The translations under genes were made by a program, and so were the position numbers. Below, in pieces: positions 1 to 64,000 of a DNA stretch of 64,000 bases (position 1 is its first letter; each line of letters opens with the position of its first letter). The notes under the pieces were generated by a model that searched no databases, was not told the DNA's origin, and saw only the letters and a program-made list of their open reading frames with translations. Origin of the DNA: Amycolatopsis deserti (GTDB taxonomy: Bacteria > Actinomycetota > Actinomycetes > Mycobacteriales > Pseudonocardiaceae); NCBI RefSeq assembly GCF_014653945.1, contig NZ_BNAU01000007.1, positions 310,001 through 374,000 of the forward strand. The letters are read 5' to 3'.

Positions 1-26
1 AGCGCCGGGTCGAGGCGCTCCTCCAC
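1..26 (-). CDS. Possible 5' end of a divergent gene running off the left edge
   Basis: Read leftwards from a GTG at 26-24, the minus strand has eight open codons (M/V-E-E-R-L-D-P-A) before the window ends. It lies back to back with the TetR gene that starts at 108, the usual place for a TetR target. No clear ribosome site is visible, and eight codons is little evidence. This is a guess from context only. Confidence 0.2.
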
Positions 27-31
27 GCTGA

Positions 32-88
32 TTGAACTCATGGGTTCAAGTTATCTGACTCGAACGGATAAGTGAACCAGCGGGTTCA
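32..88. promoter_or_regulatory. Two palindromic operators upstream of the TetR gene
   Basis: Two related inverted repeats are visible. One is TTGAAC-N6-GTTCAA at 32-49, the other TGAACC-N4-GGTTCA at 73-88. They share the TGAACY...GGTTCA core and sit 41 bp apart in the gap ahead of the TetR gene starting at 108. TetR proteins bind such short-spaced palindromes as dimers, so autoregulation and control of a divergent left-hand gene is the likely reading. Confidence 0.6.
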
Positions 89-107
89 ATTCGAGTAGCA
101 TGGGGGT

Positions 108-722
108 ATGGCCACGCGCGGACGCATCGACAAACGGCAGGCGATCCTGGACGCGGCGTTCACGGTGTTCGCGCGGCAGGGCTACGCACAGGCGTGCGTC
201 GCGGAGGTGGCGGCCGAGGCCCGAGTGGCCAAGCCGACGGTCTACAACCACTTCAGCGAGAAGGCGAACCTGTTCCGCGAAGCGATGATGGCCGAGGCGG
301 CCAAGGCGGTCGCGGAGAACCTGGAGGCGGTGGACCGGCTCCGCGACGCGGGCGAGGATCTGCGGGCGGCGCTGGAGCAGGTGGGCCGCCGCCTGATCGA
401 GTGCTACACCGACCCCCGGTCGTGGGCCTTCCGGCGGCTGCTGCAGGCCGAGCTGGCGCGGTTCCCGGAGCTGCTGGACACGATCCAGACGCGCGCCGGG
501 ACGAACGTGGTGACGGACGCACTGGCCGACCGGCTGGCACGCCTCGCCCTGGACGGCCGGCTGAAGATCACGGACCCGACCCGGGCGGCGGAGCAATTCG
601 GGGCGCTGCTGACGGCCCCACTGGAGGCGCGGACCCGGATGGGCACACGAGACCTCCCGGAGAACGAACGGAACGCGGTCGCGGCGGCGGCCGTGGACAC
701 GTTCCTGCTCGCGTACAGCTGA
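108..722 (+). CDS. TetR/AcrR family transcriptional regulator
   Basis: This 204-residue protein has a TetR-type DNA-binding head (about residues 9-55, ending in the recognition-helix stretch VAKPTVYNHF) and an all-helical ligand-binding C-terminal region. It resembles the AefR-like TetR_C group, but the ligand cannot be read from sequence. The ATG at 108 has only a G-run directly in front of it, so translation may be nearly leaderless. An ATG at 100 is in a different frame. Two palindromes at 32-88 are its probable operators. A strong hairpin at 795-832 closes the transcript. Confidence 0.9.
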   Translation: MATRGRIDKRQAILDAAFTVFARQGYAQACVAEVAAEARVAKPTVYNHFSEKANLFREAMMAEAAKAVAENLEAVDRLRDAGEDLRAALEQVGRRLIECYTDPRSWAFRRLLQAELARFPELLDTIQTRAGTNVVTDALADRLARLALDGRLKITDPTRAAEQFGALLTAPLEARTRMGTRDLPENERNAVAAAAVDTFLLAYS

Positions 723-794
723 TCTGCCCGCGGCAGGGGCCGCCTGCGCTTCAGCGAGCGGGCCGGTGCCCACCCATGGCCGCCCAGCCGGGCA

Positions 795-832
795 GGCCGT
801 GCCGGAGGCCGCCTCCAGCCTCCGGCACGGCC
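795..832. terminator. Bidirectional hairpin terminator
   Basis: A perfect 14-bp inverted repeat (arms 795-808 and 819-832) with a 10-nt loop lies between the converging TetR gene and the formaldehyde-dehydrogenase-like gene. It has no T-run, as is common in high-GC actinobacteria. Position and symmetry suggest it serves both strands. Confidence 0.75.
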
Positions 833-837
833 CTCCC

Positions 838-2058
838 TCAGGCGTTGGCCAGCATGCCGTGCGGGTCGAGCACGTACTTGCGCGCCGCGCCCTGGTCGAA
901 CTCCTGGTAGCCCCGCGGGGCCTCGGCCAGCGGGATCGGCGTCGCGTTGACCGCCTTCGCGATCTGGACCCGGTCGTGCAGGATCGCCATCATCAGGCGC
1001 CGGTGGTAGCGCATCACGGGGCACTGCCCGGTGGTGAACGCGTGCGACTTCGCCCAGCCCAGGCCGATCCGGATGGACAGCGAACCGTGCCGCGCGGCTT
1101 CGTCGGCCGCGCCCGGGTCGCCCGTCACGTACAGCCCCGGGATGCCCAGCGCACCACCGGCCGCGGTGATGTCCATCAGCGAGTTCAGCACCGTCGCCGG
1201 GTGCTCGTCCGCCGCCTCCTTGCCGTGCCCGCGCGCCTCGAACCCGACGGCGTCGACACCGCAGTCCACCTCGGGCACGCCGAGGATCTCCGCGATCTGG
1301 TCCTTCGGATCGCCCTTCGACACGTCCACCGTCTCGCAGCCGAAACTGCGCGCCTGCTCCAGCCGGTCGGCGTTCAGGTCACCGACGATCACCACCGCCG
1401 CCCCGAGCAGCTGCGCCGACACCGCCGCCGCGAGACCCACCGGTCCGGCGCCCGCGATGTACACGGTCGACCCGACGCCCACGCCCGCCGTGAAGCAGCC
1501 GTGGAACCCGGTCGGGAAGATGTCGGACAGCATGGCCAGGTCGAGGATCTTCTCCATGGCCTGATCGCGATCCGGGAACTTCAGCAGGTTCCAGTCCGCG
1601 TAGGGCACCATGACGTACTCGGCCTGCCCGCCGACCCAGCCGCCCATGTCGACGTATCCGTACGCCGACCCCGGCCGGTCCGGGTTGACGTTCAGGCAGA
1701 TCCCGGTCTTGCCCTCCTTGCAGTTGCGGCACCGGCCGCAGGCGATGTTGAACGGCACCGAGACCAGGTCGCCCTCTTTGATGAACTCCACGTCCCGGCC
1801 GACCTCGACGACCTCGCCGGTGATCTCGTGTCCCAGCACCAAGCCCTCGGGTGCCGTCGTGCGGCCGCGCACCATGTGCTGGTCGCTGCCGCAGATGTTG
1901 GTCGCCACGTTCTTGAGAATGACACCGTGGTGAGTCTCGCGTCCCACGTTGGCCTGGTGCACGCCCGGGCCGTCCTTCATCGAAAAGGTCGGGTAGTCGA
2001 TGGTGTCGACCTCGACCTTGCCGGGCCCCCGATAAGTGACCGCTTTGTTGCCCGCCAT
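838..2058 (-). CDS. Zinc-dependent formaldehyde dehydrogenase (glutathione-independent) family
   Basis: This medium-chain zinc alcohol dehydrogenase of 406 residues belongs to the FdhA-like group, which oxidises formaldehyde or other aldehydes with NAD bound in the protein. Catalytic zinc residues are visible at Cys56 (NICGSDQH) and the histidine of VLGHE. The structural zinc cluster is CGRCRNCKEGKTGIC, and the Rossmann motif is GAGPVG. FdhA of pseudomonads is about 398 residues, so this is full length. I chose the ATG at 2058 (MAGNKAV) over an in-frame start at 2100 because family N-termini begin here. It sits 38 nt behind the MFS gene on the same strand and is probably co-transcribed with it. 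Substrate range is inferred. Confidence 0.85.
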   Translation of the reverse strand: MAGNKAVTYRGPGKVEVDTIDYPTFSMKDGPGVHQANVGRETHHGVILKNVATNICGSDQHMVRGRTTAPEGLVLGHEITGEVVEVGRDVEFIKEGDLVSVPFNIACGRCRNCKEGKTGICLNVNPDRPGSAYGYVDMGGWVGGQAEYVMVPYADWNLLKFPDRDQAMEKILDLAMLSDIFPTGFHGCFTAGVGVGSTVYIAGAGPVGLAAAVSAQLLGAAVVIVGDLNADRLEQARSFGCETVDVSKGDPKDQIAEILGVPEVDCGVDAVGFEARGHGKEAADEHPATVLNSLMDITAAGGALGIPGLYVTGDPGAADEAARHGSLSIRIGLGWAKSHAFTTGQCPVMRYHRRLMMAILHDRVQIAKAVNATPIPLAEAPRGYQEFDQGAARKYVLDPHGMLANA

Positions 2059-2096
2059 GACTTCTGCCGCCTCGATTCCTCGTTCGCCGTTGAACG

Positions 2097-3305
2097 TCAA
2101 GGCCCGATGCTAGGAACGCGTGCGGTATCCGGCCTAGGGCCGGAAGACCATTCCGTGAACCGATCACCGGCCGCCCACCGGGTCACCGGCGTGAACGCGA
2201 GACCGGTCAGCAAGAACAGCGCGCCGAGGACCAGCCAGCCGGTGACGCCACCGCCGAGGATCAACGTCGTCAGCAGCACCGGTCCGGCCATGCGGGCGAT
2301 CGCCACGCCGGAGGCGAAGAAACCCTGGTACTGGCCCTGTTTCCCGTCCGGCGCGAGCGTGAAACTGATCTCCCAGGCGCCCGCCGCGAGCAGCATCTCC
2401 CCCGCCACCTGGACGCCGGCCGCGACGAGCAGCACCACCCAGAAGCTCGTCGATGCCGCGTACACCGCGCAGGCGAGCATCATCAGGACCCCGGCACCGC
2501 ACGCGGCACGGGCGGCGCCGCGCAGCCCGGACACCCGCCGCGCCACCCGGACCTGGAACAACACCACGCTCACCGTGTTGACCAGCAGCAGGGCCGACAC
2601 CAGCCAGGACGGCGCGTCCGTCCGCTCGACCATCCACAGTGGAATGATCAGGCTGAGCAGCGGCATGTTGAGCATCATGATCGTGTTCAGCAGGGCCAGC
2701 ACCACGTAGGGCCGGTCGCGCAGCACCGCCCGGCGCGGACCCTCGCGGACCACCACGGCCTCCGGCGCCCGCGACAGGACCACCGCCGCGACCACGAACC
2801 CGGCGGCGTCGGCGGCGAACACCACCTGGTAGGCGACCGCGGTGCCGACCTGCAGCGCGATGCCCCCGGCCGCGGCGCCGATCGCGAGTCCGGCGTTGGT
2901 GGCCGCCTGCAGGTGCGCACGCACCCGGGTGCGACGGGCGGGCTCGACCAGACCGGCGAGCAACGCCTGCCGCGCGGCCGCGAGCCCGCTCTGGCCGCAG
3001 GCATAGGCGCAGGCCAGCGCGAGGAAGGCCGGGAACGAGCGGGCGAAGACGAACCCGCCGAGCGCGACGGCCGTGCCGAGCGCGAGCAGCACCGCGACCC
3101 GTCGCGGCCCGTACCGGTCCGCGAGGTGGCCGGCACCCACCCCGGCGACGGCTCCGGCCGCCCAGCCGAGGGTCAGCCCGAGCCCCACCTGGGTCGGCGG
3201 CAGCCCGATGACCAGCGTGAAGTACAGAGCGGAGGTGACGTAGTAGGCGCCGTCGCCGAGGGAGTTGACCAGCTGTGCGGCGGCGAGCAACCGGGCGGCG
3301 GTCAC
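2097..3305 (-). CDS. MFS transporter
   Basis: This 402-residue integral membrane protein has about twelve hydrophobic segments. The major facilitator signature between TM2 and TM3 reads AGHLADRYGPRR. The family moves small molecules across the cytoplasmic membrane by proton coupling, and the layout suits an exporter, but the substrate is unknown. Its GTG start at 3305 overlaps the stop of a 21-codon leader ORF (GTGA), so translation may be coupled. The formaldehyde-dehydrogenase-like gene follows 38 nt downstream. The divergent MocR regulator at 3448 is the likely controller. Confidence 0.85.
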   Translation of the reverse strand: MTAARLLAAAQLVNSLGDGAYYVTSALYFTLVIGLPPTQVGLGLTLGWAAGAVAGVGAGHLADRYGPRRVAVLLALGTAVALGGFVFARSFPAFLALACAYACGQSGLAAARQALLAGLVEPARRTRVRAHLQAATNAGLAIGAAAGGIALQVGTAVAYQVVFAADAAGFVVAAVVLSRAPEAVVVREGPRRAVLRDRPYVVLALLNTIMMLNMPLLSLIIPLWMVERTDAPSWLVSALLLVNTVSVVLFQVRVARRVSGLRGAARAACGAGVLMMLACAVYAASTSFWVVLLVAAGVQVAGEMLLAAGAWEISFTLAPDGKQGQYQGFFASGVAIARMAGPVLLTTLILGGGVTGWLVLGALFLLTGLAFTPVTRWAAGDRFTEWSSGPRPDTARVPSIGP

Positions 3306-3367
3306 GACACGACCAGGCGCCGCGTGCGGACGCGCTTCAGCTCGGCCAAGAGGTTGGTGGTCGTCAT
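3302..3367 (-). CDS. Possible 21-residue leader peptide ahead of the MFS gene
   Basis: An ATG at 3367 opens a 21-codon frame (starts MTTTNLLAELKR, ends RRLVVS) whose TGA overlaps the GTG of the MFS gene by 4 bp. That is the usual geometry of translational coupling. No good ribosome site precedes it, and I know no homologue. It could be a real leader, the remnant of a longer N-terminus, or chance. Confidence 0.35.
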   Translation of the reverse strand: MTTTNLLAELKRVRTRRLVVS

Positions 3368-3387
3368 GGCAGAAACACTAGGAAGTG

Positions 3388-3433
3388 AATTGGCCCGGGG
3401 TAAGCTCCAATTTCGACCTGTCTGTTTGGGCCA
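3388..3433. promoter_or_regulatory. Candidate MocR operator between divergent genes
   Basis: The 80-bp divergent gap holds two inverted repeats: AATTGG (3388-3393) with CCAATT (3407-3412), and TGGCCC (3391-3396) with GGGCCA (3428-3433). MocR-type regulators normally bind in the gap beside their own gene. The symmetry makes this the likely site for both promoters. Confidence 0.4.
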
Positions 3434-3447
3434 TTACCGGAGCCGCG

Positions 3448-4851
3448 GTGGACCTGCACATCAGCCTGACCGGCGGTGATCTGGTCGCGCAGATCTACCG
3501 CCAGGTCCGCGACGCGATCGCCGACGGGCGCCTCCGTCCCGGCGAACGACTGCCGCCGTCGAGGGAACTCGCGCGGACCCTGGCCGTCTCCCGCAACACC
3601 GTCGCGGCCGCCTACGACCGGCTCACCGCCGAGGGCCTGCTGACCGGCCGCGTCGGCGCCGGGACGTTCGTCGCCGGAACCGCGCCGGGGCCCACCCGCC
3701 GGGCACCGCGGGGTGTGCTCGCCGCGCGGCCGTTCTGGGACACGCTGCCGGATCCCGTCGCAGCGGCCCCGGTGCGGTACGACTTCCGCGTCGGCGCGCC
3801 GGACGTGAGCCTGTTCCCTCTCCAGACCTGGCGGCGGCTGGTCTCGCAGAGCCTGCGGGGCAGCGAGATCCCGGCCGGTTACGCCGATCCGGCTGGGCAC
3901 GGTGGACTGCGGACGGCCATCGCGCGGCACCTCGGGATCGCCCGGTCGGTGCGGGCCTCGGCCGAGGACGTGCTGGTCACGCAGGGCGCGCAGCAGGCGC
4001 TCGACCTCGTCGGGCGGGTGCTCGTCGAGCCGGGCGCGTGCGTCGCGGTCGAGGAGCCCGGCTATCCGCCGGTGCGGCGGCTGCTGGAATCGCTCGGCGC
4101 GCGGGTCACCGGGGTGCCGGTCGACGACGAGGGGATCGTCGTGGACCGGATCCCGGGCGCCGCCCGGCTGGTCTACGTGACGCCGTCACACCAGTTCCCG
4201 CTGGGCACGCCGATGTCGCCGGCGCGCCGGGCCGCCCTGCTCGAGTGGGCCGGGCGGCGGGACGCGGTGATCGTCGAGGACGACTACGACAGCGAGTTCC
4301 GCTTCGCCGGGCGGCCGCTGGACCCGTTGCAGAGCCTGGACCGCGCCGGGCGCGTCATCTACGTGGGCTCGTTCTCCAAGACGCTGTTGCCGATGCTGCG
4401 GCTGGGTTTCCTGATCGCACCCGCCGCGCTGCGGCCCGCGCTGCTCAAGGCCAAGCAGCTCACCGACTGGCACGGCGACCTCACCACGCAGGCCGCGCTG
4501 GCCCGCTTCCTGGACGAGGGCCTGCTGACGCGGCACGTCCGCAAGGCCACGCGCGAGTACGCGGCCCGGCACGAGCTGATCGTGCGCACGCTGGGCCGGG
4601 ACTTCGGCGAGTGGCTGCGGCTCGTGCCCTCGACCGCGGGACTGCACGTGTGCGCGAAGTCCGTGGTCGACACCTCCGCTGTGCGCGCGCCGGGAGTCGC
4701 GGTCGACCAGCTGCACACCTACTACGCCGATTCGCCGCCGGAGCGGGGGCTCGCACTCGGATATGGGGCGGTGTCCCTGGACGGGATCGCCGCCGGTCTG
4801 CGCCTGCTGCGCGACGCGTTCAGGGCAGCAGGACGATCTGCACCGCGGTGA
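3448..4851 (+). CDS. MocR/PdxR-type PLP-dependent transcriptional regulator
   Basis: This 467-residue protein has a GntR winged helix (about residues 1-75, with RLPPSRELARTLAVSRNTV) fused to a fold-type I aminotransferase-like domain (about 110-460). The PLP-binding lysine lies in GSFSKTLLP. In this family the aminotransferase part senses PLP or an amino compound rather than acting as an enzyme. A GTG start at 3448 is preceded by GGAG at 3439-3442, which is better than the longer in-frame ATG at 3385. It is divergent from the MFS/aldehyde dehydrogenase pair, its probable target. Its last 32 bp overlap the converging DUF202 gene. Confidence 0.88.
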   Translation: MDLHISLTGGDLVAQIYRQVRDAIADGRLRPGERLPPSRELARTLAVSRNTVAAAYDRLTAEGLLTGRVGAGTFVAGTAPGPTRRAPRGVLAARPFWDTLPDPVAAAPVRYDFRVGAPDVSLFPLQTWRRLVSQSLRGSEIPAGYADPAGHGGLRTAIARHLGIARSVRASAEDVLVTQGAQQALDLVGRVLVEPGACVAVEEPGYPPVRRLLESLGARVTGVPVDDEGIVVDRIPGAARLVYVTPSHQFPLGTPMSPARRAALLEWAGRRDAVIVEDDYDSEFRFAGRPLDPLQSLDRAGRVIYVGSFSKTLLPMLRLGFLIAPAALRPALLKAKQLTDWHGDLTTQAALARFLDEGLLTRHVRKATREYAARHELIVRTLGRDFGEWLRLVPSTAGLHVCAKSVVDTSAVRAPGVAVDQLHTYYADSPPERGLALGYGAVSLDGIAAGLRLLRDAFRAAGRSAPR

Positions 4852-5104
4852 GGACACCGGACGCCGCGACGGCGAGGGTGGCCGCGCCCAGGACGCGGCG
4901 GGTGCTGCCGGTCGTCGGCGGGCGCCGCACGGCGATGAACCACAGCACCACGACCGCGGCGGCGCACCCCGCGGCGGCGATCTCCAGCGGGGCGTCGCGG
5001 ACCAGGCCGCCACGCAGCAGCAGAACGGCTGCGACGGCGGCGGCGAGGGCGGTGCGCTGCCAGGCCAGCGCGGTGCGCTCGGGTTGGAGCCCCGGGTCCC
5101 TCAT
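4820..5104 (-). CDS. DUF202 family membrane protein
   Basis: This 94-residue protein has the DUF202 signature near its N-terminus (LQPERTALAWQRTALA) followed by three hydrophobic stretches. Function is unknown. Such proteins often come in pairs with a YidH-like partner, as here. The ATG at 5104 overlaps the stop of the upstream partner (ATGA), which fixes the start and implies a two-gene operon. The 3' end overlaps the converging MocR gene by 32 bp. Confidence 0.85.
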   Translation of the reverse strand: MRDPGLQPERTALAWQRTALAAAVAAVLLLRGGLVRDAPLEIAAAGCAAAVVVLWFIAVRRPPTTGSTRRVLGAATLAVAASGVLTAVQIVLLP

Positions 5105-5457
5105 CGGGCGGTGACCAGCGCTACCACGAGGACGACGGCCCCGGCGAGGGCGGCGGCCCACCCGGCGACGAACGGCAGCCACGTCATCGGCAGCGGCCGC
5201 TTGTTGCGCATCGCGCGTTGAACGCGGGCCCACCGCCGGTAGGCGAAGGCCGCGAGCAGGGTGCCGGTGACGGCGAGCAACGCGGCGAGGCCGGCGCGCA
5301 TCCCCGCGACCGAGAACTGCGGAACGAACTGCATGAGCGCCACGGCGCCGGCGATGAGCGCGAGCGCGGTGCGCAGCCAGGCCAGGAAGGTGCGCTCGTT
5401 CGCCAGGGTGAACCGGTAGTCGGGCTCTTCCCCTTCCTCGTACCAGCGTGGGCTCAT
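5101..5457 (-). CDS. YidH/DUF202 family inner-membrane protein
   Basis: This 118-residue protein carries the longer YidH-type version of the DUF202 domain: a charged N-terminus, the motif RFTLANERTFLAWLRTALALI, then three membrane segments. The start is ATG 5457 (MSPRWYEEG), because upstream codons in the same frame look non-coding. It is translationally coupled to the smaller DUF202 gene by a 4-bp overlap. The two probably form one membrane complex, but the role is not known. Confidence 0.85.
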   Translation of the reverse strand: MSPRWYEEGEEPDYRFTLANERTFLAWLRTALALIAGAVALMQFVPQFSVAGMRAGLAALLAVTGTLLAAFAYRRWARVQRAMRNKRPLPMTWLPFVAGWAAALAGAVVLVVALVTAR

Positions 5458-5462
5458 GCGCC

Positions 5463-5885
5463 TCACGTTACTGGGGGTCGATGCGCGCCGCGCCCACCTG
5501 GCTTGCGGCGTTCCAGCAGCCAGTCGGTGAGCAGCAGCAGGAGCAGGGGGCTGAGCCAGACCCCGATGCTCGCGGCGCTGTACCGCATCAGTTCGTCGCT
5601 GCCGCGGAAGGTGGTGTCCACCTCGGACGCGAGCGCGATCGTGGCCAGCACGTTGATCACCCGGCTGAGGACGATCGACATGGTGAGCGCGAAGCTGCGC
5701 GACATCCATTTGCGATGTTCGCCGTAGCGGCGCCGGCAAGCCATCCGCAGCCCGATGATCGTGACCGTGATCCACAGCGCCGAGCCGACGAGGTTGGCCA
5801 CCCGCACGGAGGGGCCGGCCGCGGTGTGCCAGCCGATGTACAGCCCGAGCAACCCGGCGGGCGCTCCCGGGGCCGGCGCGGGCCC
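5463..5885 (-). pseudogene. 5'-truncated DUF2306-type membrane protein
   Basis: The minus-strand frame ending at 5463 encodes about 135 residues with three to four membrane segments and the charged loop HRKWMSRSFALTM. This resembles the C-terminal two thirds of DUF2306 proteins, where HRxWMxRxYALT is typical. The first 60-80 residues, including the first membrane span, are missing, and no start codon with a ribosome site is evident. The coding signal stops exactly where the divergent TetR gene begins (about 5880). I read this as a gene remnant left by a deletion. Confidence 0.55.
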
Positions 5886-6581
5886 CGGCCGAAGCTCACC
5901 GTGGGGCAGATCGCGGAGGCCGCCGTCCGGATCGCGGACGCCGAGGGCCTGGAAGCGCTGTCGATGCAGCGGATCGCCGCCGAGCTCGGCTACTCGACGA
6001 TGTCCATCTACAACCACATCCCGAGCAAGGACCTCCTGCTGGAGGTCGTGGCCGACATCGCGGCCGGGCAACCCCCCGAACTCGACAGCACGGGCGACTT
6101 CCGGCGCGCCGTCCGGCACTGGGTCGGTGCGCTGTGGGCCGGCTTCCAGACCCGCCCCTGGCTCCTGCGTGTCCCGCTCGATCACGCACCGATCGGCCCC
6201 AACCAACTCGCGTGGCTCGACCGCCTGCTGCAGCCCCTGCTGACGGCCGGGCTCGTGGGTGCCGAAGCACGGGCGGCGGCCCTGCACCTGACCGCGGTCG
6301 TGCGCGGCACAGCCCAGATCAGCTTGGACATGAACAGTGCGCACAAGACCGCCGACGGATCGCCGCACAACGAAGCCGAACTGGCACACGCACTCGCCGA
6401 ACTCATCGACCCGGACGCCTACCCCGCGCTGGCAGCCGTGCACGCCGCCGAATCCACGAGTGCGCAGTCCGGACCCGAGCGGGTCGACGCAGACGGACTG
6501 CCCATGGACCTCAGCTTCGGCGTGGACCGGTTCCTGGACGGCGTCGAGGCCTGGGTAGCGGCGAAAACCCGCAGCAGCTGA
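5826..6581 (+). CDS. TetR family regulator with an unusual, possibly truncated 5' end
   Basis: This 251-residue TetR protein has its HTH head at about residues 25-75, including LSMQRIAAELGYSTMSIYNH, and a TetR_C-type ligand domain. Normal family N-termini are just a few residues plus an Arg-rich RGRRGPRPKLT stretch, which is present. The upstream sequence, however, is that of the opposite DUF2306 gene. The best start is GTG 5826 with GGAGGGG at 5808-5814. GTG 5901 would cut into the HTH. There is no intergenic region left, so the natural promoter may have been lost. Confidence 0.75.
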   Translation: MPADVQPEQPGGRSRGRRGPRPKLTVGQIAEAAVRIADAEGLEALSMQRIAAELGYSTMSIYNHIPSKDLLLEVVADIAAGQPPELDSTGDFRRAVRHWVGALWAGFQTRPWLLRVPLDHAPIGPNQLAWLDRLLQPLLTAGLVGAEARAAALHLTAVVRGTAQISLDMNSAHKTADGSPHNEAELAHALAELIDPDAYPALAAVHAAESTSAQSGPERVDADGLPMDLSFGVDRFLDGVEAWVAAKTRSS

Positions 6582-6653
6582 GCGGCTCGCGTTCTGGTGC
6601 GGGCCTGTTGCGGGTGGCCCCGTGCCGGCCAGGTCGAGAGATTTTGAGGCTGG

Positions 6654-7180
6654 TTGCGGGGTCGCGTGCTTGGGGAACCGGCCGGGGGTGGGCCGGGGTT
6701 CCTGTGGATTTACGCCGGGCTGCTGGCGGTCCCGGCGCTCCTCGGCCGGGGCTGGTCGGGGTGGACGGGCCGACGGCCCAGGCGCTCACCACGGCCGAGA
6801 TCGGTTCCTACTCGGCGGGCGGGTCGTGGATACCGCGCTGACCGCCGCGCTGAAGCGGGGCCGTGTGCGTATCGAGGGTGAGCGAACGCCGGCGCCGGGC
6901 GGTCTGGCCGGTCCTCTTCGCCGGGTACGTCGCGCTCCTCGTCCTGGGGGTGGCGCGGCTGCTCGACGGTCCCGGAGAAGCTGACCCTCGTGGTGCTGGC
7001 GGGTGAGCTGCTGATCGCGCTCGTGCTGACGATCGGGGCCAGCCCTCAGTGCCTGCCGTTGCACCGCCGGACGCCGACGCGCGCCGGGCAGGTGGCACGG
7101 GGGCGCTCGCGGATGGGCTACCAGCCTCCGCCGACCGCGGCGATCGCCGTCGCGCTGGGTGGCACGGGGGCGCATCCGGC
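6654..7180 (+). pseudogene. Decayed TIGR04222-like membrane protein gene
   Basis: No single frame spans this 600-bp gap, but three frames in series give pieces in the order of a TIGR04222 protein. These are a first membrane span (FLWIYAGLLAVPALL), then LTTAEIGSYSAGG, then VVDTALTAALKRGRVRIEGE in another frame, then further hydrophobic segments (VWPVLFAGYVALLVLGVARLL, VVLAGELLIALVLTIGA). The family has unknown function in actinobacteria. Several frameshifts are needed to join the parts, so this is a relic. The match is from memory of the family and is not certain. Confidence 0.45.
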
Positions 7181-7187
7181 TGCGCGG

Positions 7188-8108
7188 TCAACGGGCGCGG
7201 GGCAGCTTCGCCGGGTTCTCGTGGAGGTCTTCGAGCAGGTCGCCCATCTCCTCGACCCGGTCGAGGACGTCGTCGCTGAGGAACTTCAGCTGCGCCGGGC
7301 GGCGGCAGGCCTCGACCTCGTCCCAGGTGACCGGGGTGGACACGGTCGGCTCCGCGCGGCCGCGCAGCGAGTACGGCGCGACCGTCGTCTTGTGCGGGTT
7401 GTTCTGGCTCCAGTCGATGAACACCTTGCCCGGCCGCAGGCTCTTCGTCATCGCCGCGGTGACCTCGTCCGGCGTCTCGTCGGCGAGCTTCTTCGCGGCG
7501 GCCTTGGCGTAGGCCGAGGTGTCCTCCGGTGTCGCGGTCTTCACAGGCGCGTACAGCTGCAGGCCCTTGGAGCCGCTGGTCTTCGGGTAGAGCCGCAGCC
7601 CGTCCGCCGCCAGGAGGTCCCGCAGCCGCTCGGCGACGCGGCAGCACTCGACGATCGTCGCCGGCTCGCCCGGGTCGAGGTCGAACACCAGCAGATCGGG
7701 GTTGCGGCGAGCCCCGCGCGGGCCGACGGTCCACTGCGGCACGTGCAGTTCCAACGCGGCGAGGTTGGCCGCCCATATCAGCGTCGGGACGTCGTTGACC
7801 AGCGGATACGCGTTGACGTCCGAGCTCTGCCCGCGCCCGCCACCGGCGATCTTCGCGGTCTTCACCCAGTCGGGGGCGTGCCGTCCGGCGTCCTTCTCGT
7901 AGAACGGGTTCGACTGCACGCCGCCCGGCCAGCGGCGGAAGGTGAGCGCCCGGTCGCGCAGGTGCGGCAAGATCACCGGGGCGATGCGCGCGTAGTAGTC
8001 GATCACCTGACCCTTGGTGAAGCCCGCCTCCGGGTAGAGGACCTTGTCCAAATTGGACAAGGACAGTCGGCGCCCGTCGACCTGCACCGTCACCCTGTCC
8101 TCGGCCAT
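7188..8108 (-). CDS. Stand-alone LigD-type primase-polymerase
   Basis: This 306-residue protein matches the polymerase domain of bacterial LigD, an archaeo-eukaryotic primase-type enzyme that extends or fills ends during Ku-dependent end joining. The catalytic acidic pair lies in VFDLDPGEP. Other conserved stretches are YPKTSGSKGLQLY and VFIDWSQNN. Neither the ligase nor the nuclease domain is attached, and no Ku gene lies in this window, so partners must be elsewhere. The start ATG 8108 (MAEDRVTV) fits family N-termini. Actinobacteria often carry such separate Pol domains. Confidence 0.9.
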   Translation of the reverse strand: MAEDRVTVQVDGRRLSLSNLDKVLYPEAGFTKGQVIDYYARIAPVILPHLRDRALTFRRWPGGVQSNPFYEKDAGRHAPDWVKTAKIAGGGRGQSSDVNAYPLVNDVPTLIWAANLAALELHVPQWTVGPRGARRNPDLLVFDLDPGEPATIVECCRVAERLRDLLAADGLRLYPKTSGSKGLQLYAPVKTATPEDTSAYAKAAAKKLADETPDEVTAAMTKSLRPGKVFIDWSQNNPHKTTVAPYSLRGRAEPTVSTPVTWDEVEACRRPAQLKFLSDDVLDRVEEMGDLLEDLHENPAKLPRAR

Positions 8109-8155
8109 GCCCCCAGCCTGCCTCAGCCGGTGGCGCCGTGCATCCCCAGCGCGGC

Positions 8156-9205
8156 TCAGGGCACCAGCACGAGACGGATCGGGTTGCCCTCCTTGCGTTC
8201 CAGGTGCTCGACGGCGGTCGCGGCCTCGGCGAGCGGGTAGGTGCCGCTGATCGAGCGGCTCCACTCCACGCGGTGGTAGCGGGCCAGTTCGATGAGCTGC
8301 TCGACGGCACCGGGCTGGGAGCCGTAGTGGCCGAGGAGGCGCTGGCCGCGGTAGCTGAAGCCGATGCCGTCGGTCACGGTGAGCGGTTTCGGGGTGAGGC
8401 CGACGAGCACGAGGCGTCCGCCGAGGCCCAGGCAGCTCACCGCCTGCTCGCGCACCGGCGGGACTCCGGCCATGTCGAACGCGACGTCCAGCCCGGCGCC
8501 ACCGGTGAGGGCGAGGATCTGCTCGCGCAGGGTGGGGTCGCCCGGGTCCAGCGCCAGGTCGGCGCCGAACTCCAGCGCCCGCTCCCGCGCCGCTTCCAAC
8601 GGGTCGACCGCGACGATCGGGGCGGCGCCGATCAGCCGGAGCAGCTGCACCGCGTGCGCGCCGAGCCCGCCCGCGCCCCACACCCCGGCCGGGCGGGCCG
8701 GCTGGGCCTGGCCGGTGGCGGTGACCGCGCCCCAGGGCGTGGACACGGCGTCCGGCACGATCGCGGCCTGCACGAACGGCAGGTCGTCGGGGATCGGGAT
8801 GAGGGTGTGCTGGCTGGCGAGGGCGTACTCGGCCCAGCCGCCGTCGTAGTCGACGCCGCGCGTGCGGACCTGCAGGCAGGGGTCGCGGAAGCGGGCGCAG
8901 TTGGGGCACTGGCCGCAGCGCTCGCCCGCCTCGAGCGCGACGCGCTGGCCCTCGTGCCAGCGGTCCGGGACGTCGGGCCCGATCGCGTCGATCTCGCCCG
9001 CCACCTCGTGACCCAGCGTGACTTCCGGGGTTTCCAGGAAGAGCGGCGTGAGGGTGCCGTCGATCAGATGCACGTCGGACAGGCACACGCCGGCCGCGCG
9101 CACCTTGATCCGGACCTGGCCGGGCCCGGGTTCGGGGATCGGCACCTCCCGGACGCCGAACTTGCGCGAGCCGATCTCCAGCCGGCCGGCCAGCATCGTG
9201 GCCAT
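8156..9205 (-). CDS. Zinc-dependent alcohol dehydrogenase family protein
   Basis: This medium-chain dehydrogenase of 349 residues has a catalytic zinc site with Cys in AAGVCLSDVH and His in TLGHEVAGE. It has a structural zinc-like cluster in the CGQCPNCARFRDPC region and a nucleotide-binding GAGGLGAHAVQL motif. Members oxidise alcohols or reduce aldehydes with NAD(P)H. The start is ATG 9205, with GGGAGG seven bases upstream, preferred over ATG 9244. It lies 47 nt upstream of the LigD polymerase gene, but I see no functional link between them. Confidence 0.88.
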   Translation of the reverse strand: MATMLAGRLEIGSRKFGVREVPIPEPGPGQVRIKVRAAGVCLSDVHLIDGTLTPLFLETPEVTLGHEVAGEIDAIGPDVPDRWHEGQRVALEAGERCGQCPNCARFRDPCLQVRTRGVDYDGGWAEYALASQHTLIPIPDDLPFVQAAIVPDAVSTPWGAVTATGQAQPARPAGVWGAGGLGAHAVQLLRLIGAAPIVAVDPLEAARERALEFGADLALDPGDPTLREQILALTGGAGLDVAFDMAGVPPVREQAVSCLGLGGRLVLVGLTPKPLTVTDGIGFSYRGQRLLGHYGSQPGAVEQLIELARYHRVEWSRSISGTYPLAEAATAVEHLERKEGNPIRLVLVP

Positions 9206-9338
9206 GCGTGTCCTCCCGTTCGTTGCGGTGGCGTTCCTTCGCATGGTCGCCCAGCCGCGCGGGTCTCACACGTGAGTTCTCCCTTCTTGGCACGATCGGT
9301 GGCAGAATCGGAGGGGACCCGTCTGGGGGAGGTCTTCC

Positions 9339-9551
9339 ATGGTGATTCTGGTGGTCATCGTCAGCCTTATTGTTTTGTTGCTGGTCGCCGCGGGGGTGCA
9401 CGACTTGCGCACCCGCCGCAAGCGGCCAGTCAGCCCCTGGACGACGGACGAACTGATCGAGCACCGCCGCGACGTGCGTGCCGCGAACGGCGTGAACTTC
9501 CGGGTGCGCGACTTCGACTGGATGGCCGTGCGGCGCCGCAAGCCGCGGTGA
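9339..9551 (+). CDS. Small single-pass membrane protein
   Basis: This 70-residue protein has one N-terminal hydrophobic helix (about residues 2-19) followed by a basic cytoplasmic tail ending RRRKPR. It has a very good ribosome site (GGGGGAGG, six bases ahead of ATG 9339) and is divergent from the alcohol dehydrogenase. I do not recognise the family. Good start signals and a sensible topology argue that it is real. Confidence 0.7.
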   Translation: MVILVVIVSLIVLLLVAAGVHDLRTRRKRPVSPWTTDELIEHRRDVRAANGVNFRVRDFDWMAVRRRKPR

Positions 9552-9577
9552 GGTTCCCGCTGCCGGTGGGCCGGTGC

Positions 9578-10103
9578 CGACCGCAGTGGGTGGGGCCGAG
9601 GGGCACCGCAGCCGGCGGACCAGGCGAGGATTCACTTGGGCGCGACCCAAGGCGCACCTCCGCGCGCGGGCCTAAGAGCACCGCTGTCGGCTGGCTTTAG
9701 GGCACTGCCACGGGCGGCCTTAGGGCGCACCGCTGTGGGCGGGCCTTGGGGTACCGCTGTCGATGGGTTTTAAGCCACCGCTGCCGGCGGGCCGAGGCGA
9801 GGCTCCGCCTGGGAGCGGCCCCAAGGCACACCGCCGCGGGCGGCCCTAGCCACCGCAGCGGGTGGGTCCAAGGGGGCACCGCTGTCGGCGGGCCGAGGGG
9901 GCACCGCTGTCGGCGGGCCGAGGCGAGGCTCCGCCCGGGGGCAACCCAAGGCACACCGCCGCGGGCGGCCCTAGCCACCGCTGCGGGTGGGTCCGAGGGG
10001 GCACCGCTGTCGGCGGGCCGAGGCGAGGCTCCGCCCGGGGGCAACCCAAGACGCACCGCCGCGCGCGGGCCTTGGGCACCGCTGTGTGCCGGGCGTCGGC
10101 TGG
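9578..10103. repeat. 25-bp modular tandem repeat with a 100-bp higher-order period
   Basis: About 21 imperfect modules of 25 bp run head to tail. Most begin (C)ACCGCYG and contain a short GC dyad such as CCGC-N4-GGCGG. Around 9902-10100 the modules form a 100-bp unit of four kinds, repeated at 9902 and 10002. An earlier copy at 9777 is separated from 9902 by one extra 25-bp module. Modules are contiguous with no spacers, so this is not CRISPR. Because 25 is not a multiple of three, the long open frames here cannot be a repeat protein. Function is unknown. Confidence 0.75.
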
Positions 10104-10324
10104 TTCTGAGTGGGGCGTCTTTCTCCTCCTCTGTGTGAACGCGGATCGGTCGTCGGCGGCGGCGGCCTCGGCCGGGCTCCCGGGCGCGCCTGAGCACGCC
10201 CGGCCGATGCCCGCGCCGATCGAGCGCGATGCACCGCGTCCTGCTCGCGCGGCAGATTTGGCGCCCGCCATGCTTGATGGGCTGGCTCCACCGTCGAGTC
10301 GATCATGTACAAGGAGTCGGCAGC
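10104..10324. other. Unassigned GC-rich spacer
   Basis: This stretch lies between the 25-bp array and the large hairpin at 10325. It has open frames in several phases, but none with a ribosome site, codon bias or recognisable protein. I see no RNA gene. It is probably non-coding. Confidence 0.4.
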
Positions 10325-10359
10325 GGATTCCCGGCCAGGGTTGCCCTGGCCGGGAATCC
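10325..10359. repeat. Perfect 16-bp inverted repeat
   Basis: Arms 10325-10340 and 10344-10359 are perfectly complementary and separated by TTG, giving a very stable hairpin (left arm GGATTCCCGGCCAGGG). It sits alone in a non-coding repeat zone about 340 bp beyond the end of the DUF4262 gene. It could be a strong terminator, a transcribed hairpin or the end of a small mobile repeat. No T-run follows. Confidence 0.7.
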
Positions 10360-10531
10360 GTCCTCCCGCGGAAGGCTGTTGCCGTCGGCGCTGCGCCTCA
10401 GCGGTGTCCAAGGCGAGGGCGAGTGGCGGTGCCCTCTTGGGCATGCGCGGCGGCGGGTGGCTGGGACGTGGGCCTGTTCGGCGGCAGGGTGCCTTGTCTG
10501 TCCGGGCAAGCGGCGCGCCCGACGCCAGGCG

Positions 10532-10637
10532 GTGCGCGGCAAGGCCAAGCGGGTGCGCGCCGAAGCCAGGCGCGTGCGCGGTAAGGCCAAGCGCGTGCGC
10601 GCCGAAGCCAGGCGGGGGCGCGTCGAAGGCCGGGCGC
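10532..10637. repeat. Five tandem copies of a 21-bp repeat
   Basis: Units start at 10532, 10553, 10574, 10595 and 10616. They alternate between two variants, GTGCGCGGYAAGGCCAAGCG and GTGCGCGCCGAAGCCAGGCG, so the effective period is 42 bp. On the plus strand one frame would read a basic heptad (VRGKAKR/VRAEARR), but no gene start or stop frames it. It lies just past the 3' end of the DUF4262 gene. Confidence 0.75.
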
Positions 10638-10702
10638 GTGGGTCCGCTAAGCCACCGTGCCTTGCCCACCCGCGCAGCCCATCCGCCTGGCGCACGGGTT
10701 TC

Positions 10703-11200
10703 CTAGGGCCAAGGAGGGTTCGCCAGCTGGGCGAGGCTCGCGGCGGCGCGAGGGCCTAGTACTGGCTGGCGTCCGCCGGGGCCTTGCCATCCTTGGTGCC
10801 ATGGCCAGTGCCCCTGGGCGTCCGCGTGGACCAGTTGCGTTGCCCGGATCCGGGGGCCGTACAGGTCCACCGCGGTGGTCAGGTGCACCGACGGCACCTC
10901 CACCGCCACGGCTTCCATCAGCAGGTTTCCCGGGCCCGGCAGCCGCTCGCCCGGATCGAGGTCTGGCTCGCCCGTGTGGAGCAGGTGTGCGGCGACCTCG
11001 TTCAGCACGTCGCGGGCCGGCAGCGGCTCCATGGCCGTCACCAGCAGCTCCGGTCTTCCCCGGCCCGTCAGGCCCACCGTGTACGCCCACGGCGGGCGCG
11101 AACCGTTGCCCTCGAACGAAATCACCGCCCACCCGTGCTCGCCGATGATTTCGCACAGGTGCCGCAGGTGCCCGCCCGGCCGGTCGCACTTTCCGCACAT
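10703..11200 (-). CDS. DUF4262 domain-containing protein
   Basis: This 165-residue protein has the DUF4262 pattern: an N-terminal CGKC pair, then GWAVISFEGN, PWAYTVGLTGRGRPELLV and a C-terminal WPWHQG-type motif. The family is cytoplasmic and widespread in actinobacteria, with no known activity. Length is typical. The gene stands alone, upstream of the catabolic monooxygenase but separated from it by about 100 bp with opposite flanking repeats. The C-terminal 30 residues run toward the 21-bp repeat zone and look less conserved. Confidence 0.85.
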   Translation of the reverse strand: MCGKCDRPGGHLRHLCEIIGEHGWAVISFEGNGSRPPWAYTVGLTGRGRPELLVTAMEPLPARDVLNEVAAHLLHTGEPDLDPGERLPGPGNLLMEAVAVEVPSVHLTTAVDLYGPRIRATQLVHADAQGHWPWHQGWQGPGGRQPVLGPRAAASLAQLANPPWP

Positions 11201-11298
11201 CGTCTCCCCCTCGGAGTTCGCGTTGCTGTGCGATCGACTATGCAGGGCGGCACCGACAAAAAGACAGTCCCGGCACCGTCGGCTTCACCCGATCGTGG

Positions 11299-13044
11299 CT
11301 AATTGGGGAAAGATTGACGGTGCAGCACCCGGTTCAGCACCTCGCGGAGCACCTCCACGTGCCCGGAAGGCACCTCCGACACACTCCGCCAGGCCACGTA
11401 ACCATCCGGACGAACCAGGACACAACCGCCCTCATCCAGGCCCGACACCCGGCGCCACTCGCCATAGGCGTCCCGGGCGCCGGAATCCCCGACGCACACC
11501 GCCCGCAACGACAACTCCTCCGCGGCGGAAACCCAAGCCCCACCGGCGAGACCGGTCACCACGGTGAACTCGCCCCGCCCGACCAAATCCAAAGTAGACA
11601 AGCGAGCACCCTGCGAGTCCACCAGCCACGCGTGCGGCAACTTCGCCCCGGGCCGGGTCGAGGACTGGTGGTACAGCTCCGGATCCCGCTCCCACACCTC
11701 CGGCTCAGCGTCGTCCGGGATCACCGCGCCTGACGAGTACCGCTGGTTCAGCTCGACCCCGTGCGCGTTGAACTCGTAGTTCTTCAGCTCGATCGCCTCG
11801 TGCAGGGCCTGCCGCCGCTTCACGCCCTCCGCATCCGCCGCCCGGCACGCCGCCAGCCCGGCCACGATGCCCTCGTCGTCCCCACCACCCGCGATGCCCA
11901 GCGCCGCGAAGATCGGCCCGAACTGGTCGCGGCTCAGGTTCGCCCGGTCCACGATCTGCTTGCCCACCGGCGCCCGCTCCGCCGTGTACGTCTCCAGCAG
12001 CCCCGGCCCCGCCTCACCGCGCAGCACCATCGCCAGCTTCCACGCCAGGTTGTAGGAATCCTGGATCGAGGTGTTCGACCCGAGCCCGTTCGACGGCGGA
12101 TGCCGGTGCACGGCGTCGCCCGCGCAGAAGACCCGGCCGCGGGAATACTCGGTGGCGTAGGAGTGGTTGACCGTCCACAGTGAAGTGGACGTGATCTCCA
12201 CATCGATCGACGGGTCGCCCACCAGGTCGTGCACGATCTCGCGCGCGGCCGCTTCGTCGACCTCCGGTGGCGGCTGCGAGATGTCGTAACCCCAGGTCAG
12301 CAGCCATTCGTCCCACGGCCGCACCATCCGCACCAGGCCCATGCCGATGCCGCCGAGGTGCGCCCCGGGCCGCATCACCCAGTACAGCACGCTCGGCCGG
12401 TGCGCGACGTGCCGGGACAGGTCGGCCCGGAACACGATGTTCATGCTGCCGGCCTTGCCGCTCTGCCCGGCGATGGGCAGCCCGACCTGCTCCGCGACCA
12501 GGCTGCGGCCGCCGTCCGCGCCGATCAGGTACCGGGCGCGGACGGTGAACTCGTCGCCCCGGACCCGGTCGAACAACCGCGCGGTGACGCCGTCCGCGTC
12601 CTGTTCCAAGGACAGGAACTCGGTGTCGAACCGCACCTTCGCGCCGCGGGCCGCGGCGTTGTTGACCAGGATCGGTTCGAGGTAGGTCTGCGGCAGGTCG
12701 ATCATGCCGCACGGGCTGGCCGCCGCGTACTCGCTGAGCGACCGCGGCCCGGTGCCCCACGTGCGGATGCGGCCGATCTCCTCGCCGGCCAGCGAGGTGC
12801 ACAGCACGGTGTCGCCCATCAGTTCCTGCGGTGTGCCCGCGGCCAGCGCCTCCTTCTCGACGCCGGCGTCGCGCAGCACCTCGAGCGTGCGCTGGTTGGT
12901 GATGTGGGCGCGCGGGGTGTTCGCGACCCAGCCGTACTTGCTGACGAGCAGCGTCCGCACCCCGTATGTGGCGAGCAGCAACGCCGCGGAACCACCCGCG
13001 GGACCGCTGCCCACGACCAGGACGTCGGTGTCGAAGGTCTGCAT
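11299..13044 (-). CDS. FAD-dependent aromatic monooxygenase (phenol/resorcinol hydroxylase type)
   Basis: This 581-residue class A flavoprotein hydroxylase resembles 2,4-dichlorophenol and resorcinol hydroxylases. Visible motifs are the FAD-binding GSGPAGGSAALLLA near the N-terminus, the DG motif LIGADGGRS, and the second FAD motif VFCAGDAVHRHPP. A thioredoxin-like C-terminal domain follows. It probably uses NAD(P)H and oxygen to add a hydroxyl ortho to a phenol. Only 8 nt separate it from the upstream fused maleylacetate reductase/hydroxyquinol dioxygenase gene. Its ATG has AGGAG five bases ahead. Context suggests the product is hydroxyquinol, from resorcinol or a similar phenol. Confidence 0.88.
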   Translation of the reverse strand: MQTFDTDVLVVGSGPAGGSAALLLATYGVRTLLVSKYGWVANTPRAHITNQRTLEVLRDAGVEKEALAAGTPQELMGDTVLCTSLAGEEIGRIRTWGTGPRSLSEYAAASPCGMIDLPQTYLEPILVNNAAARGAKVRFDTEFLSLEQDADGVTARLFDRVRGDEFTVRARYLIGADGGRSLVAEQVGLPIAGQSGKAGSMNIVFRADLSRHVAHRPSVLYWVMRPGAHLGGIGMGLVRMVRPWDEWLLTWGYDISQPPPEVDEAAAREIVHDLVGDPSIDVEITSTSLWTVNHSYATEYSRGRVFCAGDAVHRHPPSNGLGSNTSIQDSYNLAWKLAMVLRGEAGPGLLETYTAERAPVGKQIVDRANLSRDQFGPIFAALGIAGGGDDEGIVAGLAACRAADAEGVKRRQALHEAIELKNYEFNAHGVELNQRYSSGAVIPDDAEPEVWERDPELYHQSSTRPGAKLPHAWLVDSQGARLSTLDLVGRGEFTVVTGLAGGAWVSAAEELSLRAVCVGDSGARDAYGEWRRVSGLDEGGCVLVRPDGYVAWRSVSEVPSGHVEVLREVLNRVLHRQSFPN

Positions 13045-13052
13045 GGAAACTC

Positions 13053-14984
13053 CTAGCGCGCGATGCGGAAGGTGAACTCGAGCAACCGCCACTCGCCGTC
13101 CACGGCCCGCCCGTCCGGGGTGGGGCCGCGCCGCGGGACGAAGTCCACGACGAGGGAATCCTTGACGCCGAAGACGGTGTCGCCGCGACCGGACGAGGTG
13201 TCCAGGTACGGCCCGCCCCGCACGAACAGCTGGGTGATGAGCTGCTGGTGCCCCGGCGCGTTGATCATGAAGTGCACATGCGGCGCCCGCCACGGGTGCC
13301 GTCCGGTGGCCGCGAGCATCCGGCCGACCGGGCCGTCCTCCGGGATCGGGTACTCCTTGGGCAGGATCGACCAGAACCGCACCCGGCCGTCGGCGTCGCT
13401 GTGGAAGCGGGCACGCAGGACCGGGCCATCCAGGTCGGGCAGCTGCACGTCGTAAAAACCGTCCTCATTGGACTGCCACACGTCGACCACGGCGTCGCGG
13501 ACCGGCTTGCCGTCCGGGTCGGCGACGCGGATGTCGGCCCACATCGGGGTGCCGGGCAGGCCCCGGGCGATGTCGGTGCCGTGTTCGACGGCCGGCGGGC
13601 CCTCGACGTAGAACGGGCCGAGCACCGCCGACGGCGTGGTGTCCGGGGTGCGGGAGTTGGTGAGCACGTCCACCGCGCTGGACACGCCCAGCACGTCGGA
13701 GAGCAGCACGAACTCCTGCCGCGTGTCGGTCGTGATGTGGCCGGCGCGGGTGAGGAAGTCGATGGCGTACTGCCATTCGTCCTGGGTGACGTCGTTGGCG
13801 GAGACGTAGTGGTGCAGGTGCCGGACCAGGTCGGTGACCAGCTGTTTCGCACGCGGGTCCGGCGCTTGGTCGAAGCTGGCGACGACCTGGCGGGTGAGCC
13901 AGCTCAGATCGGGCACGGCGCGGCCACCGCCCGGGCGCTCGCCGTGCCACGCCTGCCGCAGCAGCTCCTCGATGCCCTCGCGGGTCAGCTCGCGCGGGTT
14001 CGGGTACGGCTTGGCGGTGGCGAGTTCAGCCGCGCGGGGCACGTCGTCCAGGCTCATGCCCAGCTCGTGCAGCGAGGTCGGCCCGCCGCAGCGGACGATG
14101 AGGTCGTACACACCGCTGGGTGCGTCGGGGGCGCCGAGCGCGGCCGCGATGCGGGTCATGACCTCGGGCGCGGCCGGGGCGTTGTAGGCCATGGCGTGCG
14201 GGAGGATCACCGTGTGGGTTTCGGCGTGCGGCAGGTCGAACGAGCCGCCGAGGGTGTGGCAGAGCTTGTGGTGCAGGCTCATGCCGACGGTCGCCAGGCA
14301 GGTCCCGGCGAGCCACGCGGCCTGCAACAGGTCGGCGCGGGCGTCCACATCGAACGGATCGGCGACGAGCGTCGGCAGCGACCGGGCGATGCGCGCGATG
14401 GCGTCCAGGGCCATGCCGTCGACGATCGGGTTCGCCTGCGGGGAGTACAGGGCCTCGACGGCGTGGGCCATCGCGTTGATGCCGCTGGTCACCGAGACGG
14501 CGACGGGCAAGCCGAGGGTCAGGTCGACGTCGTAGATCACCGTCTCGGGCAGGATCGCGGGCGATGACCGGGTGGTCTTGCGGCCGTTCTCCGTCTCGCC
14601 GAGGACGGGGGTGACCTCGGAGCCGGCGTACGTGGTCGGCAGGATGACCTGCGGCAGACCGGTGCGCACGGCGAGCGCCTTGGCCAGCCCGGTGGTGGAG
14701 CCGCCGCCGATCGCGACCAGGCAGTCCGCCTCGTGTTCGGCGAGTACGTCGAGGGCCTGCTCGGTGACCTCGACGGGCGTGTGCATGGCGGCGCCGTCGA
14801 ACTCCCCGGCGAGCAGCGGACCGAGCGCGTCCCGCACCGGCTGGGCGGCGTCGTGCAGTGGTGGGCTGGACAGCAGCAGGACCCGCGTGCCGCCGAGCCG
14901 CGCCACCTCCTCGCGCACCTGAGCGACCGTCCCCGAGCCGAACACGACCCGGGCCGGATGAGCCGAGTAGACGAAGCCCCGCAT
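13053..14984 (-). CDS. Bifunctional maleylacetate reductase / hydroxyquinol 1,2-dioxygenase
   Basis: One 643-residue frame holds two complete enzymes. Residues about 1-355 are an iron-type alcohol dehydrogenase of the maleylacetate reductase class (GGGSTTGLAKALA, TTYAGSEVTP, HHKLCHTLGG, LPHAETHTVILPHAM). Residues about 365-643 are an intradiol dioxygenase. Its iron ligands are visible as Tyr in GFYDVQ, Tyr in KEYPIP and two His in PHVHF. The dioxygenase opens hydroxyquinol to maleylacetate, and the reductase then makes 3-oxoadipate. The two steps are consecutive, although the domain order is reversed. The fusion is clean, with no frameshift. It is followed by the monooxygenase gene and preceded by an AraC regulator. 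Confidence 0.93.
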   Translation of the reverse strand: MRGFVYSAHPARVVFGSGTVAQVREEVARLGGTRVLLLSSPPLHDAAQPVRDALGPLLAGEFDGAAMHTPVEVTEQALDVLAEHEADCLVAIGGGSTTGLAKALAVRTGLPQVILPTTYAGSEVTPVLGETENGRKTTRSSPAILPETVIYDVDLTLGLPVAVSVTSGINAMAHAVEALYSPQANPIVDGMALDAIARIARSLPTLVADPFDVDARADLLQAAWLAGTCLATVGMSLHHKLCHTLGGSFDLPHAETHTVILPHAMAYNAPAAPEVMTRIAAALGAPDAPSGVYDLIVRCGGPTSLHELGMSLDDVPRAAELATAKPYPNPRELTREGIEELLRQAWHGERPGGGRAVPDLSWLTRQVVASFDQAPDPRAKQLVTDLVRHLHHYVSANDVTQDEWQYAIDFLTRAGHITTDTRQEFVLLSDVLGVSSAVDVLTNSRTPDTTPSAVLGPFYVEGPPAVEHGTDIARGLPGTPMWADIRVADPDGKPVRDAVVDVWQSNEDGFYDVQLPDLDGPVLRARFHSDADGRVRFWSILPKEYPIPEDGPVGRMLAATGRHPWRAPHVHFMINAPGHQQLITQLFVRGGPYLDTSSGRGDTVFGVKDSLVVDFVPRRGPTPDGRAVDGEWRLLEFTFRIAR

Positions 14985-15161
14985 TTTCGCGCTCCACTCC
15001 GCTTGCCGCCGATGTGTGACGAGTATCGGCCGCAGCGGTGGACGGACGCCTGCACGTTCTGAGCATCCTTCGGCACAAAACGCGCACGGCGCGCCAGCCG
15101 GGGCTTTGCACCAGCCGGAGCTGGGTGGTCATCCCGGAGCCTGCCCGTCCGGCGAGGACAT

Positions 15162-15177
15162 CTTTTGATCCTAAAAG
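15162..15177. promoter_or_regulatory. AT-rich palindrome in the catabolic promoter region
   Basis: The 274-bp gap between the AraC gene and the fused catabolic gene holds one clear AT-rich dyad, CTTTT-N6-AAAAG, in a region otherwise about 70% GC. It is a plausible activator site or core promoter for the operon reading leftwards from 14984. The rest of the gap shows nothing I can name. Confidence 0.3.
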
Positions 15178-15258
15178 CCGCGCCTCGGGAGGCGACGAGC
15201 CCGCCCTACGGGCGGATGCGCGTCCATCGCCGGCTTGCGGTTTTGGGGTGGAGTCGGC

Positions 15259-16110
15259 CTAGGAATTTCCCCGCCGATACGCCCCCGGCGTAACCCCCAT
15301 CCGTCCGCGCATCACGCGCGTGAGGTGTTCCTGGTGCGAGAACCCGCATCGCGCAGCCACCTCCGGAATGGACAACGCACTCCCCCGCAACAACCGGCAA
15401 GCGTGCTCGACCCGTAGCCGCATCAAGTACCGGTGCGGGGTCTCGCCCGTGGCGGCCTTGAAGCGGCGCGTGAACTGGCTGACGCTCAGCGCCGCGGCGG
15501 CCGCGAGGTCGGCCAGCGGCAGCGGGTCCGCCAGGCGCTGCTCCATGAGTTCCCGCGCCGCGGCGAGCTGGGTCCGGGACAGCGCGGCCGACTCCGGCTC
15601 GACAGCCGTCCCGTAGCGGTGGGCCAGGTGCGCGGCGAGCAGGCCGCCCAGGTGGTCGACGTAGGTGCGGGCCGTGGGCGTCCACCGGCGCAGCACGTCG
15701 TCCAGGCTCAGCATCACCTGTTCGGCCAGTGGATCGGCGACGACCACCTCCTCGCCGAGGCCGACCGGTCCGCCGGCGGCCTCACGCAGCACCGAGTCGG
15801 GCAGGTAGGCGTGCACGGTCCGCAGCTGCCCGCCCAACTCCACGGTGAGATCGCGGCCGGCGGGGTGCAGGAACAGCCCGCCGGCGGGGATGCGGGCCAC
15901 CTGGTGCCGCCCGCGGCGGACGGTCACCGGGCCATCCAGGTGCAGGATCACCAGGTGGGTGCCCGCCGCGTCGAAACTCGCGCGGTAGGGCGTTTCGGCC
16001 TGGGTGGAGACGTAGAGCCGGTCCCAGCCCAGGCCCGCGCTGGAGCGGGCCGGGTGGATCCACGGCTGGCGCAGGATGCCGTTCGTGTCGGCCAGGCTCA
16101 GCTCGGGCAC
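15259..16110 (-). CDS. AraC family transcriptional regulator
   Basis: This 283-residue protein has an N-terminal cupin-like sensor (about residues 20-160) and two C-terminal helix-turn-helix units (about 180-280). The units include LADLAAAAALSVSQFTRRFK and the closing IPEVAARCGFSHQEHLTRVMR. The GTG start at 16110 has GAGGAGG just upstream. It lies in the same direction directly ahead of the hydroxyquinol operon. By analogy with other AraC-type catabolic activators, it should respond to the aromatic substrate and switch on the two downstream genes. Confidence 0.9.
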   Translation of the reverse strand: MPELSLADTNGILRQPWIHPARSSAGLGWDRLYVSTQAETPYRASFDAAGTHLVILHLDGPVTVRRGRHQVARIPAGGLFLHPAGRDLTVELGGQLRTVHAYLPDSVLREAAGGPVGLGEEVVVADPLAEQVMLSLDDVLRRWTPTARTYVDHLGGLLAAHLAHRYGTAVEPESAALSRTQLAAARELMEQRLADPLPLADLAAAAALSVSQFTRRFKAATGETPHRYLMRLRVEHACRLLRGSALSIPEVAARCGFSHQEHLTRVMRGRMGVTPGAYRRGNS

Positions 16111-16153
16111 GCGTCCTCCTCGGCGTCGAGGTGGTGCCCAGTCTAGGTCGTCG

Positions 16154-16402
16154 TCAGGCGCGCGAAAGGTGGTGACGCGTGCGCGGAGCCGTGGCGGTCC
16201 GGAACTCCGGGCGGGCGACCTCCGCCCGGCGGGCGGCCACCTCGCCGCGGATCCGGAGCGCGTCGCGGTCTTCCAGGTCGAAGCTGCCGGACATCCGCGG
16301 CGGCTCCTGACGGCGGTGGTTGCGGTTCAGGCCCCACACGATCAGGGCGATGAGCAGGAGGAACATCAACAAACCGATCATGGCAGAAATTATTCGCCGC
16401 AT
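16154..16402 (-). CDS. Small membrane-anchored protein
   Basis: This 82-residue protein has one N-terminal membrane span (about residues 8-25) and a charged tail rich in Arg and Glu. I know no family. ATG 16402 is used because GGCAGG lies five bases ahead. An internal ATG at 16381 is possible. It is divergent from the GlxA/FtrA-like regulator and shares its repeat-containing promoter. It lies 43 nt upstream of the AraC gene and could be its first operon partner. Confidence 0.6.
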   Translation of the reverse strand: MRRIISAMIGLLMFLLLIALIVWGLNRNHRRQEPPRMSGSFDLEDRDALRIRGEVAARRAEVARPEFRTATAPRTRHHLSRA

Positions 16403-16454
16403 CAGAACCTGCCAGAAGTGGCAGAACGGTCCTTGTCCGGCAAAATCCTGCCAG
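16381..16454. promoter_or_regulatory. Repeated TGCCA/TGGCA half-sites between divergent genes
   Basis: A palindrome TGCCA-GAAG-TGGCA lies at 16410-16423. Further single half-sites lie nearby: TGGCAGAA near 16381 and CTGCCA near 16449. This pattern between two divergent starts (16402 and 16468) looks like an operator, probably for the adjacent AraC-domain regulator. Confidence 0.45.
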
Positions 16455-16467
16455 CTACTCTGTGACC

Positions 16468-17418
16468 ATGCTCCGAACCGTGGCCAGCGTGCTGGTCGAC
16501 CGCGCCGCCGTCTTCGAGTTCGGCGTCGTCTGCGAGGTCTTCGGCATCGACCGGACCGAGGACGGCGTGCCGCCCATCGAGTTCCGCGTGTGCGGCGAAC
16601 GGCCAGGCGAACCCATCCAGGCCGGCGTCGGCGTGCAGTTCATCCCCGAGCACGGCCTCGACGGGCTGGAGGGCGCCGACCTGGTCGCCATCCCGGCGGC
16701 CGCGGTGCGCGACGACTACCCGCCCGCGGTGCTCGACGCCATCCGGGCGGCCCACGCGAACGGCGCCACCCTGTTGACCGTGTGCAGCGGCGCGTTCCTG
16801 CTCGCCGCCACCGGCCTGCTGAACGGACGGCCGTGCACCACCCACTGGAAGCACATCGAGGAGTTCAAGCAGCGCTTCCCCGAGGCGATCCTGGACCCGG
16901 ACGTGCTCTTCGTCGACGACGGCGACATCATCACCAGCGCCGGCACCGCGGCCGGGATCGACGCGTGCCTGCACCTGGTCCGCCGGGAGCTGGGCTCGGC
17001 GCCGGCCACCGCGATCGCCCGCCGCATGGTGGTGCCCCCGCAGCGCGACGGTGGCCAGCGGCAGTTCGTCGAGCTGCCCATGCCGGAGTCCACAGGGGAC
17101 AGCCTGGAACCGGTGCTGGCGTGGATGGTGGAGAACCTGGCCGAGGAGCACACGGTCCCGGCGCTGGCCCGGCGCGCGCAGATGTCGGAGCGGACCTTCG
17201 CCCGCCGCTTCGCCGCCGAAACCGGCACCACACCGGTCAAGTGGCTCACCACGCAACGGGTCCTGCACGCCCGCACCCTGCTCGAGACCACCCGGCTGAG
17301 CATCGAGGAGATCGCACGCGAGTGCGGGTTCAGCACGGGAGCCCTGCTCCGGCACCACTTCCACCGCGTGGTCGGGGTGTCCCCGCACGACTACCGCCGC
17401 ACGTTCGCCGCTTCCTGA
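16468..17418 (+). CDS. GlxA/FtrA family regulator (DJ-1/PfpI sensor plus AraC HTH)
   Basis: This 316-residue protein starts with a class I glutamine amidotransferase-like (DJ-1/PfpI) domain (about residues 1-175). The elbow cysteine lies in LTVCSGAFLLAATG. It ends in an AraC-type double HTH (about 210-312), with RRAQMSERTFARRFAAETG and IARECGFSTGALLRHHFHR. In this family the first domain is a ligand sensor. The start is ATG 16468, with GTG 16462 two codons earlier as the alternative. It is followed three bases later by the cysteine-desulfurase-like gene, so the two are one operon. Confidence 0.9.
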   Translation: MLRTVASVLVDRAAVFEFGVVCEVFGIDRTEDGVPPIEFRVCGERPGEPIQAGVGVQFIPEHGLDGLEGADLVAIPAAAVRDDYPPAVLDAIRAAHANGATLLTVCSGAFLLAATGLLNGRPCTTHWKHIEEFKQRFPEAILDPDVLFVDDGDIITSAGTAAGIDACLHLVRRELGSAPATAIARRMVVPPQRDGGQRQFVELPMPESTGDSLEPVLAWMVENLAEEHTVPALARRAQMSERTFARRFAAETGTTPVKWLTTQRVLHARTLLETTRLSIEEIARECGFSTGALLRHHFHRVVGVSPHDYRRTFAAS

Positions 17419-17421
17419 GGC

Positions 17422-18630
17422 ATGCTGGGCCCCGTGGCCTATGACGTAACCGCAGTACGCAAGCACTTCCCCGCGCTCGACGAGGGCGCCGCGCACTTCG
17501 ACGGCCCCGGCGGCTCGCAGGTGCCGGACGTCGTCGGCGAGGCCGTCGCCGCGACCCTGTGCGCCGCGATCGCCAACCGCGGCTCGATCACCGCCGCCGA
17601 GCGTCGCGCCGACGGCATCGTGGCGCAGGCGCGCCAGGCCGCGGCCGACCTGCTCGGCGCCGAGCCCGGCGGCGTCGTGTTCGGGCGCAGCATGACCCAG
17701 CTGACCTACGACTTCTCCCGCACGCTCGCCAAGACCTGGCAGCCGGGCGACGAGGTCGTGGTGACCCGGCTGGACCACGACGCGAACATCCGGCCGTGGG
17801 TGCAGGCCGCGGAGGCGCACGGGGTCACCGTGCGGTGGGCGGACTTCGACCCGTCCTCCGGCGAGCTCGCCGTCGACGCCATCACCAGCCTGCTCTCCGA
17901 CCGCACCCGCCTGGTCGCGGTGACCGCGGCGTCCAACCTGCTCGGCACCCGCCCGGACATCCCGGCGATCGCCGCCGCGGTGCACGAAACCCCAGCGTTG
18001 CTCTACGTCGACGGCGTGCACCTCACTCCGCACGCGCCCGTCGACGTCACCGCACTGGGCGCCGACTTCTACGGCTGCTCGCCGTACAAGTTCCTCGGTC
18101 CGCACCTCGGGCTGGTCGCGGCCGCGCCCGAACTTCTGGAGACCCTGCACCCGGACAAGCTCGCGCCCTCGACCAACGCCGTGCCGGAACGGTTCGAGCT
18201 GGGCACGCTGCCGTACGAGCTGCTGGCCGGGACCACCGCGGCGATCGACTTCCTGGCCGGCCTCGTGCCCGGCGACGGCACCCGCCGTCAGCGCCTGCTG
18301 CGGTCGCTGACCGAACTGGAGGAGCACGAGCAGGCCCTGCTCGACCGCCTCGACGCCGGACTCGCGGGAATCCCCGGCGTGACCCGATACGGCTCCCCCA
18401 CCCGACGGCGTACCCCGACGGTCCTGTTCTCCGTCGAGGGCGTGCCGTCGCAGGTCGTCTACGAGCGCCTCGGCGCGCGCGGCGTGAACGCGCCCGCGGG
18501 CAGCTTCTACGCGCTGGAATGCTCCCGCCACCTGGGACTCGGTGACACCGGCGCGGTCCGGGCCGGCATCGCGCCCTACACGACGGCCGCCGAGGTCGAC
18601 CGGCTTCTCGACGGGGTCCGCAGCCTCTGA
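17422..18630 (+). CDS. Cysteine desulfurase-like PLP enzyme (TIGR01976 type)
   Basis: This 402-residue fold-type I aminotransferase of class V is related to cysteine desulfurases. The PLP lysine is in CSPYKFLGPH, and the aspartate that holds the PLP ring is in LLYVDGVHLTPH. Members of this subgroup lack an established substrate. True sulfur-transfer activity needs a mobile-loop cysteine that I cannot place confidently. The start at ATG 17422 leaves a 3-bp gap after the regulator; GTG 17434 is possible. A 15-bp hairpin at 18635-18674 ends the transcript. Confidence 0.85.
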   Translation: MLGPVAYDVTAVRKHFPALDEGAAHFDGPGGSQVPDVVGEAVAATLCAAIANRGSITAAERRADGIVAQARQAAADLLGAEPGGVVFGRSMTQLTYDFSRTLAKTWQPGDEVVVTRLDHDANIRPWVQAAEAHGVTVRWADFDPSSGELAVDAITSLLSDRTRLVAVTAASNLLGTRPDIPAIAAAVHETPALLYVDGVHLTPHAPVDVTALGADFYGCSPYKFLGPHLGLVAAAPELLETLHPDKLAPSTNAVPERFELGTLPYELLAGTTAAIDFLAGLVPGDGTRRQRLLRSLTELEEHEQALLDRLDAGLAGIPGVTRYGSPTRRRTPTVLFSVEGVPSQVVYERLGARGVNAPAGSFYALECSRHLGLGDTGAVRAGIAPYTTAAEVDRLLDGVRSL

Positions 18631-18634
18631 CCGG

Positions 18635-18674
18635 GCGAGGTGCACAGGCGCGACGGCAAGCCTGTGCACCTCGC
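18635..18674 (+). terminator. Hairpin terminator after the cysteine-desulfurase-like gene
   Basis: A perfect 15-bp inverted repeat (18635-18649 with 18660-18674, left arm GCGAGGTGCACAGGC) and a 10-nt loop start 5 bp past the stop codon. It separates the regulator/desulfurase operon from the permease operon that begins at 18744. Confidence 0.8.
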
Positions 18675-18743
18675 ACAGTGACCGGGCCGTTCGCGCTGTT
18701 TACGGTGCTGGGAACCGCTTCTTCTCCGGATAAGGAGGTCGGC

Positions 18744-20069
18744 ATGGCCTCGTCAGTCGGTGTCGACGACTACGCCCTCACCAGAGTCCCGGACAGCGCC
18801 CGCTACTCATGGTGGTCGGTCGCGATCCAACGGTTCGGCCAGGTGTCCGCGCTCTCGCAGTTCCTGCTCGGCGCGACCGTCGGCTTCGGGATGAGCTTCT
18901 GGCAGGCGTTCCTCGCGTTCACCCTCGGCTCGGTGATCCTCGAACTCATCACGATCCTCGTCGGCGTGATCGGCATGCGCGAAGGCCTGTCGACGTCGAT
19001 GATCGCCCGCTGGACCGGCTTCGGCCGCGGCGGGTCCGCGCTGATCGGGCTCGCGATCGGGATCAGCCTCATCGGCTGGTTCGGCATCCAGTCCGCGGTG
19101 TCGGCCCAGGGTCTCGTCTCGCTCATCGGCGGCCTGCCGGAATGGGCGTGGGCGCTGGTGTTCGGCCTGCTCGTGACCGCGATCGTGGTGCGCGGCTTCC
19201 ACTCGATGGCGTGGACGGCGTACCTGACCGTCCCGGCGTTCCTGATCCTGGTCGGCTGGTCGATCATCTCCGAGCTGTCCAGCCACGACGTCGCCGCGCT
19301 GGTGTCGTCGGCGCCGCCCGGCCCGGGACTGAGCCTGCTGGAGGGCACCACGCTCGTCGCCGGCGGGTTCATCGTCGGCGCGGTGATCACGCCGGACATG
19401 ACGCGGTTCAACCGCACCACCGGTGACGTGGTCAAGCAGACGCTGGTCGGCATCACGCTCGGCGAGTACGTGATCGGCATGGCCGGCGTGCTCCTGGCGC
19501 ACGCGGTGAAGTCGGCCGAGATCACCACGATCGTGACGTCGTCGGTCGGCTGGGTCGGTCTGCTGATCGTGATCGCCGGAACCATCAAGATCAACGACTG
19601 GAACCTGTACTCGTCCGGGCTGGGCGTCGTGAACTTCATCGGCACCGTCTCCGGCCGCAAGGCCCACCGCGGCCTGATCACCGCCGTGCTCGGCATCGTC
19701 GGCAGCGTCCTCGCCGCCGCCGGGATCCTCGGCGCGTTCTCCGACTTCCTCACCCTGCTCGGCGTCGCGTTCCCGCCGATCGCCGGGATCATGGTGGCCG
19801 AGTACTTCGTGGTCAAGAAGTGGCGCGGCGAACTGGAAGCCGCGCGTGCCAAGGGAACCGTGCCCGAGGACGCGCCGGTGTGGGTGCCGGCCACCATCGT
19901 CGTCTGGGTCGCCTCGGCGCTGATCGGCAAGTTCGTCGAGTGGGGCCTGCCCAGCATCAACTCGCTCGTCGTGGCGTTCGTGCTCTACGTGGTCGCGGGC
20001 AAGCTCGGCCTGGTGCGCGGCATCGGCCGCAGCCGCACCGCCGACGCCGACCCCGTTCCCGCCGTCTAG
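18744..20069 (+). CDS. NCS1-type cytosine/purine permease
   Basis: This 441-residue protein has about twelve membrane segments and matches the CodB-like branch of nucleobase:cation symporter-1. It has an N-terminal WWSVAIQRFGQVSALSQF region and a conserved PDMTRFNR loop near the middle. The family imports purines, pyrimidines, hydantoins and related ring compounds with Na+ or H+. ATG 18744 has an ideal AAGGAGGT ribosome site. It leads a run of five tightly packed genes (to 24494) and should supply their substrate. The exact ligand is unknown; hydantoin- or thiohydantoin-like molecules fit the neighbours. Confidence 0.88.
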   Translation: MASSVGVDDYALTRVPDSARYSWWSVAIQRFGQVSALSQFLLGATVGFGMSFWQAFLAFTLGSVILELITILVGVIGMREGLSTSMIARWTGFGRGGSALIGLAIGISLIGWFGIQSAVSAQGLVSLIGGLPEWAWALVFGLLVTAIVVRGFHSMAWTAYLTVPAFLILVGWSIISELSSHDVAALVSSAPPGPGLSLLEGTTLVAGGFIVGAVITPDMTRFNRTTGDVVKQTLVGITLGEYVIGMAGVLLAHAVKSAEITTIVTSSVGWVGLLIVIAGTIKINDWNLYSSGLGVVNFIGTVSGRKAHRGLITAVLGIVGSVLAAAGILGAFSDFLTLLGVAFPPIAGIMVAEYFVVKKWRGELEAARAKGTVPEDAPVWVPATIVVWVASALIGKFVEWGLPSINSLVVAFVLYVVAGKLGLVRGIGRSRTADADPVPAV

Positions 20070-20084
20070 GAAAGGAAAACTCTC

Positions 20085-21623
20085 GTGCGCATCGGCATCG
20101 ACGTCGGCGGCACCAACACCGACGCGGTCCTGCTGGACGGGCGGCAGGTGCTCGCCTCGATCAAGACCAGCACCACCGAGGACGTCACCTCCGGCATCGT
20201 CGCCGCGATCAACGGCCTGCAGCAGCAGCGCGCGTTCGACCCGGCGGCGGTGCAGGCGGTGATGATCGGCACCACTCACTTCATCAACGCGCTCGTCGAG
20301 GCGCACCGGCTGGCGCCGACCGCCGCCGTGCGGCTCAGCCTGCCCGCCGGCGCGTCACTGCCGCCGATGGTGGACTGGCCGCAGCGGCTGGTCGACGCGG
20401 TGTCCGGGCGCAGCTACCTGGTGCACGGCGGGCACGAGTTCGACGGCCGCCACATCGCCGAGCTCGACGAGTCCGAGCTGCGCAAGGCGGCCGAGGACAT
20501 GGGCGCGGCCGGGGTGCGCAGCGTCGCGATCACCTCGGTCTTCTCCCCCGTCAACGCCGAGTTCGAGGCCCGTGCGGCGGAGATCATCGCCGCCCAGCTG
20601 CCGGACGTGGCGATCTCGCTGTCCCACGAAATCGGCCGGATCGGCCTGCTGGAGCGGGAGAACGCGACCGTCATCAACGCCGCTCTGCGGGAGCTGGCCG
20701 CGCACATCGTGGACGGCCTCGCCGCGTCGGTGTCCGGCGCGGGAATCACCGCGCCGCTGTACCTGAGCCAGAACGACGGCACGCTGATGGACGTCGACTT
20801 CGCCCGCCGCTACCCGGTGGCCACGTTCGCCTCCGGCCCGACCAACTCGATGCGCGGCGCGGCCGTGTTGTCCGGTTTGGACACCTGCGCGGTGGTCGAC
20901 GTCGGCGGCACCACGAGTGACGTCGGCGTGCTGCGGCAGGGCTTCCCGCGCGAGGCGACCACGGATGTCAGCGTCGCCGGGATCCGCACCAACTTCCGCA
21001 TGCCGGACGTGCTGTCCATCGGCATCGGCGGCGGCAGCCGGGTGCGCGGCACGGCCGTCGGCCCGGACTCGGTGGGCTACGAGCTGACCTCGAAGGCCCT
21101 GGTCTTCGGCGGCGACACGCTCACCGCGACCGACCTCGCGGTGGCCGCGGGCCGCGCCGAGATCGGCGACCCGAGCCTGGTCGCGCACCTGGACCGTGAC
21201 CTGGTGCGGGCCGCGCTGGACCGCATCGCCGCCGACGTGTCCGACGTCGTCGAGCGGATGCGCACCTCGGCCGAGCCGCTGCCGGTGGTCGCGGTCGGCG
21301 GTGGTTCGGTGCTGCTGCCGGACGAGCTGTCCGACGCCGGCAAGGTGCACCGGCCGGAGAACTACGCGGTAGCCAACGCGATCGGTGCGGCCATCGCGCA
21401 GATCGGTGGCGAGGTCGACCGGGTGTACGCGATCGAGCCGGGCCGCCGCGAAGCCGTCGTCGAGGAGGCGAAGCAGGAGGCCGTGGACCGCGCGATCGCG
21501 GCCGGGGCCAGCCCCGCGTCGGTCGGCATCGTCGACTTCGACGAGGTGCCCATCCCCTACCTGCCCGGCAACGCCACCCGCATCCGGGTCAAGGCGGTCG
21601 GCGACCTGCAGCTGGGAGCGTGA
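20085..21623 (+). CDS. HyuA-type hydantoinase/oxoprolinase family protein
   Basis: This 512-residue protein has the two ASKHA-like phosphate loops of the hydantoinase A/oxoprolinase family: GIDVGGTNTDAVLL at residue 4 and VVDVGGTTSDVGVL near 270. Members open five-membered cyclic amides, often coupled to ATP. It starts at GTG 20085, after AGGAAAGG, 15 nt behind the permease gene. The next gene overlaps its stop. It is the short form without an attached HyuB. HyuA-DUF917 pairs recur in bacterial genomes, which supports a joint function that is not yet pinned down here. Confidence 0.88.
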   Translation: MRIGIDVGGTNTDAVLLDGRQVLASIKTSTTEDVTSGIVAAINGLQQQRAFDPAAVQAVMIGTTHFINALVEAHRLAPTAAVRLSLPAGASLPPMVDWPQRLVDAVSGRSYLVHGGHEFDGRHIAELDESELRKAAEDMGAAGVRSVAITSVFSPVNAEFEARAAEIIAAQLPDVAISLSHEIGRIGLLERENATVINAALRELAAHIVDGLAASVSGAGITAPLYLSQNDGTLMDVDFARRYPVATFASGPTNSMRGAAVLSGLDTCAVVDVGGTTSDVGVLRQGFPREATTDVSVAGIRTNFRMPDVLSIGIGGGSRVRGTAVGPDSVGYELTSKALVFGGDTLTATDLAVAAGRAEIGDPSLVAHLDRDLVRAALDRIAADVSDVVERMRTSAEPLPVVAVGGGSVLLPDELSDAGKVHRPENYAVANAIGAAIAQIGGEVDRVYAIEPGRREAVVEEAKQEAVDRAIAAGASPASVGIVDFDEVPIPYLPGNATRIRVKAVGDLQLGA

Positions 21624-21625
21624 CG

Positions 21626-22696
21626 ATGCGCGAGATCACGATCGACCACCTCGACGACATTGCCCGCGGCGCCGCGATCCTCGGCACCGGCGGCGGGGGC
21701 GACCCCTACATCGGACGGCTGCTCGCGTCGTCGGCGGTGCGCGACCACGGTCCCGTCGAGCTGGTGCCGCTGGACGAGGTCGGCGACGACGCGGTGGTCC
21801 TGCCGGTCGCGATGATGGGCGCGCCCACGGTGATGGTCGAGAAGCTGCCCTCGGCCGAGCAGGTCGGGCTGGCCGCCCGCACCCTGGCGACCTACCTGGG
21901 CAAGGAGCTGACGCACATCGCGTGCGCCGAGGCCGGCGGGGTCAACTCGCTGATCCCGGTGGTCGCGGCGGCGCAGCTGGGCCTGCCGCTGGTGGACGCC
22001 GACGGCATGGGCCGCGCGTTCCCCGAGCTGCAGATGGTGCTGCCCACGCTGTACGGCATCCGCGCGACCCCGATGTCGATCGCCGACGAGAAGGGCAACC
22101 GCGGCGTGCTGGACACCGTGGACAACCACTGGGCGGAGCGGCTGGCGCGGTCGGCGACGATCGACATGGGCTGCTCGGCGATGATCAGCAACTACGCGAT
22201 GTCCGGCGCGCAGGCCCGCGAGTCGCTCGTGCCGGGCACACTCAGCCTGTGCGCCGAGCTGGGTTCCGCGGTGCGGCAGGCGCGCGCCGAGCACACCGAT
22301 CCCGTCGCGCGGGTGGTGGACCGGCTCGGTGGCCGGAAGCTGTTCCGCGGCAAGGTCGTCGACGTCGCCCGGCGCACGGTCACCGGGTTCGCCCGCGGCG
22401 AGGCGAAGCTGTCCGGAATGGACGGTGACGCGGGCAGCGAGATGGTGCTGAAGTTCCAGAACGAGCACCTGGTCGCCGAGCGGGACGGCGTCGCGCGGGC
22501 GTCGGTGCCGGACCTGATCTGCTGCCTGGACTCCGAGTCCGGGGAGGCGGTGACCACCGAGGGCCTGCGGTACGGCCAGCGGGTCACGGTGATCGCCGCG
22601 CCCGCGGATCCGCGCTGGCACACGCCGGAGGGCATCGAGCTGGCCGGGCCGCGCTACTTCGGCTACGACATCGACCCGGTCGGGGTTCCGGCATGA
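21626..22696 (+). CDS. DUF917 family protein (S-methyl thiohydantoin desulfurase-like), copy 1
   Basis: This 356-residue DUF917 protein carries the hallmark AAILGTGGGGDPYIGRLL at its N-terminus, then AEAGGVNSL and DADGMGRAFPELQM. Pfam now ties this family to S-methyl thiohydantoin desulfurase, from memory. Other members accompany hydantoin-type genes without known activity. ATG 21626 has GGGAG seven bases ahead. A GTG at 21620 overlapping the HyuA stop is the alternative. It is followed by a second DUF917 gene with a 4-bp overlap. The paired copies suggest a two-subunit enzyme or two related reactions. Confidence 0.85.
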   Translation: MREITIDHLDDIARGAAILGTGGGGDPYIGRLLASSAVRDHGPVELVPLDEVGDDAVVLPVAMMGAPTVMVEKLPSAEQVGLAARTLATYLGKELTHIACAEAGGVNSLIPVVAAAQLGLPLVDADGMGRAFPELQMVLPTLYGIRATPMSIADEKGNRGVLDTVDNHWAERLARSATIDMGCSAMISNYAMSGAQARESLVPGTLSLCAELGSAVRQARAEHTDPVARVVDRLGGRKLFRGKVVDVARRTVTGFARGEAKLSGMDGDAGSEMVLKFQNEHLVAERDGVARASVPDLICCLDSESGEAVTTEGLRYGQRVTVIAAPADPRWHTPEGIELAGPRYFGYDIDPVGVPA

Positions 22697-23787
22697 GCTG
22701 GACGCTGACCGAGGAGCACCTCGAAGACCTGGCACGGGGCGCGGCCGTGCTCGGCACCGGTGGCGGCGGTGACCCGTACGTCGGCCGGTTGCTGGTGCGG
22801 CAGGCGATCCGCGAGCACGGGCCGATCACGATCCTCGACCCGTCCGAGGTCGGCGACGAGGACCTGGTCGTGCCGACCGCGCAGATGGGCGCACCGACCG
22901 TGGTGCACGAGAAGCTGCCCAGCGGCGAGGAGCCGGTGCTGGCGCTGCGCACGCTGGAAAAACACCTGGGCCAGCGGGCGAGCGCGACGATGCCGATCGA
23001 GTGCGGCGGCATCAACTCGATGATCCCGCTGGTCGTCGGCGCGCGGCTGGGCCTGCCGGTGGTCGACGCCGACGGGATGGGCCGCGCGTTCCCCGAGCTG
23101 CAGATGGAGACCTTCGGCGTCTACGGCGTGCCCGGCTCGCCGATGGCGATCGGCGGGGAACGCGGCGAGACCACGGTCATCGACACCGGCTCGGACAACC
23201 GGCGGATGGAGTGGCTCGCACGCGGCGTCACGATCCGGCTGGGCGGGGTCGCGCACATCGCCGAGTACGCGATGAGCGGCGCGGAGGTCAAGCGCACCGC
23301 GGTGCCCCGCACGCTGTCGCTCGCGTTGACCGTGGGCCGCACGATCCGGGAGGCGCGGGAGAACAACCTGGACCCGGTTTCGGAGCTGGCCGGGGCGTTG
23401 CACGAGACGCTGTACCAGAACCTGCGCGTGATCTTCCGCGGCAAGGTGTCCGATGTGGAGCGCCGGACCGAGGCCGGGTTCGCGCGCGGACGGGCGCAGG
23501 CGGTGTCGTTCGACGGCGAGCACAAGCTCGAGCTGTTGTTCCAGAACGAGAACCTGCTGGCGCTGGTCGACGGCGAGGTGCGGTGCCTGGTGCCGGACCT
23601 GGTCTGCGTGCTGGAGTCGGAGTCGGCCGAGCCGATCACCACCGAGACGCTGCGCTACGGCCAGCGGGTCGTGGTGGTCGGCATCTCGACCCCGGACCTG
23701 ATGCGCACGCCGGAGGCGCTGGCGACGTTCGGGCCGGCCGCGTTCGGGTTGTCCTACGAGTTCACACCGGTGGAGGAACTGCTGTGA
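22693..23787 (+). CDS. DUF917 family protein, copy 2
   Basis: This 364-residue paralogue of the preceding gene has the same landmarks: AAVLGTGGGGDPYVGRLL, PIECGGINSM and DADGMGRAFPELQM. The cysteine in IECGG, where copy 1 has AEAGG, is a notable difference. It is coupled at both ends by 4-bp overlaps (ATGA at 22693 and GTGA at 23784). Equal amounts of both DUF917 proteins and the SDR are therefore likely. Activity is unknown; by family it may act on a hydantoin- or thiohydantoin-like ring. Confidence 0.85.
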   Translation: MSWTLTEEHLEDLARGAAVLGTGGGGDPYVGRLLVRQAIREHGPITILDPSEVGDEDLVVPTAQMGAPTVVHEKLPSGEEPVLALRTLEKHLGQRASATMPIECGGINSMIPLVVGARLGLPVVDADGMGRAFPELQMETFGVYGVPGSPMAIGGERGETTVIDTGSDNRRMEWLARGVTIRLGGVAHIAEYAMSGAEVKRTAVPRTLSLALTVGRTIREARENNLDPVSELAGALHETLYQNLRVIFRGKVSDVERRTEAGFARGRAQAVSFDGEHKLELLFQNENLLALVDGEVRCLVPDLVCVLESESAEPITTETLRYGQRVVVVGISTPDLMRTPEALATFGPAAFGLSYEFTPVEELL

Positions 23788-24494
23788 GTCTGGCGGATCG
23801 GGTCGTCGTGATCATCGGCGGCGGGTCGGGCATCGGGTTCGAGGTGGCGCGGCGGGCCGCGGACGCCGGGGCGCGGGTTTTCCTGGGCGGGCGCACCGCG
23901 GCGACGCTGGAGGCCGCGGCGGAGAAGATCGGCGCGCAGTGGCACGTCGTGGACAACACCGACCAGGACTCGCTGGCCGAGTTCTTCGGCGCCGTGCCGC
24001 GGGTGGACCACCTGTTCACGCCCGGCGCCTCCTACACGACCGGGCCGATGCGGGAGCTGTCCGACGAAGACGCGGCGAGCCCGTTCGTGACGAAGTTCTG
24101 GGGCCAGTACCACGCGGTCAAGCACGCGGCGCCGAAGCTGTCCCGGGACGGCTCGGTGGTGCTGATGTCCGGCGCGGCGAGCGTGCGCCCGCCGGGCCCG
24201 GCGCCCGCGTACATCGCGTGCAACGCCGCGATCGAGGGGCTCGGCCGCGGGCTGGCGGTGGAGCTGGCGCCGGTGCGGGTCAACGTGGTCGCGCCGGGCA
24301 CGATCGACGGGAACCTGTGGTCGCAGCGCCCCTCGGACGTCCGCGAGGCGAGCTTCGCGCAGTACCGTTCGGACACGGTGCTGCACCGCGTCGGCAACGA
24401 GTCCGAAGTGGCCGAGGCGGTGCTCTACCTGTTCGGCGCCACGTTCACCACGGGCTCGACGCTCTACCCGGACGGCGGCTACTCGTTCCGGTAG
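23784..24494 (+). CDS. SDR family protein with a substituted catalytic lysine
   Basis: This 236-residue short-chain dehydrogenase fold has a cofactor loop GGGSGIGFEV and the usual C-terminal VNVVAPG segment. The active-site serine (VLMSGAAS) and tyrosine (PAYIACNAA) are present. The position of the canonical lysine (YxxxK) is asparagine (TAC ATC GCG TGC AAC). Lysine normally lowers the tyrosine pKa and holds NAD(P), so ordinary dehydrogenase chemistry may be altered or absent. The GTG start overlaps the DUF917 stop. It ends the coupled five-gene run. Confidence 0.85.
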   Translation: MSLADRVVVIIGGGSGIGFEVARRAADAGARVFLGGRTAATLEAAAEKIGAQWHVVDNTDQDSLAEFFGAVPRVDHLFTPGASYTTGPMRELSDEDAASPFVTKFWGQYHAVKHAAPKLSRDGSVVLMSGAASVRPPGPAPAYIACNAAIEGLGRGLAVELAPVRVNVVAPGTIDGNLWSQRPSDVREASFAQYRSDTVLHRVGNESEVAEAVLYLFGATFTTGSTLYPDGGYSFR

Positions 24495-24543
24495 GGCCGT
24501 TGGTCGGGTGTTTTTCGCGCCTCCGTGAGGTTGACTCTTCCGG

Positions 24544-25407
24544 ATGAAAGCAGCACTCGCATCGGCCGCCGCCGTCGCCGCGATCCTGGCGACGGCGGCC
24601 CCGGCCTCGGCCATCAGCTCCTACAACGCGACCCCGGCGCCCGAGCGCACCGAGGCCGGCGCCCTCGTCGCGACCTGGGACAACGACGCGAACCCGGCCA
24701 CGCCGGACCGCGTGGACTGGGTCTGCTCGGGCACCATGGTCGACCGCGACACCTTCCTCACCGCCGCGCACTGCACCAGCGACTGGCCCGCGAACGTGCG
24801 GTTCTACGTCTCGCTCGACCAGGACGTGCAGTCCGGCCTCGACGCGGCCGCGCAGCAGTACCCGGGCGACCCCGCGGCCGTGGCGCGCGCGGTGGGCGTG
24901 CCGGGCGTCGCCCACACCGACCCGGCCTACCCGGGCAACTCCGCCGACGCCCACGACATCGCGGTCATCCAGCTGCCCGCGCAGCAGGTCGCCGCGCGCT
25001 GGTCGTTCACCCCGGCGAAGCTGCCCACCGCCGGGCAGCTCGACCAGCTCGGGCCGCGCGGCCTGAACGACACGCCGTTCGTCGTCGTGGGTTACGGGAC
25101 GCAGGAGGCCGTCAACGGTCCCGGCGGCCAGACCCACCCGGGCGGCGGGGTGCGGATGAAGGCGCCGGTCAGCTTCGACGCGCTCAACAAGACCTGGGTG
25201 CGCCTGGCGATGACCGCGCCACAGGGCAACGGCGGCGCCTGCTACGGCGACTCCGGCGGCCCGAACTTCGCCACGATCGGCGGGCAGCGGGTGCTGGTGT
25301 CCACGACCATCACCGGTGACGCGCCGTGCTACGCCACCAACGTGACCTACCGCCTGGACACCCCGTCCGCGCGCACGTTCCTGGCGCCGTTCACCGCGCT
25401 GCCGTAG
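24544..25407 (+). CDS. Secreted trypsin-like serine protease
   Basis: This 287-residue protein has a clear Sec signal peptide (about residues 1-23, ending APASA) and a chymotrypsin-fold domain. The catalytic triad is readable as His in TAAHC, Asp in AHDIAVIQL and Ser in CYGDSGGP. It should be exported and act outside the cell. It follows the SDR gene by 49 nt on the same strand, but a secreted protease has no obvious place in a hydantoin pathway and is probably independent. The 3' end overlaps the converging DUF1445 gene by 17 bp. Confidence 0.9.
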
Positions 25408-26197
25408 TCACGCGGTACTCGCTGTCGCGCCGGTCGGTGATGAACATGTGGCCGGGCGAGTGGGTGATCGCGAACGGCGGCTTCGACGCCATCAACGCCG
25501 CCTGCGGGGTGACCCCGCAGGCCCAGAACACCGGCACGTCACCGGGCTCCGCCTCGACCGGGTCGCCGAAGTCGGGGCGGGCCAGGTCGGCGATCCCGAG
25601 CTCGGCGGGGTCGCCGGCGTGCACCGGCGCGCCGTGCACGGCCGGCATCGCGCCGCTGATCGCGGTCGCCTCGTCGACCAGGCCGGCCGGGATCGGGCGC
25701 ATCGACACGACCAGCGGGCCGTGCAGGCGCCCGGCCGGCCGGCACTGGCGGTTCGTCACGTACATCGGCACGTTGCGGCCCTGCTCGAGGTGCCGCAGCG
25801 GGATGCCGGCCGCGAGCAACCCGGTCTCGAAGGTGAAACTGCACCCGATCGAGAACGCGACCAGGTTCTCCTGCCACAGGCCGCGCACGTCGTCGACCTC
25901 CTCGGCCAGCTCGCCGTGCCGCCACACGCGGTAGCGGGGCAGGTCCCGGCTCAGATCGGCGCCGGGGGCGAGCACGGTCGAGGTGCTGCCCGGGTCGGTG
26001 ACGTCGAGGACCGGGCACGGCCGCGGGTTGCGCTGGCAGAACAGCAGCACGTCGTAGGCCCAGTCGCGCGGCACGGCGATCAGGTTGGTCTGGGTGAAAC
26101 CAGCCGCCCACCCCGACGTCGGCGCCACGGTTCCGGCGCGGAACGCCGCGCGCGCCTGTTCCGGGGTCATGGTCGCGGGATCGTCTACCCTGGTCAT
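25391..26197 (-). CDS. DUF1445 putative hydro-lyase family protein
   Basis: This 268-residue protein matches the YcsI-like DUF1445 family, annotated as putative hydro-lyases and related to a D-glutamate cyclase. Conserved stretches include [11 protein letters not shown] near the N-terminus, [10 protein letters not shown], and [11 protein letters not shown] near the C-terminus. The family is often found with urea-amidolyase or hydantoin-type genes, which fits this site. It is divergent from the third DUF917 gene with only about 28 bp between starts. ATG 26197 is used for want of a better candidate. Confidence 0.82.
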
Positions 26198-26225
26198 ACC
26201 TCCAGCTCAGCACATGAAGGCCAGC

Positions 26226-27287
26226 ATGCGCATCACCGCGGCGGACGTGCCCGCTCTCGAACGGGGCGTCGCGCTGCTCGGGTCGGGCGGGGGCGGCGAC
26301 ACGATGACGGCCGCGGCGCTGCTGCGTCAGCTCGTCACCCACGGCCGCGAACCCGACGTGCCCGCGGCGCTGGATCCGGCGACGCTCGTGATGCCGGTCG
26401 GGATCGTCGGCGCGACCGCCGCGTTCACCGAGAAACTGCCCAGCGGCTCGGAGTTCGCGACCGCGGTGGCGGCGATCGAACGCTGGACCGGCACACCCGC
26501 GGGGGCGCTGGTGTCGATCGAGATCGGCGGGCTGAACGGGCTGATGCCGCTGGTGGCCGCCGTCGAGCTGGGCCTGCCGTGCGCCGACGCGGACCTGTCC
26601 GGGCGCGGGCTGCCGCGGCTGGACCAACTGTCCATCGCCGCGACCGGCCGCGGGCTGGCGCCGGCCGCGCTCGCCGAACCGGGTGGTCAGGTGCTGGTGC
26701 TGGCGGCCGGTTCGGACGAGTCGGTCGAGCGCGGCGCCCGCGCGTTCCTCGCCAGTTCCGGCGGCTGGGCGGCGATGGCGTTCGCCCCGGTGCCCGCGGG
26801 GGACCTGCCCGGGTGCGCGGTGATGGGCAGCGTCACCGGCGCGCTCGAACTGGGGCGGCGGGTGCTCGCGGCCGGGGAGAGCCCCGAGCCGGACCGGCTC
26901 GCCGAAGCGTCCGGCGGGCAGGTGCTCGCGATGGGGCGGGTGCTCGAGGTGTCCCGGCACATCGGGCCCGGGCAGCACGGACGCGCCGGCTTCGGCCGCG
27001 GCAGCGCGACCCTGACCGACCACCGCACCGGCGCGCTGCTGCGGCTGGAGATGGAGAACGAGTACCTGCTGGCCCTGCGCGACGGGCAGCCGGTGGCGTC
27101 CACCCCTGACGTGCTCGCCGTGGTCGACCACCGCACCGGCGTCCCGGTGCCGTGCGACGCGATCCGCGCCGGGATCGAGGTCGACGTGCTGCGGCTGGCC
27201 GCGGCGCCGTTCTGGACCGATCCGCGGCGGCTGCCGGTGCTGCGGCCGCGCGCGTACGGCATCGACTCGGATCCGGTGCTCGCATGA
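26226..27287 (+). CDS. DUF917 family protein, divergent copy 3
   Basis: This 353-residue DUF917 member has the N-terminal LLGSGGGGDTMTAAALL and IEIGGLNGL. The GMGRAFPEL motif of copies 1 and 2 is replaced by LSGRGLPRL, so it is a distinct branch. ATG 26226 has AAGG five bases ahead; ATG 26214 is an in-frame alternative. It overlaps the PucR gene by ATGA, so regulator and enzyme are made together. It may handle a different substrate or act as a sensor component. Confidence 0.82.
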   Translation: MRITAADVPALERGVALLGSGGGGDTMTAAALLRQLVTHGREPDVPAALDPATLVMPVGIVGATAAFTEKLPSGSEFATAVAAIERWTGTPAGALVSIEIGGLNGLMPLVAAVELGLPCADADLSGRGLPRLDQLSIAATGRGLAPAALAEPGGQVLVLAAGSDESVERGARAFLASSGGWAAMAFAPVPAGDLPGCAVMGSVTGALELGRRVLAAGESPEPDRLAEASGGQVLAMGRVLEVSRHIGPGQHGRAGFGRGSATLTDHRTGALLRLEMENEYLLALRDGQPVASTPDVLAVVDHRTGVPVPCDAIRAGIEVDVLRLAAAPFWTDPRRLPVLRPRAYGIDSDPVLA

Positions 27288-28777
27288 TCCTGCGTCGGTT
27301 GCTGGCGCTGCCGTCGTGGGCCGGGGTCCGGGTGGCGGCGGGCGGGTCCGGACTGGACCGTCCACTGGAGACGGTCCGGGCGACGCTGGACGCCGGGGAC
27401 AGCCCGGCGGCCGGTGAGCTGCTGGTGCTGGCGCGCGAGCTGCGGGGCACGGACTGGCAGATCGACGCGCTCCTGCGGCGCGGGGCGGACAGCGGCGCGG
27501 CGGGCCTGCTCCTGCCCGAGGTCGAACCGCTGACCGCGACCCGGCTGCTGGCCGACCGGCTCGCGATGCCGCTGCTGGTGACGGCGGAGCGCCCGCTGGA
27601 CCTGCTCGTCGAGGCCCGGCTGATGCTCGCCGCGCCCGAGCTGGACCGCGCGAACCTGGTGCTCGCCACGCACCGCGCGCTCGGCGAACGGCTGCGCTCG
27701 CCGGAGGAGGTGGTGTCCGCGCTGCGCGGGCTGCTGCGGTCGCCGGTGGCGTTGCTGGACGACCGGGGCGAGCCGGTGGCGGGCGAGCTGGCGTCGGCCG
27801 GGCGTATCCGGGTTGGTGAGCCGGTGCCGCAGCGGGTGGACCTCGACGACGGGGTGTTGCTGGCGCACCCGGCGCTGCTGGCCGGCCCGGTGCTGTGGGT
27901 GGCTGCCGAGCTGACCGGGGCCGAGGCGGCGCGGGCGGACGTGGTGCCGCCGGCCCTGGCGGTCGCGGCGGGCGCGGTGCAGCGGTGGCTGCTGGCGAAC
28001 CGGCTGGAGCTGGAACGGGACGCGCGGTCGCGCACCGCGTTGCTCGGCGACCTGCTGCGGCTGGACGCGGAGCCGGGCGCGGACCTGCGCCGCCGGGCGG
28101 CCGACGCGGGGTGGCGGCTGGGCGGCTGGCACGTCGGGTTGCGCATCGGCGTGGCGTCCAGTGTGGACACGGTGGCGCGGACGACCGAGGTGGTGCGCGC
28201 GCTGCGGGCGGAGCAGATCACGGCGGTGGTCGTCGAGCACGGCGACGGCTGGACCGGGTGGGTGACGTTCGACCAGGAGCCGACGGCCCAGCGGGTGCGC
28301 ACGCTGGCGGCGCGGCTGCGGGCGGCGCACAAGACGCTGCGGCGCACGCTCGGTTCGCACCTCGGGGTCGGCCGCCCGCACCCGCGCCCGGACGGCCTGG
28401 CCGCGACGATCGCCGAGGCGACCGATGCCGCCCGGCTGGCCGCGACCCGGCCGGAGTCGGGGCACTTCCTGCACGTGGACCAGCTGGGGATGGCGCAGCT
28501 GCTGCTGGAGTGGACGCGGACGGACACGTTCGAGCCCGCGGCCCGCGCGCTGGTCGCCCCGCTGCGCAACGCGCCCGGCGACCTGGTGCGGACGCTCGCG
28601 GCGTACCTGGACGCGGAGTCCTCGATCGCCGAGACGGCCGCGGTGCTGGGGGTGCACCGCAACACGGTCGCCGCGCGGATCGCCCGGATCGAGCAGCTGC
28701 TGGGCGTGGACCTCTCCCGCCCGGACGACCGCTTGGCCCTGCACCTGGCCTCGAGAGCCATCACCCTCGGCGACTGA
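27284..28777 (+). CDS. PucR family transcriptional regulator
   Basis: This 497-residue PucR-type regulator has an N-terminal sensory PucR domain (about residues 1-120) and a central GGDEF-like/CdaR region. The C-terminal HTH_30 domain (about 430-490) carries YLDAESSIAETAAVLGVHRNTVAARI. PucR proteins control purine and allantoin-type catabolism. Here the coupled start (ATGA with the third DUF917) and the nearby permease/HyuA operon make it the likely controller of the whole cluster. A 9-bp hairpin at 28804-28828 follows. Confidence 0.9.
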   Translation: MILRRLLALPSWAGVRVAAGGSGLDRPLETVRATLDAGDSPAAGELLVLARELRGTDWQIDALLRRGADSGAAGLLLPEVEPLTATRLLADRLAMPLLVTAERPLDLLVEARLMLAAPELDRANLVLATHRALGERLRSPEEVVSALRGLLRSPVALLDDRGEPVAGELASAGRIRVGEPVPQRVDLDDGVLLAHPALLAGPVLWVAAELTGAEAARADVVPPALAVAAGAVQRWLLANRLELERDARSRTALLGDLLRLDAEPGADLRRRAADAGWRLGGWHVGLRIGVASSVDTVARTTEVVRALRAEQITAVVVEHGDGWTGWVTFDQEPTAQRVRTLAARLRAAHKTLRRTLGSHLGVGRPHPRPDGLAATIAEATDAARLAATRPESGHFLHVDQLGMAQLLLEWTRTDTFEPAARALVAPLRNAPGDLVRTLAAYLDAESSIAETAAVLGVHRNTVAARIARIEQLLGVDLSRPDDRLALHLASRAITLGD

Positions 28778-28803
28778 ACGCGGAACGCGCCCGCAGGAAG
28801 GTG

Positions 28804-28828
28804 GAACTCGCGCACCGGCCGCGAGTTC
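28804..28828. terminator. Hairpin terminator between converging genes
   Basis: The inverted repeat GAACTCGCG-N7-CGCGAGTTC lies between the PucR and MarR stops. A shared terminator for converging transcripts is the simple reading. Confidence 0.6.
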
Positions 28829-28844
28829 TGCGCTCGCAGACCGG

Positions 28845-29249
28845 TCAGCCGGCGGTGAGCTTCGCCAGGAGGCGGTCCAGCTGGGCCAGCTCGTCGGCGT
28901 CCAGGGCGGCCAGCGACGGCGGCGGCTCCTTGAGGATCCGCTCCGCCGTGGTCGCCGCCTCCGCGCCCGCCGCCGTCACCGCCACCAGCTTGCGTCGCCG
29001 GTCCTGCGGGTGCACCGTCCGCGACACCAGCCCGCGCTGCTCCAGGTCGTCCACCACCAGCGTCACGTACGGGCGGTCGGTGTTCAGCCGCTCCGCCAGG
29101 TCCGCCAGCGTCAGCGGCCCGGACGCCAGCCGCCGCAGGGCCTTGATCTTGATGAAGCTCATCCCGAGCGCCTCGGTGACCGCCTTGCGCCGGTCGTGCC
29201 GGCCCAGCACGTCCTGCATCCGCTCCCACACGCGCTCCGCCGCGCTCAC
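28845..29249 (-). CDS. MarR family transcriptional regulator
   Basis: This 134-residue winged-helix protein has a recognition region TLADLAERLNTDRPYVTLVV and a wing with HPQDRRRKLVAVT. MarR proteins repress drug-efflux genes and release DNA when they bind phenolic ligands. The GTG start at 29249 overlaps the stop of the DHA2 exporter gene (GTGA), with GGGAG upstream, so exporter and regulator form one operon. The likely operator lies in front of the exporter at 30693-30725. Confidence 0.88.
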   Translation of the reverse strand: MSAAERVWERMQDVLGRHDRRKAVTEALGMSFIKIKALRRLASGPLTLADLAERLNTDRPYVTLVVDDLEQRGLVSRTVHPQDRRRKLVAVTAAGAEAATTAERILKEPPPSLAALDADELAQLDRLLAKLTAG

Positions 29250-30679
29250 GTCCGCGCTCCCGCCGGCTCGTCGAACAGCACCGTCGCCCGCCGGGCCGTC
29301 GCCTTCGCCCAGCCGCCCGTCGTCAGGACGCCCAGCGCCATCACCACCACGCCGCATCCGGCCATGATCCACCACGCGAGGTGGCTCGCCGCCGGGAAGC
29401 CGGTCGTGAACCCGCCGGAGATGTGCGACGTGACCACCGCGCCCAGCACGGCGACCCCGAGCGACGCCCCGACCTGACGGCTCGTCGACGCCACCGCCGC
29501 GGCCACGCCGGCCTGCGCGCGCGGCATCCCGGACACCGCGGTGTTCGTGATCGGCGGGTTGAGCATCCCGAACCCGGCACCGAACACCACGTAGGCCACC
29601 ACCAGCCAGCCGATCCCGGTCTGCGCGCCGAGCCGGGTCAGCAGCACCCCGCTCACCGCCAGCCCCAGTCCCCCGGCCACCAGCGGGATCCGCGAGCCGC
29701 GCGCGGCGACCACCCGTCCGGACAGCGGCGCGAGCGCGAAGATCGCCAGCGCGCTGGGCAGCGTCAGCAGACCCGCGTGCAGCGGCGTGAACCCGCGGAC
29801 GTTCTGCAGGTACAGCGCGTTCAGGAAGAGGAACCCGCTCAGCCCGGCGAACCCGCACACCGCGATCACCGTCGCCCCGGAGAACGGCACGCTCGCGAAG
29901 AACCGGGGGTCGAGCAACGGTTCCGCCCGACGCCGCTCGTAGGCGACGAGCCCGATCCCGGCGGCCACCGCCACCGCGAAGCACCCGAGCGTCGGCCCGG
30001 ACACCCAGCCGTGGTGCGGCCCCTCGATGATCCCGTAGGTCAGGCTCGCCAGCGCCACGACGGCGAGCAGCTGCCCCACCGGATCGAGCCGCCGCGCCCG
30101 CGGCGCCTTCGACTCCGGCACGAACAACGCGGTCAGCACCAGTGCGGCGATCCCGACCGGGATGTTGATCCAGAAGATCGACCGCCACCCGACGGCGTCC
30201 ACCAGCACGCCGCCGACCACCGGGCCCAGCGCCATGCTCAGCCCGACGACCGCGCCCCAGATCCCGATCGCCCGCGCCCGTTCACGCGCGTCGGTGAACG
30301 TGTTCGTGATGATCGACATGGCGACCGGGTTCAGCATGCTCCCGCCGACCGCCTGCAGCATGCGGAACACGATCAGCAGCCCGATGTTCGGCGCCACGCT
30401 GCACAGCAGGGACCCCAGCGTGAACAGCACCAGCCCGGTCTGGAACGTGCGCCGCCGCCCGATCCGGTCGGCGGTCGACCCGGACAGCATCAACAGGCTG
30501 GCCAGCACGAGCGTGTACGCGTCGATCGTCCACTGCAGACTCGACACGCTCGCGGCGAACTCGCGCTCGATCGACGGGAGCGCGAGGTTCACGATGGTCG
30601 TGTCCATCGCGACGACGAAGAGGCTCAGGCAGCAGATCGCCAGCACGAGGAGACGACGGCGGTGGGACAGTTCCGGCAC
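29246..30679 (-). CDS. DHA2 family drug/proton antiporter (MFS, 14 TM)
   Basis: This 477-residue transporter of the EmrB/QacA branch has about fourteen membrane spans. The motif-1 acidic residue lies in the first helix (VVAMDTTIVNLALP), the loop motif is GSTADRIGRRR, and motif C is GLSMALGPVVGG. Such pumps export hydrophobic drugs against a proton gradient. I take GTG 30679 (VPELSHRRR) as start because the longer frame to 30745 reads through the promoter palindromes. The MarR partner overlaps its 3' end. The pumped compound is unknown. Confidence 0.88.
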   Translation of the reverse strand: MPELSHRRRLLVLAICCLSLFVVAMDTTIVNLALPSIEREFAASVSSLQWTIDAYTLVLASLLMLSGSTADRIGRRRTFQTGLVLFTLGSLLCSVAPNIGLLIVFRMLQAVGGSMLNPVAMSIITNTFTDARERARAIGIWGAVVGLSMALGPVVGGVLVDAVGWRSIFWINIPVGIAALVLTALFVPESKAPRARRLDPVGQLLAVVALASLTYGIIEGPHHGWVSGPTLGCFAVAVAAGIGLVAYERRRAEPLLDPRFFASVPFSGATVIAVCGFAGLSGFLFLNALYLQNVRGFTPLHAGLLTLPSALAIFALAPLSGRVVAARGSRIPLVAGGLGLAVSGVLLTRLGAQTGIGWLVVAYVVFGAGFGMLNPPITNTAVSGMPRAQAGVAAAVASTSRQVGASLGVAVLGAVVTSHISGGFTTGFPAASHLAWWIMAGCGVVVMALGVLTTGGWAKATARRATVLFDEPAGART

Positions 30680-30692
30680 GCGCACCCCAAAC

Positions 30693-30725
30693 GTTGTAGT
30701 CCTATAACAGTTAGCACTGTACAAC
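30693..30725. promoter_or_regulatory. MarR-type operator region
   Basis: AT-rich overlapping dyads lie directly before the exporter start: GTTGTA-N4-TATAAC (30693-30708, one mismatch), ACAGT-N4-ACTGT (30707-30720) and outer arms GTTGTA/TACAAC (30693-30698 with 30720-30725). MarR dimers bind such short palindromes over the core promoter. Confidence 0.55.
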
Positions 30726-30771
30726 TCTCTGGCCTGCGCGACCACTGTGACGTCCGACGCCTCTGGACTTC

Positions 30772-30786
30772 AATCATCCAATGATT
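30772..30786. promoter_or_regulatory. Palindromic operator before the sugar-acid dehydratase
   Basis: A perfect palindrome AATCAT-CCA-ATGATT lies 44 bp before the GTG of the IlvD/Edd gene. Its size and odd spacing fit a GntR/FadR-type regulator, but none is adjacent in this window, so the binding protein must be encoded elsewhere. Confidence 0.5.
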
Positions 30787-30829
30787 TAACGTTCGGATCG
30801 CATCGCACTCGACGGAGAGGAACAAGTTC

Positions 30830-32554
30830 GTGACGGGGCAGAGGCGCAGCACGGCGTGGTTCGGGGCGACCGGACGCGCGGGGATGATCTACCGCTCCTG
30901 GATGCGCAACCAGGGCTTCGGGGCCGAGGTCTTCGACGGCAGGCCGGTGATCGGCATCGCGACCAGCGCGTCGGAGCTGGCGCCGTGCAACGCCCACCTG
31001 ACCCGCGTCGCGGAGGCGGTCAAGCGCGGGGTGTGGCAGGCGGGCGGGTTCCCGCTGGAGTTCCCGACGATGGCGACCGGCGAGACGCTGATGCGCCCGA
31101 CCGCGATGCTCTACCGCAACCTGATGGCGATGGAGGTCGAGGAGCTCATCCGCGCCAACCCGCTGGACGGGGTGGTGCTGCTGTCCGGCTGCGACAAGAC
31201 GACCCCGGCGATGCTGATGGCCGCGGCGAGCGTGGACCTGCCCGCGGTGATGGTCACCGGCGGCCCGATGCTCAACGGCAAGTACCGCGGCACCGACGTC
31301 GGGTCCGGCACGCACGTGTGGAAGTTCGAGGAGGAGCTCAAGGCCGGGCGGATGACCCAGGAGGAGTGCTTCTTCGCCGAGGGCTGCATGGCCCGCTCGA
31401 ACGGGCACTGCATGACGATGGGCACCGCGTCGACGATGGCGTGCATGGCCGAGGCGCTGGGCATGCAGCTGCCCGGCTCGGCGACCTGGCCCGCGGTGGA
31501 CGCGCGCCGGTTCGAGATCGCGCAGTCGGCCGGGAAGCGGATCGTCGAGATGGTCGAGGAGGACCTGCGGCCGTCGCGGATCCTCACGCGTGAGGCGTTC
31601 GAGAACGCGATCCGCGTCAACGCCGCGATCGGCGGGTCGACGAACGCGATCGTCCACCTGCTCGCGATCGCCGGGCGCGCCGAGGTCGACTTGTCGCTCG
31701 ACGACTTCGACACGCTCATCCGCGAGATCCCGACCCTGGTGAACCTGATGCCGTCGGGCAAGTACCTGATGGAGGACTTCTGCTACGCCGGCGGCCTGCC
31801 GGTGGTGATGCGCCAGCTCGCCGAGGCCGGGCTGCTGCACGGCGAGAGCGTGACCGCCACCGGCAACGCGGTCGGCGAGAACGTGGCCGGGGCGGAGAAC
31901 TTCAACACCGACGTGATCACCACGGTCGAGGAGCCGTTCCAGCCGGCCGGCAGCGGCACCGCGGTGCTGCGCGGCAACCTGTGCCCGGGCGGCGCGGTGA
32001 TCAAGCAGTCGGCCGCGTCGGCGCACCTGCTCAAGCACCAGGGGCGGGCGCTGGTGTTCGACACGGTCGAGGACTACCACGCCGTCGCCGACGACCCGGA
32101 CCTCGACGTGGACGAGACGACCGTCCTGGTGATCCGCGGCGCCGGGCCGAAGGGCTATCCGGGCATGCCGGAGGTCTCGAACGTGGCGTTGCCGGCGAAG
32201 CTGCTGAAGGCGGGCGTCACGGACATGGTGCGGATCTGCGACGGGCGGATGAGCGGCACCAGCTACGGCACGGTGGTGCTGCACGTGACGCCGGAGTCCG
32301 CGGTGGGCGGCCCGCTGGCGCTGGTGCGGACCGGCGACCTGATCACGCTGGACGTGGCGGCGCGGACGCTGAACGTCGAGGTGTCCGACGAGGAACTGGC
32401 CGCGCGGCGGGCGTCCTGGCAGGCGCCGGAGTCGCCGTACAAGAGCGGGTACACCTGGCTCTACACGCAGCACGTGCTGCAGGCCGACGAGGGCGCGGAC
32501 TTCGACTTCCTGCGCGGCTCCCGGGGCCACAAGGTGCCGCGCGATTCGCACTAG
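30830..32554 (+). CDS. IlvD/Edd family dehydratase (sugar-acid dehydratase type)
   Basis: This 574-residue member of the dihydroxy-acid/6-phosphogluconate dehydratase superfamily holds an iron-sulfur cluster and Mg2+. Cluster cysteines are visible in ELAPCNAHL, SGCDKTTP and EGCMARSNGHC. The length and these motifs fit the group acting on sugar acids such as arabonate or xylonate rather than valine synthesis. No other branched-chain amino-acid gene is near. GTG 30830 has GAGAGG about ten bases ahead. A palindromic operator lies upstream. The exact sugar acid cannot be told. Confidence 0.85.
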   Translation: MTGQRRSTAWFGATGRAGMIYRSWMRNQGFGAEVFDGRPVIGIATSASELAPCNAHLTRVAEAVKRGVWQAGGFPLEFPTMATGETLMRPTAMLYRNLMAMEVEELIRANPLDGVVLLSGCDKTTPAMLMAAASVDLPAVMVTGGPMLNGKYRGTDVGSGTHVWKFEEELKAGRMTQEECFFAEGCMARSNGHCMTMGTASTMACMAEALGMQLPGSATWPAVDARRFEIAQSAGKRIVEMVEEDLRPSRILTREAFENAIRVNAAIGGSTNAIVHLLAIAGRAEVDLSLDDFDTLIREIPTLVNLMPSGKYLMEDFCYAGGLPVVMRQLAEAGLLHGESVTATGNAVGENVAGAENFNTDVITTVEEPFQPAGSGTAVLRGNLCPGGAVIKQSAASAHLLKHQGRALVFDTVEDYHAVADDPDLDVDETTVLVIRGAGPKGYPGMPEVSNVALPAKLLKAGVTDMVRICDGRMSGTSYGTVVLHVTPESAVGGPLALVRTGDLITLDVAARTLNVEVSDEELAARRASWQAPESPYKSGYTWLYTQHVLQADEGADFDFLRGSRGHKVPRDSH

Positions 32555-32599
32555 AGATGTCCTTGGCCGGGACATTGGTAACTGCGGGTCGGTGTGACG

Positions 32600-32957
32600 T
32601 GGCAGAGCCTCCGGTCCCGGCGTGGTTCGTCCAGGACCACGCTCGACCGGCGGCTCTCGTTGATCTTCAGCTTGTCGATCCTGCGTCGTAGCTGGCCACC
32701 TGCGCGCGGAGTGCGGTCAGGTCCTGCAGCTGCCAGTGCAGCCGGTTGATCGTGCGGGTGCGCTCGGCCAGGTCCTCGATCGGGTCGGACTTGCCCCGAG
32801 TACGGGCCGAGGAACGCGCTCGGGCCATCAGTTTGGGCGGCACGGGCACCACGTTCTGGCCTGCGGTCACCAGCATCCGCGACACCGCTCCGGCGACGTG
32901 CCGGCAGTCCTCGACGGCGACGGCGGTGTGGTTGCCAGCCGACTGCCACCAACCTGA
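32600..32957 (-). pseudogene. IS110-family transposase relic
   Basis: Minus-strand fragments recall an IS110 (RuvC-like DEDD) transposase. First comes AVAVEDCRHVAGAV, then VVPVPPKLMARARSSARTRGKSDPIE, then directly RTRTINRLHWQL. In intact elements about 60-80 residues separate the last two parts, so an internal deletion is present. The catalytic C-terminal half is absent and stops interrupt the frame at 32667. It fills the gap between the dehydratase and LysR genes and is surely inactive. Confidence 0.7.
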
Positions 32958-32970
32958 CGGCCAAGTACGA

Positions 32971-33846
32971 CTAGACCGCTTCCACGCAGCAGGCCACGAA
33001 GTCGGCGACGACCGGGTTGTCGTCGCCGGCCGGGTGCCAGGCGATGCCGACCCGGGTCGGGCTGAGGCCGCGCACCGGGCGGTAGACGATGCCGGGGCGG
33101 GCGTAGAAGCGTGCGGCGGATTCGGGGGCGAGCGCGATGCCGTAACCGTTGGCGATCGCGCTCAGCCACTCGTCCGGCTGGTCCGTGACGGCCCCGATGC
33201 GCGGCTCGCCGTCGCGTTCGTCCGCCCCGAGCCAGTGGTCACGCCACCAGCCGGTCTCGGCCGGGGCGGCGACGAACGGCTCGTCCCACAGCTCGCGGAA
33301 GGCGATCTCGTCGCGTCCGGCGAGCGGGTGCGACGCGGGCAGCGCGACCCAGCGCGGTTCGCTGAACAGTTCCCGCACCCGGAACGCGTCCTGCCCGGGG
33401 AACGGGAGCCGGACCAGTGCGGCGTCGACGTCGGCGCCGGCCAGCCCGGCGGTCGGGTCCGACCAGGCGGCCTGGCGCATGTCGACCCGCCAGCCCGGGC
33501 GACGGCGGCCGAACGCGGCGATGATGGCCGGCGTCGCCTCGTTCGCGGCGCTGGCCAGGAAGCCGACGCGCAGCACCCGGCCGCCGGCGGCGCGGGTTTC
33601 CCGGCAGGCCCGGTCCCACCCGTCGAGCAGGGCGGGCACCCGGTCCGCGAGCACCCGGCCGGCGTCCGTGAGCGCCATGCCGTGGCGGGAGCGGGTGAAC
33701 AGCGTGGTGCCGAGCTGCGCTTCGAGCTGCTTGATCTGCTTGGTGAGCGCGGGCTGGGACACGAAGAGGCGCTCCGCCGCGCGCGTGAGGTGGCCCTCCT
33801 CGGCGACGGCGGCGAAGTAGCGGAGCAGGCGCGTGTCCACATCCAT
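32971..33846 (-). CDS. LysR family transcriptional regulator
   Basis: This 291-residue regulator has the standard LysR head (about residues 1-60, with HLTRAAERLFVSQPALTKQIKQLE) and a periplasmic-binding-protein-like effector domain. It is divergent from a small DoxX-like membrane gene, 61 bp away, its probable target. Start ATG 33846 fits family N-termini. The effector is unknown. Confidence 0.9.
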   Translation of the reverse strand: MDVDTRLLRYFAAVAEEGHLTRAAERLFVSQPALTKQIKQLEAQLGTTLFTRSRHGMALTDAGRVLADRVPALLDGWDRACRETRAAGGRVLRVGFLASAANEATPAIIAAFGRRRPGWRVDMRQAAWSDPTAGLAGADVDAALVRLPFPGQDAFRVRELFSEPRWVALPASHPLAGRDEIAFRELWDEPFVAAPAETGWWRDHWLGADERDGEPRIGAVTDQPDEWLSAIANGYGIALAPESAARFYARPGIVYRPVRGLSPTRVGIAWHPAGDDNPVVADFVACCVEAV

Positions 33847-33907
33847 GCGACCAGGTTATGGAAGCGGGTATTGGACGTCGCCGCCTCGCCCGCCCGAGGC
33901 TGGTGGC

Positions 33908-34249
33908 ATGGAAGCCATTCGGGTCATCGTGGTCGGGCTGACCATCGTGCTCAACGCCGGTATCGCGGCCGCGGACTTCGCGCGGGCCGAGTTCGTGCTG
34001 GCCAACTCGGCGGCCGTGGACGTACCGCCGTCCTGGCTGCCGTTCCTGGGGACGCTGAAGGCGGCCGGTGCCGCGGGTCTGCTGCTCGGCCTGCTGGGGG
34101 TGGAGTGGCTCGGCATCGCGGCGGCGGCTGGGCTGGTGCTGTTCTACCTCGGGGCGCTGGCCGCGCACGTGCGGGCGCGGGAGCTGGGGACGATGTACTT
34201 CCCGGGGCTGTTCTTCGCGCTGGCGGTGGGCAGCCTCGAGCTCAGGTGA
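33908..34249 (+). CDS. DoxX-like four-helix membrane protein
   Basis: This 113-residue protein has four predicted membrane helices and resembles DoxX-like family members (WLPFLGTLKAAGAAGLLLGL in the middle). Such proteins are poorly understood; some associate with redox enzymes. The start is ATG 33908. It is divergent from a LysR regulator and overlaps the converging citrate synthase-like gene by 8 bp. Confidence 0.75.
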   Translation: MEAIRVIVVGLTIVLNAGIAAADFARAEFVLANSAAVDVPPSWLPFLGTLKAAGAAGLLLGLLGVEWLGIAAAAGLVLFYLGALAAHVRARELGTMYFPGLFFALAVGSLELR

Positions 34250-35366
34250 GGACCCGGAACCGCAACCCCGGCTCGTCGTACTCCTCCAGCGCGTGGGCCA
34301 CCCAGCCGGCGATCCGGGCCACCGCGAAGATCGCTTCCCCGGCGTCGGCGCGCATGTCGAAGCTGTGCATCATCGCGGCCAGCGCCAGGTCGGTGTTCGG
34401 GAACAGGTCGGCCCGGCCGGCGAGCTGGTCGAGCAGCAGGTCCACCACCGGGTTCTCCGGCAGCAGCGCCAGCAGCGCGTCCGCCCGCGGGTCGCGCCGC
34501 TGGTAGATCCGGTGCCCGAACCCGGGGATCGTGCCGGAGGTCCGCAGCCGTTCGGACAACGCGTCCACCGGGTTCTCCCGCGCCTCGGCCAGGAACCGGT
34601 ACGCCAGCGTGCTCGCCCCGCCGTGGTAGTGCCCGTCCATCGCGCCCAGCCCGGCCGACACCACCGCGTACACGTTCGCCCGCGCGCTCGCCGCCATCCG
34701 GGCGGCCACTGTGGACACTGCCAGCCCGTGGTCGGCGAGCAGGACCAGTGCGGCGTCGAGGATCCGCGGCTCCGGCGGCCGCGATGTCAGCTTGGGCCAC
34801 AGCCGCTCCCCCAGCGTGCCGCGCGCGGTCTCGCCCGGCAGCGCGTCCGCGAGCACCCCGATCAACCGCTCCGCCGCCGGCCGCACCGCCTCGGGCGCGA
34901 GGTCGAACCGCAGTGGATCGGCCGCGCCCAGCACGGCGACGGCCACCCGCAGGTGATCGGTCAGGCGCGCGGTCGCGGGCAGCGCGCCGGTCGCCGACCG
35001 CACCAGCGCCGCCGCCTCCGCCGGCTCCGGGAACGCCGGCCGGTCCACCAGCTCCCCCGTCCACAGGAAGTGCGCGACCGACTCGTACGACCACTCCCCG
35101 GCCAGGTCGGTGACCCGCTGGTCGCGGAAGTACACCTCGTCGCCGTCGAAGCGCGTCACCCGCGTCCGGATCCCCTCCACCACGCCCGGCTCGCGCCCCC
35201 GCCCGGCCAGCCGGTCGACCTCCTCGGCCGCGAAGAGGCTCCCCCGCCGCCCCGTCCGCTTGACGCTCGTCAACAGCCCCCGGCTCGCGTACGCGTAGAC
35301 GGTCTCTGCCTTCACACCCAGCCGCCGCGCCACCTCGGCCGTCGTGAGGAAGCCCTCGTCGCTCAT
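34242..35366 (-). CDS. Citrate synthase family protein with N-terminal DNA-binding head
   Basis: This 374-residue protein begins with a MerR/excisionase-like HTH (residues about 5-55, TTAEVARRLGVKAETVYAYASRG) joined to a citrate synthase domain. The active-site residues are kept: His in GHYHGGAS, His in GFGHRIY and Asp in FPNTDLALAAM. It could therefore be an enzyme, a regulator sensing acyl-CoA or oxaloacetate, or both. It is divergent from a standard citrate synthase gene, and the 75-bp gap has two tandem ATTGA/TCAAT palindromes. Autoregulation by the HTH head is a reasonable inference. Confidence 0.87.
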   Translation of the reverse strand: MSDEGFLTTAEVARRLGVKAETVYAYASRGLLTSVKRTGRRGSLFAAEEVDRLAGRGREPGVVEGIRTRVTRFDGDEVYFRDQRVTDLAGEWSYESVAHFLWTGELVDRPAFPEPAEAAALVRSATGALPATARLTDHLRVAVAVLGAADPLRFDLAPEAVRPAAERLIGVLADALPGETARGTLGERLWPKLTSRPPEPRILDAALVLLADHGLAVSTVAARMAASARANVYAVVSAGLGAMDGHYHGGASTLAYRFLAEARENPVDALSERLRTSGTIPGFGHRIYQRRDPRADALLALLPENPVVDLLLDQLAGRADLFPNTDLALAAMMHSFDMRADAGEAIFAVARIAGWVAHALEEYDEPGLRFRVLT

Positions 35367-35389
35367 CGACCTGCGCTTTCTCGATGCAC

Positions 35390-35420
35390 ATTGACTTTAT
35401 CAATATTGACAATACTCAAT
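35390..35420. promoter_or_regulatory. Two tandem ATTGA...TCAAT operators between divergent citrate synthase genes
   Basis: ATTGA-N5-TCAAT (35390-35404) and ATTGA-N6-TCAAT (35405-35420) abut exactly in an AT-rich island between starts at 35366 and 35442. MerR-like heads bind comparable short dyads. The HTH-bearing citrate synthase next door is the best candidate binder. Confidence 0.6.
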
Positions 35421-35441
35421 CAATGTACCGACAGTGAAGGC

Positions 35442-36575
35442 ATGACCGAACTCATCGACGTGCCCGCGGGTCTGCGCAACGTCGTCGTCACCACCACCGA
35501 GCTGGGCGACGTCCGCGGGCGCGAGGGCTTCTACCACTACCGCCAGTACAACGCGATCGATCTGGCGCGCCACAAGACCTTCGAGGACGTCTGGTTCCTC
35601 TTCCTGGAGGGCCGCCTCCCCGAACCCGAGGAACGCGCGCGCTTCGCCAAGGAACTGGCGCCGCTGCGCGTGCTGCCGGACGAGCTGCGCGAGATCCTGC
35701 CGCTGGTCGCCCGCGCCGGCGACCATCCGATCGCCGGCCTGCGCACCGCACTGTCCGTCCTCGCCGCGGCCCGCGACCTGCCGCCGCTGTGGGACGCCGG
35801 CCCCGAGCGCCGCAAGGCCGACACCATGCTGGTCTGCGCGGTGACACCGACGATCCTCGCCGCGCTGCACCGCCTCCGCAGCGGCCTGGAGCCCCTGGAA
35901 CCCCGCGCCGACCTCGGCGCCGCCGCGAACTGGCTGCACCTCGTCAGCGGCGCGGAACCGTCCCCGGCGCACGCGCGGGCCATCGAGCAGTACCTGATCG
36001 CCACGGTGGACCACGGGTTCAACGCCTCGACGTTCACGGCGCGTGTCGTCGCCTCCTGCGGCGCCGACGTGGTGTCCGCCGTCGCCGCCGCGCTCGGCGC
36101 GTTCAGCGGGCCGCTGCACGGCGGCGCACCCGACCGCGCGCTGGCGAGCCTCGACGCGATCGGCACCCCGGACCGCATCGACGAGTGGGTGCGCGCCCGG
36201 ATCTCCGCGGGCGACCGGATCATGGGCTTCGGCCACGCCGTCTACCGGACGCAGGACCCGCGTTCGGTCCTGCTGCGCGAGATCGCGACCGGGCTCGGCG
36301 GCGACCTCGTCGACTTCGCGACGACCGTGGAACGGCGGGTCGTCGAGATCCTTGCCGAGCTGAAATCGGGCCGCGAGCTGTACGCCAACGTCGAGTTCTA
36401 CGCCGGTGTCGTGATGGAACTGTGCGGCCTGCCGCGCGCCCTGTTCACGCCGACGTTCGCGGTGAGCCGGGTGGTCGGCTGGTGCGCCAACGTGCTGGAG
36501 CAGGCCGCCGGGTCGAAGATCATCCGCCCGGCGGCCCGCTACGTCGGGCCGCTCGCGCCTCAGCCGGTGAGCTGA
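35442..36575 (+). CDS. Citrate synthase / 2-methylcitrate synthase
   Basis: This 377-residue citrate synthase-fold enzyme condenses acetyl-CoA or propionyl-CoA with oxaloacetate. Catalytic histidines lie in GPLHGGAPD and MGFGHAVYRT, and the C-terminal arginine region is in TPTFAVSRVVGW. The catalytic Asp position appears as NVEFYAGVVM, where Glu precedes Phe, so the exact acid should be checked. It starts at ATG 35442, divergent from the HTH-linked paralogue that probably controls it. It ends overlapping the LLM oxidoreductase gene by 16 bp. Confidence 0.87.
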   Translation: MTELIDVPAGLRNVVVTTTELGDVRGREGFYHYRQYNAIDLARHKTFEDVWFLFLEGRLPEPEERARFAKELAPLRVLPDELREILPLVARAGDHPIAGLRTALSVLAAARDLPPLWDAGPERRKADTMLVCAVTPTILAALHRLRSGLEPLEPRADLGAAANWLHLVSGAEPSPAHARAIEQYLIATVDHGFNASTFTARVVASCGADVVSAVAAALGAFSGPLHGGAPDRALASLDAIGTPDRIDEWVRARISAGDRIMGFGHAVYRTQDPRSVLLREIATGLGGDLVDFATTVERRVVEILAELKSGRELYANVEFYAGVVMELCGLPRALFTPTFAVSRVVGWCANVLEQAAGSKIIRPAARYVGPLAPQPVS

Positions 36576-37513
36576 GGCAACACCTTCGACGACCAGGCGT
36601 CGAAGAACTTGTCCTGCTCCGGGCCGATCTGCGACACGTACACCTCGTCGAACCCGGCGTCGGCGAACTGGCGCACGGCCTGCGCGTGCGCGTCGGCGTC
36701 CGGACCGCACGGGATCTGGCCCGCGACCTGCTCCTCGGTGACCACCGGCACGGCCTGCTCGAAGTCGCGCGGCGTCGGCAGGATGCGGCCGAGGCTGCCG
36801 GGCAGCAGGTCGCTCGCCCACAACCGGTGCGCGGTTTCGCGCGCCTGCTCCGCGGAGTCGGCCCAGCACACCTTGAACCCGCCCTGGATGGGGCCGCGCC
36901 CGCCGGCCTCGCGGTAGGAGTGGACCAGTTCGCCGTCGGGCATCACCGTGGCGAAGCCGTCCGCGATCTTCGCGATCCGGCGGGCCGTCTTCGGCCCGAA
37001 CGCCGACACGTAGATCGGCACCGGCTGCTCCGGCAGCGTGTAGATGCGCGCCTGCTCGACCGTGTAGTGCTTGCCGTAGTGCGTGACCTGCTCGCCGGTG
37101 TGCAGCTTGCGGATCACCTCGACGGCCTCCTCCAGCATCTCCAGCCGCCGCGACCCGGGCGGCCACGGATCGCCGAGGATGTGCTCGTTGAGCGCCTCAC
37201 CCGAGCCGACCCCGAGCACGAACCGGCCCTCGCACTGCACCGCCGCCGTCGCCGCGGCCTGCGCGATGATCGCCGGGTGGATGCGCACGGTCGGGCAGGT
37301 CACCGCGGTCGTGATGGGCAGCGAGACCGCTTGGGACAGCGCCCCGATCACCGACCACACGAACGGGCTGTTGCCCTGCTCGCCGGTCCACGGGTGGAAG
37401 TGGTCGGAGATCCACAACCGCTCGAACCCGGCCTGCTCCGCCTTCTTCGCCTGTTCCACCAGCTCACGGGGCCCGTGCTCCTCGCTGGACAGGAAGTAAC
37501 CGACACTCACCAT
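36560..37513 (-). CDS. F420-dependent LLM class oxidoreductase (TIGR03557 type)
   Basis: This 317-residue TIM-barrel luciferase-like protein belongs to the group near F420-dependent glucose-6-phosphate dehydrogenase. Typical stretches are WISDHFHPWTGEQGNSPFVW, RFVLGVGSGEALNEHILG and PVPIYVSAFGPKTARRI. It should transfer hydride to or from coenzyme F420, which fits an actinomycete host. The substrate is unknown. It is alone on its strand and converges on the citrate synthase gene. Confidence 0.9.
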   Translation of the reverse strand: MVSVGYFLSSEEHGPRELVEQAKKAEQAGFERLWISDHFHPWTGEQGNSPFVWSVIGALSQAVSLPITTAVTCPTVRIHPAIIAQAAATAAVQCEGRFVLGVGSGEALNEHILGDPWPPGSRRLEMLEEAVEVIRKLHTGEQVTHYGKHYTVEQARIYTLPEQPVPIYVSAFGPKTARRIAKIADGFATVMPDGELVHSYREAGGRGPIQGGFKVCWADSAEQARETAHRLWASDLLPGSLGRILPTPRDFEQAVPVVTEEQVAGQIPCGPDADAHAQAVRQFADAGFDEVYVSQIGPEQDKFFDAWSSKVLPQLTG

Positions 37514-37535
37514 GCGCCCGGACTACCCGCCGCGG

Positions 37536-37856
37536 TCAACCCTCACGCACCTTCGCCAGCGGTTCGAAGCCGGACATCTCCAGGACGCGGCGCACCGGCG
37601 AGGCGGGCGCGACGACCAGGTCCAGCTCCATCTGCAGCACCTTGAGCCGCCCGGCGAGGGTGAACAGCACCCGCAGCCCGGAACTGTCCAAATAGGTCAC
37701 ATCGGTGAGGTCGATGGAGACGCGCATGGCGTCGTTGCCGATCGCGGAGAAGATCTGGTCCTGCACGGTGGTCGCGTTCGCGAGGTCGATCTCCCCGCTG
37801 ACCCGCAGCAGGACGTGCCCACCGTCGTTGTCCGCGTCGATCGTCGCCGCCGTCAT
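37536..37856 (-). CDS. STAS-domain anti-sigma factor antagonist
   Basis: This 106-residue SpoIIAA/RsbV-like protein carries the phosphorylatable serine in TYLDSSGLRVLF (about residue 58). Unphosphorylated, such proteins bind an anti-sigma kinase and free a stress sigma factor. The ATG overlaps the stop of the upstream phosphatase/kinase gene (ATGA), making a self-contained partner-switch pair. The sigma factor is not next to it. Confidence 0.9.
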   Translation of the reverse strand: MTAATIDADNDGGHVLLRVSGEIDLANATTVQDQIFSAIGNDAMRVSIDLTDVTYLDSSGLRVLFTLAGRLKVLQMELDLVVAPASPVRRVLEMSGFEPLAKVREG

Positions 37857-39457
37857 TCCGCCTGCCCGATCGACCGGCGGATCATGACCTCGGTGCCGTG
37901 CGCGTGGTGGTCGATGCGGACCTCGTCACCGCAGCGGTGCATCAACAGCGTGCCGCGGCCGCGGTTCTCGCCGCGCGGCGGACGCCAGCGGCCCTCGTCG
38001 CACACGGTGGCGATCGCGTCCCGTCCCCGCAGCTCCATCCGCACCTTGATCACCCCGCCGGCCGGGCCGTAGGCGTGCTCGACGGCGTTCGAGGTGGCCT
38101 CGCCGACCGCGACCAGCAGGTCGGCGGTCGCGTCCTGGCCGGCGTTGACGATGGTCAGCCACCGGCGCATCGCCGACCGGACCTCCTTCAGCGACTCGGG
38201 CACCGCGGGCACGGTCAGCTCCAGCGGGCCGAGGTCCGCGCGGTCCTGGCGGCGCAGGGCCAGCAGCGCCACGTCGTCGTCCGGGGTGTCCTCGCCGATC
38301 AGCTCGGCCATCACGTCGGCGCAGACGGTGTGGGGCTGGGCCGGGTGCACGGCGTCGCAGAGGCGCTCCAGCCCGTCGTCGAGGGCGATGCCGCGCCGCT
38401 CCACCAGCCCGTCGGTGTAGAAGCAGACCACCGATCCGGGCGGCATCTCCGTCACGGTCACCCGGCGCCGCACGTCACGCAGCGCGCCGATCGGCGGGTC
38501 GACGGCGACGTCGAGCAGCCTGCCCCGTTCACCGACGCGGCCCTGGACCGGCACCAGGTGGCCGGCCGAGGACACGTGCAGCCGCTCGAAGTTCGGCTCC
38601 ACCAGCGCGTAGAGCACCGTGGCCATCATGCCCGGCTCGAAGTGCTGCATCTTGCGGTCGAGGTTGGCGAGCACCTCGGCCGGGTCGCCGCCCTCCAGCG
38701 CGAAGGCGCGCAGGGCGCTGCGCATCCGGCCCATGACGATCGCCGCGGGCAGGCCGTGCCCGACGACGTCGCCGATCACCACGCCGAGCCAGCCGTTGGG
38801 CAGGAGGAAGACGTCGTACCAGTCGCCGGCGATGGCGCCCTCGTCGCCGGGCACGTAGCGCGCGGCCAGTTCGAGGCCGGGGACGATCGGCAGCTGAGTG
38901 GGCAGGAGGCTGCGCTGCAGTTCCGCCGCCGCCGCGCGCTCGGCCTTGGCGCGCTGGGCGTGGGCGGCGAGCGCGATCCGGTCGGCGGCCAGCTGGAGCA
39001 GCTCGACGTCCTCGGGCGTGAACTCGCGCGGCGACAGCGAACCGACGTGCAGCACGCCCAGCGCTTCGCCGCCGACCAGCAGCGGGACGCCGAGCAGGGT
39101 CTGGATGCCCTTCTCCCACAGCAGCCGGTTGACGACCGTCGTCGAGTCGACCCGCTGCAGCTGCACCGGCTCGCGGCGCGCGATGACCTGCCCGGCGAAG
39201 CCCTTGCCGACCGGGACGCGGACGCCCTGGGACACCTCGGTCTCGATGCCGCGCGCGGCGACCGCGACCAGTTCCCGGCCGCCCGGTTCGAGCAGCAGCA
39301 CGACGGCGGTGTCGGAGTGCAGGACCTGGCGCACGCGGTCCAGGAGTTCGGGCAGCAGGTCCTCGGTGGCCAGGTGGGCGAGCGCGCTGTCGCTGACGAG
39401 ACCGATGCGCTGGAGCTTGTGCTCGGCTTCCAGTCGCGCGCTGGCCGATGTGGACAT
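37853..39457 (-). CDS. GAF - PP2C (SpoIIE) phosphatase - HATPase fusion
   Basis: This 534-residue signalling protein has three parts: a GAF sensor (about 22-165), a SpoIIE-type PP2C phosphatase (about 190-385) and an RsbW-like kinase (about 405-530). The phosphatase has GDWYDVFLLP, VIGDVVGHG and PDDDVALL. The kinase N-box is in VGEATSNAVEHAYG. The anti-sigma kinase and the phosphatase that reverses it are in one chain, and the STAS target is encoded by the overlapping next gene. It has no membrane segments, so sensing is cytoplasmic through GAF. Confidence 0.9.
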   Translation of the reverse strand: MSTSASARLEAEHKLQRIGLVSDSALAHLATEDLLPELLDRVRQVLHSDTAVVLLLEPGGRELVAVAARGIETEVSQGVRVPVGKGFAGQVIARREPVQLQRVDSTTVVNRLLWEKGIQTLLGVPLLVGGEALGVLHVGSLSPREFTPEDVELLQLAADRIALAAHAQRAKAERAAAAELQRSLLPTQLPIVPGLELAARYVPGDEGAIAGDWYDVFLLPNGWLGVVIGDVVGHGLPAAIVMGRMRSALRAFALEGGDPAEVLANLDRKMQHFEPGMMATVLYALVEPNFERLHVSSAGHLVPVQGRVGERGRLLDVAVDPPIGALRDVRRRVTVTEMPPGSVVCFYTDGLVERRGIALDDGLERLCDAVHPAQPHTVCADVMAELIGEDTPDDDVALLALRRQDRADLGPLELTVPAVPESLKEVRSAMRRWLTIVNAGQDATADLLVAVGEATSNAVEHAYGPAGGVIKVRMELRGRDAIATVCDEGRWRPPRGENRGRGTLLMHRCGDEVRIDHHAHGTEVMIRRSIGQAE

Positions 39458-39466
39458 GATGCGAGA

Positions 39467-40264
39467 CTAGCCCCTGCCCAGGTCGGAGAAACCTGTGGTT
39501 TCCGAGGAATCAGGTCGTCGCCGCCACGGTTCCGCATTGGTTGCCGGGGCGGTCAGGTTCGACGATACCGCAGGCCAGGCCGTGCTGTCCGGGTCGATCA
39601 ACGCGAAGTGCCCGGCGCCGTGGACGTCGATCAGGCGCGCGGCCGGGTGGGCTTCGCGGTAGGCGCGGGACAGCTGCAGGGGCACGATCTCGTCCGCCGT
39701 GCCGTGGACCAGGACGACGGGCCGGGCCGGCGCGGGCAGCCGGGCGGGGTCGAGGCCGTCCGGCGGGGTGTCGCCGAGGAAGTCGCGGACAGCGCCACCG
39801 TCGAGGCCGAGCCGGTCGGCGAGGGCGAGATCGGCGACGGCGGCCAGCGCGACGGTGGCGGTGAGACCGGGTGGAGGCGCGCTCGCGGCGGCCCACAGGG
39901 CGAGGTGACCGCCGGCGGAATGCCCGGTCACGACCACGCGGCCGTCGTACTCCCCGGCGAGTTCCACCGGCAGGGCGCCGAGCGCGGCGGCGACGTCGGC
40001 GGTGGCGAGGCGGGGCGCGCCGGGGACGCGGCGGTACTCGATCGAGACGACGTTCAGACCGGTCCGCGCCAGGGCGGTCGCCAGGGGCCGGATGTGCCGG
40101 CGGTCGTAGCCGGGCCGCCAGAAGCCCCCGTGGATGATGATGATCAGTGGTGCGTCCGGCCGGCCGCGCCAGTGATCGGCGACGTGGTCTGGCTCGGGGC
40201 CGTAGCGCAGCTCGCCGTCGGGCGCGGGCGCCGGGCGCGTGAGGACCGACCGATCTTCCGCCAT
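39467..40264 (-). CDS. Alpha/beta hydrolase (kynurenine formamidase/BD-FAE-like)
   Basis: This 265-residue hydrolase has the oxyanion motif IIHGGFWRPGYD, the nucleophile elbow GHSAGGHLALWAA, Asp in VHGTADEIVPL and His in GAGHFALID, so the triad is complete. The HGGFW form is typical of formamidase/feruloyl esterase-like enzymes. ATG 40264 has GGAG six bases ahead; the longer frame runs into repeats. It lies nine bases upstream of the phosphatase fusion gene's stop side, but functional linkage is unlikely. Confidence 0.87.
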   Translation of the reverse strand: MAEDRSVLTRPAPAPDGELRYGPEPDHVADHWRGRPDAPLIIIIHGGFWRPGYDRRHIRPLATALARTGLNVVSIEYRRVPGAPRLATADVAAALGALPVELAGEYDGRVVVTGHSAGGHLALWAAASAPPPGLTATVALAAVADLALADRLGLDGGAVRDFLGDTPPDGLDPARLPAPARPVVLVHGTADEIVPLQLSRAYREAHPAARLIDVHGAGHFALIDPDSTAWPAVSSNLTAPATNAEPWRRRPDSSETTGFSDLGRG

Positions 40265-40379
40265 GCCGGGCTCCCTCCGCAGGATCACTCGTTCGAGTGG
40301 TGGGCGCGGTGTGACGCTGTCCCGGGAGCGTAGAACGGGGCCGGAGAACGGCGGAGTGAGCGCCGCTCGCGCCCGCCTG

Positions 40380-40830
40380 CGGGGCAGGCGCCGCAGAGCC
40401 CGGCGAACGAACGCACCAACCGCGGGGCCCCCGGGGCGAGACGCCCCGCGGCGAGGTGGTTTCGGGCGGAGCGCTTGCGGGTCGGGCGGTCTCGGGCGGC
40501 GGGGTGCACGAGGGCGAGGTGCACCCTGGCGGAGTGCTCCCGGGGCGGGTGCACCCGCGGGGGCACTCCCTGGTGAGGCGGCCTCGAGCGAGGTGCACTC
40601 ACGCGGGGCCACCCCCTGGCGGGGCGCTCCCGGCGGGGTGGTCTCGGCGGGGTGGTCTCGGCGGGGTGGTCTCGGCGGGGTGGTCTCGGGTGGAGTGTTC
40701 CCGGGGCGAGACGCCCCGGGCAGGTTGCACCCGGGCGGAGTGTCCCCCGAGGCGAGGCGCCCCGGGTGAGGTGCATTCGCGCGGAGTGCACCCGGGCGGG
40801 ACCTCCGCTCGCGGAAGTCCCGCCCTGCCG
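40380..40830. repeat. 15/14-bp periodic GC-rich repeat block
   Basis: Consecutive modules of 15 bp (such as GGCGAGGTGCACCCT, GGCGGAGTGCTCCCG, GGGCGGGTGCACCCG) pass into four exact copies of the 14-mer GGCGGGGTGGTCTC at 40632-40687, then further degenerate modules. A 15-bp step is what a pentapeptide-repeat gene would show, and the 14-bp stretch would shift its frame, so this may be such a gene decayed. No frame has a believable start. The 570-bp gap holds nothing else I can name. Confidence 0.5.
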
Positions 40831-40834
40831 GGCG

Positions 40835-43324
40835 TCAGCTGCGTTCGATGAGGTGGCCCACCACGTCCGGGCCCGGGTGGGGGGCTCCCGAGGCGTCGCG
40901 GCGGAGGGTGGGCTCCGGGAGTTCCACCGGGTCGCCGTTCTTGGACGCCGCGGCCGGGCGTGGGCCGACCCAGCCGACCGTCAGCCGGGTCTCCCCCTTC
41001 AAGAAACGTTGCGCCCGCACGCCGCCGGTCGCGCGGCCCTTCGCCGGGTACTCGGCGAACGGCGTCATCTTCACGCTCGCCCCCGTGGCCGTCACCACCA
41101 TCGGCTCGCCGTGCTCCCCGTCGTCCGTGCGGATCGCTCCGAAGAACACCACCTCGGCGTCCCCGGCGAGCTTGATGCCCGCCATGCCGCCGCCCTTCAG
41201 CCCCTGCGGCCGCACCAGCGACGCCGGGAACCGCAGCAGCGACGCGTCCGAGGACAGGAAGGCGAACGTCTCCTCGCCGTCGGCCAGCCACACCGCGCCG
41301 ACCACCTCGTCGCCGTCCTTCAAGCCGATGATCTCGAACTCGTCCGAGCGCACCGGCCAGTCCGGCGCCACCACCTTCACCACGCCCTGCCGCGTGCCGA
41401 GCGCGAGACCCGGCGACCCGGCGGCCTGCTCCCCGAGCGGCGCGATGCCGATGACCTTCTCGCCCTTGTCCAGCGGCACGAGCTCGCGCGCGGCCATCCC
41501 GCCACGCAGCGACACCGTGCCGCTCTGCTCGGGTAACACCGGCAGCGGCAGCACGTCGGTCTTGAACGCGCGGCCCCGGCTGGTGACCAGCAGGACCTGG
41601 CCGCGCGCGGTCGAGTGCACCATCGCCGCCACCGCGTCGTGCTTCACGCGGCCGTTGCGGCGGCGGCCCTCCGGCGCCTCCTCCGACTCCGCCGCCGTGC
41701 GCGCCACCAGCCCGGTCGCGGACAGGATCACCTGGCACGGGTCGTCGGCGACCTCCAGCGGCCCGGCCGGCTTCGACGCGGCCAGCACCTCCTTGAGGTC
41801 ACCGTCGATCAGCGCGGTGCGCCGCTCGGTCTTGAAGTCCTTCGCGATCTTGGCCAGCTCGTTGGAGACGACCTTCTTCAGTTCCTTGTCGTCCTCGAGG
41901 ATCCTGGTCAGCTCGGCGATCTCGGCGCGCAGCTTCTCCTGCTCGTCCTCGAGTTCGAGCTTGTCGTACTTGGTGAGCCGGCGCAGCGGCGTGTCCAGGA
42001 TGTAGGTGGCCTGGATCTCGGACAGCTTGAACCGCTTCATCAGCCCGTCCTTGGCCTGCGCGGCGTCGTCGCTGTTGCGGATCAGCCGGATCACCTTGTC
42101 GATGTCCAGCAACGCGATCAGCAGGCCCTCGACCAGGTGCAGCCGTTCCTCGCGCTTGCGGCGGCGGTACTTCGTGCGCCGCGTGACCACCTCGTAGCGG
42201 TGGTCCAGGAACACCTCGAGCAGCTGCTTGAGCCCCAGCGTCTGCGGCTGTCCGTCGACCAGCACCAGGTTGTTGATGCCGAACGACTGCTCCAGCGGCG
42301 TGAGCCGGTACAGGTCGGCCAGCAGCGGCTGCGGGTTGACGCCCACCTTGCACTCGATGACCAGGCGCGTGCCGTTCTCCCGGTCGGTGAGGTCCTTGAC
42401 GTCGGCGATCCCGGTGAGCCGCTTGGACTTGTTGACCTCCTCGGTGATCTTCTCGATCACCTTCTCCGGCCCGACCCCGTAGGGCAGCTCGGTGACCGTG
42501 ATCGCCTGGCGGCCGCGGCTGCCGGGCAGCGGGCCGATCTCGACCTTGGCGCGCATCCGGACCACGCCGCGCCCGGTCTCGTACGCCTTCCGCACCTCGT
42601 CCAGGCCCAGCAGCATCCCGCCGGTGGGCAGGTCCGGGCCCGGCACGAACTCCATCAGCTTGTCCAGCGTCGCGCCCGGGTGGTTGATCAGCCACCGCGC
42701 GGCCGCGATGACCTCGCCCATGTTGTGCGGGATCATGTTGGTCGCCATCCCGACCGCGATGCCGGACGTGCCGTTGACCAGCAGGTTCGGGTACGCCGCG
42801 GGCAGCACCGACGGCTCCATCAGGGAACCGTCGTAGTTCGGCCGGAAGTCGACGGTCTCCTCGCCCAGTTCGCCGACGAGCAGCATCGCCTCGGGCGACA
42901 TGCGCGCCTCGGTGTACCGCGACGCGGCCGGGCCGTCGTCCGGGCTGCCGAAGTTGCCGTGCCCGTCGATGAGCGGCGCGTTCATCGAGAAGTCCTGCGC
43001 CAGGCGGACCATCGCGTCGTAGATCGCCGTGTCGCCGTGCGGGTGGTAGCGGCCCATCACGTCGCCGACCACGCGGGAGGACTTCACGTACGCGTGGTTG
43101 GGCCGGTAGCCGGCCTCGTTCATGGAGAACAGGATCCGGCGGTGCACCGGCTTCAGGCCGTCGCGCGCGTCGGGCAGCGCCCGGGAGTGGATGACCGAGT
43201 AGGCGTACTCCAGGTAGGAGTCCTCGATCTCGGTCTTGACCGGGTTCTCGAAGACCTGCGCGCCCGCCTGGTCGAACGCGGCCGGATCGACCCGGGTGAC
43301 GGCTGTCTTGGATCGGCGTGCCAT
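40835..43324 (-). CDS. parC: DNA topoisomerase IV subunit A (ParC-like; gyrase A family)
   Basis: This 829-residue type IIA topoisomerase A subunit has its active-site tyrosine in AASRYTEAR and a quinolone-region helix HPHGDTAIYDAM. The C-terminal beta-pinwheel lacks the QRRGGKG gyrase box, which argues for topoisomerase IV (decatenation) over gyrase. It breaks and passes DNA together with the ParE-like ATPase encoded 22 nt upstream on the same strand. ATG 43324 has AGGAG nine bases ahead. Actinobacteria such as Streptomyces carry this second pair beside gyrBA. Confidence 0.9.
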   Translation of the reverse strand: MARRSKTAVTRVDPAAFDQAGAQVFENPVKTEIEDSYLEYAYSVIHSRALPDARDGLKPVHRRILFSMNEAGYRPNHAYVKSSRVVGDVMGRYHPHGDTAIYDAMVRLAQDFSMNAPLIDGHGNFGSPDDGPAASRYTEARMSPEAMLLVGELGEETVDFRPNYDGSLMEPSVLPAAYPNLLVNGTSGIAVGMATNMIPHNMGEVIAAARWLINHPGATLDKLMEFVPGPDLPTGGMLLGLDEVRKAYETGRGVVRMRAKVEIGPLPGSRGRQAITVTELPYGVGPEKVIEKITEEVNKSKRLTGIADVKDLTDRENGTRLVIECKVGVNPQPLLADLYRLTPLEQSFGINNLVLVDGQPQTLGLKQLLEVFLDHRYEVVTRRTKYRRRKREERLHLVEGLLIALLDIDKVIRLIRNSDDAAQAKDGLMKRFKLSEIQATYILDTPLRRLTKYDKLELEDEQEKLRAEIAELTRILEDDKELKKVVSNELAKIAKDFKTERRTALIDGDLKEVLAASKPAGPLEVADDPCQVILSATGLVARTAAESEEAPEGRRRNGRVKHDAVAAMVHSTARGQVLLVTSRGRAFKTDVLPLPVLPEQSGTVSLRGGMAARELVPLDKGEKVIGIAPLGEQAAGSPGLALGTRQGVVKVVAPDWPVRSDEFEIIGLKDGDEVVGAVWLADGEETFAFLSSDASLLRFPASLVRPQGLKGGGMAGIKLAGDAEVVFFGAIRTDDGEHGEPMVVTATGASVKMTPFAEYPAKGRATGGVRAQRFLKGETRLTVGWVGPRPAAASKNGDPVELPEPTLRRDASGAPHPGPDVVGHLIERS

Positions 43325-43346
43325 TGCTGTTGTCTCCTAGGGGAAC

Positions 43347-45404
43347 TCAGACGTCGATCGCTTCGCGGTCCACGCGGGCGGCGGATTCGACGAGCCAGTT
43401 GCGCCGGGGTTCGACCTTCTCCCCCATCAGCAGTTCGAGCGCGGCCTCCGCGGCCTCGGCGTCGTCCAGCGTGATGCGCCGGACCGAACGGGTCGCCGGG
43501 TTCATCGTGGTCTCCCACAGCTCGTCGGCGTCCATCTCGCCCAGGCCCTTGAACCGCGGGACCGGCTTGACGATCTGCTTGCCGGCGGCCTCCAGCTCGG
43601 CGACCTTCTGCTCCATCTCGCGCTGGGTGAAGGTGAAGATCGTCTCCGGGTTGCGGCCCTTCGTGACGATCTTGTGCAGCGGCGGCATCGCCGCGAACAG
43701 GCGGCCGTCCTCGATCACCGGCCGCATGTACTTGGCGAACAACGTGATCAGCAGCGTGCGGATGTGCGAGCCGTCGACGTCCGCGTCGGCCATCAGGATG
43801 ACCCGGCCGTAGCGCATCGCGGACAGGTCGAAGGTGCGGCCGGTGCCCGCCCCGAGCACCTGCACGATCGAGGCGATCTCGGCGTTCTTCAGCGTGTCGC
43901 CGAGCGAGGCCTTCTGCACGTTGAGGATCTTGCCGCGCAGCGGAAGCAGCGCCTGGTACTCCGACACCCGCGCCATCCGGGCCGACCCGAGCGCGCTGTC
44001 ACCCTCGACGAGGAACAGCTCGCTGCGCGAGATGCCGGTGGTGCGGCAGTCCACCAGCTTCGGCGGCATCGCCGCGCCCTCCAGCGCGGTCTTGCGGCGC
44101 GCCGCGTCCTTCTGCTGCTTCTGCGTGAGCCGCACACGCGCGGCGTCGACGATCTTCTGCAGCACGACCTTGGCCTCGGCCTTGGTCCGGCGGTTCTCGG
44201 TCCACTCCTTGAGGTGCCGCTCGACCACGCCCTGCACCACGCGCGTGATGCCGGACGTGGACAGCTCGTCCTTGGTCTGCGAGGTGAACTGCGGCTCCGG
44301 GATGCGCACGTGGATGACCGCCGTCATGCCCTCGAGCACGTCGTCGAGCGTGGGCAGGTCCTCCTTGGCCTTCAGCAGGCCGCGGGTGCGGGAAATCGCT
44401 TCCTGCAACGCCTTCGTCGCACCGCGGTCGAAGCCGCGGCGGTGGGTGCCGCCGTGCACGTTGCGGATGGTGTTGGTGAAGCACTCGACCGTGCGCTCGT
44501 ACCCGGTGCCCCACCGCAGCGCGATCTCCACCTCGGCATGACGCTCCACATTGGACCGCATCACCCCGTTGGCGTCGGCCGCGTTCTCCTTGTACGCGCC
44601 CTCGCCCTGGATGATCAGCGTGCCGGACACCGGCTTCTCGTCCGACGGGGCGAGGAACTCCACCATGTCGGACAGGCCGTTGGGGAAGTGGAAGGTCTCC
44701 TCGCTGATCGTCCCCTCGGTGGCGGTGCGCAGCACGTACGTGACGCCCGGCACGAGGAACGCGGTGTTGCGCAGCTTCGTGCGCACCTGCTCGACGTCGA
44801 GCTCCGCGCCCTTCTCGAAGTACCGCGAGTCGTACCAGTAGCGGATCGAGGTGCCGGTGCGCTCGCCGCGCTTCATCTTGCCCGTGATGCGCAACCCGGG
44901 TTGCGGCGTGAACTTCGCCTTCGGGCCCGGCCCGTCGAACACGCCCGGCGTGCCGTGCGCGAACGACATCTCGTGCACCTTGCCGCCGTTGCGGACCGTC
45001 ACGTCGAAGCGGTGCGACAGCGCGTTGACCGCCGAGGCGCCGACACCGTGCAGGCCACCCGAGGTCTTGTAGCCGGAACCGCCGAACTTGCCGCCCGCGT
45101 GCAGCCGGGTGAGCACCAGCTCGACACCGGACAGACCGGACTTGGCGTGCACACCGGTGGGGATGCCGCGGCCGTCGTCGTCGACCTGGACGCTGCCGTC
45201 GACGTGCAGCGTGACCACGACCTTCGTGGCGTGACCCGCGACACCCTCGTCGGTCGAGTTGTCGACGATCTCGGTGAACAGGTGGTTGATGCCGCGGCTG
45301 TCGGTCGACCCGATGTACATGCCGGGGCGCTTCCGGACCGCTTCCAGGCCTTCCAGGTGGGTAAGGTCGTCGGCCCCGTAGAGAGGCTCAGCAGAAGCAG
45401 TCAC
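43347..45404 (-). CDS. parE: DNA topoisomerase IV subunit B (ParE-like)
   Basis: This 685-residue GHKL ATPase/TOPRIM subunit has the ATP site IVDNSTDEG and DDDGRGIPTG, the TOPRIM start VEGDSALGSA, and the catalytic acidic loop ADADVDGSHIRTLL. The EGDSALGSAR variant is typical of actinobacterial ParE rather than GyrB. The start is GTG 45404 after GGGAGAGAAG, giving MTASAEPLYG; the longer frame has no support. It is the first gene of the parE-parC operon. A TACACT -10-like box at 45555-45560 (minus strand) could be its promoter. Confidence 0.9.
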   Translation of the reverse strand: MTASAEPLYGADDLTHLEGLEAVRKRPGMYIGSTDSRGINHLFTEIVDNSTDEGVAGHATKVVVTLHVDGSVQVDDDGRGIPTGVHAKSGLSGVELVLTRLHAGGKFGGSGYKTSGGLHGVGASAVNALSHRFDVTVRNGGKVHEMSFAHGTPGVFDGPGPKAKFTPQPGLRITGKMKRGERTGTSIRYWYDSRYFEKGAELDVEQVRTKLRNTAFLVPGVTYVLRTATEGTISEETFHFPNGLSDMVEFLAPSDEKPVSGTLIIQGEGAYKENAADANGVMRSNVERHAEVEIALRWGTGYERTVECFTNTIRNVHGGTHRRGFDRGATKALQEAISRTRGLLKAKEDLPTLDDVLEGMTAVIHVRIPEPQFTSQTKDELSTSGITRVVQGVVERHLKEWTENRRTKAEAKVVLQKIVDAARVRLTQKQQKDAARRKTALEGAAMPPKLVDCRTTGISRSELFLVEGDSALGSARMARVSEYQALLPLRGKILNVQKASLGDTLKNAEIASIVQVLGAGTGRTFDLSAMRYGRVILMADADVDGSHIRTLLITLFAKYMRPVIEDGRLFAAMPPLHKIVTKGRNPETIFTFTQREMEQKVAELEAAGKQIVKPVPRFKGLGEMDADELWETTMNPATRSVRRITLDDAEAAEAALELLMGEKVEPRRNWLVESAARVDREAIDV

Positions 45405-45554
45405 AGGTTCTTCTCTCCCAGTAGCGATTGGGGTGGTGTGGCGCCTGTGGCCCCACGAGAGTGCAGGGTAACGGAGGGCACCGACAACCACGGGGATGCG
45501 CGCCCACCGCCGCGGTGCGGCACAGCCACGGCACCTGGACGGAGCGGCTCCTCC

Positions 45555-45560
45555 AGTGTA
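45555..45560 (-). promoter_or_regulatory. Possible -10 element for parE-parC
   Basis: The minus strand reads GCATACACTGG. TACACT is close to the actinobacterial -10 consensus and lies about 150 bp before the parE GTG. I see no convincing -35. Weak support. Confidence 0.25.
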
Positions 45561-45630
45561 TGCGCCCCCGGCCCGGATCGTCCGGCTCCGCTCTGAGCTG
45601 CACTGTCGTGCCTCGCTACAGTGCTGAGCG

Positions 45631-46551
45631 ATGAGACGCAAGCCGCCCCCGTCCCCGTTGCCGCCGCGTGACGGGGTGAACGCGGCGCGCATCCGGACCC
45701 CGCCGGACGGCCCGTGGGACACCATCCGCGACTACCTGGTGCGGAAGCTGACGAAGCTGGACCCGGCGGTCATCGACGCGATGCTCGCCGAGGGCGCGAT
45801 CGTCGGCGTCGACGGGCCGATCGACGCCAGAACACCGTTCACGCCCAGCACGTTCCTGTGGTTCCACCGGGACCGCGGCGACGAGGTGCCGGTGCCGTTC
45901 GAGCTGACCGTGCTGCACGAGGACGACGTCCTGCTGGTGGTCGACAAGCCGCACTTCCTGGCGACGACCCCGCGCGGCGGGCACGTGCGGGAGACCGCGC
46001 TGGTGCGCCTGCGGCACAGCCGCGACCTGCCGGACCTGTCCCCCGCGCACCGGCTGGACCGGCTGACGGCGGGCGTGCTGATGTTCGTCAAGACCGCGGC
46101 GCACCGCAGCGCGTACCAGAACCTGTTCCGGGATCGCCTGGTGCACAAGGAATACGAGGCGATCGCGCGGTACTCGCCGGAGCTGGTGCTGCCGCGCACG
46201 GTGGAGAGCCGGATCGTGAAGAAGCGCGGCGTGCTGACCGCGCGGGAGCTGCCCGGCCCGGTGAACGCGCGGACGCACGTGGAGCTGCTCGAACACCGCG
46301 ACGGGCTGGGCCGCTACCGGCTGGTGCCGGAGACCGGCCGCACGCACCAGCTGCGGGTGCACCTGAACTCGCTGGGCATCCCGATCCTGGGCGATCCGCT
46401 CTACCCGCAGGTGCGGGAGGTCCCGCCCGGCGACTTCCGCCGCCCGCTGCAGCTGCTGGCGAAGGTGCTCGCGTTCACCGACCCGCTCACCGGGCGCAAG
46501 CACCGCTTCGAAAGCGCACTCCGGTTGAGCGCCTGGGAACCGGACTGGTAG
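45631..46551 (+). CDS. RluA-type pseudouridine synthase
   Basis: This 306-residue enzyme of the RluA/RsuA superfamily makes pseudouridine in rRNA or tRNA. The catalytic aspartate is in AHRLDRLTAGVL. Other family motifs are LLVVDKPHFL and ETGRTHQLRVHL. There is no obvious N-terminal S4 domain. It is divergent from parE and starts at ATG 45631. The RNA target cannot be told from sequence. Confidence 0.9.
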   Translation: MRRKPPPSPLPPRDGVNAARIRTPPDGPWDTIRDYLVRKLTKLDPAVIDAMLAEGAIVGVDGPIDARTPFTPSTFLWFHRDRGDEVPVPFELTVLHEDDVLLVVDKPHFLATTPRGGHVRETALVRLRHSRDLPDLSPAHRLDRLTAGVLMFVKTAAHRSAYQNLFRDRLVHKEYEAIARYSPELVLPRTVESRIVKKRGVLTARELPGPVNARTHVELLEHRDGLGRYRLVPETGRTHQLRVHLNSLGIPILGDPLYPQVREVPPGDFRRPLQLLAKVLAFTDPLTGRKHRFESALRLSAWEPDW

Positions 46552-46571
46552 GACCGTCCACACCGCACCCC

Positions 46572-47183
46572 TCAGCGGTCGGTGGGCGGGGCCAGCTCGA
46601 TCTGGCGGTCCAGCGTCGTGCGGAACACGTCGTGCGCCGCGTCGCCGGGGCCGGCCGTTTCCACCACCACCACACGGTCGTAGAGCACGTACGCCGCGCC
46701 GAAGCGGGCCAGCGGCGCACCCACCGGCGTCCCGTAGACCGTGACGCCCTCCAGCGACAGATCACGATCGGCGACCAGCCCCTGCAACTCCACGCCCGCG
46801 CAGTAGGCCCGCACCGCGGCCCGCGCGTCGCCGGTCACCAGCGCGTACAGCCCGATCGTCACCTCGGCCCGGACAGCCGTCTTGCGCACCCCGTCGCTCA
46901 TCCCGGCCGTGGTCAGCACGTCGACCATCGGCTGCGGCAGCGACACCGTGCTGCGCAGCGCGGCGAGCGCGAACGACCCGCTCGGCCCGGGCGCGCCCGG
47001 CGGTTCGACGAGGGCCAGCGCGCTGTGCTCGGGCGCCGGTTTCGCGTCCGGCGGGTCGGCGAGGCCGGCGTTGCGCGTGAGGAGGTAACCAGTGGCGGAC
47101 ACGGCGAGACCCAGCCCCAGCACCACGATGATCGCGATTCCGAGGGTCAGCTCCCGGCGCTGCCGGCGGACGTCACTGGACAC
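46572..47183 (-). CDS. Membrane-anchored hypothetical protein
   Basis: This 203-residue protein has a short basic cytoplasmic start, one membrane span (about residues 14-36), then an Ala/Pro-rich linker and an extracytoplasmic domain of unknown fold. I do not recognise it. GTG 47183 gives a sensible topology. It converges on the pseudouridine synthase gene and is divergent from the large glycosyltransferase gene. Confidence 0.75.
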   Translation of the reverse strand: MSSDVRRQRRELTLGIAIIVVLGLGLAVSATGYLLTRNAGLADPPDAKPAPEHSALALVEPPGAPGPSGSFALAALRSTVSLPQPMVDVLTTAGMSDGVRKTAVRAEVTIGLYALVTGDARAAVRAYCAGVELQGLVADRDLSLEGVTVYGTPVGAPLARFGAAYVLYDRVVVVETAGPGDAAHDVFRTTLDRQIELAPPTDR

Positions 47184-47262
47184 CGTCAGTAATTCCCTCC
47201 CCGCCGCAGATTACCGGGCATCAGTATCATCCACGGCCGCGGTACCGGTAGCCTTCCGGCCC

Positions 47263-50088
47263 ATGGCGGGTTCTCGGGGGATCGACTGGACCGGCGAGCG
47301 CTGCGTGCCGTGGACCGACGACATCCAGGTGATCTACGAGCACTACCACCGCTACGCCCTCGCCGCCCGCTACGCCTTCGGCCGTCGCGTGCTCGACCTC
47401 GCCAGCGGCGAGGGGTACGGCAGCGCACTGCTGGCCACCCACGCCTCCGAGGTGGTCGGCGTCGACATCGACGAGGCCACCGTGGAACACGCCCGCGCGC
47501 GCTACGGCGGGCAGCCCAACCTGCGGTTCACCACCGGTTCGATGACCGACCCGGCCCTGCTCGCCGACGCCGGGCGGTTCGACGTCATCACCTGCTTCGA
47601 GGCGCTCGAGCACGTCGAGGAGCAGGACGAGCTGATGGCCCTGGTGCGCGCCCGCCTCGCGCCCGGCGGCGTCTTCTTCACCAGCACCCCGGACGTGCTC
47701 GTCTACACGCACGAGCACGGCAACGAGAACCCCTTCCACGTCAAGGAGTTGACCGAGCCGCAGTTCCGCGCGCTGCTCGGCGCGTCGTTCCGGCACGTGA
47801 CGGTGCTGCGGCAGAACGTCGCGGTCGGCTCGGTGCTGACCGGCGACCGCGAGCACGGCCCGGTGCTGTCGCAGCAACTGCGCCGCACCGGCGAGGACAG
47901 CTGGTCGGTCGGCACCGGGGCGCCGCACACCTACCTCGTCGGCATCGCCTCCGACAACCCGGTGGAGGTGCCGGCCGCGGCGACGATGCTCGACCCGCAG
48001 CTCACCTTGCTCGGCGCCGCCGCCGAGCGCGCCGCCGCACCGCTGCGCGCCGAGATCGAGCGGCTCACCGCCGAAAGCGACGGCCCCAAGTACCGCAAGG
48101 TCATCGAGCGCTACCGGCCCCGGCGCCGCGGCACCGAAGGCACAGAAGGCCCGGTCGCGGTCACCACCAGCGAGGAGCCGCTGGTCAGCATCGTCATCCC
48201 GGTGCACGGCCAGTGGAGCTACACGCGCCGCTGCCTGCAGGCGATCGAGGACAGCGGCACGCGCGTGCCGTTCGAGGTCGTGGTGGTCGACGACGCCTCG
48301 CCGGACGATTCGGCCGAACACCTCGCCGCGTGCCCCGGCGTCCGGCTCGTGCGCACCCCGGAGAACCTCGGGTTCCTCCGGGCCGTCAACCTCGGCGCCG
48401 CGCAGGCCCGCGGTGAGCTGCTGGTGCTGCTCAACAACGACACCGAGGTCCGGCCCGGCTGGCTGGACGCGCTCATCGACGTCGTCCGGAGCGGCGACGA
48501 CATCGGACTGGCCGGGGCGAAGCTGGTCTACCCGGACGGCAGGCTGCAGGAGTGCGGCGGCATCGTCTTCGCCGACGGCAGCGCCGCCAACTACGGCCAC
48601 GGCGACAACCCGGACGATCCGCGCTACCAGGCCGTACGCGACGTCGACTACTGCTCGGGCGCGGCGATCCTGGTGCGCCGGGACCTGTGGCGGCGGCTGG
48701 GCGGTTTCGACGAGCGCTACTCCCCCGCCTACTACGAGGACACCGACCTGGCCTTCGCCGTCCGCGCCGCGGGTTACCGCACCGTGGTGGTTCCGGACGC
48801 GGTCGTCGTCCACCACGAGGGCGTCTCGCACGGCACCGACGTGACGCAGGGGGTCAAGCGGTTCCAGGAGGTCAACCGCGAGGTCTTCGCGGAGAAGTGG
48901 GCGGACGCGCTCGCCGGGCAGGCCGACCCGGGCGTCCCGCTGTGGATCGCCCGCCAGCGCGTGCCGGGGCGGACCCAGCGCGACGGCGATCTGGTGCTGG
49001 TCGCCGACGTCACCGTGCCCACGCCGGACCGCGACTCCGGCTCGGTGCGGCTGCGGTGCCTGCTGGACGAGCTGGTCGCGCTCGGCCACCGGGTGGTGTT
49101 CTGCCCGATGGGCCCGCCCTCCGACCCGGCGTACCTGGACCAGCTGCACCGCGCCGGGATCACCGTGCTGGCCGACGACGGCCTGCGGGAGCAGTTCCTG
49201 CACGAGGCGGGCAAGCACATCCGGCTGGCGCTGCTGTCCCGGCCGACCGTGGCGTGGCACCTGGCCGACCGGCTGCGGATCTGCGCGCCCCGGGCCCGGA
49301 TCGTGTTCGACACCGTCGACCTGCACTTCGTGCGCCTGTCCCGGGAGGCCGAGCTGGTCGAGCGGCTGGGCGGCGCGCCGGAGACCTCGGCGATGCTGCA
49401 CCAGCGCGCGAAGCTCTACCGCGAGCTGGAACTGGCTCTGGTGCGCGCCTGCGACCGCACGCTCGTGGTGTCCGAGGCCGAGCGGGACCTGCTGGCCGAG
49501 CTCGCGCCGGGCGCGCCGGTCAGCGTGCTGTCCAATGTGCACACCGCGGGGCCGGAGACGAGCCCGGGCGGACGGCCCGGCGTGCTGTTCGTGGGCAGCT
49601 TCGAGCACCCGCCCAACCGCGACGCGGCCTACTGGCTGGCCGGGGAGATCTGGCCGCTGGTGCGCCGCCAGGTGCCGGACGCCGTGCTGGACATCGTGGG
49701 CCACGATCCGACGAACGAGCTGCGCACGCTGGACGGCCACGGTGTGAAGTTCCGCGGCTGGGTCCCCGCCCTCGCCGCGCTGTACGACACCGCCCGCCTG
49801 TCGGTCGCGCCGCTGCGGTTCGGCGCCGGGGTCAAGGGCAAGGTCGGTGAGAGCCTGGCCGCGGGTGTCCCGGTGGTCGGCACGACGCTGGCGTTCGAGG
49901 GCATGCGGCTGCGGGACGGCGCGGAGGTCCTCGTCGGCGACAAGGCCGAGGAAATCGCGACGGGAATCGTGTCGCTGCTGACCGATGACGCGCTCTGGCT
50001 CCGGCTGTCCCGGGCCGGGCAGGCCGCGGTGGCCGCGCAGTTCGGGCCGGACGTCGCGCGCGCCGCGCTCACCGAGTTGCTGGGCTGA
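47263..50088 (+). CDS. Multidomain methyltransferase - GT2 - GT4 glycosyltransferase
   Basis: This 941-residue protein has three enzyme domains. Residues about 1-230 are a SAM methyltransferase (VLDLASGEGYGSALL; CFEALEHVEEQ). After a short coiled stretch, about 300-545 form a GT2 glycosyltransferase (VSIVIPVHGQWS, VVVDDASPDD, LLNNDTEVRPGW, GGFDERYSPAYYEDTD). About 590-941 form a GT4/GT1-like transferase (VLFVGSFEHPPNRDAAYWL, GVKGKVGESLAAGVPV). This layout suits assembly of a methylated surface polysaccharide or glycan. The start is ATG 47263, because upstream codons lie in the opposing gene. An acyltransferase follows 2 bp later. Confidence 0.88.
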   Translation: MAGSRGIDWTGERCVPWTDDIQVIYEHYHRYALAARYAFGRRVLDLASGEGYGSALLATHASEVVGVDIDEATVEHARARYGGQPNLRFTTGSMTDPALLADAGRFDVITCFEALEHVEEQDELMALVRARLAPGGVFFTSTPDVLVYTHEHGNENPFHVKELTEPQFRALLGASFRHVTVLRQNVAVGSVLTGDREHGPVLSQQLRRTGEDSWSVGTGAPHTYLVGIASDNPVEVPAAATMLDPQLTLLGAAAERAAAPLRAEIERLTAESDGPKYRKVIERYRPRRRGTEGTEGPVAVTTSEEPLVSIVIPVHGQWSYTRRCLQAIEDSGTRVPFEVVVVDDASPDDSAEHLAACPGVRLVRTPENLGFLRAVNLGAAQARGELLVLLNNDTEVRPGWLDALIDVVRSGDDIGLAGAKLVYPDGRLQECGGIVFADGSAANYGHGDNPDDPRYQAVRDVDYCSGAAILVRRDLWRRLGGFDERYSPAYYEDTDLAFAVRAAGYRTVVVPDAVVVHHEGVSHGTDVTQGVKRFQEVNREVFAEKWADALAGQADPGVPLWIARQRVPGRTQRDGDLVLVADVTVPTPDRDSGSVRLRCLLDELVALGHRVVFCPMGPPSDPAYLDQLHRAGITVLADDGLREQFLHEAGKHIRLALLSRPTVAWHLADRLRICAPRARIVFDTVDLHFVRLSREAELVERLGGAPETSAMLHQRAKLYRELELALVRACDRTLVVSEAERDLLAELAPGAPVSVLSNVHTAGPETSPGGRPGVLFVGSFEHPPNRDAAYWLAGEIWPLVRRQVPDAVLDIVGHDPTNELRTLDGHGVKFRGWVPALAALYDTARLSVAPLRFGAGVKGKVGESLAAGVPVVGTTLAFEGMRLRDGAEVLVGDKAEEIATGIVSLLTDDALWLRLSRAGQAAVAAQFGPDVARAALTELLG

Positions 50089-50089
50089 C

Positions 50090-51274
50090 GTGGTTCCGGC
50101 CGACAACGCGGCGGAGCGCACGCAGGAGATCCGCCCCGCGAAGTACGCCAAGGCCGAGACCGGGTTCGCGTGGCTGCGGCTCATCGGCGCGAGCATGGTC
50201 GTCGTCGAGCACTCGTTCCCGCTGGTCGACCCGCAGCGGCTGACGATCCTGCCGGCGAGCTGGGACCTGTCCCCCGGTTACTTCGCGCTGATGGGTTTCT
50301 TCGCGATGAGCGGGTTCCAGATCACCGACAGCTGGACGCGCGACGCGTCGTGGTGGCGCTACGTCGCCAAGCGCGTGCTGCGGATCTGGCCACCGCTGCT
50401 GGTCGTCGTCATGTTCACCGCGTTCGTGATCGGTCCGCTGGTCACCGTGCTCGACGCCGCCGAGTACTGGACGGACACGGCGACCTGGGGATACGTGGTG
50501 CACAACGCCGCGCTGTACCCGTTGCAGCACCTGCTTCCCGGCGTGTTCGCGGAAAACCCGTACCCGTGGTCGGCCAATGGATCACTGTGGACGCTGCCGA
50601 TGGAGACCACCGGCTACGCGCTGGTCCTCGTCGCGGGACTGACCGGTCTGCTCAGCCGCGCCCGCGTGGGCCTGTTCGCGCTGCTGGCCGGGATCGTCGT
50701 GCTGGACGCCTTCCTCGGCGCCACCTACACGTTCCAGGGCCGCGGCGGGTCGTTACTGTCGGTGCCGGTCGGCGCGATGGTCGCGTTCGGTGTCGCGTTC
50801 GTCGTCGGCATGGTGATGCACCGTTACCACGGCACGATCCCGTTGTCCCGCGGCGCCGCGTACGCCGGCGTGGCCGTGTACCTGGTGGTCAACTTCGTGC
50901 CCGTCCTGCAGCCGGCCGCGCGGATCGTACTGCCGTTCGCCGCCGGGTACGGCGCGATCGTGTGGGCGCACCACTGGCCGCGGCGGCTGGCGCGGTACGA
51001 CAAGTGGGTGTACGGCAGTTACGGCATGTACATCTGGGCGATGCCGGTGCAGCAACTCATCGTGTTCGCCGGGGTGCGCGACTCCTACCTGCTGATGGCT
51101 TTGGCGTTGCCGCTGGCCTACGCGTGCGGCCTGCTGTCCTGGCAGCTGGTGGAAATCCCGACGCAACGCCTGCGGGTTTACTTGCGCCCTCAACCGAAAT
51201 CTCCTCGTAACGTTCGTCCGCGCGATTCCGTCTCCGGAAGGGGGGCAAATCGTCGTGAAAGGACGGGCGTATGA
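50090..51274 (+). CDS. Acyltransferase 3 family membrane protein
   Basis: This 394-residue protein has about ten membrane spans and the acyltransferase-3 signature. The conserved histidine appears in MVVVEHSFPLV near the N-terminus, followed by GFFAMSGFQITDSW and RVLRIWPPLLVVV. These enzymes O-acylate sugars at the cell surface. GTG 50090 immediately follows the glycosyltransferase stop, and the ScyD-like gene overlaps its end (ATGA), so three genes form one operon. It probably decorates the glycan made by the preceding protein. Confidence 0.85.
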   Translation: MVPADNAAERTQEIRPAKYAKAETGFAWLRLIGASMVVVEHSFPLVDPQRLTILPASWDLSPGYFALMGFFAMSGFQITDSWTRDASWWRYVAKRVLRIWPPLLVVVMFTAFVIGPLVTVLDAAEYWTDTATWGYVVHNAALYPLQHLLPGVFAENPYPWSANGSLWTLPMETTGYALVLVAGLTGLLSRARVGLFALLAGIVVLDAFLGATYTFQGRGGSLLSVPVGAMVAFGVAFVVGMVMHRYHGTIPLSRGAAYAGVAVYLVVNFVPVLQPAARIVLPFAAGYGAIVWAHHWPRRLARYDKWVYGSYGMYIWAMPVQQLIVFAGVRDSYLLMALALPLAYACGLLSWQLVEIPTQRLRVYLRPQPKSPRNVRPRDSVSGRGANRRERTGV

Positions 51275-52368
51275 AAACATCCCGAATCCTGCTGACGGCC
51301 GCCACCGCGTTCGCGGTGACACTGGTGCCGCTGAGCGCGGAGGCCGGCGGCAAGGTGTCCACAGTGGCCGAAGGCCTGAACAGCCCGCGCGGGCTCGCGT
51401 TCTCGCCGGACGGGGCCCTGTACGTCGCGGAATCCGGCCGCGGGGGCGCCGGTCCCTGTATGGCGGGCCCGGAAGGTGACGAGGTCTGCTACGGGGAGAC
51501 CGGTGCGGTCACCCGGATCGACCGCGGGCAGCAGAGCCGCGTCCTGACCGGGCTGCCGTCGATCGCCGCACGCGACGGTTCCGGCGCGATCGGCCCGTCG
51601 GACGTCTCGTTCCTGGGCAAGGGCAACATGTACGTCACTGTGGGTCTGGGGGCCAACCCCGCGGCGCGCACGAACCTGCCGCCGAAGGGCCAGCAGTACA
51701 TGGGGTGGTTGCTGCGCAACGGAAAACCGGTCGCCGACATCGCCGGTTACGAGGCAACCGCCAACCCCGACGGCGGTGAGCCGGACAGCAACCCGAACTC
51801 GGTCCTGGCCCTGCCCGGCGGTCGCGTGGTGGTCGACGCCGGTGGCAACTCCCTGCTCTGGGTCCCGGAGAAGGGCCGGATCGTGACCATCGCGACCTTC
51901 CCCGAACGGATGGTCGACGCACCACCGTTCCTCGGCCTGCCGCCGGGCACCAAGATCCCGATGCAGGCGGTGCCGACCTCGGTCACGCTCGGCCCGGACG
52001 GTGCGCTCTACGTCGGTGAGCTGACCGGCTTCCCGTTCCCGAAGGGCGCGGCGCGGGTGTACCGGGTGGTGCCGGGCAAGGCGCCGCAGGTGTACGCGGA
52101 GGGCTTCACCAACATCATCGACATCGGTTTCACGCACGGGAAGCTCTACGTGCTGGAGATCGCGCACAACGGCCTGCTCAGCGGTGACCCGGCCGGCGCC
52201 CTGATCCAGGTCGGCCGCAACGGCGCGCAGAACATCGTGACGCAGCAGCTGACGATGCCCGGCGGCCTGGCGCTGCGCGACGGCAAGGCGTACGTGTCCA
52301 ACTGCGCCGCGTGCCCGAACCCGCCGAGCGGACCCGGCAGCGGCAGCGTGGTGCGGGTCGGTCTGTGA
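51271..52368 (+). CDS. Secreted ScyD/ScyE-like beta-propeller protein
   Basis: This 365-residue protein has a Sec signal peptide (about residues 1-25, ending SAEA) and NHL/SMP-30-like repeats (SPRGLAFSPDGALYVAESG; LGPDGALYVGELTG). It matches the ScyD/ScyE family named from cyanobacterial scytonemin clusters. In actinobacteria its role is unknown and no scytonemin genes are here. It overlaps the acyltransferase stop by ATGA. A 12-bp hairpin follows at 52378-52404. Confidence 0.85.
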   Translation: MKTSRILLTAATAFAVTLVPLSAEAGGKVSTVAEGLNSPRGLAFSPDGALYVAESGRGGAGPCMAGPEGDEVCYGETGAVTRIDRGQQSRVLTGLPSIAARDGSGAIGPSDVSFLGKGNMYVTVGLGANPAARTNLPPKGQQYMGWLLRNGKPVADIAGYEATANPDGGEPDSNPNSVLALPGGRVVVDAGGNSLLWVPEKGRIVTIATFPERMVDAPPFLGLPPGTKIPMQAVPTSVTLGPDGALYVGELTGFPFPKGAARVYRVVPGKAPQVYAEGFTNIIDIGFTHGKLYVLEIAHNGLLSGDPAGALIQVGRNGAQNIVTQQLTMPGGLALRDGKAYVSNCAACPNPPSGPGSGSVVRVGL

Positions 52369-52377
52369 CCCCGGTGG

Positions 52378-52404
52378 GCCGGCCGCCCGCGACGGGCGGC
52401 CGGC
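52378..52404. terminator. Hairpin terminator between converging genes
   Basis: A perfect 12-bp inverted repeat (52378-52389 with 52393-52404, loop CGA) lies between the ScyD-like and hemerythrin stops. It probably serves both. Confidence 0.7.
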
Positions 52405-52413
52405 TCCCCGGGC

Positions 52414-52965
52414 TCAGCGCTTCAACACGCTGCGGATCGCGTCGCGCGCTCGGTCCATGAGAGCGGCCGGCGGGCCGAGCAGCATGTTCTTCGCGGCGCT
52501 TTCCGTCCCCGGGTGCGGGCGCGTCGGGGCCACGGCCTCGGCCGCCCGCACCGTGTCGGCCATCGCTTCCAGCCGCTTGGCGTCGTAGGCCTGGCGCAGC
52601 AGCGGGAACTCCAGCCGCTCCTCGTGCTCGGCGTGGGCGAGCACGTCGTCCCGCAGCTGGATCAGCAGGGTGTCGAAGCCCTCCGCGTCCGGCCCCATCC
52701 CGTCCAGTGTGGACAGCAGTTCCTTGGCGCGGTGCTCCTCGCCGACGCGGGCCTCGACGACCGGTTCGCCACCCTGCTGGCGCCGCACCTCGGGGTGGAC
52801 CAGTTCCTCCTCCGCGGTCTCGTGCACCGAGAGCAGGCGCACGAGCTCGCGGAACGCGTCCGTGCGTTCGTCCCCCTTGGCTTGTTCGACCACCCCGAAC
52901 AGCCGGCGGATCTCCTGGTGCTGGTCCTCCAGCAACGCGATGACGTCCTTCTTGTCCGTCGACAC
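52414..52965 (-). CDS. Hemerythrin HHE-domain protein
   Basis: This 183-residue helical protein has the di-iron histidine/acid pattern: His in EDQHQEIRR, His and Glu in SVHETAEEELVHPE, His in EEHRAKELL and HAEHEERLEFP. Such proteins bind oxygen, nitric oxide or iron and often act in oxidative stress. The GTG start has AAGGAGG ahead. It stands alone; no repair or nitric-oxide gene is adjacent. Confidence 0.9.
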   Translation of the reverse strand: MSTDKKDVIALLEDQHQEIRRLFGVVEQAKGDERTDAFRELVRLLSVHETAEEELVHPEVRRQQGGEPVVEARVGEEHRAKELLSTLDGMGPDAEGFDTLLIQLRDDVLAHAEHEERLEFPLLRQAYDAKRLEAMADTVRAAEAVAPTRPHPGTESAAKNMLLGPPAALMDRARDAIRSVLKR

Positions 52966-53021
52966 GGTGACCTCCTTCGCTTCGCCGGGAGGGCTACCCG
53001 CGCCGGCCGGGGTTCACTCGC

Positions 53022-54005
53022 TCAGTGACGAACGCGGACCACGACCTTGCCCACCTGCGCGTTCGATTCGAGGTGGGCGTGGGCCTCGACGATGTCGGTC
53101 AGGTCGTCGAACACGCGGTCCACGGCCGGGCGCAGGGTGCCGATGCGCAGGCCGGCGTTGATGAAGTGCTCCGACCGGCGCCGCCGCTCCGGGTCCCGCG
53201 CGAGGTAGCTGCCGTTGCCGTAGCCGAACACCGTGACCTGCCGGTCCCAGTTCATCGGCAGCGGGGCGGGTTCGCCGCCGACCCAGCCGTATTCGACGAG
53301 CAGCCCGCCGACGGCGGTGGCCTCGACCAGGTCCACTACGCCCGGACCGCCGACCGGGTCGAACGTCAGGGCCGCGCCCGCGCCGCCGGTCAGCTCGCGC
53401 ACCTCCTTGACCAGGTCCTGGGAGTCGAGCGTGACGACGTGCGCCGCGCCGGCGGCGAGCAGCTGGTCACGCTTGGCGCCGGTGCGGGTGACGGCGATCG
53501 GCACCGCGCCGAGGTGGTTGGCGATCTGGATCGCCGCGATGCCGACCCCGCTGGAGGCGGCGGTGATCAGCACGGTGTCCCCGGGCCGCAGGCCGCCACG
53601 CTCGACCAGCGCGCCGTAGGCCGTCTGGTGGGTCAGCCAGACCGCCGCACCGGTCACCTCGTCCACCGTGCGGCGGACCAGGCTCGACACGGGAACCACG
53701 ACCCGGTCGCCGTACACGCCGTAGTCCCGCATCGAGAACGAGGCGAGGGTGCTGATCTCGGCGCCCTCCGGGAAGCCCTCGACGCCGGTTTCCACCACGC
53801 CGGCCGCCTCGTAGCCGATCCGGGAGCCGGGCAGGACCGGCTGCTCGTAGTAGGTGCCGGCGCGGAACATCGCCTCGGCCCGGTTGAGCCCGATCGCGTC
53901 CACCCGGATGCGCACCTCGCCCGGGCCGGGCTCGGGCACCGGCCGGTCCTCGATCCGCAGCACCTCGGGCCCGCCGAGCCGGTCGAACAGAACTGCTCTC
54001 GCCAT
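53022..54005 (-). CDS. Zinc-type quinone oxidoreductase-like dehydrogenase
   Basis: This 327-residue member of the medium-chain family lacks the zinc cysteines and is close to quinone oxidoreductases (ITAASSGVGIAAIQIANHLG cofactor motif; GLNRAEAMFRAG). It uses NADPH to reduce quinones or alkenals. ATG 54005 has GAGGAGATG ahead. It is divergent from a TetR gene across a palindrome-bearing gap, so it is the likely TetR target. Confidence 0.87.
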   Translation of the reverse strand: MARAVLFDRLGGPEVLRIEDRPVPEPGPGEVRIRVDAIGLNRAEAMFRAGTYYEQPVLPGSRIGYEAAGVVETGVEGFPEGAEISTLASFSMRDYGVYGDRVVVPVSSLVRRTVDEVTGAAVWLTHQTAYGALVERGGLRPGDTVLITAASSGVGIAAIQIANHLGAVPIAVTRTGAKRDQLLAAGAAHVVTLDSQDLVKEVRELTGGAGAALTFDPVGGPGVVDLVEATAVGGLLVEYGWVGGEPAPLPMNWDRQVTVFGYGNGSYLARDPERRRRSEHFINAGLRIGTLRPAVDRVFDDLTDIVEAHAHLESNAQVGKVVVRVRH

Positions 54006-54031
54006 CACATCTCCTCAACGGCGTTTGTGAA

Positions 54032-54068
54032 CTACACGGCGTGTAGTAAATCTACGCTGAATAGTAGA
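54032..54068. promoter_or_regulatory. TetR operators between divergent genes
   Basis: The dyads CTACAC-GGC-GTGTAG (54032-54046) and TCTAC-N8-GTAGA (54051-54068) lie between starts at 54005 and 54090. Their CTAC...GTAG core is shared, as expected for two binding sites of one TetR dimer. Confidence 0.6.
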
Positions 54069-54089
54069 CCGACGCCGTACAGTGTCAAG

Positions 54090-54782
54090 GTGGGTGGAGC
54101 GACGACGAGCCGCCGGGAACGGCTGCGGGCGGAGACGGCACGCGAGATCAAGACGATCGCGCTGGAGCTGATGGCCAAGGGCGGCCCGGACGCGATCTCA
54201 CTGCGCGCGATCGCCCGCGAGATGGGCATGACGGCGGGCGCGATCTACGGCTACTACCCCACCCGCGACGACCTGATCACCACGCTGATCTCGGACGTCT
54301 ACACCTCGTTCGTGGACACCGCCGAGGCCGCGCGCGACGCCGTGCCCACGGACGACCCGGCCGGGCGGATCCTGGCGTGGGGCCGCGCGCTGCGCGAGTG
54401 GGCGCTGGCCAACCCCGAGGGTTTCCGGCTCATCTACGGCGATCCGGTGCCCGGCTACCGCGCCCCCGAGGGCGGCGCCGCGGCGGACGCGGAGCGCCGG
54501 GCGTGCGCGCTGCTGACCGAGCTGATCGCCGGGGCCTGGCCGATGGTCCAGGCCCCGGACGAGTTCACCTGGGAGGACTTCGGGCCTGCCCTGGTCCAGC
54601 ACATGCGCGAGGAGTTCCCCGACCTGCCGCCCGGCGTGCTCGCCCTGTCGCTGCGGACGTGGGGGCGGATGCACGGCCTGGTCTCGCTCGAGGTCTACGG
54701 GCACCTGGGCCCGCAGGTCACCGACCCGGCGAAGCTGTACGAGTCGGAGTTGCGGGCGCTGCTGCGGTCATTGGGCCTGTGA
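54090..54782 (+). CDS. TetR family transcriptional regulator
   Basis: This 230-residue TetR protein has its HTH at residues about 10-60 (ISLRAIAREMGMTAGAIYGYYPTRDDLI) and a TetR_C_13/WHG-like C-terminal region. GTG 54090 is the best start; longer frames pass through the operators. It probably represses itself and the divergent oxidoreductase, released by an electrophile. Its last 65 bp overlap the converging flavoprotein gene. Confidence 0.87.
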   Translation: MGGATTSRRERLRAETAREIKTIALELMAKGGPDAISLRAIAREMGMTAGAIYGYYPTRDDLITTLISDVYTSFVDTAEAARDAVPTDDPAGRILAWGRALREWALANPEGFRLIYGDPVPGYRAPEGGAAADAERRACALLTELIAGAWPMVQAPDEFTWEDFGPALVQHMREEFPDLPPGVLALSLRTWGRMHGLVSLEVYGHLGPQVTDPAKLYESELRALLRSLGL

Positions 54783-55914
54783 CCCGGCGGCCACCCTTGA
54801 CCCACCGCAGCGACCCGGGCTTGCGGGCCTCGCGGCGGATCTTCAGCACACCGAGCTTGCAGGCCAGCTCCTTGTAGGCGGCGGCGAGGCGGCCGCCGAC
54901 CTGGAAGTTCAGCGCGGTGTCGTCCTTGCGGGCGAACTGCCGCACGGCCGCGTGCCGGCCGAGGCTGACGCACGAGCCCACCAGCGCCAGGTCGAGTGCC
55001 GCCGGTTCGGTCCCGGCGATGCGGCTCAGCACGGTGTCGGCGGCCTGCGCGCCGAGCGGCGCGGCGGCCTGGCAGCTCATTCGCATCGGCAGGCCCGACG
55101 GCGCGGCGGAGTCGCCGGCCGCGACGATCCGGTCGTCGTCGACGCTGGTCAGAGTCTCGTCGGTGAGCAGCCGGCCGAGGTCGTCGGTGCGCAACCCGCT
55201 CGCGGCGGCCAGCTCCGGCACCGCGAAGCCCGCGGACCAGATGGTCAGCGCGCTCGGACGCGCCGTTCCGTCCGCGAAGACGACGGTGTCCGTCCGGACT
55301 TCGGCCACCCGGACGGACTCGAGCACGGTGACCCCGTGCCGGGACAGCCACTTCGCGATGTACCGGCGGCTCCCGGCGCTCAACGACGGAGCCAGGGCCC
55401 CGCCGCACACCAGGGCGATCCGGCGTCCCCGTTCGGCCAGTTCGGCGGCGACCTCGATGCCGGTCAGCCCGCCGCCGACCACCGTGATCGGTGCGTCGGG
55501 ACGCAGCTCGTCCAGCTCGTGGCGCAGCCGCTGCGCGGATTCCAGTTCGGCGAGCGGCACGGCGAACTCCGCCGCGCCGGGCACTGACGGCGTCGCCCCG
55601 GTGCTGCCGACCGCGTAGATCACGTAGTCGTAGTCCAGCTCGCGGGTCGAGGCCAGCCGCACCGTGCGGGCGGCGGTGTCGATGCGCGTGGCGGTGTCGA
55701 CGACGAGGCGGACACCGTCGTCCAGCATCGAGTCGTAGTCCACTGTGGCCGCGCCGGTGCCGGCGACGAACTGGTGCAGCCGGATGCGGTCGACGAACGC
55801 CGGACGGGGGTTGACCAGCGTGACCTCGACGTCGTCGCGCATCCGCAGGCGGTTGGCCGCGAGCGTGCCCGCGTACCCGCCGCCGATGACGATCACCCTG
55901 TGGGTCGTGTTCAT
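54718..55914 (-). CDS. NDH-2-like NAD(P)/FAD-dependent oxidoreductase
   Basis: This 398-residue two-dinucleotide flavoprotein has its FAD motif IVIGGGYAGTLAANRL at the start and an NAD motif VVGGGLTGIEVAAELA in the middle. The second FAD motif is ending IVAAGDSAAPSG. It resembles type II NADH dehydrogenases but lacks a membrane tail, so it is probably a soluble reductase. ATG 55914 has GAAGGGA ahead. It is divergent from a SigJ-like sigma factor gene, a recurrent actinobacterial pairing suggesting control by that sigma factor. Confidence 0.87.
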   Translation of the reverse strand: MNTTHRVIVIGGGYAGTLAANRLRMRDDVEVTLVNPRPAFVDRIRLHQFVAGTGAATVDYDSMLDDGVRLVVDTATRIDTAARTVRLASTRELDYDYVIYAVGSTGATPSVPGAAEFAVPLAELESAQRLRHELDELRPDAPITVVGGGLTGIEVAAELAERGRRIALVCGGALAPSLSAGSRRYIAKWLSRHGVTVLESVRVAEVRTDTVVFADGTARPSALTIWSAGFAVPELAAASGLRTDDLGRLLTDETLTSVDDDRIVAAGDSAAPSGLPMRMSCQAAAPLGAQAADTVLSRIAGTEPAALDLALVGSCVSLGRHAAVRQFARKDDTALNFQVGGRLAAAYKELACKLGVLKIRREARKPGSLRWVKGGRRVTGPMTAAAPATPTRTASPGR

Positions 55915-56038
55915 GGTGGGATTCCCTTCTCTCACCGGAACCGACAACTCATCGCCGGGAAATGTCAGGCCTGACGTTCCGCGCCGCTGTCTTGTCGGAA
56001 GTGGTGGAGAAGGCGCGACCGAGGGAGCCGAACACACG

Positions 56039-56928
56039 ATGACCGAACCGGATGCGGGCCTGACCGCGATCATGAGCGAGCGGCGTCAGCTGATCAACCT
56101 GGCGTACCGGCTCCTCGGGTCGCTGGCCGAGGCCGAGGACGTGGTCCAGGAGACCTACGCCCGCTGGTACGCCATGTCCCGGGCGGAGCAGGAGGCCATC
56201 GTCTCCCCGGCGCGTGGCTGACCAAGGTCGCCGGCCGCCTCTGCCTCAACGTGCTGTCCTCGGCCCGCGCGCGGCGCGAGACCTACGTGGGCGAGTGGAT
56301 CCCCGAGCCGGTGCCGGACAGTTCCGAGTGGCGGCCCGCGGATCCGGCCGACCGGGTCACGCTCGACGAGTCGGTCAGCATGGCGTTCCTCGTCGTGCTC
56401 GACTCGATGACCCCGGCCGAGCGCGTGGCGTTCATCCTGCACGACGTCTTCCGCTACTCCTTCGCCGAAATCGCCGAGGTCGTCGGCCGCACCCCGGCGG
56501 CGTGCCGCCAGCTGGCCTCGTCGGCCCGCCGCCGCGTCCGCGACGCGCGACCGCCCGCCACACCGGTATCCCGGCAGGCGCGGATCGTCCGGGACTTCAA
56601 ACAGGCGTGGGAAGCGCGCGACATCGACGCCCTCCTCGGCCTGCTGGCCCCCGACGCGACGGCGATCAGCGACGGCGGCGGCCTGGTCAGCACCGTGCTG
56701 CACCCGGTCGAAGGCGCCGCGCAGATCCTGGACGCCCTGGTTCGCCTGGAGAGCCGGTTCCGCGCGCACACGCTCCTGGAACGCACGGTCAACGGCCAGC
56801 CTGGCCTGGTCGCCCAGCTGGACGGCGTGACCGTGTCGGTGTACGCGTTCGAGATCGCGGACGAGAAGATCCAGCGGATCTGGGCCGTCCGCAACCCGGA
56901 GAAGCTGCGCGCGTGGACCGCGAGCTGA
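56039..56928 (+). pseudogene. SigJ-like sigma factor interrupted by a frameshift
   Basis: Two frames add up to a sigma-70 family factor of the SigJ group. The first (from ATG 56039) has the sigma region 2 helix RQLINLAYRLLGSLAEAEDVVQ but stops at 56221. The second resumes with WLTKVAGRLCLNVLSSARARR, region 4 (IAEVVGRTPAACRQLASSAR) and a SnoaL-like C-terminal domain to 56928. One missing base near 56206-56214 (CCCCGGCGCGTGG) explains the break. A base-call error or a true mutation are both possible; otherwise the gene would be intact (about 296 residues). Confidence 0.75.
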
Positions 56929-57816
56929 TCACCGGTCGCCGGCCGGCCAGTCCCAGCCGCTGATCGTGTCGCGCATCAGCTGCGCCGCGGGTGACAGGTG
57001 GCTCCCGGTCGCCCAGTGCAGGGTGACCCGCCGCCTGCAGTCGGGGCTGTCGACGGCGACCCAGGTCAGCGGGGCCCGGACGGCGGTGCGGCGGGCGAAC
57101 CCGGGGACGAGACCGATGCCGAGCCCCGCACCGATCAGCTCGGCGATGGCGCCCGGCTCGTCGGCCTCGCACACGATCTTCGGCGTGAGGTCGCGGGCGG
57201 CGAAGACCCGGTCGAGCAGGCGGCGCAGCCAATGGCCCCGGCGCGCGGTGACGAACGGCTGGCCGGCGAGTTCCTCGATCCGCACGGAGGCCCGGCGCGC
57301 CAGCGGGTGGTCGAGCGCCGTGCCCACGCCGACGGCGTCGTCGAACAGCCGCACCGACTCCAGTCCGTCGGCGTGGATCGGCTGCGAGGACACGCACAGG
57401 TCGACGTCCTGGGCCCGCAACCGGCGCGGCATGTCCTCGGCCGGCGACCACTGGAGCTCGAGCTCGGCCGACGGGTGGGCGCGTTTGTAGGCGGCGAGCG
57501 GGCCGGTGAGGGTGAGGAAGGTTTCCGACGCGAGCCGGACGGCGCCCAGCCCCGCGCTGCCGGCCTCCGCGACCGCGCGGCGCCCCGCGTCCAGCTCGCC
57601 GAGGGACCGTTCGACGTGATCGCGGAAGAGCCGGCCGGCGTCGTTCAGCCGGAGCCGTCCGCTCCGGTCGAACAGCGGCGTGCCGAGCTCGCTCTCCAGA
57701 CGGGCGATGGTGCGGCTCAGCGACGGCTGGGCGACGCGCAGTTCCTCCGCGGCCCGGCTGAGGTGCTCCAACCGGGCCACCACCAGGAACTGCCGGAGCG
57801 AGTTCAGCTCCACCAT
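56929..57816 (-). CDS. LysR family transcriptional regulator
   Basis: This 295-residue LysR protein has an HTH with HLSRAAEELRVAQPSLSRTIARLE near the N-terminus and a substrate-binding fold after it. ATG 57816 or GTG 57813 are both possible; AGGAGG lies one or four bases ahead. It is divergent from a membrane protein/multicopper oxidase operon across a palindrome at 57849-57862. It converges end to end with the sigma factor gene. Confidence 0.88.
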   Translation of the reverse strand: MVELNSLRQFLVVARLEHLSRAAEELRVAQPSLSRTIARLESELGTPLFDRSGRLRLNDAGRLFRDHVERSLGELDAGRRAVAEAGSAGLGAVRLASETFLTLTGPLAAYKRAHPSAELELQWSPAEDMPRRLRAQDVDLCVSSQPIHADGLESVRLFDDAVGVGTALDHPLARRASVRIEELAGQPFVTARRGHWLRRLLDRVFAARDLTPKIVCEADEPGAIAELIGAGLGIGLVPGFARRTAVRAPLTWVAVDSPDCRRRVTLHWATGSHLSPAAQLMRDTISGWDWPAGDR

Positions 57817-57848
57817 GCCTCCTCGGTCATAACGTAATAGCAATACTG

Positions 57849-57862
57849 ATCTTAGACAAGAT
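57849..57862. promoter_or_regulatory. LysR-type operator palindrome
   Basis: ATCTT-AGAC-AAGAT is a perfect dyad in an AT-rich patch between the divergent starts at 57816 and 57888. LysR boxes are dyads of this size. Confidence 0.5.
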
Positions 57863-57887
57863 AACCTCAGGGAAATAGCGTCGAAGC

Positions 57888-58283
57888 GTGCAACGAACGA
57901 CAACACCCACCGGATGGGCGTTCCGCGCGGTCGTCACCGCGCACCTGGTCGCGATCGCCGGTCAGCCGGTGTTCGCCGGCGTGTACCTGACCGGCGACTT
58001 CGACAGCCTGCGCTGGCACGCGATCGGCGCCGACGTGACGAGCTCACTCGGCTACCTGCAGCTGATCGTGGCGATCGTGGTGTGGGCGCGGATGCGCTGG
58101 GCCTGGCCGTTCCTCGGCTCGGCGGCGGTGGCGGCGGCCGAGACGGTGCAGTACTTCGCCGGGCTGGACGGCGCGCTGTGGCTGCACATCCCGCTCGGCG
58201 TGATCACCATCGCCGCGCTGGTCGTGCAGTTCGTCGCCGTCTGGCGCGGCCCCCTCGCCCGGCGGGAGGCGCGCCATTCGTGA
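57888..58283 (+). CDS. Four-helix membrane protein
   Basis: This 131-residue protein has four membrane helices and starts at GTG 57888. The family is not recognised; it may be a helper of the copper enzyme. Its 3' end overlaps the start of the multicopper oxidase gene by 8 bp, so the two are coupled. Confidence 0.7.
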   Translation: MQRTTTPTGWAFRAVVTAHLVAIAGQPVFAGVYLTGDFDSLRWHAIGADVTSSLGYLQLIVAIVVWARMRWAWPFLGSAAVAAAETVQYFAGLDGALWLHIPLGVITIAALVVQFVAVWRGPLARREARHS

Positions 58284-59820
58284 CCAGGGCCTGACCAGAC
58301 GGCAGGTGCTGGGCATCGGCGGGGCGCTCGGGCTGGTGACGGCCACCGGGTTGTCGACCGCGGCCGCGCTGGCCCGCCACCCGTCGATGACCGGCGCGCA
58401 GCTGCGCAGCGCGGCGCCGCTGCCGCCGCCGTTCCAGGTGCCGCTGCCGATCCCGCCCGTGCTGCGGCCGGTCGCCCCCGGCCGCTACGAGATCACCCAG
58501 CGGGAGGCGAGCGCGGAGATCCTGCCCGGCCTCCGGACTCCACTGTGGACGTACGAGGGCACTTTTCCCGGTCCCACCATCGAATCGCGCCGCGGCCATC
58601 CGGTCACCGTGACGCACCGCAACGAACTGTCCGTGCCGACCGTCGTGCACCTGCACGGCGGCCGCACCCCGGCGGATTCCGACGGCTACCCGACCGATCT
58701 CGTCCTGCCGTGGTCCGGAGTGGACCACGGGCACGGCATGCACGATCCGCGGGCCGTGGTGACCGAGCTGACCCGGGACTACACCTTCCCGCTGGACCAG
58801 CGGCCGACGCTGCTGTGGTACCACGACCACCGGATGGACTACACCGCTCCGGCGATCTGGCGCGGCCTGGCCGGGCTGCACATCGTCCGCGACGACGCCG
58901 AGGAGTCGCTGGGGTTGCCCGCGGGCCCCCGCGAACTGCCCCTCATGATCGCCGACCGCGCGTTCGCCGCCGACGGCAGCCTGATCTACCCCGCGCTGCC
59001 GGACCGGCCGGGCGTGACCGAGGAGTACCTGGCCGGTGTGCTCGGCGACGTGATCCTGGTGAACGGCGCGCCGTGGCCCGTGCACGAGGTCGACGCCGCG
59101 CGTTACCGGCTGCGCTTGCTCAACGCCTCCAACGCGCGGCACTACGAACTCGAAGCCGTCACCGACGACGGGCGGCGGCTCGACCTCGTCCAGATCGGCG
59201 CCGACCAGGGACTGCTCGCCGCGCCGGTCACCCACGCGACGCTGCCGGTCGCGCCGGCCGAACGCTACGACGTGATCGTCGACTTCGCCGGTGTCCCGGT
59301 CGGCGGTCGCGTCCGGATCCTGAACCGGCTGGGCGCGGGCCGCACGCGTGAGGTGATGGCGTTCCGCGTCGCCCGCCGCGCGGCCGACGACAGCCGCATC
59401 CCTGGCGTGCTCTCTGCCGATCTGCCCGTCTGGCAACGGTCCGACGCGGTGCGGGTGCGGGAGTTCGCCTTCCGCGCGGGGCGGATGCACGGCCACCACG
59501 GCTGGCTGATCGGCGGGCTGCCGTTCGACCCCGCGCGCTCCGATGTCGTCACCGGGCTCGGTGACGTCGAGGTGTGGCGGCTGGTCGCCGACGTACACCA
59601 CCCGATCCACCTGCACCTGGCCGGGTTCCGGGTGCTGTCGCGCAGCGGCCGTCCGCCGCTGCCGCACGACGTGGGGCTCAAGGACACCGTCTCACTGCGG
59701 CCGGGGGAATCGGTGGAGATCATCACGCGGTTCGACGGCTATCGCGGCCGGTACCTCTTCCACTGCCACAACGCCGAACACGAGGACATGGGCATGATGG
59801 CCAACCTCGAGATCATCTAG
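58276..59820 (+). CDS. Tat-exported multicopper oxidase with ATT start
   Basis: This 514-residue multicopper oxidase has all copper ligand motifs: HLHGGRTP, WYHDHRMD, HPIHLHLAGF and HCHNAEHEDMGM. It oxidises metals, phenols or similar compounds and passes electrons to oxygen. A GTG at 58306 would drop the twin-arginine motif. An ATT at 58276, with GGGAGG ending six bases ahead, gives MRDQGLTRRQVLGIGG followed by a hydrophobic stretch, a proper Tat signal. It overlaps the preceding gene by 8 bp and the amidohydrolase converges on it. Confidence 0.9.
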   Translation: MRDQGLTRRQVLGIGGALGLVTATGLSTAAALARHPSMTGAQLRSAAPLPPPFQVPLPIPPVLRPVAPGRYEITQREASAEILPGLRTPLWTYEGTFPGPTIESRRGHPVTVTHRNELSVPTVVHLHGGRTPADSDGYPTDLVLPWSGVDHGHGMHDPRAVVTELTRDYTFPLDQRPTLLWYHDHRMDYTAPAIWRGLAGLHIVRDDAEESLGLPAGPRELPLMIADRAFAADGSLIYPALPDRPGVTEEYLAGVLGDVILVNGAPWPVHEVDAARYRLRLLNASNARHYELEAVTDDGRRLDLVQIGADQGLLAAPVTHATLPVAPAERYDVIVDFAGVPVGGRVRILNRLGAGRTREVMAFRVARRAADDSRIPGVLSADLPVWQRSDAVRVREFAFRAGRMHGHHGWLIGGLPFDPARSDVVTGLGDVEVWRLVADVHHPIHLHLAGFRVLSRSGRPPLPHDVGLKDTVSLRPGESVEIITRFDGYRGRYLFHCHNAEHEDMGMMANLEII

Positions 59821-60970
59821 CGGTCCCGGCCAGCCACACCTTCGCCGGGCGCGCCAAGGCGGTGATGTCGGTCAGCGGATCGCCGTCCACCAGGAGCAGG
59901 TCCGCGTCGAAACCCGGGCGGATGCGGCCCTTGCGGTCGAGGCCGGCCACCTCGGCGGCCACCGACGTCACCGACGCGAGCGCGGCCTCCGCGGCGATGC
60001 CGCCGTCGACCAGCCACTCCACCGAGGCGGCCATCATGCCGTGCGGCTTGGCCGGCGAGATGCCCGAGTCGGCGCCGGACACCAGCCGCACGCCGGCCTG
60101 GGCCAGCCGGGCCACCTGGCCGATCCGGTCGCGGATCGTCGAGCCCGTCCGCTCCAGGAACTCCCTCAGCGCGGGCGGCGGGGTCAGCTCGCCGATCGCG
60201 CCGAGCGTCGGGCACACGGTGATCCCGCGCGCGGCGATCGCGGCGGCCAGCTCGTCGCTCATCCGGATGCCCTCGGGTGTGAAGCAGCTGCAGTGCTCGA
60301 TCCCGTCCACGCCCGCGGCCACCGCCTGCTCGACCGACGGCGTGCCGTGCGCGTGCGCGGTCACCGGCAGCCCGGCCGCGTGCGCCTCCTCGACGATCAG
60401 CCGCAGTTCGTCGAGGGTGAACTGGCAGGCCAGGATGTCGGTGCCCGGGGTCATGCCGCCGCCGCTGGCCATGACCTTCACGATGTCCACGCCGCGCTCG
60501 GCCCGCTCCGCCACGGCCGCGCGCAGCTCGTCGGGGCCGCTCGCCTCGCCTCCCATGTTCCAGCAGTGCCCGCCGGCGCTGGTGATCGGCGGCCCCGCCG
60601 CGACGATCGTGGGCAGACCGGGGCGGCCGCGCCAGCGCAGCGTCGCGTACCGGCGATCGCCCAGGTCCCGCACGCTGGTGACCCCGGCGGCCAGCTGGGC
60701 CCGCAGCGCGCGCTCGATCACCTCGTCCAGCTCGTCCTCGGTGTAATCGGCGAGGCGGTCGAGCGCGCCGAAGCCGCCGTCGCCGCAGAGGTGGGTGTGC
60801 ATGTCGATCAGCCCGGGCAGCAGCGTGCCCGGCGAGGCGACGACCGGCCAGTCCGGCACGGGGCCGCCGAGGCGCTCGATGACACCGTCCTTGACGAGCA
60901 CCGGCAGGTCGCGGTGTGTGCGTTCGCCGTCGAAGACCTGGGCCGCGTGGATCACGAAGGTGTTCACCAT
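59813..60970 (-). CDS. Metal-dependent amidohydrolase
   Basis: This 385-residue amidohydrolase-superfamily enzyme resembles the imidazolonepropionase/prolidase-like group. Metal ligands are visible as HTH in LIDMHTHLCGDGG, Lys in IVKVMASGGGM, His in VTAHAHG and GIEHCS, and Asp in SGADSGIS. It hydrolyses a cyclic amide, dipeptide or similar substrate. The ATG (MVNTFVIHAAQ) is at 60970. It overlaps the multicopper oxidase end by 8 bp and is divergent from a lipase gene. Confidence 0.88.
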   Translation of the reverse strand: MVNTFVIHAAQVFDGERTHRDLPVLVKDGVIERLGGPVPDWPVVASPGTLLPGLIDMHTHLCGDGGFGALDRLADYTEDELDEVIERALRAQLAAGVTSVRDLGDRRYATLRWRGRPGLPTIVAAGPPITSAGGHCWNMGGEASGPDELRAAVAERAERGVDIVKVMASGGGMTPGTDILACQFTLDELRLIVEEAHAAGLPVTAHAHGTPSVEQAVAAGVDGIEHCSCFTPEGIRMSDELAAAIAARGITVCPTLGAIGELTPPPALREFLERTGSTIRDRIGQVARLAQAGVRLVSGADSGISPAKPHGMMAASVEWLVDGGIAAEAALASVTSVAAEVAGLDRKGRIRPGFDADLLLVDGDPLTDITALARPAKVWLAGTAR

Positions 60971-61047
60971 CGGTGAGTCGCCTCCAGCGGCCCGGCCGTG
61001 ACAAGATCCCCTCGGTTCACACGATGAAGTGTGCCGGAAGGACAGTC

Positions 61048-62016
61048 ATGAAGCGCTCGCTGTTCGCCCTGCTGGTCCTCGTGGGCTCGGTCCTGGCGCC
61101 CGCGTCCGCCGCCGCCGCCGCGGACGGCCCGCCGCTGCGGGTGCCGGAGGCCACGCTGGACGCGGCGATCGCGTGTTCCGGGGACGTCGCCGGGTCCGGC
61201 CACAACCCGATCCTGCTGGTGGCCGGGACGACGCTGACGCCGGAGGTCTTCGCCTGGAACTACGCCCTGGCGCTGACCGCGCTGGGCCGGCCGTTCTGCA
61301 CGGTCGCGTTGCCGGACAACGGGATGGCCGACATCCAGGTCGCGGCCGAGTACGTGGTGCACGCGATCCGCACGGTCAGCGCCGCCGCCGGGCGGGACGT
61401 GGACATCGTCGGGCACAGCCAGGGCGGCATGATCCCGCGCTGGGCGTTGAAGTACTGGCCGGACACGCGTTCCCGGGTGGGCGACGTGATCGGGCTGGCG
61501 CCGTCCAACCACGGGACCGTGGTGGCGCACGCGGTGTGCCTGCCGGGGTGCGCGCCCGCGTTCTGGCAGCAGCGGTCGGGTTCGGCGTTCCTGACCGCGC
61601 TGAACAGCGGCGCGGAGACCTGGGCGGGCATCGACTACACGAACGTCTACACGATCCTGGACGAGGTCGTCGCGCCGAACCTCGACGACTACGGCAGCTC
61701 GTCGCTGCACACCGGGCGTGGCCGGATCAGCAACGTCGGGCTGCAGGAGGTGTGCCCCGCGCACGTGGCCGACCACCTGACCACCGGCACCACCGACGGC
61801 GTCGCGTTCGCGCTGGTGGTGGACGCGCTCACGCACGACGGTCCCGCCGATCCTGCGCGCCTGCCCGCGGACGTGTGCACGCGCCTGCTGATGCCCGGCG
61901 TGGACCCGGTGTTCCTCGCCGTGAACGAGGCCCGGATGGCGACGGTCGTGGCGACCCAAGTCGCGCTGTACCCGCACGTCCCGGCGGAACCCCGATTGGC
62001 GGAGTACGCCCGCTGA
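61048..62016 (+). CDS. Secreted lipase (alpha/beta hydrolase)
   Basis: This 322-residue protein has a Sec signal peptide (about 1-24, ending SAAAAA) and a lipase domain like fungal CalB-type and actinobacterial lipases. The nucleophile is in VGHSQGGM and the oxyanion region in LLVAGTTLTP. Four or more cysteines could form disulfides outside the cell. ATG 61048 has GGAAGGAC five bases ahead; the upstream frame is spurious. Confidence 0.88.
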   Translation: MKRSLFALLVLVGSVLAPASAAAAADGPPLRVPEATLDAAIACSGDVAGSGHNPILLVAGTTLTPEVFAWNYALALTALGRPFCTVALPDNGMADIQVAAEYVVHAIRTVSAAAGRDVDIVGHSQGGMIPRWALKYWPDTRSRVGDVIGLAPSNHGTVVAHAVCLPGCAPAFWQQRSGSAFLTALNSGAETWAGIDYTNVYTILDEVVAPNLDDYGSSSLHTGRGRISNVGLQEVCPAHVADHLTTGTTDGVAFALVVDALTHDGPADPARLPADVCTRLLMPGVDPVFLAVNEARMATVVATQVALYPHVPAEPRLAEYAR

Positions 62017-62041
62017 AACCACCGACATGATGGAGGACATG

Positions 62042-62866
62042 GTGCACATCGCCCGTCGCATGTTCGAGCTCCTGGAACCGATCTGCCTGGTCACCTTCTT
62101 CGCCGACGAGTGCAACGCGGAGCTGGCCGCGCTCGGGCACCGCACCTACTGGGACGGCTACTTCGCCAGCCGCGCCGCGCCACTGGGGCGGGTGCCGGCC
62201 GAAGTCGTGCACGCGGCCTTCTACAACTTCGCCGAGGGGGAGGCCGCGCGGCACATCCCGAGCGCGTGGGAGACGATCCCGCCGGAGGCGTCCTTCGCCG
62301 CGCGGGAACGGGGCAGCGCGGCCTCCCTGCGGCGGATCCTGGGCGACGAGCTGGCCGCGTCCCCGGGTCTGGTGCGCGCCGCCGACCTGACCACCAAAGC
62401 CGCGACGAGCGCGCCCACCGCGGGCCGGGTGATGTACGCCGGGTTGCGCACCTGCCCGGTGCCGGGCGATCCGGTCGCGCGGCTGTGGCATTCCGCGAAC
62501 ATGCTGCGCGAGCACCGTGGTGACGGGCACGTCGCCGCTCTCGTCGGCGCGCGCATCGGCGGCACGGAGGCCCACGTGCTCTCCGCGGTGGACATGGGCA
62601 TCCATCCCCCGGAAACGTTCGGGCGCATCCACCACTTGCCGAAGGCGCGGCTGGCCGCGGTGATGGACGGCCTGCGCGAACGCGGGCTCATCGACGCCGA
62701 CGGCCGGTTCACCGACGCCGGCCGCGAGACCAAACACCGCATCGAAGCCCTGACCGACGAACTCGCCGCCCCACCGTACGAGGCCCTCTCCCCCGCCGAA
62801 CTGGACGAGCTGATCGCCGAACTCGAGCCCATCAGCGCGCGGCTGGCGGCCACCGGATCACAGTGA
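62042..62866 (+). CDS. SCO6745-family protein
   Basis: This 274-residue cytoplasmic protein matches the actinobacterial SCO6745 family, which has an ARRMFELLEPI-type N-terminus and a C-terminal winged-helix-like stretch (VMDGLRERGLIDADGRFTDAGRETK). Function is unknown; the HTH-like tail hints at a DNA-linked or structural role. GTG 62042 has GGAGG five bases ahead; ATGs at 62027, 62030 and 62039 are in frame. It follows the lipase by 25 bp. Confidence 0.85.
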   Translation: MHIARRMFELLEPICLVTFFADECNAELAALGHRTYWDGYFASRAAPLGRVPAEVVHAAFYNFAEGEAARHIPSAWETIPPEASFAARERGSAASLRRILGDELAASPGLVRAADLTTKAATSAPTAGRVMYAGLRTCPVPGDPVARLWHSANMLREHRGDGHVAALVGARIGGTEAHVLSAVDMGIHPPETFGRIHHLPKARLAAVMDGLRERGLIDADGRFTDAGRETKHRIEALTDELAAPPYEALSPAELDELIAELEPISARLAATGSQ

Positions 62867-62882
62867 CGAGCAGCGGCCCGGC

Positions 62883-63245
62883 CTAGGTGTACTCGAGTGC
62901 GGCGATCTTGCCGTTCTGCCGGGGGCACTGGGGTTTGAGGAACTTCTGCCGGGATATGCCATCAGCTTGACCAGCGGTAACGCGGCACGCAGACGACGGT
63001 TGTAGCCGGATTGGCCGGGCATGTAGCGGAACGCGCCGGGCATCCGGGCGGGCAGGAACCGCAGCCAGCGGGCCTCGGAGGTCAACCCCAGCAGTGCCTG
63101 GGCCACGGCCAGGGTGACCAACCCGGCGTCGGCCAGCCTCGGTGGCCGGCCCAGCCGACGCCGGCCCGCCAGGTGGTCGTCGATCTTGACCTGGAGTGCG
63201 GTGAGAAGGGCGTTCAGGTCGGTCGTCAGAAACTGATCTTGAACA
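62883..63245 (-). pseudogene. Composite insertion-sequence relic (IS982-like plus IS481-like)
   Basis: The minus strand from 63245 reads the N-terminal part of an IS982-type transposase (LNALLTALQVKIDDHLAG, VTLAVAQALLGLTSEARWLR, PGQSGYNRRLRAALPL). Near 62953, in another frame, it passes into KFLKPQCPRQNGKIAALEYT and stops at 62883. That last piece recalls the PQTNGKVER end of an IS481/IS3-type DDE core. Two elements, both truncated, appear joined. No terminal repeats or intact catalytic residues are seen. The rest of the 420-bp gap shows nothing else. Confidence 0.65.
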
Positions 63246-63291
63246 CCCTTCGCCTCACTCCGGACATCACCCCAACTCAGGCATTACTCGT

Positions 63292-63531
63292 CTAGGCGCC
63301 GAGGGTGTCGATCTCGGTGGAGAGGATCGCGGCCTGCTCGTCGAGCGAGCGGTCGTCCGGCTCCTCGCCCACGCGCTGCCGCAGCGCTTCGCGCTCGATG
63401 ACGGTCAGCGCGCCCTCGTGGCGGGGCAGCTCCTCGGCCGGCAGCACCGCGAGGGCACCCTCCTGCATGACCAGCTGCGCGCCGTTCCCGGCTCGCAGCA
63501 GCGCCTTCAGATCACCCGCGGTCACCTTCAT
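63292..63531 (-). CDS. Small hypothetical protein coupled to the PucR-type gene
   Basis: This 79-residue acidic-ended protein starts MKVTAGDLKALLRAGNGA. I know no family. GGGAGG lies four bases before ATG 63531, which overlaps the stop of the upstream PucR-type gene (ATGA). Coupling and a good ribosome site argue it is real. Confidence 0.7.
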   Translation of the reverse strand: MKVTAGDLKALLRAGNGAQLVMQEGALAVLPAEELPRHEGALTVIEREALRQRVGEEPDDRSLDEQAAILSTEIDTLGA

Positions 63532-64000
63532 CGGGCCTCCCTTCGTCGGCCCCCGGCTACCCGCTCCGGCGCGCCGTCAAGCGTGTGCACCCGCAGCGCC
63601 AGCTGGATCTCCAGCGCCCGCCCCGGCTCGTGCCAGTCGTCGCCGAGCAGGGTCGCCACCCGGTCCAGGCGCTGCACCACCGTGTTGACGTGCACGTGCA
63701 GCGCCTCCTTCGCCCGGGTCAGGTTGCCCCCGGCGGCGAAGTACGCGCGCAGCGTCCCGGTCAGATCCGTGCCGCGCCGCTCGTCGTAGTCGAGCACCGG
63801 GCCGATCGTGCGCCGCACGAACCCGGTCAGGTCGCCGCGGTCGCCGAGCAGCACGCCGAGGAACCCGAGCCCGGCAGCCGAAGCGCCCTCGCCGGACCGG
63901 CCCAGCGCCAGCAACGCCCGCAGGCACCGGATCGCCTCCGCGTGCGCCGCCGCGATCGCCGCCGGTCCACGGGCCGGGCCCGCCGCGCCGATCGTCACCG
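63528..64000 (-). CDS. PucR/CdaR-type regulator, C-terminal part (runs off right edge)
   Basis: Only the last about 157 residues are inside the window. They contain the PucR C-terminal HTH_30 domain (YFAAGGNLTRAKEALHVHVNTV), which binds DNA. The N-terminal sensor lies beyond 64000, so the GTG at 63998 is not taken as the true start. It is followed by the coupled 79-residue gene. Confidence 0.8.
   Translation of the reverse strand, partial: VTIGAAGPARGPAAIAAAHAEAIRCLRALLALGRSGEGASAAGLGFLGVLLGDRGDLTGFVRRTIGPVLDYDERRGTDLTGTLRAYFAAGGNLTRAKEALHVHVNTVVQRLDRVATLLGDDWHEPGRALEIQLALRVHTLDGAPERVAGGRRREAR

Follow-up and report, generated by a model that had tools for sequence, protein, structure and literature searches.

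What does a bacterial gene cluster do that combines an NCS1 permease, a HyuA-like ATPase and three DUF917 paralogues, and which of its products would act on the substrate? The cluster occupies positions 18744-28777 of the window analysed here, a 64,000-nt stretch of the soil actinomycete Amycolatopsis deserti (assembly GCF_014653945.1, contig NZ_BNAU01000007.1, positions 310,001-374,000 of the forward strand). A preliminary description of this DNA had placed here a five-gene run from the permease to an SDR gene, a third DUF917 gene coupled to a PucR gene, and a DUF1445 gene divergent from this third copy, and the coordinates (Table 1) bear out all three. The joints within the run are a 15-bp gap or 4-bp overlaps, where DUF917a joins hyuA by a 4-bp overlap from its alternative start, GTG 21620. 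The trypsin-like gene is absent from that description. A search of the genome finds exactly three PF06032 matches, all at this locus, and the Pfam domains S-Me-THD_N and S-Me-THD_C score above cut-off in all three DUF917 proteins.

Table 1. Genes of the cluster, in window positions.
Product	Position	Strand	Evidence and remarks
NCS1 permease (CodB/Mhp1 type)	18744..20069	+	PF02133, 87 bits (cut-off 23.5) on the longer reading from 18678
Short HyuA, ASKHA-type ATPase/kinase subunit without the CapA C-terminal barrel	20085..21623	+	15-bp gap after permease
DUF917a, proposed HyuA partner in ring opening	21626..22696	+	PF06032/PF20906; ATG 21626
DUF917b, sister paralogue of DUF917a	22693..23787	+	PF06032/PF20906; 4-bp overlap with DUF917a
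SDR dehydrogenase, lineage-limited addition	23784..24494	+	PF13561/PF00106; 4-bp overlap with DUF917b
Trypsin-like protease, non-core insertion	24544..25407	+	PF00089; between SDR and DUF1445 genes
DUF1445/D-glutamate cyclase-like, non-core, genus-level insertion	25391..26197	-	PF07286; divergent from DUF917c
DUF917c, PucR-coupled paralogue, proposed sensor	26214..27287	+	PF06032/PF20906; R135/D137 signature
PucR/CdaR-type regulator	27284..28777	+	PF13556, PF17853; 4-bp overlap with DUF917c

The conserved part of the cluster was delimited at 60 loci of the same family and at the best 80 of 473 named loci, the latter being biased to DUF917a-like proteins. Genes at these loci, and at the 12 evenly drawn loci described below, were called with a codon-score script, which makes start sites and lengths approximate, and it split DUF917 genes in two at L130 and L207. 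The named and family sets share three records (L121/L070, L129/L095 and L180/L109, named locus first). L121 was left out of the analyses of 304 DUF917 proteins and 154 short HyuA genes, of 57 signature genes and of 47 loci given below, and was counted in the figures for 82 HyuA genes, 85 permeases and gene order at the 80 loci; L129 and L180 enter every figure for which they have qualifying genes, save those given for distinct records.

The preliminary description had let its reading depend on a gene order shared by relatives, and this order is conserved. With up to four inserted genes allowed, the arrangement permease, short HyuA, DUF917a, DUF917b, DUF917c and PucR is found at 25 of the 60 family loci, the window included, and at 23 of the best 80 of 473 named loci, with one record common to both sets. 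Within the genus, 11 of 19 genomes, the window's included, have two DUF917 genes in tandem and a third lying 1.8-3.8 kb from the second copy. Because this arrangement is so frequent in the genus and the permease-to-PucR order recurs across genera, it is not a product of chance. The third DUF917 gene had been set apart together with PucR; their coupling holds, but their separateness does not, as both belong to the same conserved block and lie close behind DUF917b in many genera. Conversely, the SDR and DUF1445 genes, which had been taken as parts of the route, fall outside the conserved core. The SDR gene is present at 11 of the 60 family loci by gene calls (12 by tblastn matches over most of the gene), the DUF1445 gene, whose product scores 413.4 bits against NF003969 (cut-off 324), at eight, all in the window's genus, and the trypsin-like protease gene at five. 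These three genes are lineage-limited additions.

The protein previously called HyuA-like is indeed a HyuA, and its assignment can be refined: it is a short form that accompanies DUF917 instead of HyuB. HyuA genes adjoining DUF917 encode 385-540 aa in 66/66 cases at the family loci and 439-552 aa in 82/82 cases at the best 80 of 473 named loci, which amounts to 145/145 at 385-552 aa once three records present in both sets are dropped; those adjoining HyuB encode 562-808 aa (n = 10 genes). The window's own genome has six HyuA genes, of which the locus copy is a 517-aa frame and the other five encode 691-729 aa, each near one of five HyuB genes. PF02538 (HyuB) has no match in the cluster: all five in the genome map to contigs C1 and C2, and the window is part of C7. 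In an even draw of the window's class, PF06032 was found in 12 genomes besides the window's, with all matches in 12 loci, and HyuA adjoins DUF917 in 11 of them (the HyuA of L205, at a contig end, was confirmed). The HyuA-DUF917 pair occurs across Bacteria and Archaea, and one HyuA may accompany up to five DUF917 genes per block.

The predicted short HyuA (512 aa) aligns with CapA up to residue 613 and ends where the C-terminal barrel begins. PF19278 (Hydant_A_C) is found in four of the six HyuA proteins of the genome and is absent from the locus copy and from one HyuB-linked copy. The residues of the phosphate-1 and phosphate-2 motifs, whose roles are taken from the accessible part of PMC8453981, are invariant in 39/39 aligned HyuA proteins, with the exception of G9 (at least 90%). 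When searched by pattern, the two motifs are found in 130 and 132 of 154 short HyuA genes, so some short HyuA may be inactive or cut short. The adenosine motif GxxPGP is present in 0/39 aligned short HyuA proteins, the window's included, versus 9/10 full-length ones; it occurs in 3 of the 154 short genes. Because the short HyuA stops at the CapA barrel, keeps its phosphate motifs and has a length that tracks its partner, DUF917 appears to replace HyuB in an ATP-dependent cyclic-amide hydrolase.

In a midpoint-rooted FastTree tree, DUF917a and DUF917b, which are 51% identical, fall in sister groups. Across 304 DUF917 proteins, E72, D124, D126, R130, R175 and E280 are conserved in all context groups, with scattered exceptions. 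The DUF917 alignments contain no invariant His, and there is thus no evident counterpart of the Asp-His-Asp-His zinc site of HyuB. DUF917 relatives named S-methyl-thiohydantoin desulfurases are credited with adding water at a ring carbon, with a thiolate as the leaving group.

We therefore favor, at a probability of roughly 60%, a conserved core that imports a small amide-bonded ring and hydrolyzes it with ATP, with DUF917 in the place of HyuB. The NCS1 permease would bring the ring into the cell, where the short HyuA, by its homology to CapA and 5-oxoprolinase, would phosphorylate a ring-amide oxygen to give an activated lactim phosphate. DUF917a, probably together with DUF917b, would then take the role of HyuB and add water at the activated ring carbon, opening the ring, a step of the same kind as that attributed to the desulfurases. 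What the analysis shows directly is gene order, the partition of HyuA lengths, motif retention, predicted folds and residue conservation; the phosphorylation and opening of the ring, the complex, the sensing and the nature of the substrate are inferred.

The nature of the ring is suggested by the permease and by neighboring genes. The PDB relatives of the permease are 7qoa (CodB) and 4d1a (Mhp1). In aligned permeases of such loci, W112 is found in 85/85, Q116 in 84/85, and N284 and N287 in 85/85 (two records are in twice). The permease has the Mhp1-type Gln; at the position of CodB Gln105, the residue for cytosine, the window permease has Leu109, and Gln is found in 0/85 aligned permeases. The score against the CodB equivalog NF008241 is 163 bits, under the cut-off of 326. 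Within four genes of the block (distance taken to DUF917 or short HyuA), 149 distinct loci include racemase-like genes (PF01177) at seven, cyclodipeptide-oxidase (CDO)-like genes at five, M19 dipeptidase genes at four and peptide-ABC-like parts at 20, some of these matches being weak; the 20 are BLAST assignments, one of them at 24% identity. Among 112 neighbors scanned, part of 131 selected at the named loci, 13 carry oligo_HPY. The permease residues and neighboring racemases suggest a hydantoin-like ring, and the peptide ABC transporters, CDO-like genes and dipeptidases of related loci suggest a diketopiperazine. The substrate is likely a hydantoin-type ureide or a small 2,5-diketopiperazine, between which the sequence does not decide; the gene content fits the earlier proposal of a cluster that breaks down a ring amide. 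According to the accessible part of one paper, some Microbacterium, Leifsonia and Paenibacillus strains are degraders. These genera are also among the named loci, with strains that differ from the reported degraders, a lead only.

At 47 distinct loci, mean identity is 50% for DUF917c and 51% for PucR versus 70-79% for HyuA, DUF917a and DUF917b. A sensor role for DUF917c is suggested by its coupling to PucR and its equally fast divergence. Of 57 genes with the R135/D137 signature, which was picked after seeing the c family, 50 are followed by pucR (one record is counted twice), and 37 overlap it by 4 bp. At the 47 distinct loci, the partial distance correlation of DUF917c with PucR is 0.30, a value reached by 0/500 permutations; DUF917c also correlates with HyuA (0.20) and DUF917a (0.24), and DUF917b and HyuA show none (-0.007). 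Against a sensor role, DUF917c retains the core polar residues of the enzymes, and the mirror-tree values are small. The regulator matches PF13556 (HTH_30, 77.8 bits) and PF17853 (GGDEF_2, 52.8 bits) above cut-off, and against the N-terminal PucR domain PF07905 it scores 25.3 bits, below the cut-off of 33.5. As a fourth step of the model, we put forward with reserve that DUF917c might work with PucR, most likely in sensing the substrate or an intermediate.

Other readings must be weighed against this model. HyuA and DUF917 may act in successive steps, DUF917 alone being an ATP-independent hydantoinase-like enzyme and HyuA serving another step of the pathway, which we consider rather unlikely. 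It would suit locus L210, the one evenly drawn locus with DUF917 and without HyuA beside it, and in NCBIfam two DUF917 desulfurases are named as independent enzymes; in the accessible part of PMC11055893, the authors propose that DUF917 proteins are hydantoinases. A HyuA-DUF917 complex nevertheless fits better, because of the adjacency in 11/12 loci and the variation of HyuA length with its partner. A carboxylase in which HyuA would activate a ketone or bicarbonate, on the model of acetone and acetophenone carboxylases, is very improbable, even though the best structural matches of HyuA include subunits of such enzymes (5l9w, 5svb/5svc). These carboxylases use a HyuB-type metal subunit, according to the part of PMC8453981 available, and none is encoded in this cluster, where the permease family, together with neighboring racemases and peptide-type genes, suggests ring amides.

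Desulfurization of thiohydantoins or S-methyl-thiohydantoins, as in ergothioneine-type catabolism, is improbable as well. The Pfam domains are called S-Me-THD-like, and the DUF917 proteins match no NCBIfam models other than the desulfurase equivalogs NF058529 and NF058532; these names presumably derive from work on thiohydantoin desulfurases. The three proteins, however, score 113.6, 83.8 and 69.4 bits against one equivalog (cut-off 450) and 76.9, 78.2 and 62.7 bits against the second (cut-off 440), and no ergothionase- or urocanate-hydratase-like family is found among the matches in the cluster or the 25 most frequent of 98 families found in the 112 neighbors. The earlier judgment that the ergothioneine route does not fit is supported by the equivalog scores, which lie far below cut-off. 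A similarly small chance is given to standard catabolism of purines or pyrimidines (allantoin, dihydrouracil) by known chemistry: the NCS1 permease and PucR regulator would be at home there, and the matches of HyuA include the N-methylhydantoinase entries 7hk5 and 9h03, of which 9h03 has dihydrouridine in its title, but the cluster and the same 25 families include no allantoinase, dihydropyrimidinase or uricase family.

If the HyuB-replacement model is correct, the short HyuA-DUF917 pairing predicts a specific type of reaction, ATP-activated ring opening without HyuB, within reach of assays on two or three purified proteins. It is possible, though we would not yet count on it, that short HyuA, as one conserved kinase serving interchangeable DUF917 ring-opening subunits, forms with them an unrecognized, very widespread ATP-dependent type of enzyme, including bacterial cyclic dipeptide hydrolases not yet known, with DUF917c as an enzyme-derived sensor working with PucR. 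DUF917 is spread across Bacteria and Archaea, yet it is rarely named in the literature searched, and a limited literature search found no description of the HyuA-DUF917 pair.

Several known systems resemble parts of this locus. In the CDO-associated DUF917 clusters of PMC11055893, DUF917 has genes for hydantoin racemase, AroM and cyclodipeptide-oxidase-like proteins nearby, as is also seen at related loci; neither the pairing with short HyuA nor the DUF917a/b/c-PucR operon comes up in the accessible part of that paper. The one solved structure matched by sequence is that of CV_3147 (PDB 2o3i), a structural-genomics DUF917 protein with 27% identity that was deposited as a hypothetical protein. 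All three DUF917 proteins align with the desulfurase models NF058529 and NF058532 along most of their length, but their scores reach no more than about a quarter of the cut-off, and the genes at this locus are coupled to those for HyuA and the NCS1 permease. With CapAB, 5-oxoprolinase and N-methylhydantoinase (HyuA plus HyuB), the locus shares the ASKHA fold of HyuA, its phosphate motifs and the proposed ATP activation of a cyclic amide. It differs from these CapAB-type systems in that its HyuA ends at the start of the CapA barrel, lacks GxxPGP and has DUF917 as its partner instead of HyuB.

The gene-by-gene coordinates were re-examined (table below) and agree with the overlaps and gaps between cluster genes in the preliminary description. 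The three PF06032 matches found by a search of the host genome all lie inside this cluster.

Features of the DUF917 cluster and its upstream flank (window positions)
Feature	Position	Strand
Class V aminotransferase (TIGR01976 cysteine-desulfurase-like)	17422-18630	
Hairpin-like inverted repeat	18638-18671	
NCS1 permease	18744-20069	+
HyuA-like gene	20085-21623	+
DUF917a	21626-22696	+
DUF917b	22693-23787	+
SDR	23784-24494	+
Trypsin-like gene	24544-25407	+
DUF1445/D-glutamate cyclase gene	25391-26197	- (opposite to rest of cluster)
DUF917c	26214-27287	+
PucR-type regulator	27284-28777	+

PF06032 is present in 15/19 genomes of the genus, and 11/19, the window's included, carry a tandem DUF917 pair with a close third copy; a DUF917a-like match (E 1e-60 or better) occurs in 90/297 family genomes. 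Two sets of loci were compared, 59 fetched family loci plus the window, and the best 80 of 473 named loci, a choice favouring DUF917a-like proteins. The search for the gene order in relatives, proposed in the preliminary description, recovered permease-hyuA-917-917-917-pucR, with up to four inserted genes tolerated, in 25/60 family loci and 23 of the best 80 of 473 named loci (one record common to both), extending to Saccharopolyspora, Kribbella, Sphaerisporangium, Curtobacterium, Microbacterium, Leifsonia, Microlunatus and others. The finding is confirmed, and relatives conserve the cluster. The low counts of the SDR cluster (11/60 family loci), DUF1445 (8/60) and the protease (5/60) indicate that these genes are additions. 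The aminotransferase gene lies upstream of the permease in 11/60 family loci, and a 54% identical gene is likewise placed in Nonomuraea locus L127. The inverted repeat between the two genes, similar by eye in several relatives, may separate their transcripts.

A DUF917 gene directly adjoins hyuA in 58/60 family loci and 75 of the best 80 of 473 named loci, and the HyuA so placed is a short form; the window's is predicted to match caprolactamase CapA as far as the C-terminal barrel, where it stops. Its length is 385-540 aa in 66/66 cases from family loci and 439-552 aa in 82/82 from named loci (best 80 of 473), or 385-552 aa in 145/145 with records common to both sets removed. HyuA adjoining HyuB, the usual partner subunit, measures 562-808 aa (n=8, family loci) or 676 and 683 aa (n=2, named loci). 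Six HyuA belong to neither partner group (516 and 718 aa in family loci; in named loci 239, 450, 514 and 532 aa, of which two lie at the edge of a locus). Within the host genome, the cluster's HyuA frame has 517 aa, versus 691-729 aa for five others, each near one of five HyuB genes. An even draw of genomes from the class, made to lessen selection, found PF06032 in 13/118, the window's included. Among single loci from the other 12, HyuA is adjacent in 11, and ten complete HyuA have 462-546 aa; L205 retains only a HyuA start, at a contig end. Only L210 departs from this pattern: its DUF917 is divergent (25% identity to DUF917b) and adjoins an OPT transporter. DUF917 probably stands where HyuB would, as the partner of HyuA. 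Very short HyuA (385-386 aa) adjoin DUF917 in L078, L079 and L080, with a partial Hydant_A_N match in L078, the one tested; these are possibly a non-kinase form.

For caprolactamase, PMC8453981 assigns ATP-dependent phosphorylation to the A subunit and metal-dependent ring opening to the B subunit. We infer every step of the corresponding mechanism here: by analogy, short HyuA would form a lactim phosphate, and DUF917 would direct water onto its C=N carbon. DUF917 relatives carry the NCBIfam label of S-methyl-thiohydantoin desulfurases, whose reaction is likewise a water attack on a ring C=N carbon bearing a leaving group. Residues E72, D124, D126, R130, R175 and E280 are kept, with scattered exceptions, across all context groups of 304 DUF917 proteins. 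The aligned proteins contain no invariant histidine, and a HyuB-like zinc site is therefore not expected.

Blocks with one hyuA contain one (40), two (35), three (42), four (2) or five (1) DUF917 copies, one four-copy block, L130, including a DUF917c called in two pieces; 16 blocks have two hyuA. The neighbour of HyuA can be DUF917a-like without b or DUF917b-like without a. DUF917a and DUF917b are sister groups, differing at H97 and W331. Over the 47 loci that have all six genes, the partial distance correlation is 0.41 between a and b, 0.24 between a and HyuA, and ~0 between b and HyuA; these values hint weakly at an a-b complex that would contact HyuA via DUF917a. Blocks of one HyuA with four or five DUF917 adjoin peptide-ABC-like genes in L188 and L191 (Anaerolineae/Anaerolineales).

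An R134/D136 signature (DUF917a numbering) occurs in 57/304 DUF917 proteins. With one record entering twice, pucR follows 50/57 signature genes (within 250 bp in 48, by a 4-bp overlap in 37) and 19/247 without the signature; the remaining signature genes precede hyuA (4) or unlabelled genes (3). DUF917c is on the strand opposite to the enzyme genes in L101, L117, L133 and L159, accompanied by pucR in the first three. Mean pairwise identity over the 47 loci is 73% for the permease, 79% for HyuA, 70% for DUF917a, 75% for DUF917b, 50% for DUF917c and 51% for PucR. The c-PucR partial correlation of 0.30 was reached by 0/500 permutations; those of DUF917c with HyuA and DUF917a are 0.20 and 0.24. 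That DUF917c acts as a sensor with PucR is a reasonable reading of these sequence patterns.

Hydantoin-like rings and diketopiperazines both fit the evidence on the substrate, the former at somewhat below even odds, the latter possible at longer odds. Neighbours were surveyed in 149 distinct loci, up to four genes from DUF917 or short HyuA, with families Pfam-checked for examples. They include, by number of loci, PF01177-like racemase (7), AroM (2), cyclodipeptide-oxidase-like (CDO-like) proteins (5), M19 dipeptidase (4), carbon-nitrogen hydrolase (1), the large molybdenum-hydroxylase subunit (6, two at ~30% identity) and peptide-ABC-like components (20). Two window-type loci are informative: L203 contains a racemase and the two CDO-like subunits, together with an NCS1 permease, divergent from hyuA-917a-917b-917c-pucR, and in L152 an M19 dipeptidase lies 83 bp downstream of pucR. 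The family matches of the window cluster include neither racemase nor dipeptidase; PF01177 matches are present elsewhere in its genome. HyuA-DUF917 adjoins molybdenum hydroxylase genes in L161, L072, L100, L118, L178 and L179, which suggests that a heterocycle is oxidised ahead of ring opening in such lineages. CDO-like nitroreductase and/or DUF6092 genes adjoin DUF917 in L138, L143, L162, L198 and L203, fused in the first two.

According to PMC9379551, CodB binds cytosine via Gln105, Trp108 and Phe204, and Asn318 and Gln121 of Mhp1 hold hydantoin; PMC13390362 lists the Mhp1 pocket as A38, W117, Q121, W220, N314 and N318. The window permease has Leu at the place of CodB Gln105 (Gln in 0/85 aligned permeases) and Q116 at that of Mhp1 Gln121 (Gln in 84/85); W112, N284 and N287 are found in 85/85. 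Whereas CodB has the sodium ligand Thr278, the window permease has Lys282 there (Lys in 83/85), and the permease may thus be proton-coupled.

The new element is the general HyuA-DUF917 pairing without HyuB, plus a PucR-linked DUF917. The window's DUF917 proteins score below the cut-offs of the named desulfurases, and the system shares only some defining features of HyuAB enzymes; judged by organisation, it belongs with the ATP-dependent cyclic-amide hydrolases as a new variant.
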